Shown here one piece after another: positions 1-21,756 of a stretch of DNA of 21,756 nucleotides; positions within the stretch are counted from its first letter, which is position 1, and every line of letters begins with the position of its first letter. The DNA is from a virus. The position numbers were made by a program, and so were the translations under genes. Location: the IMG/VR virus record IMGVR_UViG_3300027896_000255, positions 1 to 21,756 of that record; one strand, written 5' to 3'. The notes beneath the pieces were generated by a model. The model was not told the origin of the DNA. It saw nothing but the letters and a program-made list of their open reading frames with translations, and ran no database searches.

Positions 1-27
1 TGCTTCTATAAGAGTACGCATATCCAT
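1..27 (-). CDS. Start of an unidentified protein, cut by the window edge
   Basis: Reading leftward from the ATG at 27-25 gives MDMRTLIEA before the window ends. A second ATG two codons later (21-19) could be the real start. No clear Shine-Dalgarno sequence precedes either one. An ACTAAATA element ends five bases before the first ATG, which could make it a promoter for this gene with almost no leader. Too little is present to assign a function. It would be the next gene after the GNAT-like protein on the same strand. Confidence 0.4.
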
Positions 28-32
28 AGTAT

Positions 33-40
33 TATTTAGT
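33..40 (-). promoter_or_regulatory. ACTAAATA element, possible late promoter
   Basis: On the minus strand the bases read ACTAAATA, sharing the TAAATA core of the T4 late promoter TATAAATA. The element overlaps the TAA stop of the GNAT-like gene and lies five bases before the ATG at 27. By T4 geometry the transcript would begin at or next to that ATG. The same word recurs in other gaps of this window. Promoter activity is inferred from position and similarity only. Confidence 0.4.
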
Positions 41-590
41 CTAGGTACGGTTCATACGCTTCCATAACAAATCCGCCACCATTATACATCGGCCACTCTG
101 AGAAGTTTCCGGCATTTTCTAATACGAGGCGCCATGGGGTAACCTCTATGTGACTATAGTAATTATCCAGCGTATCTAATGCAAATGGCTCCTTCTCTCC
201 AGTGTTCACGTTATACCAGTGCTTGTTGAATCGTGATAGACCCTTTACAACTTCCTGCATATCTTTAGAATGAACCTTTCCTAATACTAAGGGAGAACGA
301 TTTAGTCTAGTCTTAAAAAACCACAATAACATTAACAAAATCTGCTTGCCTCTATAGTCCGGACTAACATAAACGTTATCTACAATGTTATCGTCTGTTA
401 ACGAGCAACATGCCACAAAAGCTGCATCATCCCACAATGAATAATAGTTACCAAGTTGGATAACTTTATAGTCTTCGATATCTGCTACATGTTTACCATT
501 TTTATACCAGGTTTCTTTATTCTTATTTGCAAATAGTTCTGCCTGTTTTGAGAGGTCTGGTCCTCTCATTGTCATTTCACTGATTTTCAT
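36..590 (-). CDS. GNAT-like acyltransferase family protein, 184 aa
   Basis: Residues 70-93 (VDNVYVSPDYRGKQ, then a hydrophobic helix) match motif A of GNAT acetyltransferases, where the V-x-P-x-YRGK-x turn binds the acetyl-CoA pyrophosphate. The preceding segment (residues 48-63) resembles the beta strands that lead into it. The substrate is unknown; in phages such proteins are usually uncharacterised. The final Gly of the usual R/Q-x-x-G-x-G/A motif is replaced (RGKQIL), so catalytic activity is not assured. The start ATG (590-588) overlaps the TAA of the upstream gene in TAATG, suggesting translational coupling. It is the third gene of a tight three-gene run led by an HNH endonuclease. Confidence 0.6.
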   Translation of the reverse strand: MKISEMTMRGPDLSKQAELFANKNKETWYKNGKHVADIEDYKVIQLGNYYSLWDDAAFVACCSLTDDNIVDNVYVSPDYRGKQILLMLLWFFKTRLNRSPLVLGKVHSKDMQEVVKGLSRFNKHWYNVNTGEKEPFALDTLDNYYSHIEVTPWRLVLENAGNFSEWPMYNGGGFVMEAYEPYLD

Positions 591-844
591 TACTCATCTT
601 CGGCTTCTGAATGGTTCAAAACTTCCTGTAATAATTCATCTGTTGTCCAACCAGACTGACTAAGGATTTGAATGGAACTTATAAAGAGAGTGAAAATTGA
701 TGAAGTATAATCAAAGTTTGGAAGTACTCCTTCTTTCATGTAAAGTTCTTCGATTGCCTTTTCTGCTTCTCTATTGCATACATCCAGATCAAAGTAATAT
801 ACTGTTCCGTCTTCAAGGATTTCGACACACTCATTGTCTTTCAT
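590..844 (-). CDS. Small conserved-looking hypothetical protein, 84 aa
   Basis: I do not recognise a named family. The protein is acidic: an N-terminal strand-like part (ILEDGTVYYFDLD), a helix rich in Glu (residues 24-38), a hydrophobic stretch (FTLFISSIQIL, about residues 51-61) and an amphipathic C-terminal helix ending in SEAEDE. There is no signal peptide or clear transmembrane segment. The start overlaps the stop of the HNH gene by four bases (ATGA), and its own stop overlaps the start of the GNAT-like gene, so all three genes are probably translated from one message. The overlaps and ordinary codon use support a real gene; its function is unknown. Confidence 0.65.
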   Translation of the reverse strand: MKDNECVEILEDGTVYYFDLDVCNREAEKAIEELYMKEGVLPNFDYTSSIFTLFISSIQILSQSGWTTDELLQEVLNHSEAEDE

Positions 845-1593
845 TTTCTTTTCCTTCCACCTAGACTCCAGCCTTCAAGTAGCCATTGATCAAGTGTATC
901 ACGTTTGACTTTCTTTTCAATACCGTCTTTGTTGATAGATACATTACCTAGAACGGCATTTCTTACATTGTCGGAGTGACCGGGTTTCTTCTTCTGCCCT
1001 GTCATAGTCATAGAACGTTTTAACTTTTGTTCTTCACTCATCGGACCTTTGGGGCGACCTTTCAATGCTAAACTTTTTTTAAGTTTGGCTTCTTCGCTCT
1101 GCTTAGTTCCTATTATTTTTGCTACTCTTTTCTTCTGTGATTCCGAAGAATACACTTTACCTGATGCGTGATTAGCTTTAGCGCTTTCTCTTAGCAAGGC
1201 TTTTTGTTCTTCGGGCATTGCCCTACCCTTGTTCGCAGGAGTTCTACCTTTCATTGTTTTGGAATGAGCTAGGGAGTGTTCAATACGATATCGTTCATAT
1301 ACACGAGCGGTTATATAGGAAGAGTATCGTTCTTGGTATTCATTGTTTGCCTTCATCCCGCGCAAAGCATATATCATTTTACTTCTTGATTCGCCCTCTG
1401 TCATTTTTACAAGGAGCCAATGACAAATGAAATGTTCTCTTGCAGTGAGGTCTACTAGGTTTTCTCTATCATTAGAGCCGCCTAGTGATTGAGGGATTAT
1501 ATGATGGCGTTCGGTATATTCGGTCATCGTCCGACCTTTGGCCCTATCTGTGATGAGCAAGTAGTATTTGGTATATTTGTTTTCTTTGAACAT
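841..1593 (-). CDS. HNH homing endonuclease with NUMOD-type DNA-binding repeats, 250 aa
   Basis: The N-terminal third carries an HNH nuclease motif: H30-H31 (ERHHIIPQSLGG), N45 (ENLVDLT) and H54 (REHFICHWLL), the His/Asn/His metal site of this family. From residue 114 there are several basic NUMOD3-like modules (MKGRTPANKG, LKGRPKGPMSEEQK, MTGQKKKPGHS) that in homing endonucleases bind the target DNA. The C-terminus (DGIEKKVKRDTLDQWLLEGW) resembles the small tail module seen in many phage HNH proteins. It would cut a homing site in related phages lacking the gene and spread by repair. It is free-standing, with no intron visible, and sits downstream of the gp23 terminator. The start at 1593 is preferred because NKYTKYYLLI belongs to the usual N-terminus of the family; an internal ATG at 1527 has a better ribosome site. 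Confidence 0.85.
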   Translation of the reverse strand: MFKENKYTKYYLLITDRAKGRTMTEYTERHHIIPQSLGGSNDRENLVDLTAREHFICHWLLVKMTEGESRSKMIYALRGMKANNEYQERYSSYITARVYERYRIEHSLAHSKTMKGRTPANKGRAMPEEQKALLRESAKANHASGKVYSSESQKKRVAKIIGTKQSEEAKLKKSLALKGRPKGPMSEEQKLKRSMTMTGQKKKPGHSDNVRNAVLGNVSINKDGIEKKVKRDTLDQWLLEGWSLGGRKRK

Positions 1594-1598
1594 ATTGT

Positions 1599-1606
1599 TA
1601 TTTAGT
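1599..1606 (-). promoter_or_regulatory. ACTAAATA element just upstream of the HNH gene
   Basis: The minus strand reads ACTAAATA, then five bases, then the HNH start ATG at 1593. T4 late promoters start transcription about six bases after TATAAATA, so the mRNA would begin at the ATG itself. It forms a 9-bp inverted repeat (TTATTTAGT / ACTAAATAA) with the plus-strand copy at 1624-1631. Function is inferred. Confidence 0.4.
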
Positions 1607-1623
1607 CCACATCCTCACATTTC

Positions 1624-1639
1624 ACTAAATAATACTATG
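1624..1639 (+). repeat. 16-bp element ACTAAATAATACTATG, inverted copy of 25-40
   Basis: This plus-strand 16-mer is identical to the minus-strand sequence at 40-25, so the two copies form a perfect inverted repeat flanking the HNH/small ORF/GNAT cassette. No gene follows on the plus strand: the ATG opens only a seven-codon frame. A third copy with one base missing is at 9201-9215 on the minus strand. It may be a promoter-like element carried or duplicated with the cassette. Confidence 0.55.
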
Positions 1640-1659
1640 TTTTTGGCAATTTTACAATA

Positions 1660-1685
1660 GAAAAGGGGACCGAAGCCCCCTTTTC
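1660..1685 (-). terminator. Strong rho-independent-type terminator after gene 23
   Basis: The two 11-base arms (1660-1670 and 1675-1685) pair fully with one G-U wobble. On the minus strand the loop is UUCG closed by C-G, a very stable tetraloop, and the 3' arm ends in CCCCTTTT. It lies about 30 bases past the gp23 stop codon, where a highly expressed capsid message would be expected to end. The A-run on the other side means it could also stop plus-strand transcripts. Confidence 0.85.
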
Positions 1686-1703
1686 CATATAACTTAACGA
1701 GTA

Positions 1704-1721
1704 AGTGATTGAAAAATCACT
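1704..1721 (-). other. Hairpin overlapping the gp23 stop codon
   Basis: The arms AGTGATT (1704-1710) and AATCACT (1715-1721) are perfectly complementary with a four-base loop. The TGA stop of gp23 (1719-1717) lies in one arm. Together with the terminator at 1660-1685 it gives the gp23 message two stacked 3' hairpins, which could protect it from 3' exonucleases. gp55 has a similar stop-codon hairpin. Confidence 0.55.
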
Positions 1722-2913
1722 GAAACGTAAGATTTTGCACCGAAATTTCCCCAACATAGTCAGCGGCGTTGCCGAATGACGATGCAGTATTCGTAAGCTC
1801 TATGTAGCCGTAGCGCGTCATAAACGAAACGACTGGTTCGAATGTTGACGGATCAAGGACAACGCCAGATGACATCAACGGAATGTATGGGCAGTAGAAT
1901 GCTGCTGCGTCAGTTTCAGATGAACCCTTATAACCAACCAGAACTGGCTGAGTGTCAGGAGCATATGAGTTGACGAATACGCGCATTGCACCGTTCAAAG
2001 TACCAACGAACTTAGTGTTAGTTGGAGCTTCGAAAGTACCTTCAGTAGTACGAGCAAATGCTGAAGTAGTTGCTGACTGAAGAACAGTAAGTGAAGCTGG
2101 TGAAACAACAGCCCAGTTACCTGCACCACGACGAGTGCGCTGTGCAATCAAGTTTGCAACGCGGTTGATAAGAACAGCAAGAGCAGCGTGTTCGTCACCA
2201 ACGTAAGTAGCAGTACCTGATACAGTTGCCTGGTTGTAAGTGTATTCAGTTGAAGCAAGAGTTGCGAGTGAGAGCAGGATTTCCTGGTCGATTTCAGCAG
2301 TGATTTCTTGTGCAAGAGCAGCCATGATTTCTGCTTCTACGTCAATACCATGCTGTGACTGAGCGTCCTGAGCAGCTTCGAAAGTCCAGCGAGCTTGTAG
2401 CTTACGTGACTTGGCTTCAACAGCCTGACGAAGGATCTGAACAGAAATCTGCTTACCACCGTCGCCTTCAAGCGAAGCAGTGTCTGCACCAGTGTAGAAG
2501 TTAGTGCTTGTTGCTGCTTCAGGAACGCGAGAATATGCCTGCGCGATCTTGAATGGTGATAGAGCTTCTTCACCAGCTACGACCGAAGTCTGTGCTGCTG
2601 AGTTGTCAGTCAATGACTGAGCGTAACGTACACGAAGGGTGTGAATCTGGCCGACTGGACCAGTCATTGGCTGAACACCTACGAGTTCGTTTGCGATAAC
2701 AGTTGGCATAACACGACGAATTACTGGAAGAATAACGCGATTCAGAGTTGCGATATTACCAGCAGTTGTAGTGCCAGCAGAAGATTCTGCAAGCAACTGC
2801 TTCTTGGTGTTTTCGAGGATAACACCCATAGTTGAGCGACGATTGCCCTTTAAGCCTTCTAGCAGAGCATCCTTAGTTTCGCTCCAACGGCTTTCTAATA
2901 GTACTTTTGACAT
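1717..2913 (-). CDS. 23: Major capsid protein gp23, 398 aa
   Basis: This is the T4-type major capsid protein that assembles into the hexamers of the shell. Diagnostic stretches shared with T4 gp23 include GVQPMTGPVGQI (T4 has GVQPMNSPTGQV), VEAKSRKLQARWTFEAAQDAQ-HGID (T4 VIEAKSRQLKAAYSIELAQD), RRGAGNW, and VGYKGSSETDAAAFYCPYIPL near the C-terminus. It is shorter than the 521-residue T4 protein. Like T4 gp23 it has an N-terminal leader that would be removed by gp21: the site LLAE at residues 40-43 fits the L/I-x-E rule and predicts a mature chain of 355 residues. A strong ribosome site (AGGAGAA at 2921-2927) precedes the ATG. It follows gp22 with a 28-base gap and is followed by a strong terminator. 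No gp24 vertex gene lies beside it. Confidence 0.97.
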   Translation of the reverse strand: MSKVLLESRWSETKDALLEGLKGNRRSTMGVILENTKKQLLAESSAGTTTAGNIATLNRVILPVIRRVMPTVIANELVGVQPMTGPVGQIHTLRVRYAQSLTDNSAAQTSVVAGEEALSPFKIAQAYSRVPEAATSTNFYTGADTASLEGDGGKQISVQILRQAVEAKSRKLQARWTFEAAQDAQSQHGIDVEAEIMAALAQEITAEIDQEILLSLATLASTEYTYNQATVSGTATYVGDEHAALAVLINRVANLIAQRTRRGAGNWAVVSPASLTVLQSATTSAFARTTEGTFEAPTNTKFVGTLNGAMRVFVNSYAPDTQPVLVGYKGSSETDAAAFYCPYIPLMSSGVVLDPSTFEPVVSFMTRYGYIELTNTASSFGNAADYVGEISVQNLTFQ

Positions 2914-2920
2914 GTTTATA

Positions 2921-2927
2921 TTCTCCT
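2921..2927 (-). promoter_or_regulatory. Ribosome binding site of gene 23
   Basis: The minus strand reads AGGAGAA seven bases before the gp23 ATG, one of the strongest Shine-Dalgarno matches in the window, consistent with very high capsid synthesis. Confidence 0.8.
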
Positions 2928-2941
2928 AATATGTCTTTTTA

Positions 2942-4048
2942 TCAAAGCCCCGCCAGGCGCTTGATGTCGATTACGTTGTCTTTTTCGTATTCATCGACTT
3001 CAGTTGGTCTCTGGGCAGTTTTATTACCAGTTGCCTCTACAATAACAGATTCAGTCAAAGGAGCTTTTGCTGCCTTTGGTGCTGCACCAGTATTGAGTAC
3101 TGCTGGTAAATACTTGTCGAACGCATTCTTCAACTTAGGTGTCTGAACGCTTTCTAGCAAACTTCTCATTACTTCGGCTTTTTGCTCATTGAGAGTTGAC
3201 AATAGCTCATCCATTGTCTTCTGACGCTGAGTTGATTCCTTAATAATCCGAACTTCGCGGTCCTTGCTTTCTACCAATTTAGCAGCATGTTGTAGTTGCT
3301 TCTTGGCTTCTGCAAGCTGACGGTCTTTGGATGCAAGGGCATTCATTGCTTTGCGAGTTTCAGCCTTACTGTTGAGGTAAGTAACTGAGAATTCACCGGC
3401 AAAGGATTCGAAAATCTTGCGACCGAAATTGTTTTCTCTTGCGATTTTAATGTCTTCTTTAAGTTGTGATAGTTCACCCTTAAGATGTGTTCCGACCATT
3501 GCGCTGACTTTCTTGGCACTTTCAGCAATAAACTTTTCCTTAAGTGCTTCGATTTGTCTGCGACCTTCTGCAACGAGCTTGACCTTTGCTTCAACAACTG
3601 CTTCTCTATCGATAGCAAATTCTTTGATTTCACGAGCCAAAGCGTGAACAATAAACTGTTCCAGCTTCTTCTGATTTTCCATTTGAAGTTTACGGTCAGT
3701 GCGTAGTTCACGAATTTCTTCGGCTAACTTAGTAACCATGAACTCGTTGAACCTAGTTGCACTTTCACGAAGCTTTACTTGATTCTTTACGCGGTCTTCG
3801 TTCATTGCTGCTCTCTCAGATGCAAATTCTGCAATTTCGTCTGCGAGATGGGCAGTGATCATCTTGTCTAGGGATTCTACCATAACCATTCTATCGTGTT
3901 CGTAGCGTTGTGCGAACTCTTCATGGAGTTCCGCACGAACTTGATTACGAGCTTCATTCAACTTGGATTCCCAGGCTTCGTTTAGTTCTCTGCCTACGTC
4001 CTCATTGATAAGTCCGCTTTCTAGTAGTGGCTTTATGGCGTCTAGCAT
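2942..4048 (-). CDS. 22: Prohead core scaffold protein gp22, 368 aa
   Basis: By position between gp21 and gp23 and by composition (long, highly charged, nearly all helical) this is the main internal scaffold of the prohead. In T4 it fills the core, shapes the shell and is digested to small peptides by gp21. Here it is about 100 residues longer than T4 gp22. It shows four related segments with a hydrophobic-x-x-L-x-x-E-I/L-x-x-F/L pattern, anchored at L68 (LADEIAEF), L108 (LAEEIREL), L137 (LAREIKEF) and L189 (LKGELSQL), which looks like expansion of a coiled coil. L/I-x-E protease sites occur near both ends (PLLE 7-10, PLTE 330-333, VIVE 335-338). The start directly follows the stop of the GIY-YIG gene (TAAATG). 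The ribosome site AAAGGGA lies inside that gene. Confidence 0.88.
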   Translation of the reverse strand: MLDAIKPLLESGLINEDVGRELNEAWESKLNEARNQVRAELHEEFAQRYEHDRMVMVESLDKMITAHLADEIAEFASERAAMNEDRVKNQVKLRESATRFNEFMVTKLAEEIRELRTDRKLQMENQKKLEQFIVHALAREIKEFAIDREAVVEAKVKLVAEGRRQIEALKEKFIAESAKKVSAMVGTHLKGELSQLKEDIKIARENNFGRKIFESFAGEFSVTYLNSKAETRKAMNALASKDRQLAEAKKQLQHAAKLVESKDREVRIIKESTQRQKTMDELLSTLNEQKAEVMRSLLESVQTPKLKNAFDKYLPAVLNTGAAPKAAKAPLTESVIVEATGNKTAQRPTEVDEYEKDNVIDIKRLAGL

Positions 4049-4591
4049 TTATCTAGTCCCTTTATCTACATAAGTAACATTGTTACTTGTTTTGCCCTTG
4101 TTCCATGGAATTCTTCCCTTTAATTTTAAAGATCGCAATTCATTAGATTCGGGCGTTTGCTTGGGTCTTGGTTTTCCTTTATGTCCGGCTGCGTGTTTTT
4201 CACAGTATTCCGGAGTCATTTGTTGACCTTTGTTCCAAGCTAATCTTCCTTTTTTGGCCAACCCTAATTTAAGTTTGTGTTCATCAGTTTGAGGTACGCC
4301 GCCCTTAAATTTAAAGTTTCCATCTCCATTATGTTGATTGAAACTTTCTTGGTTGTGCTTCGCATCTGATTCAGTTAAAAGTTTGGTTTCTAATTCCAAC
4401 ATTTCATATACTTCACCAGTTGCGATTATTGATCTATCCCAATCTTCTGGATCAGAGACAATCATTGGTTTTACTATTCTACTAGAACAGATATACCCGT
4501 CATCAGGGTGGCACGTTTTCGCAGTACGTGAACCAATATACCACTTTCCAGTAGATAATTGTGTCCATTTATATACATACGGAAGTGTCAT
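4049..4591 (-). CDS. GIY-YIG homing endonuclease with NUMOD3 motifs, 180 aa
   Basis: The N-terminus has the two strands of a GIY-YIG nuclease (YVYKWTQ at 5-11, the GIY part with G replaced by Y; KWYIGSRT at 17-24, the YIG part), a Glu-containing helix with the likely metal-binding Glu (LELET, around E66-E68) and a later QHNGDGN segment like the Asn-Gly region of the family. The C-terminal half carries NUMOD3-type DNA-binding modules (KKGRLAWNKGQQMT, HKGKPRPKQTPE, LKGRIPWNKGK). It is a free-standing mobile endonuclease inserted between genes 21 and 22. It begins nine bases after the gp21 stop with a good ribosome site (AAGGGG), and its own stop touches the gp22 ATG. Its last codons supply the gp22 ribosome site, so its 3' end cannot be lost without affecting the scaffold gene. 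Confidence 0.85.
   Translation of the reverse strand: MTLPYVYKWTQLSTGKWYIGSRTAKTCHPDDGYICSSRIVKPMIVSDPEDWDRSIIATGEVYEMLELETKLLTESDAKHNQESFNQHNGDGNFKFKGGVPQTDEHKLKLGLAKKGRLAWNKGQQMTPEYCEKHAAGHKGKPRPKQTPESNELRSLKLKGRIPWNKGKTSNNVTYVDKGTR
4057..4063 (-). promoter_or_regulatory. Ribosome binding site of gene 22 inside the GIY-YIG gene
   Basis: The minus strand reads AAAGGGACTAGATAAATG. The AAAGGGA lies in the final Lys-Gly-Thr codons of the endonuclease and the last TAA ATG joins the two genes without a gap, so gp22 translation is probably coupled to that of the endonuclease. Confidence 0.65.
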
Positions 4592-4600
4592 AAATTCCCC

Positions 4601-5239
4601 TTATAATTTGAGTTCATTGATGAGGCGTTTTACTTCCTCAGCAAGGAATCTCTGTACTTGTTTGTTGCCTTGAGCTTCCTTAGCAATCTCAAGTACTTTA
4701 TGACCGTACTTCATGTTCTGAAGTCCTTCATAAATTGCTTTAGGATATGCGTTTGGTGCGCTTGGTTGTGCAACAATATCGACAGTGATTATTTCGAAAT
4801 CACTGACACGGCCATCTATGTCGTTTACGTTACCTGAACCACGACTGGATACACCTAGCTTAACCCCTGACTCCAACATCGTCTTTACAAGATCACCCAT
4901 TGGAGTTGGGAGAATTTTTAGCTTGCCGAAACCATTTGGACCATCCATCCACATATGAGTGATCATATGTGAAACTCGGTCTAGATTAATCTTAAGATCA
5001 TCTGGGTGATCGACTTCGCCTAGAACAGAATAGCCTTCATGAATTTGCTTGTTGAGAGTATCTACAGCGTTTTCGATTTCATTGACGGGGTAAATGCGCT
5101 CGTTAGCGTTCTTCACCCCGCCTTGAATGAATATTCCCTTCATGTAGAGGGACTTCAGTTTATCATCGCCTTCTGACACAGACTCGACCACGATATTAGC
5201 GCGGTCGAATGTCAGATTCTCTCTAAGATACAAAGCCAT
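4601..5239 (-). CDS. 21: Prohead core protease gp21, 212 aa
   Basis: This is the herpes-assemblin-like serine protease that processes the T4 prohead. Visible signatures: YMKGIFIQGGVKNANERIYP (residues 32-51), the strand and loop found in phage prohead proteases; the catalytic His in LGEVDHPDD (H78); the catalytic Ser in GVSSRGSG (S131/S132); and TVDIVAQPSAPNAYP (151-166), equivalent to the VDAVWGPSAPDAW region of T4 gp21. The length equals T4 gp21 (212). The C-terminus FLAE-EVKRLI (residues 198-207) contains an L-x-E site like the one near the T4 gp21 C-terminus, suggesting self-processing. It lies 17 bases after the gp67-like gene in the head operon and is followed by the GIY-YIG endonuclease. 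It would cut gp22, gp23 and the acidic core protein. Confidence 0.95.
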   Translation of the reverse strand: MALYLRENLTFDRANIVVESVSEGDDKLKSLYMKGIFIQGGVKNANERIYPVNEIENAVDTLNKQIHEGYSVLGEVDHPDDLKINLDRVSHMITHMWMDGPNGFGKLKILPTPMGDLVKTMLESGVKLGVSSRGSGNVNDIDGRVSDFEIITVDIVAQPSAPNAYPKAIYEGLQNMKYGHKVLEIAKEAQGNKQVQRFLAEEVKRLINELKL

Positions 5240-5256
5240 TTGTTCTCAGATTCCTA

Positions 5257-6111
5257 TTAACGTGCTGGTCTACGAGCAGGGCGTCTTGACTCTGCTACTG
5301 GGCTACGGAAGTTAGAACCATCATCACCGTGCTTTGGCTTAGGTGCTGCATCGCCCTTATCCTTGAAGTTGTTCTTACCCGGTACGTTCTTGAAGTTACC
5401 TGCACCTGGAAGATTACCTTCGCCCTTAGTCAAGTAGTCACTTGGCTTCTTTGGGCTTGTTGGGACTGATTCTGCGTCGCCAGAGAACTTAACTGGCTTG
5501 CTGTCCATTCCAGCTTGACCTGAATTGAATGTAGTTGGGCTCTTGGTCTGTGCGCCGTTGTCACCGTGAGTGACTGAAACCTTCTGAAGATTGATGTTTT
5601 CCATCATCATGTCTTCGTCCATTTCGTCTTCTTCTTCGCCACCGAAGTCACCGCCGAAGTCTTCTTCGCCTTCTTCGCCACCGAAGTCTGCTGCATCATG
5701 ATCGTCGCCGCCCATGATTTCTTCGAACTCAGCCATCAACTGGTCGAGCTTGTCTTCGATGCGTATTACAGCGTCTTCGATTTCTTCGTGTGCTACACCT
5801 TCTTCATCGTCATGGTCTTGTTCGAGGTCGTGAGTGAAGTCCTCACCGTCTTCTTCAGCTTCATCGTCAAAATCGATGTCAGCTTCATCTTCGTCTTCCA
5901 TGACGCCTGATTCTTCAGCGTTAATCTCGTCAAGCATATCGCCGACTTGTCCGCCCATTCCTTCTTCCATATCCATATCTTCTTCTGCCATAATTGACTC
6001 GAAGATTTCGCGTGATTTTTCAACAACGATTTCGTGGAAAAGAGCGTCGGCTGCTTCTTTGTCTTCGTTGATCACTAGATTGATCAACTTTTCATATTTT
6101 CTAATGTCCAT
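5257..6111 (-). CDS. 67: Acidic prohead core protein, gp67-like N-terminus, 284 aa
   Basis: The N-terminal 45 residues (MDIRKYEKLI-NLVINEDKEAADALFHEIV-EKSREIFESI) look like the helical start of T4 gp67, which is followed there by an acidic tail. Here the acidic tail is much longer: residues 42-170 are mostly Asp/Glu with short DFGGEE repeats and a helix (IEDAVIRIEDKLDQLMAEFEEIM, 111-133). Residues 171-284 change to a basic, Gly/Pro/Lys-rich disordered tail ending in RRPARRPAR. T4 gp67 has about 80 residues. The role inferred is a prohead core component that gp21 digests to internal peptides. The start at 6111 is chosen over a longer reading frame to 6177 because AGGAGA (6124-6119) sits eight bases before it and the extra 22 residues look noncoding. 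The charge reversal between the middle and the tail is notable. Confidence 0.75.
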   Translation of the reverse strand: MDIRKYEKLINLVINEDKEAADALFHEIVVEKSREIFESIMAEEDMDMEEGMGGQVGDMLDEINAEESGVMEDEDEADIDFDDEAEEDGEDFTHDLEQDHDDEEGVAHEEIEDAVIRIEDKLDQLMAEFEEIMGGDDHDAADFGGEEGEEDFGGDFGGEEEDEMDEDMMMENINLQKVSVTHGDNGAQTKSPTTFNSGQAGMDSKPVKFSGDAESVPTSPKKPSDYLTKGEGNLPGAGNFKNVPGKNNFKDKGDAAPKPKHGDDGSNFRSPVAESRRPARRPAR

Positions 6112-6118
6112 TAAATTG

Positions 6119-6124
6119 TCTCCT
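6119..6124 (-). promoter_or_regulatory. Ribosome binding site that fixes the gp67-like start
   Basis: The minus strand reads AGGAGACAATTTAATG. This strong Shine-Dalgarno sequence selects the ATG at 6111 rather than the in-frame ATG at 6177, which has no comparable site. Confidence 0.8.
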
Positions 6125-6218
6125 GATAGAAATGGCTTTGTAAAGTTATTTACACCATATACCAGAAAACAACTCATTAAGTGCTAGTTTTTTGCATTTT
6201 TGGTATTTTTATATAAAT

Positions 6219-6226
6219 TATTTAGG
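6219..6226 (-). promoter_or_regulatory. CCTAAATA element upstream of the gp67-like gene
   Basis: The minus strand reads CCTAAATAATTTATATAAAAATA immediately at the TAA stop of the 76-aa gene. The TAAATA core and the A/T-rich sequence that follows make this the likely promoter region for the gp67-like gene, 107 bases away. The exact start is unknown. Confidence 0.35.
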
Positions 6227-6452
6227 CTACGGCTCCGCCAGCAGCTTCAGGCTTCGGCCCGTATTGTTTTTTTACTTTTTCAAGATGCTTCTTTTTCTCA
6301 TAATTTCTTACATCAAGCATACGTCTTAGTTTACGGATTTGCTTTAGTGTAAGTTTAGTTTTACGAGATGTTCTCCACACAGGTTTACTGTTGTCAGTGT
6401 TGACATCCTGAAAGCCCTGAATCGGCGGATCGAACACCTCTAGTAATCGCAT
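6222..6452 (-). CDS. Small basic head-module protein, 76 aa
   Basis: The protein is basic in its middle (SRKTKLTLKQIRKLRRMLDVRN-YEKKKHLEKVKKQYG, about residues 29-65) and ends in AAGGAVA. The central part should form one or two amphipathic helices. Small ORFs with a similar TLKQIxKLRxM helix occur beside gp20 in T4-like phages, but I cannot name the family with certainty; T4 has genes 67 and 68 here, and this could be a gp68-position protein. It has a strong ribosome site (AGGAG, nine bases before the ATG) and a late-promoter match at 6472-6479 from which the transcript would carry a 14-base leader. It precedes the gp67-like gene by about 110 bases. Confidence 0.75.
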   Translation of the reverse strand: MRLLEVFDPPIQGFQDVNTDNSKPVWRTSRKTKLTLKQIRKLRRMLDVRNYEKKKHLEKVKKQYGPKPEAAGGAVA

Positions 6453-6471
6453 AAAATCATCTCCTACGTAT

Positions 6472-6479
6472 TATTTATG
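6472..6479 (-). promoter_or_regulatory. Late promoter CATAAATA for the small basic gene
   Basis: Seven of eight bases match the T4 late promoter TATAAATA. Using T4 spacing, transcription would start near 6466 and give a 14-nt leader containing AGGAG before the ATG at 6452. It lies back to back with a plus-strand promoter at 6486. Confidence 0.65.
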
Positions 6480-6485
6480 CTTCAC

Positions 6486-6493
6486 GATAAATA
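6486..6493 (+). promoter_or_regulatory. Late promoter GATAAATA for the plus-strand endonuclease
   Basis: Seven of eight bases match TATAAATA. The predicted start is near 6499, giving a 56-nt leader to the ATG at 6555. It is divergent from the promoter at 6472-6479; the two cores form an inverted repeat (TATTTAT, 8 bases, ATAAATA minus its edges). Confidence 0.6.
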
Positions 6494-6498
6494 AAGAT

Positions 6499-6528
6499 GT
6501 AGTTCGCGGGACTGGAATCCCCAACTAC
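6499..6528 (+). other. Hairpin at the predicted 5' end of the endonuclease mRNA
   Basis: GTAGTT (6499-6504) pairs with AACTAC (6523-6528) and, inside it, GGGA (6508-6511) pairs with TCCC (6518-6521). The outer arm begins exactly at the predicted transcript start. T4 homing genes are known to use 5' hairpins to control late translation; here the hairpin does not cover the ribosome site (GGAG at 6543-6546), so a role in message stability is as likely. Confidence 0.45.
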
Positions 6529-6554
6529 TCTAATACTATTACGGAGTATCAGTA

Positions 6555-7388
6555 ATGACTATTTATTTGTACAAGAAAACCCACAACAAAACTGGCCTTC
6601 AATATTTAGGAAAAACAGTTCAGAATCCATTCAAATATAAAGGTTCCGGAGAACATTGGGTACCTCATATTAAAAAACACGGTTATGATGTTACTACAGA
6701 AGTATTACGAGAATGTCAGTCCAATGAAGAAGTTAAACAATGGGGAAGGTATTACAGTGAACTTTGGAATGTTGTAGATGAGAGAGATGAAAATGGTAGA
6801 AAAACATGGGCAAATCTTAAACCCGAAGAAGGTGACGGAGGTCGCACTGTTTGGGGTGACAGCCATCCGTCAAAACGTTCTTCATTCAAACAAAGAATGG
6901 AAGAAGTATGGACTGAAGAGAAAAGAGAGCAATCTAGTAAATTATCACATAAAATAGCAGAAGAGCGCCCTAACGAAGAGAAAAAGTTAGTTAGTGAGAA
7001 ACTTAAGAAAACATGGGCTAATAACCCAGACAGGAAAAAAGAACTAAGTGATAGAATGAGGGAGCATAATCCTGTTCAGAATGCTTCCGTGATAGAAAAA
7101 ATTAAAAACACGAAAAGTGAGTGGTCATCAGAGCAGAAAGCGGAAGTAGTAAAGAAAACCTCAGGTCCAAATCATTATCGTCACGATCCAAACTATAAAT
7201 CCACTCAAGTCGGTGAGGGGCATCCCAATTTTAATGCTACCTTATACACTTTCTTTAACGAGAATACTCAAGAAATAGTTACTATGACTATTTTCGACTT
7301 CATCAACGCTTATAACTTACATCAAGGAAATGTTAGTTTAATAGTAAACGGAAAAAGGAGGTCACACAAAGGATGGGTAGTTTGTTAA
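6555..7388 (+). CDS. GIY-YIG-like homing endonuclease, 277 aa
   Basis: The N-terminus MTIYLYKKTHNKTGLQYLGKT matches a widespread phage homing-endonuclease family in which YLY and YLG replace GIY and YIG. It is followed by NPFKYKGSGEHWVPHIKKHG (24-43), the equivalent of the Arg/Lys region, then a helix with E69 and N87. The middle (105-210) is charged helical linker. The C-terminus (residues 245-277, ending NGKRRSHKGWVVC) resembles a NUMOD1-like helix-turn-helix that binds DNA. It is the only gene on the plus strand inside the head module. It sits between the gp20 stop (2 bases away, convergent) and the small basic gene, with its own late promoter. It is probably mobile and not needed for growth. 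Because the YLY/YLG motif is a variant, nuclease activity is inferred, not shown. Confidence 0.8.
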   Translation: MTIYLYKKTHNKTGLQYLGKTVQNPFKYKGSGEHWVPHIKKHGYDVTTEVLRECQSNEEVKQWGRYYSELWNVVDERDENGRKTWANLKPEEGDGGRTVWGDSHPSKRSSFKQRMEEVWTEEKREQSSKLSHKIAEERPNEEKKLVSEKLKKTWANNPDRKKELSDRMREHNPVQNASVIEKIKNTKSEWSSEQKAEVVKKTSGPNHYRHDPNYKSTQVGEGHPNFNATLYTFFNENTQEIVTMTIFDFINAYNLHQGNVSLIVNGKRRSHKGWVVC

Positions 7389-7390
7389 TA

Positions 7391-9181
7391 TTATGGGCCG
7401 ACAGGGCCTGCTGCGGCGCCGCCTGCTGCTGCACCTGCACCACTTATGTCAGATGCTACTGGGCCAGTCACTTCTGGTCCACCTTCAAAGTCTTCCTGTG
7501 ACTGATCGATTTGTTCTGCCGTGTCAGAGTCCGCCTCGAAGTCACCCGTCGATACACCGATGTTTCTAAGATCGGATCCCTTAGGCTCATCAAGCATATC
7601 GTCTGCATTTTCTTCTGTCCACATCTTTTCATTTTTCTTGATTTCTTCTTCAGTAAGACCCAAGAATCTTTCAAGTGCAAAACGCTTTGACATATATGGG
7701 AATGCTTCCATTGTAGCAAAAGTAGAAACACGAGCAGTATCCATTTCAGCTTGACGATATGAAGCAAAGTTCTGCGGAGCATTGAACATGATACTGAATA
7801 GTCCAGTATCAATATTGAATCCTCTCCAGCGCAAGAATAACTTAAACTCTTCGTCAAGCTTCAAGCAAATATAGTTCTGTAGACGTTCACAGTATTGATT
7901 GAATCTGAATTCCTGAATCATCGCAGTACCAACACGACCGTCGTTCATTGGTGTAGTGTTATCGTCTGGACCAGTTGGTAGATAAGAACTTGGAACACGA
8001 AGACCACGAGCAAGACGGTTGTTAAAGTATTTCAAGTCATCGATTTCTCCGAGATTCTGGCCACCCGGAAGAATATCAACTGTTGATCCACGACCTTCTG
8101 CCGTAACAGGGAAGAAATAATCTTCGTTCATTGACAGCGGGTTATAACTAGCATCAACTACAGATTGCCCGCCATATACAGAAGGGATACGGCGTTGGTG
8201 AATTTCATTTTTAACACGATCAACGAATGCCATTGCCATGTGTGATGGCATGTTACCAACGTCAATCTTAAAGACTCTGCGTTCTGGTGCTCTTTGAACA
8301 CGATAGATAAGAACAGCGTCTTCAAGCAATTCTTTTTGCTTGTAAACCTTAAAGATGTTTTCTAGGATACTCTGTCCAAACGGCCAGAAGCGATCAAGTC
8401 CTTCAGTCAATGACAAATGCACAACATGCTTAGCATCAATTGCTGATTCCGACTGACCCAAAGTGAATCGTGAACCTGACGTATTATAAGGCATTGCCGG
8501 AACAGTGTAGGGCGTGTTAGTTCCACCACCACTACCACCCAAGCCAGTTGCTGGGTTAGCAGCAAAGTCAGTATTGGTCTTCTGTGCTACTGATAAGTTC
8601 TGTAGGTTGATGTTGATGTCTTTGATGACATACTGTTCCGGCTTCTTGCCTTCCGATTCGTTAACAATTACCTTGATGACCTTAACCATGTCAACCCAAA
8701 AGAGTTTGAACGTTTCCGGGTCTCTCACAAATACTTGGTCTCCGTACTTGACAACGTTTCTGAAAACTTTAAACATACGAACATCAAACTCGTTTAGCTT
8801 GCACCACTGTTGTAGTTGCTTAGTGAGAAGTTCAACTTCGTGTGGAGTAGGCTCATCACGGAATTCGATTTGGAATGGAGTTCTATTATGCTGATTGCGT
8901 TGGGTAGAGAACTCTGCTAGAATATCCAAACAGGCATTGATTTCAGCATCAACGTCCATCATTTCATACTGATTGTAACGCTCGATTCTGTTTGGGTGCC
9001 CAGTATAGACTTCTGGAAGTCTAGACATGTAGTTTTTGTAACCAAAATCATCGTTGTTCCAGCCGCCTGTTGGCATTCCGTTTTGTCCTGGCGATCCATT
9101 CCAAGCTCCGGCGTTGCTATTTGCACCCGAGATTGGAGAGGAAACACCGCTCTTATTAATGAATTTCTTTTTAAATGCCAT
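7391..9181 (-). CDS. 20: Portal vertex protein gp20, 596 aa
   Basis: This is the T4-type portal protein that forms the dodecameric DNA channel at one capsid vertex and nucleates prohead assembly. Recognisable parts include the SRLPEVYTGHPNRIERYNQYEMMDVDAEINACLDILAEF block (about 53-91), VKYGDQVFV, RAPERRVFKIDVGNMP, and the LPGGQNLGEIDDLKYFNNRLARGLRVPSSYL block that is strongly conserved in T4-like portals. The length exceeds T4 gp20 (524) because of a Gly/Ser/Asn-rich N-terminus (residues 10-45) and an acidic, then Ala/Gly/Pro-rich, C-terminal tail (PVASDISGAGAAAGG). It begins the head-gene order 20-(small)-67-21-22-23 as in T4. The start is 35 bases after the stop of the giant tail gene, with an ACTAAATA element between. 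The ribosome site (AGAGAAC) is weak. Confidence 0.96.
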   Translation of the reverse strand: MAFKKKFINKSGVSSPISGANSNAGAWNGSPGQNGMPTGGWNNDDFGYKNYMSRLPEVYTGHPNRIERYNQYEMMDVDAEINACLDILAEFSTQRNQHNRTPFQIEFRDEPTPHEVELLTKQLQQWCKLNEFDVRMFKVFRNVVKYGDQVFVRDPETFKLFWVDMVKVIKVIVNESEGKKPEQYVIKDININLQNLSVAQKTNTDFAANPATGLGGSGGGTNTPYTVPAMPYNTSGSRFTLGQSESAIDAKHVVHLSLTEGLDRFWPFGQSILENIFKVYKQKELLEDAVLIYRVQRAPERRVFKIDVGNMPSHMAMAFVDRVKNEIHQRRIPSVYGGQSVVDASYNPLSMNEDYFFPVTAEGRGSTVDILPGGQNLGEIDDLKYFNNRLARGLRVPSSYLPTGPDDNTTPMNDGRVGTAMIQEFRFNQYCERLQNYICLKLDEEFKLFLRWRGFNIDTGLFSIMFNAPQNFASYRQAEMDTARVSTFATMEAFPYMSKRFALERFLGLTEEEIKKNEKMWTEENADDMLDEPKGSDLRNIGVSTGDFEADSDTAEQIDQSQEDFEGGPEVTGPVASDISGAGAAAGGAAAGPVGP

Positions 9182-9200
9182 GGACCCAGTTCTCTTATAT

Positions 9201-9215
9201 CATAGATTATTTAGT
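9201..9215 (-). promoter_or_regulatory. ACTAAATA-type promoter element upstream of gene 20
   Basis: The minus strand reads ACTAAATAATCTATG, which is the 16-bp element seen at 25-40 and 1624-1639 with one base missing. It directly follows the stop of the tail gene and lies about 20 bases before the gp20 ATG, a suitable place for a promoter. The ATG inside the element opens only a two-codon frame (ATG ATA TAA). Confidence 0.45.
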
Positions 9216-12200
9216 TTAAGTCTGTACATGTTGCAATATCTTCTTCTGTGTACCGTGACTTTCTTCTATCGCTCTAGTTACACGAGTCATTGTACTATTC
9301 AAAGTATCCAAATGACTTCCTAGCTTTTCGAAATGTTTAGTGTTTTCGTTATTTTGCTGCTGCTGGGCAAATTCCTGAGGACGATGTTGTTGCATGTTTT
9401 GTCCAGCAGCAGGTTCATTATGAATTTTAGAAGTTATGTAGTTAGGTGCATATGTACCCGATGAATTGTCCAAACGAACATTGGCCACTGCTAAATTCGG
9501 TCTTGTTTGTTTTGGGATAGCGAAAATTCTCGGATCTTCTAATTCAGGTGTTTTATTAGAAGCTTTGTGTGCTATTTGTTTTGCTTGTGGCTTTGGTGCA
9601 GCTTTTTTCTTAGCATCATCCTTTACCATATAATCAGCGAGTAGTTTGCCGCCCTTTTCGCCTAGCCAACTACCTATTGCACCGCCAGCAGTAGCACCAA
9701 GCACAGTGCCAACAGGACCAAGCAATGATCCTAGGGCGCCTCCTGCTAATTCACCAACTCCTGCACCTACCGCTGCCCCTGTTCCAACTATGCCAGCCTT
9801 TTTGAGTGAAGTTCCAGTTGAATCACCTTTCTTTTTGTCAGCTTGGTATTCTTCATATCCTGAAAATCCACCTGCAACAAGAGGACCCAAAGCTCTTCCG
9901 CCAATCTTAGCTAATGGTTTAGCTAGTTTAGATAAGAAACTACCACCTGCCTTTTCGGCTGCTTCCGCTGCTGCTTTTGCAGGCGCGCCTGCACCAAGAC
10001 CACCCATTGAACTTCTTGCTGCTTTTGCTTCTGCTATAGCTGCTTCTCTAGCTGACATTTTTGCAGCAGCACGAGCTTCTTCTCCTGTCATGGATTTAGC
10101 GACGGTTTTACTACCAAACCCAAACTTTTCAGCCAGTGTTCCCAATGCAGATTTAGCCTTTGACATCAAAGAACTACCAACTGATTTCACGCCTTTCCAG
10201 ATAGATCCGATGTTTGCCAGCATTTTCCCACCTAAATATCCCATCGGCGCACTGAGAGAAGGGTGACGTTCTAATAATGATTTTTCAGTTTTAGGTGTGG
10301 TTGCTTTAGTTTTACTAGCTTTAGCTGATTTTTCAGTTGCAGTTTTGTTAGCAAGATTATGCATCTTATTGATGCCATCTCTTATTTCCTTAAGAAGATT
10401 GTTATCGTCTGTGGCCAGTCTTAGGTTTCTATCAGATGCTGGGTCGTAAATCTGTGTTCCGCCTTGACCAGATACTGATGAAGTCTTGTCCATCAAGTCT
10501 TTCATCTGTCTCGTCGTGTCAGAATCAGCAACTTTACTAAATTGCTTTAACGTTTCTGATTTAGTGTAATTGTTAAGTTCTTCTAGTTTGCTACCTGCTC
10601 TATGCTGAGCATTGTCAACCGGAACGATCATTTCCGTTCCGTGCAACAGTGCAGGATATCCGGAATCCGGACCAGAGAACAATCCGCCGTTAGCTGCTTG
10701 AACCCATCCGCCTTCATTTCGTTGGGCGCTAAAATGCATGGCATCTTTTCTAGTTCGCCAGTCACCGCCCCAGCCCAATCCAATATTATGAGCATATTGA
10801 ATTGCTTCAGGTGGCAAATCACTAATTAACGCATTACCTAAAGGATTCGAATCCGGATTAATGTCTAAAGCAAGACCTTTAGCATGGGCGCTTTTTACAC
10901 CAGGCATTCCCACAACGTCACGATTGGAATAACCACCTAGACTTTTGATTCTGTATCCTGCTTGAGTCAAGAAATTCAATAAGCTTTGGAAAGCCTGTGC
11001 AGCAACTGGAGCAACTTGAACGCTTTTACCTTGTGCTCCTACACTAGTCAATTGTAAATCTTGTGGCCCACCCAATCCAGAACCAAATCCGCCGCGGCCG
11101 GTACCACCCATTTCACCGGCAATGCCTCTGTATGTGCCCATCCATTGTTGTGCGTACTGGGACACTTGACCGCTGTTTACTGTGCTATTCGTACCGTTTA
11201 TATTCCCAGTGTACCACGCTACGGGAACTCTAGATACGTCACCGCCTGACTGCGCTAATATCTCTTGTACCCGATTTGCTGCTACTTGATCTTGAATACT
11301 AGCCGGCGCACTAGCAGCGGTGGCATATTGTGTACCTATACCATATTTTCTAGTAAGTCCTTGCCAAGTAGGATTAGTGAATTGATAGGCACCTGACGCA
11401 GTAGAACTTGGATTTTGTGCAGTATAGTTACCTTGCGCTGAACCTGATTCTTGCTTTCTAATAGTAGCAAGAACAGCGTCCATGTTACCACCGAATTGAG
11501 TAGGTGTATTGGAGTTGTTAGTATCTCCACTTACCCCTAGACTTCCATTACTAGTATTTCTATATTGATCCGCTAAATTATTAACACTCTGTATTAGCTG
11601 GTTAATTGAAAAGTTTAATCGGTTAAATGCACCCATTAATCCAGTGCCGCCGCCAACATTCGCGTCGATGGATGATTGATCTACACTATTCCCTGCCTGT
11701 TGAGCAGTTGCTTGATCATTTGATATATCAGGAGTTCCCGGAGTAGTTTGGTCCGGTGATGAGGCGGTAGTAGGTTGTGCAGTAGTTTTATCACTATCCC
11801 CACCTGTTAGCCACTGATAACCTTTATACAGTCCATATCCAGCGGCGCCTATTGCCAGTGCAGGCAATACTATTTCAGGTGCTATAAGTGCTCCTGCTCC
11901 CAACGCTTCGCCACCCGCCGCAAGCCCACCTATACCTTCCGCTGCTCCGACCGCAGTAGCACCTTCCGCTGCTCCGGCTACACCTGCGCCCTCTGCTGCT
12001 CCAACTGCTGCTTCACCCTCGGCGGCGGCGCCGCCTCCCTTGAACATTTTACCGAGCTTACTGAACATGCCTCCGCTACCAGCAGCTTCGGCTCCTCCAC
12101 CTTTGAATAAGTTCAAAACGCTTCCACCAGCATTCATAGTTGCGCCGGCTAAAAATATTTTAGAAGCAACACTGAATACACCAACAGCGGCAGAAAACGC

Positions 12201-13775
12201 AGCTATTGTTCCTACTAAACCTTTAACACCTTGGGTATCTATTAACTTTTGCAAGTTTTCTTGGTACATCGCTTGCATTTTCAACATTTGATTGTTAATG
12301 TCTGCTTTATCGGATGCTTCTTTGCTGTATGGTTTGCCGGTAACCGGATCTATATTTTTACCTATAGATTCTTCACGTTTTTTTTCAGCATCATCCATTT
12401 GCTGCAAAGTCGGACCAACACCAGTGCCCGTTTTCTGAGCCAGCATTTTAGCCACGGCGTCTTTGTTTACACCCACAGTTTCTAACTGTTCCGGAGAATA
12501 TTCTGCTATAGCAGAACCGGGACCAATCAACATATTAGTTTGACCGCGTAATACCTGTTCACCTACGTCTAACGCGGAAATTTTTCCTTCCTTGTATGCA
12601 TTAAGCTGTGCTAAAACGTTAGGATCGGATACTGTAAGTGGTGCTGAAAATGCACTAGGAGCGCCGCCTGATCTTAAAAGTTGCTGCAATTGCATTACAT
12701 TAGTTGCACCTATTCTACTAACCATTTCAGGACTGTCTAATGCCCTTAATTGGTCTAGTAGTTTCTGTGCAGCAGCAGCACCAGGGCCGCCGCGGGCCAC
12801 TTGAGCCTGTAATGCGACTTCCTTTGCTTGCTCTTCAATTCTATTTTGTACTTCGAGTTGTTCTTTTTGTTGCTGGTCTGCGTTTTCCCCTGTTAATGTT
12901 CTTACTCGGTTTAATGTTTCCACATATGCGAGGGATTCTTTCTGCAACTGACCCATCGTCATATGCTGCATTTTGTATGCATTGCCTGATGCTGTTTGCA
13001 TCTCTACATACTTACCCATACCGTCAATCAATTCATCCTGAGAAACACCCAGCATTTCAAATTTCTTACGTATGGAATCAGCAGACTTTCCAGCAATGTC
13101 ATTCATTGCTGCCATTTTCATGAATTTAGTAGCACCTTCACCTGAAGTGTTTCCAAGTGCAACCATGCTTCCACTAACCTTAGATATGGCTTGCTGAAGC
13201 ACCTGCATTCTTTCTCCAGAAAATCTAGCTTCAGCCGACAGTTTAGAAATGTCTTCCAGTGATGCTGAGATTGTACCGTTGGTTTTGTTTAGGGCATCTC
13301 TAAATCCAGTGGTTTGATCTACTAATTTTAATGCGTCTGCTTCTAGTTTGGCAAAAGCCTGAACTAATAGTCCGGCAATCTGTGCCAATGGTCCCATATT
13401 TTCGGTAAGTTTGGATACTGCCATACTAGATTCAATAGCAGCAGCACCGAACTTACCTACACCTTGCTCTCCGCTTAAGGCGGCGCGGCCAAAGCTCATC
13501 AAGCTTCTAGTGGACATTTCAATAGCTTGGTTATATACTTGAAGCGTTTTCGCAGTTTCTACCATTGCTTGTCGTTCAGCAGCAGTAAGGTCTTTTACGG
13601 CTTGTGATGCGTTTTTGTTTGCTTCTGTGTTTTTGTTTATAGCTTCACTATTGTCAGACAAGTTTTTCATTGAATTTAAGTGCGCTTCCATAGCACTATT
13701 ATTCTGACCCATAAGATCGGTCATCTGCTTTAGCTGTTCTTGAAACTCATGTAAGATTTCCGGATCTATATCCAT
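9216..13775 (-). CDS. Tape-measure-like giant tail protein with lytic transglycosylase and M15 peptidase domains, 1519 aa
   Basis: The N-terminal 500 residues are long helices. Hydrophobic segments at about 518-548 and 626-652 and a Gly/Ala-rich stretch near the C-terminus are typical of tape measure proteins, which set tail length and enter the host envelope. Residues 764-885 form a lysozyme-like transglycosylase domain (ATIRKQESGSAQGNY with likely catalytic E776, then ASGAYQFTNPTWQGL and the AWYTG segment). Residues 918-1018 form a zinc M15 DD-peptidase-like domain: SAHAKGLALD supplies H964 and D971, and DAMHFS supplies H1014. Next comes GGLFSGPDSGYPALLHGTEMIVP (1030-1052), a motif common in tape measures. 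An AAEG-repeat linker covers about 582-625. T4 gp29 has 590 residues and no such domains. The gene lies beside the gp26-like gene, transcribed divergently. Whether it replaces gp29 or is a separate virion hydrolase is unresolved. Confidence 0.8.
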   Translation of the reverse strand: MDIDPEILHEFQEQLKQMTDLMGQNNSAMEAHLNSMKNLSDNSEAINKNTEANKNASQAVKDLTAAERQAMVETAKTLQVYNQAIEMSTRSLMSFGRAALSGEQGVGKFGAAAIESSMAVSKLTENMGPLAQIAGLLVQAFAKLEADALKLVDQTTGFRDALNKTNGTISASLEDISKLSAEARFSGERMQVLQQAISKVSGSMVALGNTSGEGATKFMKMAAMNDIAGKSADSIRKKFEMLGVSQDELIDGMGKYVEMQTASGNAYKMQHMTMGQLQKESLAYVETLNRVRTLTGENADQQQKEQLEVQNRIEEQAKEVALQAQVARGGPGAAAAQKLLDQLRALDSPEMVSRIGATNVMQLQQLLRSGGAPSAFSAPLTVSDPNVLAQLNAYKEGKISALDVGEQVLRGQTNMLIGPGSAIAEYSPEQLETVGVNKDAVAKMLAQKTGTGVGPTLQQMDDAEKKREESIGKNIDPVTGKPYSKEASDKADINNQMLKMQAMYQENLQKLIDTQGVKGLVGTIAAFSAAVGVFSVASKIFLAGATMNAGGSVLNLFKGGGAEAAGSGGMFSKLGKMFKGGGAAAEGEAAVGAAEGAGVAGAAEGATAVGAAEGIGGLAAGGEALGAGALIAPEIVLPALAIGAAGYGLYKGYQWLTGGDSDKTTAQPTTASSPDQTTPGTPDISNDQATAQQAGNSVDQSSIDANVGGGTGLMGAFNRLNFSINQLIQSVNNLADQYRNTSNGSLGVSGDTNNSNTPTQFGGNMDAVLATIRKQESGSAQGNYTAQNPSSTASGAYQFTNPTWQGLTRKYGIGTQYATAASAPASIQDQVAANRVQEILAQSGGDVSRVPVAWYTGNINGTNSTVNSGQVSQYAQQWMGTYRGIAGEMGGTGRGGFGSGLGGPQDLQLTSVGAQGKSVQVAPVAAQAFQSLLNFLTQAGYRIKSLGGYSNRDVVGMPGVKSAHAKGLALDINPDSNPLGNALISDLPPEAIQYAHNIGLGWGGDWRTRKDAMHFSAQRNEGGWVQAANGGLFSGPDSGYPALLHGTEMIVPVDNAQHRAGSKLEELNNYTKSETLKQFSKVADSDTTRQMKDLMDKTSSVSGQGGTQIYDPASDRNLRLATDDNNLLKEIRDGINKMHNLANKTATEKSAKASKTKATTPKTEKSLLERHPSLSAPMGYLGGKMLANIGSIWKGVKSVGSSLMSKAKSALGTLAEKFGFGSKTVAKSMTGEEARAAAKMSAREAAIAEAKAARSSMGGLGAGAPAKAAAEAAEKAGGSFLSKLAKPLAKIGGRALGPLVAGGFSGYEEYQADKKKGDSTGTSLKKAGIVGTGAAVGAGVGELAGGALGSLLGPVGTVLGATAGGAIGSWLGEKGGKLLADYMVKDDAKKKAAPKPQAKQIAHKASNKTPELEDPRIFAIPKQTRPNLAVANVRLDNSSGTYAPNYITSKIHNEPAAGQNMQQHRPQEFAQQQQNNENTKHFEKLGSHLDTLNSTMTRVTRAIEESHGTQKKILQHVQT

Positions 13776-13816
13776 TCTACTTCAAACCTAAATAAAATTT
13801 TTGGTACTTTTTGCCC

Positions 13817-13824
13817 AATAAATA
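13817..13824 (+). promoter_or_regulatory. Late promoter AATAAATA for the gp26-like gene
   Basis: Seven of eight bases match TATAAATA. The predicted start near 13830 gives a 48-nt leader containing AAGGA (13862-13866) before the ATG at 13878. The 102-base divergent gap also holds CCTAAATA on the plus strand (13787-13794). Confidence 0.5.
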
Positions 13825-13833
13825 TACTGTAAG

Positions 13834-13841
13834 TATTTAGT
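13834..13841 (-). promoter_or_regulatory. ACTAAATA element for the giant tail gene
   Basis: The minus strand reads ACTAAATACTTACAGTAT, 59 bases before the ATG at 13775. It is the only TAAATA-core match pointing toward this gene in the divergent gap, so it is the best promoter candidate. The ribosome site near the ATG is weak (GAAGTAG). Confidence 0.4.
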
Positions 13842-13877
13842 ATCGGCAAAAACCCGTTTTTAAGGAAATCGACTATC

Positions 13878-14888
13878 ATGGATAACACTACACCACCAAA
13901 CACTACTCCGGCAAGTAATGCAGGTATACCTAGCGGCGGGTTCATACCTACTAATTCAGCGCCGGCTAGCCCTATTCCTACACCACCGCAACCTCAAATA
14001 GCAGCCCCAGTTCAAACTACTGTGCCCGTTATGCAGCCGCCAGCAACACCTGTGCAACCTGCTACAGATGTGAACCCACTACGACAGTATTTTAGAAGAC
14101 CAGCAGTTCATATTAGATTGCCTAGCAACGGAGTGGGGTATTCACCTGAGGTATTAGATATGCCTTCTACTGGAGAACTTCCAGTATACCCAATGACTGC
14201 AATTGATGAAATCACTGCTAGAACGCCAGACGCGCTCTTCAATGGTTCGGCAGTCGCTGAGCTAATTAGAAGTTGTATCCCAAGTATCAAAGATCCATGG
14301 TCTATAACCAATATTGACTTAGATGCTATTTTGATTGGTATTAAGGCAGCAAGCAGTTCAGGTGATATGGATATCGACACTATTTGTCCCGAATGCAATG
14401 AAGAAGGTAGATTCGGTGTAAGCCTAATAGGTCTTCTGTCATCTTTAACTACTCCTGATTACACCGTGCCATTTACAGTAGATGAGCTATCCGTTAAGTT
14501 TAGACCTTTAACTTATAAAGAAATAAATGCAGTATCAATCAAGCAGTTTGAAATACAGCGCGAGTTTGCTGCCATTGCTTCCATCACGGATCAAAAAGAA
14601 AGAGATGAAAAAAGTCATGCAGCTTTAGAAAAAATCACATTCTTGTCATTGGATTTGCTCGCAGACACAGTTGAATTTATTCAAACTCCTGCGGCTAAAG
14701 TTACCGATAAGAAGTTTATTCTTGACTTCTTGAAGAACTGTGACAGAAATGTTTTCATAAAACTAAGAGATTACAATGCATCCTTGAAGGAGTCAGGTGA
14801 AATTAAGCCTCTCCAAATCACATGTCAAGAATGTAACCATGAATACACTCAGCCATTCACGTTGAACCCAGCAGATTTTTTCGAGTAA
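13878..14888 (+). CDS. 26: gp26-like baseplate hub / tail assembly chaperone, 336 aa
   Basis: Residues 1-66 are Pro/Thr/Ala-rich and probably disordered. The folded part starts at RRPAVHIRLPSNGVGYSPEVL and contains GELPVYPMTAIDEITARTPDALFNGSA (99-125), a pattern found in T4-like proteins annotated as baseplate hub gp26. Two CxxC pairs (C170/C173 and C316/C319) form a likely zinc ribbon. The C-terminus ends PADFFE at a TAA directly after a slippery T TTT TTC sequence, and a -1 shift would add 76 residues (see the next entry). The gene is divergent from the giant tail gene, as expected for a chaperone acting on a tape measure. It has a good ribosome site (AAGGA). T4 gp26 is about 200 residues; the extra length is mainly the N-terminal tail. 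Confidence 0.75.
   Translation: MDNTTPPNTTPASNAGIPSGGFIPTNSAPASPIPTPPQPQIAAPVQTTVPVMQPPATPVQPATDVNPLRQYFRRPAVHIRLPSNGVGYSPEVLDMPSTGELPVYPMTAIDEITARTPDALFNGSAVAELIRSCIPSIKDPWSITNIDLDAILIGIKAASSSGDMDIDTICPECNEEGRFGVSLIGLLSSLTTPDYTVPFTVDELSVKFRPLTYKEINAVSIKQFEIQREFAAIASITDQKERDEKSHAALEKITFLSLDLLADTVEFIQTPAAKVTDKKFILDFLKNCDRNVFIKLRDYNASLKESGEIKPLQITCQECNHEYTQPFTLNPADFFE
14876..14882 (+). promoter_or_regulatory. Slippery heptamer T TTT TTC for -1 frameshifting
   Basis: In the gp26 frame the codons are GAT TTT TTC GAG TAA. The heptamer T TTT TTC fits the X XXY YYZ rule and lets both tRNA-Phe re-pair in the -1 frame. It lies two codons before the gp26 stop. The -1 frame then stays open for 76 codons with no usable start codon of its own near its beginning. 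Confidence 0.75.
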
Positions 14889-15112
14889 GGCTTCTACACT
14901 CCAGCCCCGAGGAGATTAGAAAGCTGCTAGAAGGTTACGAAAAAGATGTCGAGGCAATCAAAAAGGCCGCGCTAACGTTGTCATGGTATATGCGCGGCGG
15001 CGTTTCCTATGAAGATGCACTAAACATGAGTGAATTTGAGCGCCGAGCCATACAAGAAATTATCGAAGGTAATTTGGAAATCACTAAGAAAACCCAGATG
15101 CCGTTCTTCTAA
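14882..15112 (+). CDS. 51: gp51-like extension made by -1 frameshift from the gp26-like gene, 76 codons
   Basis: This frame encodes an extension starting RVRLLHSSPEEIRKLLEGYE and ending in NLEITKKTQMPFF. The core, LTLSWYMRGGVSYEDALNMS-EFERRAIQEIIEGN (about residues 31-64 of the extension), resembles short tail-assembly ORFs that occupy the gene 51 place after gene 26 in T4-like phages; that assignment is from memory and needs a search. The frame has no ATG, GTG or TTG between its last upstream stop (14840-14842) and a TTG at 14978, well inside the conserved part, so separate initiation is unlikely. Fusion to the first 335 residues of the gp26-like protein gives 411 residues. This mirrors the short/long chaperone pairs (such as lambda G and GT) that load tape measure proteins. 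Confidence 0.75.
   Translation, partial: RVRLLHSSPEEIRKLLEGYEKDVEAIKKAALTLSWYMRGGVSYEDALNMSEFERRAIQEIIEGNLEITKKTQMPFF
14890..14924 (+). other. Stem-loop downstream of the slippery site, likely frameshift stimulator
   Basis: GCTTCTA (14890-14896) pairs with TAGAAAGC (14917-14924) with one bulged A, and CTCC (14899-14902) pairs with GGAG (14911-14914) around an eight-base loop. The stem begins seven bases after the heptamer, within the 5-9 base spacing used by stimulatory structures in known -1 sites. Confidence 0.6.
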
Positions 15113-15169
15113 TCCCAGCCGTAGTTAGTCATTTATCTTTAAGAAGTTTCATCTTTTGTCTGGGTCAAG

Positions 15170-15217
15170 AGATGAACTTCGTTCATCTGAAAACTCACTT
15201 CGTTCGTTTTCTTTTTT
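15170..15217 (+). terminator. Tandem hairpins with T-run, terminator of the gp26/gp51 message
   Basis: The first hairpin pairs AGATGAAC (15170-15177) with GTTCATCT (15181-15188). The second pairs GAAAAC (15189-15194) with GTTTTC (15206-15211) and is followed at once by six T. Both loops contain the sequence ACTTCGTTC or part of it, as if one arose from the other. The site is about 60 bases past the gp51-like stop. Confidence 0.75.
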
Positions 15218-15289
15218 CTTTAGTTTTATTCAGGATCTATTTGGATTACTGATTCTCTTTAATTGTTTCATTTAGAAAGAGCTACTTGC

Positions 15290-15665
15290 CGGTCAGGAAG
15301 CCATGGTAGAGCCAGTCAATGGCTCTACCTAGACTTGGTCCATGCCATGGCCTGTCATCCTTTGCTGTTTATCCCCCGTCAATCTAGCCCTTATGCTGAT
15401 TGACGCTACCGGTTGCCCTATAAAGTTTGCTGGGGCTGTAGTGAGGTGTTACCTCGGCAACGCATGTTTCACAGAATCAAAACAGAATATCTGTGAACTC
15501 ATTCAGGGTTCGACTACCTATCGAGAGCCCTGTCGGTGTTCCACAAGCTTTCAAGAAGCCTGTGCTTATGAAGGAATGCACCTTCGGCCCCAGATTCTGT
15601 TCGCAGTATTTCATGCGTTCTCAAGGGGAGTCGAGGATCCTCGACCAAACAGCTATGTTTCGGGT
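15290..15665. ncRNA. Candidate large structured noncoding RNA, about 375 nt
   Basis: No plausible protein gene fills this stretch, but it is packed with exact complementary arms: 15305-15314/15320-15329 (10 bp), 15377-15384/15398-15405 (8 bp plus inner 3 bp), 15412-15417/15456-15461 (6), 15443-15447/15451-15455 (5), 15462-15466/15612-15616 (5-7), 15471-15478/15593-15600 (8), 15482-15486/15490-15494 (5), 15504-15508/15528-15532 (5), 15535-15542/15573-15582 (8 with bulge), 15543-15550/15556-15563 (7-8 with a mismatch), 15630-15635/15640-15645 (6), 15647-15651/15656-15660 (5). Most nest into one multi-branched fold closed by 15460-15466/15612-15618. CTGGGGC (15430-15436) and GCCCCAG (15587-15593) could add a crossing helix. 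Base composition is more GC-rich than nearby spacers. I do not recognise the family; it is not tmRNA, RNase P RNA or a group I intron by the signatures I know. The strand cannot be decided from pairing alone. Confidence 0.6.
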
Positions 15666-15675
15666 TCTTGGGGAG

Positions 15676-16245
15676 TTAGATGTTGATGGTTAAAATATTA
15701 GCTGATGAATCTGACATGGTGTCTGATGTGCTAGATGTTGAGCCTGAATATGCTTTGTAGAGTTCTTTGTTATTTTTAAAAAAGTGATCAAATTCAATAA
15801 AGATCCAGTCGCCTACTTTAGCAGAACTATAGTAGGCGAAGTTATCTGTAACCCAAGTATACTTGGTTTGAACAGCGACATAGCGACCTTTACGATTGAA
15901 CTTCATGAATAGAATGTTGCAATCGTCTTCGTCGGCTACAGCCATAAGCTGTTCAAGCCAGGCATCAATTACTTTGCAGTTTCCTGAAATCATTAGATGA
16001 AACGGGAAGTCTGCATATGATTTGCATTCTGCATTGAACTTAGTAAAAGACTGTCCAGGTACGATGTCACCCTTGAAGCTACGAATCTGTCCTTCATGAA
16101 GGAACTCTTTTCGTGATTGGTTCTTACCACCAACATATGCGCCTGAGCCTGGAGCCCTGATGAAACTTTCATTGTAAGTTTCTGACAGGAACTTAGCGAC
16201 TTCGCGCTCAAATGATGAACCTTTTGCTTTCTGTGGTGATGACAT
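15676..16245 (-). CDS. PD-(D/E)XK nuclease, Holliday-resolvase-like, 189 aa
   Basis: The order of motifs fits a RecB/resolvase-type nuclease: KGSSFEREVAKFL (8-20, with E13 at the first helix), FIRAPGSGAYVGGKN (28-42), then GDIVPG (D60) and NAECKSY (E73 and K75), giving D-x12-E-x-K, the metal-binding core. A later strand-rich part (ILFMKFNRKGRYVAVQT) may complete the fold. The C-terminal 25 residues are Ser/Thr/Asp-rich and look disordered. It follows gp46 on the same strand after 42 bases, so a role in recombination or repair with gp46/gp47 is plausible; an alternative is a resolvase replacing T4 gp49. A GATAAATT sequence lies five bases before the ATG. The 3' end borders the structured RNA region. 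Confidence 0.75.
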   Translation of the reverse strand: MSSPQKAKGSSFEREVAKFLSETYNESFIRAPGSGAYVGGKNQSRKEFLHEGQIRSFKGDIVPGQSFTKFNAECKSYADFPFHLMISGNCKVIDAWLEQLMAVADEDDCNILFMKFNRKGRYVAVQTKYTWVTDNFAYYSSAKVGDWIFIEFDHFFKNNKELYKAYSGSTSSTSDTMSDSSANILTINI

Positions 16246-16250
16246 ATACT

Positions 16251-16258
16251 AATTTATC
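16251..16258 (-). promoter_or_regulatory. GATAAATT, possible weak late promoter of the nuclease gene
   Basis: Six of eight bases match TATAAATA. The element ends five bases before the ATG at 16245, the same spacing as the ACTAAATA elements at 33-40 and 1599-1606. A promoter here would make a leaderless message. No Shine-Dalgarno sequence precedes this ATG. Confidence 0.3.
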
Positions 16259-16287
16259 GTCCTCAAACGTACCTGTATTTTTCCTTC

Positions 16288-18363
16288 TTACCCGATATCA
16301 GTTGCAGTTGAATAGCTAGTGAAACCGTTTTCCTTAACAACATTGAGGATGCTAGGAACGCGCCCTGCAAGTTCTTCACGGTGAGACACAAGCCATATAG
16401 ACTTGTTGCGACGGCGAGACATCTCCTTGAGAACTCCCATAGAGTTTTCTACGCCAATCGAATCAAGTCCCGAATCGATCAATTCATCAATGAATAGAGT
16501 GTTGATCGGGTAGTATAGATTTTCCCAAACATCTCTAAACGCAAATGAAAGACCTAGAATCAATCGGTTCCGCTCACCGCGCGAGAGATTGTCAAAGTCA
16601 AGTTCACGCCCGAGTTCGGTAATTTCAACCGACAAATCATTCTTGAAGACTACAGTATGGGGAAGACCCATCTTGTCCAAGTAATGAGTAAGTCTTGCAT
16701 TCAAATACGATAAGTTTTGATCAATGATCTTCTTGCGAACAAAGGAATCCTTGCTCGTCAACAAGTCTAGCAAAAACTTCAAGTGATCGCCGTACTTAGA
16801 CAGTTCGTTGATTTTGTTGAAATCTACAACTTGTAGAGCTTTAGATTCCATTTCAACTACCTGTTCGCTATACGGATCAACTTCTGCAACCTTGTTTTCA
16901 ATTTGCTTAAGCAAATTGGCTACAGTAGATCGATGTTCAATCGCTTGTGTCTCTGTATCATATATAGTCACGGGAATTGGACCTAAGTCCTCAGTGATGC
17001 ATTCCTCATCAATTTGCTCAGCATAAGGATCAGTTTCTTCTAGCTTAGCGTTGATTTGGTTTTGAATGTTTTCGAGTTCAGAGCTATGCTTGATTGCTTC
17101 TGCTTGAGTCTTGTAGTGCGTTACAGGGGCCTTACCCAAATCCACAATAGAATTTTTATTTTTTTCTAGCTCGTTTTGGGTTTGGGCAAGTTCAGTCTGA
17201 GCAGCCGCTAAAAGGTCACGCTTGCTGTTGATAACAATCGCGTGATTGTCATCATGGAAGTCTTGACCGCAAGTAGAACACTTGTTATCTTCGAGGGTAG
17301 CAATCTCATCGGTCAGCTTTGCAATTGCATTCTGATCCTTAGTGATGATAGCTTCTAGCTGCTTAACACGAATCTTTGCATTGTCAACCTCAATCTTGGC
17401 TTTGTTGTAAGCAACTAGATCAACGTGGGCTTGCAATTCCGCATCGATGTCGATATGGCTCATTACGTCATACGTACTCTGCAATGTAGCAACATCAGAA
17501 TCCTTCTTCTGTTGCCATGCAGTCTGGCGAGCAATGAGGGCTTCGCAATTTTCTTTTTGCTTCTTCTTTGTCTGATATACAGCCAAAGCTTTGTGTGCCA
17601 AAAGTTCAGCATCAATATCAATCTTGCTTAACTCGTCATAGTCAGCAACAAGTGAACTCAAGTCTTCATCGCGCTTTTTGCTCCAAAGCGTTTGTCTACG
17701 CTTCAAGCTTTCGATTTGCTCTTGGACGCGCTTGTTAGCTTCTTCGATTGCCTTTACTTTGAACTCTTCCTGCTGGATGCCGTCCTTATTCAGCTTGATC
17801 TTATCTTTGATCGCTTCTGCCTTTTCAGAAAGCAATGTGATGCCGAGCAACTGTTCAATGATCTTACGCTGATCGCCGCCGGGTAGCGCAAGGAACGGAG
17901 TCGAGTAAGTGTTCAATGCTACAATGTGCTTGAACATGTCAGAGGTCATTCCAATAGCACGTTCAATTGCTACCTGAGTCTCCTTGTTCTCGCCCTGAGC
18001 ATCGTCCTTAGCTTCCTGCAAGTCGCTGTTCACATAGAACTTCAACACGTTTGGACGACGACCGCGTTCGATCTTGTATTCAATGCCATTAGCACTAAAT
18101 TCAAGAGTGACCATCATTGCCTTACCGTTAGTGCGATTGATCAAGTTATCCTTACGAATACTGTTGATCGGAGTGCCGAACAAAACATAGCTCAACCCTT
18201 GAATAAGAGTTGTCTTTCCTGTACCATTTCTTGCACCATCACCGCCTAAGTCTAAGTTCTGTCCTAGAATAAGGGTAAGTTCTTTGTTGTCTAAGTTGAC
18301 TGCCTGTGTTACTGCTCCGATTGAAAGAAAATTTCGGAGAGTGATATTCTTGATAACGATCAT
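16288..18363 (-). CDS. 46: Recombination endonuclease subunit gp46 (Rad50/SbcC-like), 691 aa
   Basis: gp46 is the SMC-like ATPase that works with gp47 to resect DNA ends for recombination-dependent replication. Seen here: Walker A NGTGKT (46-51) after the typical GQNLDLGGDGAR insert, a first coiled-coil arm (about 180-360), the zinc hook C362-S-T-C365, a second arm (about 370-545), the ABC signature LSRGE (593-597), Walker B TLFIDEL (622-628, D626 and E627) and the H-loop H661. It is about 130 residues longer than T4 gp46 (560). Both arms contain tandem duplications: 223-278 and 279-334 (56-residue period, IDIDAEL in both) before the hook, and about 408-458 and 459-509 (51-residue period, PVT and DPY in both) after it. 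Its ATG overlaps the gp47 stop by four bases, so the subunits are translated together. Confidence 0.95.
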   Translation of the reverse strand: MIVIKNITLRNFLSIGAVTQAVNLDNKELTLILGQNLDLGGDGARNGTGKTTLIQGLSYVLFGTPINSIRKDNLINRTNGKAMMVTLEFSANGIEYKIERGRRPNVLKFYVNSDLQEAKDDAQGENKETQVAIERAIGMTSDMFKHIVALNTYSTPFLALPGGDQRKIIEQLLGITLLSEKAEAIKDKIKLNKDGIQQEEFKVKAIEEANKRVQEQIESLKRRQTLWSKKRDEDLSSLVADYDELSKIDIDAELLAHKALAVYQTKKKQKENCEALIARQTAWQQKKDSDVATLQSTYDVMSHIDIDAELQAHVDLVAYNKAKIEVDNAKIRVKQLEAIITKDQNAIAKLTDEIATLEDNKCSTCGQDFHDDNHAIVINSKRDLLAAAQTELAQTQNELEKNKNSIVDLGKAPVTHYKTQAEAIKHSSELENIQNQINAKLEETDPYAEQIDEECITEDLGPIPVTIYDTETQAIEHRSTVANLLKQIENKVAEVDPYSEQVVEMESKALQVVDFNKINELSKYGDHLKFLLDLLTSKDSFVRKKIIDQNLSYLNARLTHYLDKMGLPHTVVFKNDLSVEITELGRELDFDNLSRGERNRLILGLSFAFRDVWENLYYPINTLFIDELIDSGLDSIGVENSMGVLKEMSRRRNKSIWLVSHREELAGRVPSILNVVKENGFTSYSTATDIG

Positions 18364-19373
18364 AGGTTGCGGTAAATCTCTAATAGAAGTTTTGCGTCAT
18401 AGAAATCGCTTTCTATGGCTGTGATTTGATCAATGATAATGTGATCGACGGATTCAAACTTGAGTTCGCCGGGCGCTAAGTCTTGTGTGTGTTCGCTGTT
18501 CTTTACTGGGATCAGCGCCATTTCACGAAGATTATACTTGGGAATCAATGTTTCTCGAATGAAGTTTGCTTCTTCATACGAAATATCAATGTCGAGGTGC
18601 ACTCGTACATTTGCTTTGGGCAGAAGCAACCCGTCAGGGTTGTCCAGAACTTCACTGAGTTTGTAAACTCTAAAGACTGGCTGTCCAGGCCATGAATGAA
18701 ACTCTGGCTCCTGATCCCATTCAAGAATCATCATGCCACGAGCATCATCACCTGCGTCTGCATAGTTGTGGGGGAAAGCGTTTCCGATATACCAAACGTT
18801 TCTGCGAGCCTGACGCTTATGGAAGTGTCCAGAAAACACTCGCTCAAACTGCTGAATATGATCTAGGTTGATTTCACCGTGATCTGGCATTTCAACCATT
18901 GCGTTCATGAAGAAGTTTGGCAACTCAAAGTGAGAAAACAAATACTTGCCACTTAGCTTAGGTAGCTTCTTATAGTCATCTCCTACTAGCCAGGGAGCAA
19001 TAACAACATTGTCCTTACTGAACCAGTCATTGACAATAGTTACGTTAGGAAGATGCGATGCCCATTCGACTGAGTGAATATCTCTACGATCACGATAGTA
19101 AAGGTCGTGATTACCTGGAATGAAAAACACCTGCTCAAAAGCAGCATTCAATTTTTCTAGGGCACGAAGACCAAACTGAAGGGTCTGAATGTTAATGCTT
19201 GCTCTATGGTGATTCCAATCACCTAGAAAGAAACAAGTTTCACACCCTTCAGCTTTTGCCTTTTCAATGAACCAATCAACGAAGTCTGCACAGTCCTGGT
19301 TATGTAGTAGACTGTTACTCTTGAGACCAAAATGTATGTCCCCGAACACAGCGGCCTTTTTAAACAAATTCAT
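18360..19373 (-). CDS. 47: Recombination endonuclease subunit gp47 (Mre11/SbcD-like), 337 aa
   Basis: This is the metallophosphatase nuclease partner of gp46. All metal-binding motifs are visible: GDIHFG (D12, H14), GDWNHH (D52), GNHD (N88, H89, D90), SHFE (H148) and GHFHKR (H183, H185). The length matches T4 gp47 (339). The C-terminal part (about 225-337) is the capping and gp46-binding region. The ATG comes one base after the stop of the GIY-YIG endonuclease gene and overlaps gp46 at its 3' end. The gene order 55-47-46 is as in T4 apart from the endonuclease inserted between 55 and 47. The ribosome site is weak, so coupling to the upstream gene is likely. Confidence 0.96.
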   Translation of the reverse strand: MNLFKKAAVFGDIHFGLKSNSLLHNQDCADFVDWFIEKAKAEGCETCFFLGDWNHHRASINIQTLQFGLRALEKLNAAFEQVFFIPGNHDLYYRDRRDIHSVEWASHLPNVTIVNDWFSKDNVVIAPWLVGDDYKKLPKLSGKYLFSHFELPNFFMNAMVEMPDHGEINLDHIQQFERVFSGHFHKRQARRNVWYIGNAFPHNYADAGDDARGMMILEWDQEPEFHSWPGQPVFRVYKLSEVLDNPDGLLLPKANVRVHLDIDISYEEANFIRETLIPKYNLREMALIPVKNSEHTQDLAPGELKFESVDHIIIDQITAIESDFYDAKLLLEIYRNL

Positions 19374-19374
19374 A

Positions 19375-20136
19375 TTAGTATTCTTTCAATATATAACCGT
19401 TATGATACACTTTTGCTTTTGATTTTTCAAGTAAAGTGGAAAACCACTGTCCCGTTTGTCGTTGCATTTCGCTTCTACTTTTAAAGGTTAGAATGGTTCC
19501 ATCTTCTTTCTCTAGTACTACTGCCTTTGATACTTTTGCAGCACCTTTAAGCCCATTTAATCTACTATTTTCGGTTGCTTTTTCTTTGTTAACTCGGTGC
19601 CAGTTTTGAATAGCTTGACCCTTCGCAGCTTTAACCTTTGGATTGTGATCGTAAAATTTCTTTAGCGTAGCAGCTTTTTTCTTCTGAACGTCGGGAGTAT
19701 GTAAGTGAGCAACCGCCTTTTTCTTCTCATCTTTAGTCATGTTTGACCATTTTTTCTTATTATATTCAGCCCAGTGTTCGCCCAACGACTGTCGTATCAT
19801 TTGAATTTCTTCTTCAGTCATTGAAGCTAAATCATGTTTACCGATACCATCGCCGCCGGGAGAGGAATTGAGTCCGTTTCTATAAGAATCATGCTGTTTT
19901 ATTAACTCTATTTCTGCAACTGCTAATGATGACAAGGAAGAAAAGTCAGTCTTTAATACTTCGTAAATGCAATTTTCAAGTCCGGCCTCCCTCATAGCAA
20001 CATGAATTTTTCTAGCGGAATTGCCTTCCGCATCTTTGCAGTGAAGTTTCCATCTTGATTCTTTGTAAACGGGTTTAGTATCAAGCCCAATATAGCATTT
20101 GTTCGTTGTAGTAACTGTGATTTTGTATATAAACAT
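19375..20136 (-). CDS. GIY-YIG homing endonuclease between genes 55 and 47, 253 aa
   Basis: The N-terminal domain is a full GIY-YIG nuclease: FIYKIT (Y4), KCYIGLDT (Y15-I-G17), a basic helix with R28, AVAEIELIK with E75/E77 as the metal-binding Glu, and NGLNSSPGGDG (N90) at the end of the domain. The middle (100-200) is a charged helical linker with repeated Lys-rich segments (KKKAATLKK, KGAAKVSK). The C-terminus (FKSRSEMQRQTGQWFSTLLEKSK) looks like a small helix-turn-helix DNA-binding module. It is probably a Seg-like mobile endonuclease. It has the only exact TATAAATA promoter in the window. The preceding gene's hairpin suggests separate late transcription, but its stop lies one base from the gp47 start. 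Confidence 0.87.
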   Translation of the reverse strand: MFIYKITVTTTNKCYIGLDTKPVYKESRWKLHCKDAEGNSARKIHVAMREAGLENCIYEVLKTDFSSLSSLAVAEIELIKQHDSYRNGLNSSPGGDGIGKHDLASMTEEEIQMIRQSLGEHWAEYNKKKWSNMTKDEKKKAVAHLHTPDVQKKKAATLKKFYDHNPKVKAAKGQAIQNWHRVNKEKATENSRLNGLKGAAKVSKAVVLEKEDGTILTFKSRSEMQRQTGQWFSTLLEKSKAKVYHNGYILKEY

Positions 20137-20160
20137 ATTTTAATCCTATATGATTGCTTC

Positions 20161-20168
20161 TATTTATA
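20161..20168 (-). promoter_or_regulatory. Exact late promoter TATAAATA for the GIY-YIG gene
   Basis: The minus strand reads TATAAATAG, identical to the T4 late consensus. The predicted start near 20155 leaves a 19-base leader with a TAGGAT ribosome site before the ATG at 20136. Confidence 0.8.
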
Positions 20169-20235
20169 CATTTAGGATTAAAATATTCGCCATAGTGTAA
20201 CTATATTACAAAATGCTGCAAAAAGCAATCATAAT

Positions 20236-20261
20236 GGTGACCTCAATCGATTGAGGTCACC
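20236..20261 (-). terminator. 26-bp perfect palindrome at the end of gene 55
   Basis: Arms GGTGACCTCAA (20236-20246) and TTGAGGTCACC (20251-20261) form an 11-bp stem with a TCGA loop. The TGA stop of gp55 lies at the loop side of one arm. On the minus strand the following bases are ATTATGATTGC and then TTTTT, so it may terminate transcription or protect the gp55 message. The U-run is not immediately adjacent, which lowers certainty for termination. Confidence 0.6.
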
Positions 20262-21136
20262 TTTGTATCTTTCATCTGTCTTGAGAATGATGGGTTTAGA
20301 CCATTCATCTCTAGAATGTCATCACGAATATTTTGATTGCGCTTCTCAGTATTCAACACACGACAGAAGCTATTAGTAATGGCTGCTGTATAGTATGCGA
20401 ATGGATTAGCACTCTTAGCTTCATTGAAACGAAGACCAACATAAGTTAACTGTAGAACAGCACTAGCCTTCATTTCATCATTGTAAGTATACCCGCGCCA
20501 GTTGAACTTCATGGCATACTTCTCGCAAAGCATCATATACATGCGAGCTAACTTGTTAGTGATGTTGCCATGATCCCTGGAGAAGCTTCCATTCTCAATT
20601 CCACCGATCCAGTGCGACTTGCCGACACATTTGAAAGTATTGGTATGGTCAAGCTTGAAATGCTGGAAAGGCGGAAAGTTGACCTTAACATGAACCATGT
20701 CATCAACGTCTGCCTTAGTGGTCTTATCTTCTAGATCAGAAAAGTCTTCATTCTCATCCTCGTCAAATACGATGATGTCTTTAGCTGTCTTCTTCTTATT
20801 AGTTTTTCTTGGCTGCTTCTGTGAAACTGGAATGTGTTCCCATGTCATTACTCTGAAAATCAAATCTTCAGTTGCGATGTCATCAACTAGAACCTTCTCA
20901 CCGGTTTCTTGTGTTAATCTGGCTGCTCGTGCAGTCTTTGCAGCTAATATTTGAGCATCTTTGATTGCGTATTCTAGGCTAGTTTCAATTGAACTTTCTG
21001 GCATGTCGATGATTAGATCATATGCGTTGTATTCTGGTTCAATGAAGTAGCAATACGTCGATTTACTCTTGTGGATTTCTTTTAGAATGTCTCTGTTGTT
21101 GAGATAGTTTATTGATTTTTTAGGTTTAGCTACCAC
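20243..21136 (-). CDS. 55: Late-transcription sigma factor gp55, 297 aa
   Basis: gp55 is the phage sigma subunit that recognises TATAAATA promoters. Residues 9-21 (INYLNNRDILKEI) match the start of T4 gp55 (YNYVNNKELLQAI). Residues 191-268 match its region-2 core, including FNWRGYT (211-217; T4 FNFSGYT), RFNEAKSANPFAYYTAAITNSF (236-257; T4 has [22 protein letters not shown]) and TEKRNQ. Between them lies an extra segment of about 150 residues with an acidic stretch (FDEDENEDFSDLED, 124-137). The C-terminus (RQMKDTKVTSID) has no visible counterpart of the T4 clamp-binding SLDFLYE tail. The gene heads the 55-47-46 cluster. A GATAAATA sequence on the minus strand (21252-21245) could make it autoregulated, with a leader of about 100 bases that contains a palindrome. 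Confidence 0.9.
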   Translation of the reverse strand: MVAKPKKSINYLNNRDILKEIHKSKSTYCYFIEPEYNAYDLIIDMPESSIETSLEYAIKDAQILAAKTARAARLTQETGEKVLVDDIATEDLIFRVMTWEHIPVSQKQPRKTNKKKTAKDIIVFDEDENEDFSDLEDKTTKADVDDMVHVKVNFPPFQHFKLDHTNTFKCVGKSHWIGGIENGSFSRDHGNITNKLARMYMMLCEKYAMKFNWRGYTYNDEMKASAVLQLTYVGLRFNEAKSANPFAYYTAAITNSFCRVLNTEKRNQNIRDDILEMNGLNPSFSRQMKDTKVTSID

Positions 21137-21171
21137 GGATTGTCCTCTACGTTAACAACAATTGTACTACT

Positions 21172-21193
21172 ACCGTTGCAAATTTGCAACGGT
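21172..21193. repeat. 22-bp perfect palindrome in the gp55 leader
   Basis: The arms are ACCGTTGCAAA and TTTGCAACGGT with no spacer. It lies 36 bases before the gp55 ATG. As DNA it would suit a dimeric repressor; as RNA it makes a hairpin with a small loop. No other copy was seen in the window. Confidence 0.6.
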
Positions 21194-21222
21194 TATGGGT
21201 AAAAAATCGGGCATTTTTGTGC

Positions 21223-21230
21223 GATAAATA
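21223..21230 (+). promoter_or_regulatory. Late promoter GATAAATA for the right-edge gene
   Basis: Seven of eight bases match TATAAATA. The predicted start near 21236 gives a 28-base leader with AGAGGA before the ATG at 21264. Confidence 0.65.
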
Positions 21231-21244
21231 CAATTAGAGCAACT

Positions 21245-21252
21245 TATTTATC
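21245..21252 (-). promoter_or_regulatory. Late promoter GATAAATA toward gene 55
   Basis: The minus strand reads GATAAATA, forming an inverted repeat with the plus-strand copy at 21223-21230. The two promoters face each other across 14 bases, so their initial transcripts overlap in antisense. The leader to the gp55 ATG would be about 100 bases. Confidence 0.45.
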
Positions 21253-21263
21253 AGAGGAAAAAT

Positions 21264-21756
21264 ATGGCTTTTACTCAAGTTATTCCGGGATTTAGTATAC
21301 AACCGACCGCAAATGGTCATTTCCAAATATACCATGACGGAGTATATACCTACGGGGTAACACTCAGTGAGTTGGAATCCACTCCTACGATACCAAATGC
21401 ACTATATCCAAATCAAGTTTCTTGGTCTGATGGTGTAAACATACTGAATATGACTGCGGATGAGTGGAGTTCCTTTTTAGCAGCGGTACCTCAAACACTA
21501 AATCAACTATCTGCTGAGGCAGCTACAGCACAAACTACTGCACCTGATACCACTGCCGCTAACACTCCTGCTGATGCTACAGACAATACTGAGACATCTA
21601 TTGCGCCAGAATACGGTGATAATCCACCTGACATCAGTGTTGAAGAAGATCCTGAACTGGCATTAGAAAATCAACCAGAAGATGAATACTCAGACCTAAG
21701 TTCTCCGGAAGACATAACGGCTGAAGATGACCCAGAACTGGCATTAGAAAATGAAC
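21264..21756 (+). CDS. Acidic repeat protein, incomplete at the window edge
   Basis: The frame is open from the ATG at 21264 (ribosome site AGAGGA, eight bases upstream) through the window end, 164 codons. Residues 1-75 look folded (MAFTQVIPGFSIQPTANGHF, then a strand-rich part and NILNMTADEWSSFLAAV). Residues 80-115 are Ala/Thr/Pro-rich. The remainder is acidic, with two copies of E-[ED]-D-PELALEN about 27 residues apart, also repeated at DNA level (GAACTGGCATTAGAAAAT at about 21654 and 21737). More copies may follow outside the window. I do not recognise the family. A late promoter suggests a virion or assembly protein. Confidence 0.8.
   Translation, partial: MAFTQVIPGFSIQPTANGHFQIYHDGVYTYGVTLSELESTPTIPNALYPNQVSWSDGVNILNMTADEWSSFLAAVPQTLNQLSAEAATAQTTAPDTTAANTPADATDNTETSIAPEYGDNPPDISVEEDPELALENQPEDEYSDLSSPEDITAEDDPELALENE

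Follow-up and report, generated by a model that had tools for sequence, protein, structure and literature searches.

The gp26-like gene of the virus sequence analysed here (a record of 21,756 nucleotides, 21.8 kb, referred to as the window) very probably undergoes a programmed -1 ribosomal frameshift, by which a 336-aa short form and a 411-aa long form of a tail-assembly chaperone (TAC) would be made. A frameshift extending a gp26-like chaperone had been proposed in a first-pass annotation of the window and is strongly supported by comparison with related loci. The comparison shows a conserved slippery heptamer, a conserved -1 frame, a covarying stem in the window's own clade and homology to T4 gp26/gp51, and from these we infer the frameshifting itself. 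The gene content of the window indicates a T4-like phage: the major capsid protein gp23 and the portal gp20 are encoded, as are SMC/AAA and metallophosphoesterase proteins of the gp46/47 kind. Four probable homing endonuclease genes sit between its T4-type core genes. The positions of all features are collected in Table 1.

Table 1. Features of the window, with position, strand and basis of the assignment
Feature	Positions	Strand	Basis
gp26-like gene, putative TAC-N short form, 336 aa	13878..14888	+	Pfam T4_baseplate PF12322
Slippery heptamer T TTT TTC, in frame (codons TTT TTC)	14876..14882	+	TTTTTTY in 154/154 homologues
Spacer from heptamer to stem, holds zero-frame stop TAA 14886-14888	14883..14889	+	
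Two-part stem-loop, probable stimulator; outer stem GCUUCU/AGAAGC	14889..14928	+	Compensatory changes in the window's clade
-1 frame extension, putative TAC-C, 76 codons (CGA 14882 to stop TAA 15110-15112)	14882..15112	+	
Divergent neighbour, 1519 aa, M15 peptidase domain, tape-measure-like	9216..13775	-	RaK2 annotation
Probable homing endonuclease gene (HNH- or GIY-YIG-like)	841-1593	-	Sequence
Probable homing endonuclease gene (HNH- or GIY-YIG-like)	4049-4591	-	Sequence
Probable homing endonuclease gene (HNH- or GIY-YIG-like)	6555-7388	+	Pfam weak, below cut-off
Probable homing endonuclease gene (HNH- or GIY-YIG-like)	19375-20136	-	Pfam weak, below cut-off

The product of the gp26-like gene possesses two CxxC zinc-knuckle-like motifs and ends in NPADFFE. 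It matches PF12322 with an E value of 3.4e-12 and 47 bits, which is above the cut-off of 24.5 and places it in the family, and it also matches phrog_150 'baseplate hub'. The short form was modelled with AlphaFold at a pLDDT of 81, and the best BFVD match of the model is a viral 'baseplate hub assembly protein, T4-like' (E 1.8e-25). Comparison of the same model with the PDB yielded mainly helical matches to residues 194-292, the best having a Z of 8.7 over 55 residues, and nothing usable. The closest annotated relatives of the protein are found in large phages, among them Sinorhizobium phage Phosso, Agrobacterium phage Atu_ph07, PBECO4/121Q, RaK2 and PA5oct, and are about 25-35% identical. The window's protein carries an extra N-terminal tail of about 60 residues that is rich in Pro and Thr (13878-14066). 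The pLDDT of this tail is mostly below 55, and it is absent in the ten annotated relatives that were aligned.

In the zero frame the gp26-like gene ends GAT TTT TTC GAG TAA, and the heptamer is positioned in the phase needed for -1 slippage. Conservation was assessed in ten annotated phages, 144 viral contigs and the window, which after removal of one truncated contig gave 154 loci with a complete gene end. An in-frame heptamer is found at the same Phe-Phe pair in every one of these loci, as TTTTTTC in 143 and as TTTTTTT in 11, while the zero-frame stop follows the heptamer at a distance that varies between 3 and 13 codons. From the codon usage of the individual genes, about 42% of genes with these amino acids should contain the heptamer, and it is seen in all 92 representatives. 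The corresponding probability is about 10^-38.7 if the representatives are treated as independent, a figure that is overstated as shared ancestry is ignored. Chance is ruled out as the source of the heptamer and the -1 frame because both are conserved across homologous loci. The first-pass annotation had pointed to T TTT TTC near the gp26-like stop and had suggested looking for it in related phages; the heptamer was confirmed on both counts.

Beginning at the slip site, the -1 frame stays open up to its stop codon and adds 76 codons past the FF pair, so that residues 1-335 and the extension together make up the 411-aa long form. There is no ATG, GTG or TTG in this frame of the window over the first 32 codons, the first TTG being at 14978 and the first ATG at 14990. 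Every homologous locus has a -1 frame that stays open over 70-79 codons, and the proteins encoded there are related and mostly begin with FFRxxLL. The AlphaFold model of the extension is all helical with a pLDDT of 89, and a search of BFVD with this model gave no match below an E value of 0.001. These results agree with the initial description of a protein-like extension, encoded in a frame that is open for 76 codons and has no start codon near its beginning.

Could the extension be a separate small gene whose translation begins at the gp26-like stop, through reinitiation or coupling? It has been given its own CDS, as a hypothetical protein or predicted ORF, in the annotations of Phosso, XbC2, 121Q, SCTP-2, Vibrio 2.275 and XacN1. 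A start codon overlaps the stop in some relatives, as TAATG in 121Q and XbC2 and as ATGA in Phosso, and separate initiation is therefore possible there. However, besides the 32 codons without a start in the window, 56 of the 92 representatives, window included, lack any ATG, GTG or TTG among the extension's first 12 codons, so that in those phages the extension is likely made by frameshifting. In addition, the FFRxxLL sequence is kept upstream of any start, the codons of the FF pair are fixed to the slippery choice, and no annotated gene begins at the junction in PA5oct, RaK2 or Atu_ph07. A separate gene is considered very unlikely, and a frameshift at the heptamer is the preferred reading.

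Downstream of the heptamer the minimum-energy fold is the two-part stem-loop listed in Table 1, at a spacing of 6-7 nt, as the earlier description of a seven-base spacer followed by a two-part stem-loop had it. The stem was tested in 55 representatives of the window's clade with the ungapped alignment A2, in which the named structure was compared with shuffles and with slid controls. The structure was paired in 77% of cells, versus 73.5% for shuffled and 39-55% for slid controls. Its covariation score was 0.197 versus 0.137, and none of 500 shuffles scored as high. Both sides of the outer stem have changed from CG to UA at columns 19/45 and from GC to AU at columns 15/49, and both-side changes of several types are present in the inner stem. 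With dinucleotide shuffling, the fold energy of the clade gave a mean z of -2.60 +/- 0.20, and six control regions gave -0.65 to +0.13. With synonymous recoding the z was -4.23 (controls -1.07 to +0.08), but this value is probably too favourable to the stem, since the recoded sequences are likely richer in AT than the stem region, and the mean z of -2.6 from dinucleotide shuffling is thus the fairer figure. For the window alone the dinucleotide-shuffle z was weak, -0.62 and -1.55 in two runs, so the structural case rests on the clade. RNAalifold proposed no consensus helix for the 56-nt alignment. Jumbo phages outside the window's clade give a weak signal for the stem (mean z -0.66), which is therefore regarded as a feature of the clade and not a general one. 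The conservation of the stem in relatives, which the first-pass annotation had also suggested examining, was accordingly found within the clade, in covariation and in fold energy, and not in the other jumbo phages. On the evidence of covariation and fold energy, the stem-loop is a probable frameshift stimulator in the window's clade, which supplies a well-supported candidate for reporter work.

The arrangement of the slip site and the stem also bears on transcriptional slippage, in which RNA polymerase would add a U on the T run and some mRNAs would enter the -1 frame. The site is indeed a run of T, and a few relatives have eight (TTTTTTTTCC in loci L038, L044, L047 and L049). However, the runs are mostly six T followed by C, in the exact X XXY YYZ phase, and six T is short for polymerase slippage. 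This phase, together with a covarying RNA stem at ribosomal spacing in the window's clade, fits ribosomal frameshifting better than slippage by the polymerase, and the latter is judged highly improbable. In the four loci with eight T, transcriptional slippage could add to ribosomal frameshifting. A sequencing error or a recent inactivating mutation that split one continuous gene, a formal possibility for any lone sequence in which two frames abut, is refuted because the same frame relation is conserved across isolates and many metagenomes (154 loci), and its probability is negligible.

In the proposed ribosomal frameshift, most ribosomes would stop at 14886 and produce the 336-aa short chaperone (TAC-N). 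As to efficiency, we infer that a minority of ribosomes, stalled by the stem-loop some 7 nt further on with P- and A-site tRNAs on TTT TTC, would shift one base backwards onto TTT TTT. The slipped ribosomes would then read CGA GTA AGG CTT CT and onwards to 15112, which would give the 411-aa TAC-NC with a small helical C-terminal domain. Family homology and the analogy with lambda gpG/gpGT suggest a chaperone role toward the tape-measure protein, in which both forms, present at a constant ratio, would coat this protein and bring it to tail-tube assembly. The client of the chaperone would probably be the 1519-aa divergent neighbour. This protein is likely tape-measure-like, an identity that rests on RaK2, where an annotation note describes the gene in the same position, beside gp26, as similar to a tape measure protein.

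The extension is missing from the public annotation beside the gp26-like gene in the PA5oct group, RaK2 and Atu_ph07 (loci L005, L006, L009 and L002). Where the short CDS beside gp26 is 'hypothetical' or missing, it should instead be entered as the C-terminal portion of the frameshift product.

Directly 3' of the frameshift cassette there is a non-coding segment of about 400 nt (approximately 15285-15665) that is strongly conserved in many relatives. In many relatives the DNA at the equivalent place is 67-82% identical to it across 200-400 nt, and the gp26-like proteins of the relatives that share it are mostly 50-60% identical. Some blastn match to the segment was obtained in 93 loci, a few of these matches being short. 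RNAalifold, applied to 27 sequences in alignment A7 (15250-15690), predicted 67 pairs, of which 30 have compensatory changes. The segment has no credible Rfam match and contains no tRNA, and no match was found in 50,697 annotated phage records. It probably represents a large structured RNA, not described before, that belongs to an uncultured jumbo-phage clade. It has been considered whether this RNA shares a transcript with the cassette and works with it, for instance as a 3' element for regulation or stability or as an RNA associated with assembly, and this is put forward as a tentative and rather unlikely idea. If true, the cassette would be a combined recoding and structured-RNA module specific to the uncultured jumbo-phage clade.

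The relation of the two forms to the T4 proteins follows from the extent of the shared domain. T4 gp51 (249 aa) matches PF12322 over residues 1-201 with an E value of 3.9e-52 and then has about 48 C-terminal residues, T4 gp26 matches the family at 8.8e-64, and phrog_150 spans gp51 nearly end to end. Since gp51 contains a full gp26-type domain plus a C-terminal piece, it corresponds to the whole long form; calling the extension 'gp51-like', as was done at first, was imprecise. By these matches T4 encodes the short and long forms as separate genes, and genes 26 and 51 are separate, as the first-pass annotation had it, and divergently placed. An hhalign comparison of the short-form alignment with T4 gp26/gp51 was uninformative, and the relation was settled by Pfam. 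When the window's extension was compared with the gp51 tail, hhalign aligned NM-x-ER motifs at a weak probability of 9.6%, and a profile search did not detect the phrog_150 tail in the window's -1 frame; the case for sequence homology of the extension with the gp51 tail is no more than suggestive. In T4 gene 26 the FF residues are kept as TTC TTT, there is no slippery site and the -1 frame is closed. By the frames worked out from match coordinates, S-PM2, P-SSM2, HTVC008M (Pelagibacter) and Cr30 have the C-terminal portion of phrog_150 in the -1 frame behind their gp26 gene, and T4 gp51 has it in frame. The cyanophages S-PM2 and P-SSM2 have T TTT TTC at the same FF pair and a -1 tail, and Caulobacter phage Cr30 has T TTT TTT.

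The abstract by Vladimirov and colleagues reportedly names genes 26 and 51 and describes frameshifting in several T4-like groups. As related in PMC10885494 and PMC12846349, Vladimirov, Gautam & Davidson 2022 (Virology 566:9-15) identified the TAC genes of T4-like phages. The same two papers describe poly-T slippery sequences in the TAC-N genes of T4-like phages, and short and long TAC forms that are encoded in some of these phages as separate genes instead of by frameshifting. The present reading of T4 gp26/gp51 agrees with that work as it is related there. The first-pass annotation had suggested that a fused pair would explain how genes 26 and 51 relate; according to these accounts the relation had already been explained (Vladimirov et al. 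2022). T4 gp26 and gp51 have been listed as hub assembly chaperones, gp51 being required yet absent from the particle (PMC3004832). A literature search for frameshifting in jumbo phages returned nothing relevant. Frameshifted short and long TAC forms are well known in other phages and have already been reported for T4 relatives; the window is a clear new example and not a new principle.

Unlike in lambda gpG/gpGT, the tape-measure-like neighbour of the window is divergent and not downstream, and the slippery sequence and protein family differ as well. The lambda -1 frameshift is the classical TAC case and is reviewed in PMC5009743. With the T4-like TACs, as they are described in the accounts of Vladimirov et al. 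2022, the window shares the N-terminal family PF12322/phrog_150 and the poly-T slippery site. It differs from them in belonging to a distant jumbo-phage branch together with Phosso, Atu_ph07, 121Q, PA5oct and RaK2, in having a longer and diverged C-terminal piece, and in a stem-loop that is specific to its clade. In T4, gp26 and gp51 both match PF12322 over about 200 N-terminal residues, and gp51 has an additional C-terminal piece where the window has the extension; unlike the window, T4 uses two divergent genes with no slippery site, and its gp51 tail resembles the extension weakly in sequence. Distant T4-like jumbo phages, including RaK2, 121Q, PA5oct, Atu_ph07, SCTP-2, Vibrio 2.275 and the uncultured clade, share the frameshift arrangement, and this wide spread fits the view that the separate genes 26 and 51 of T4 are the exception.
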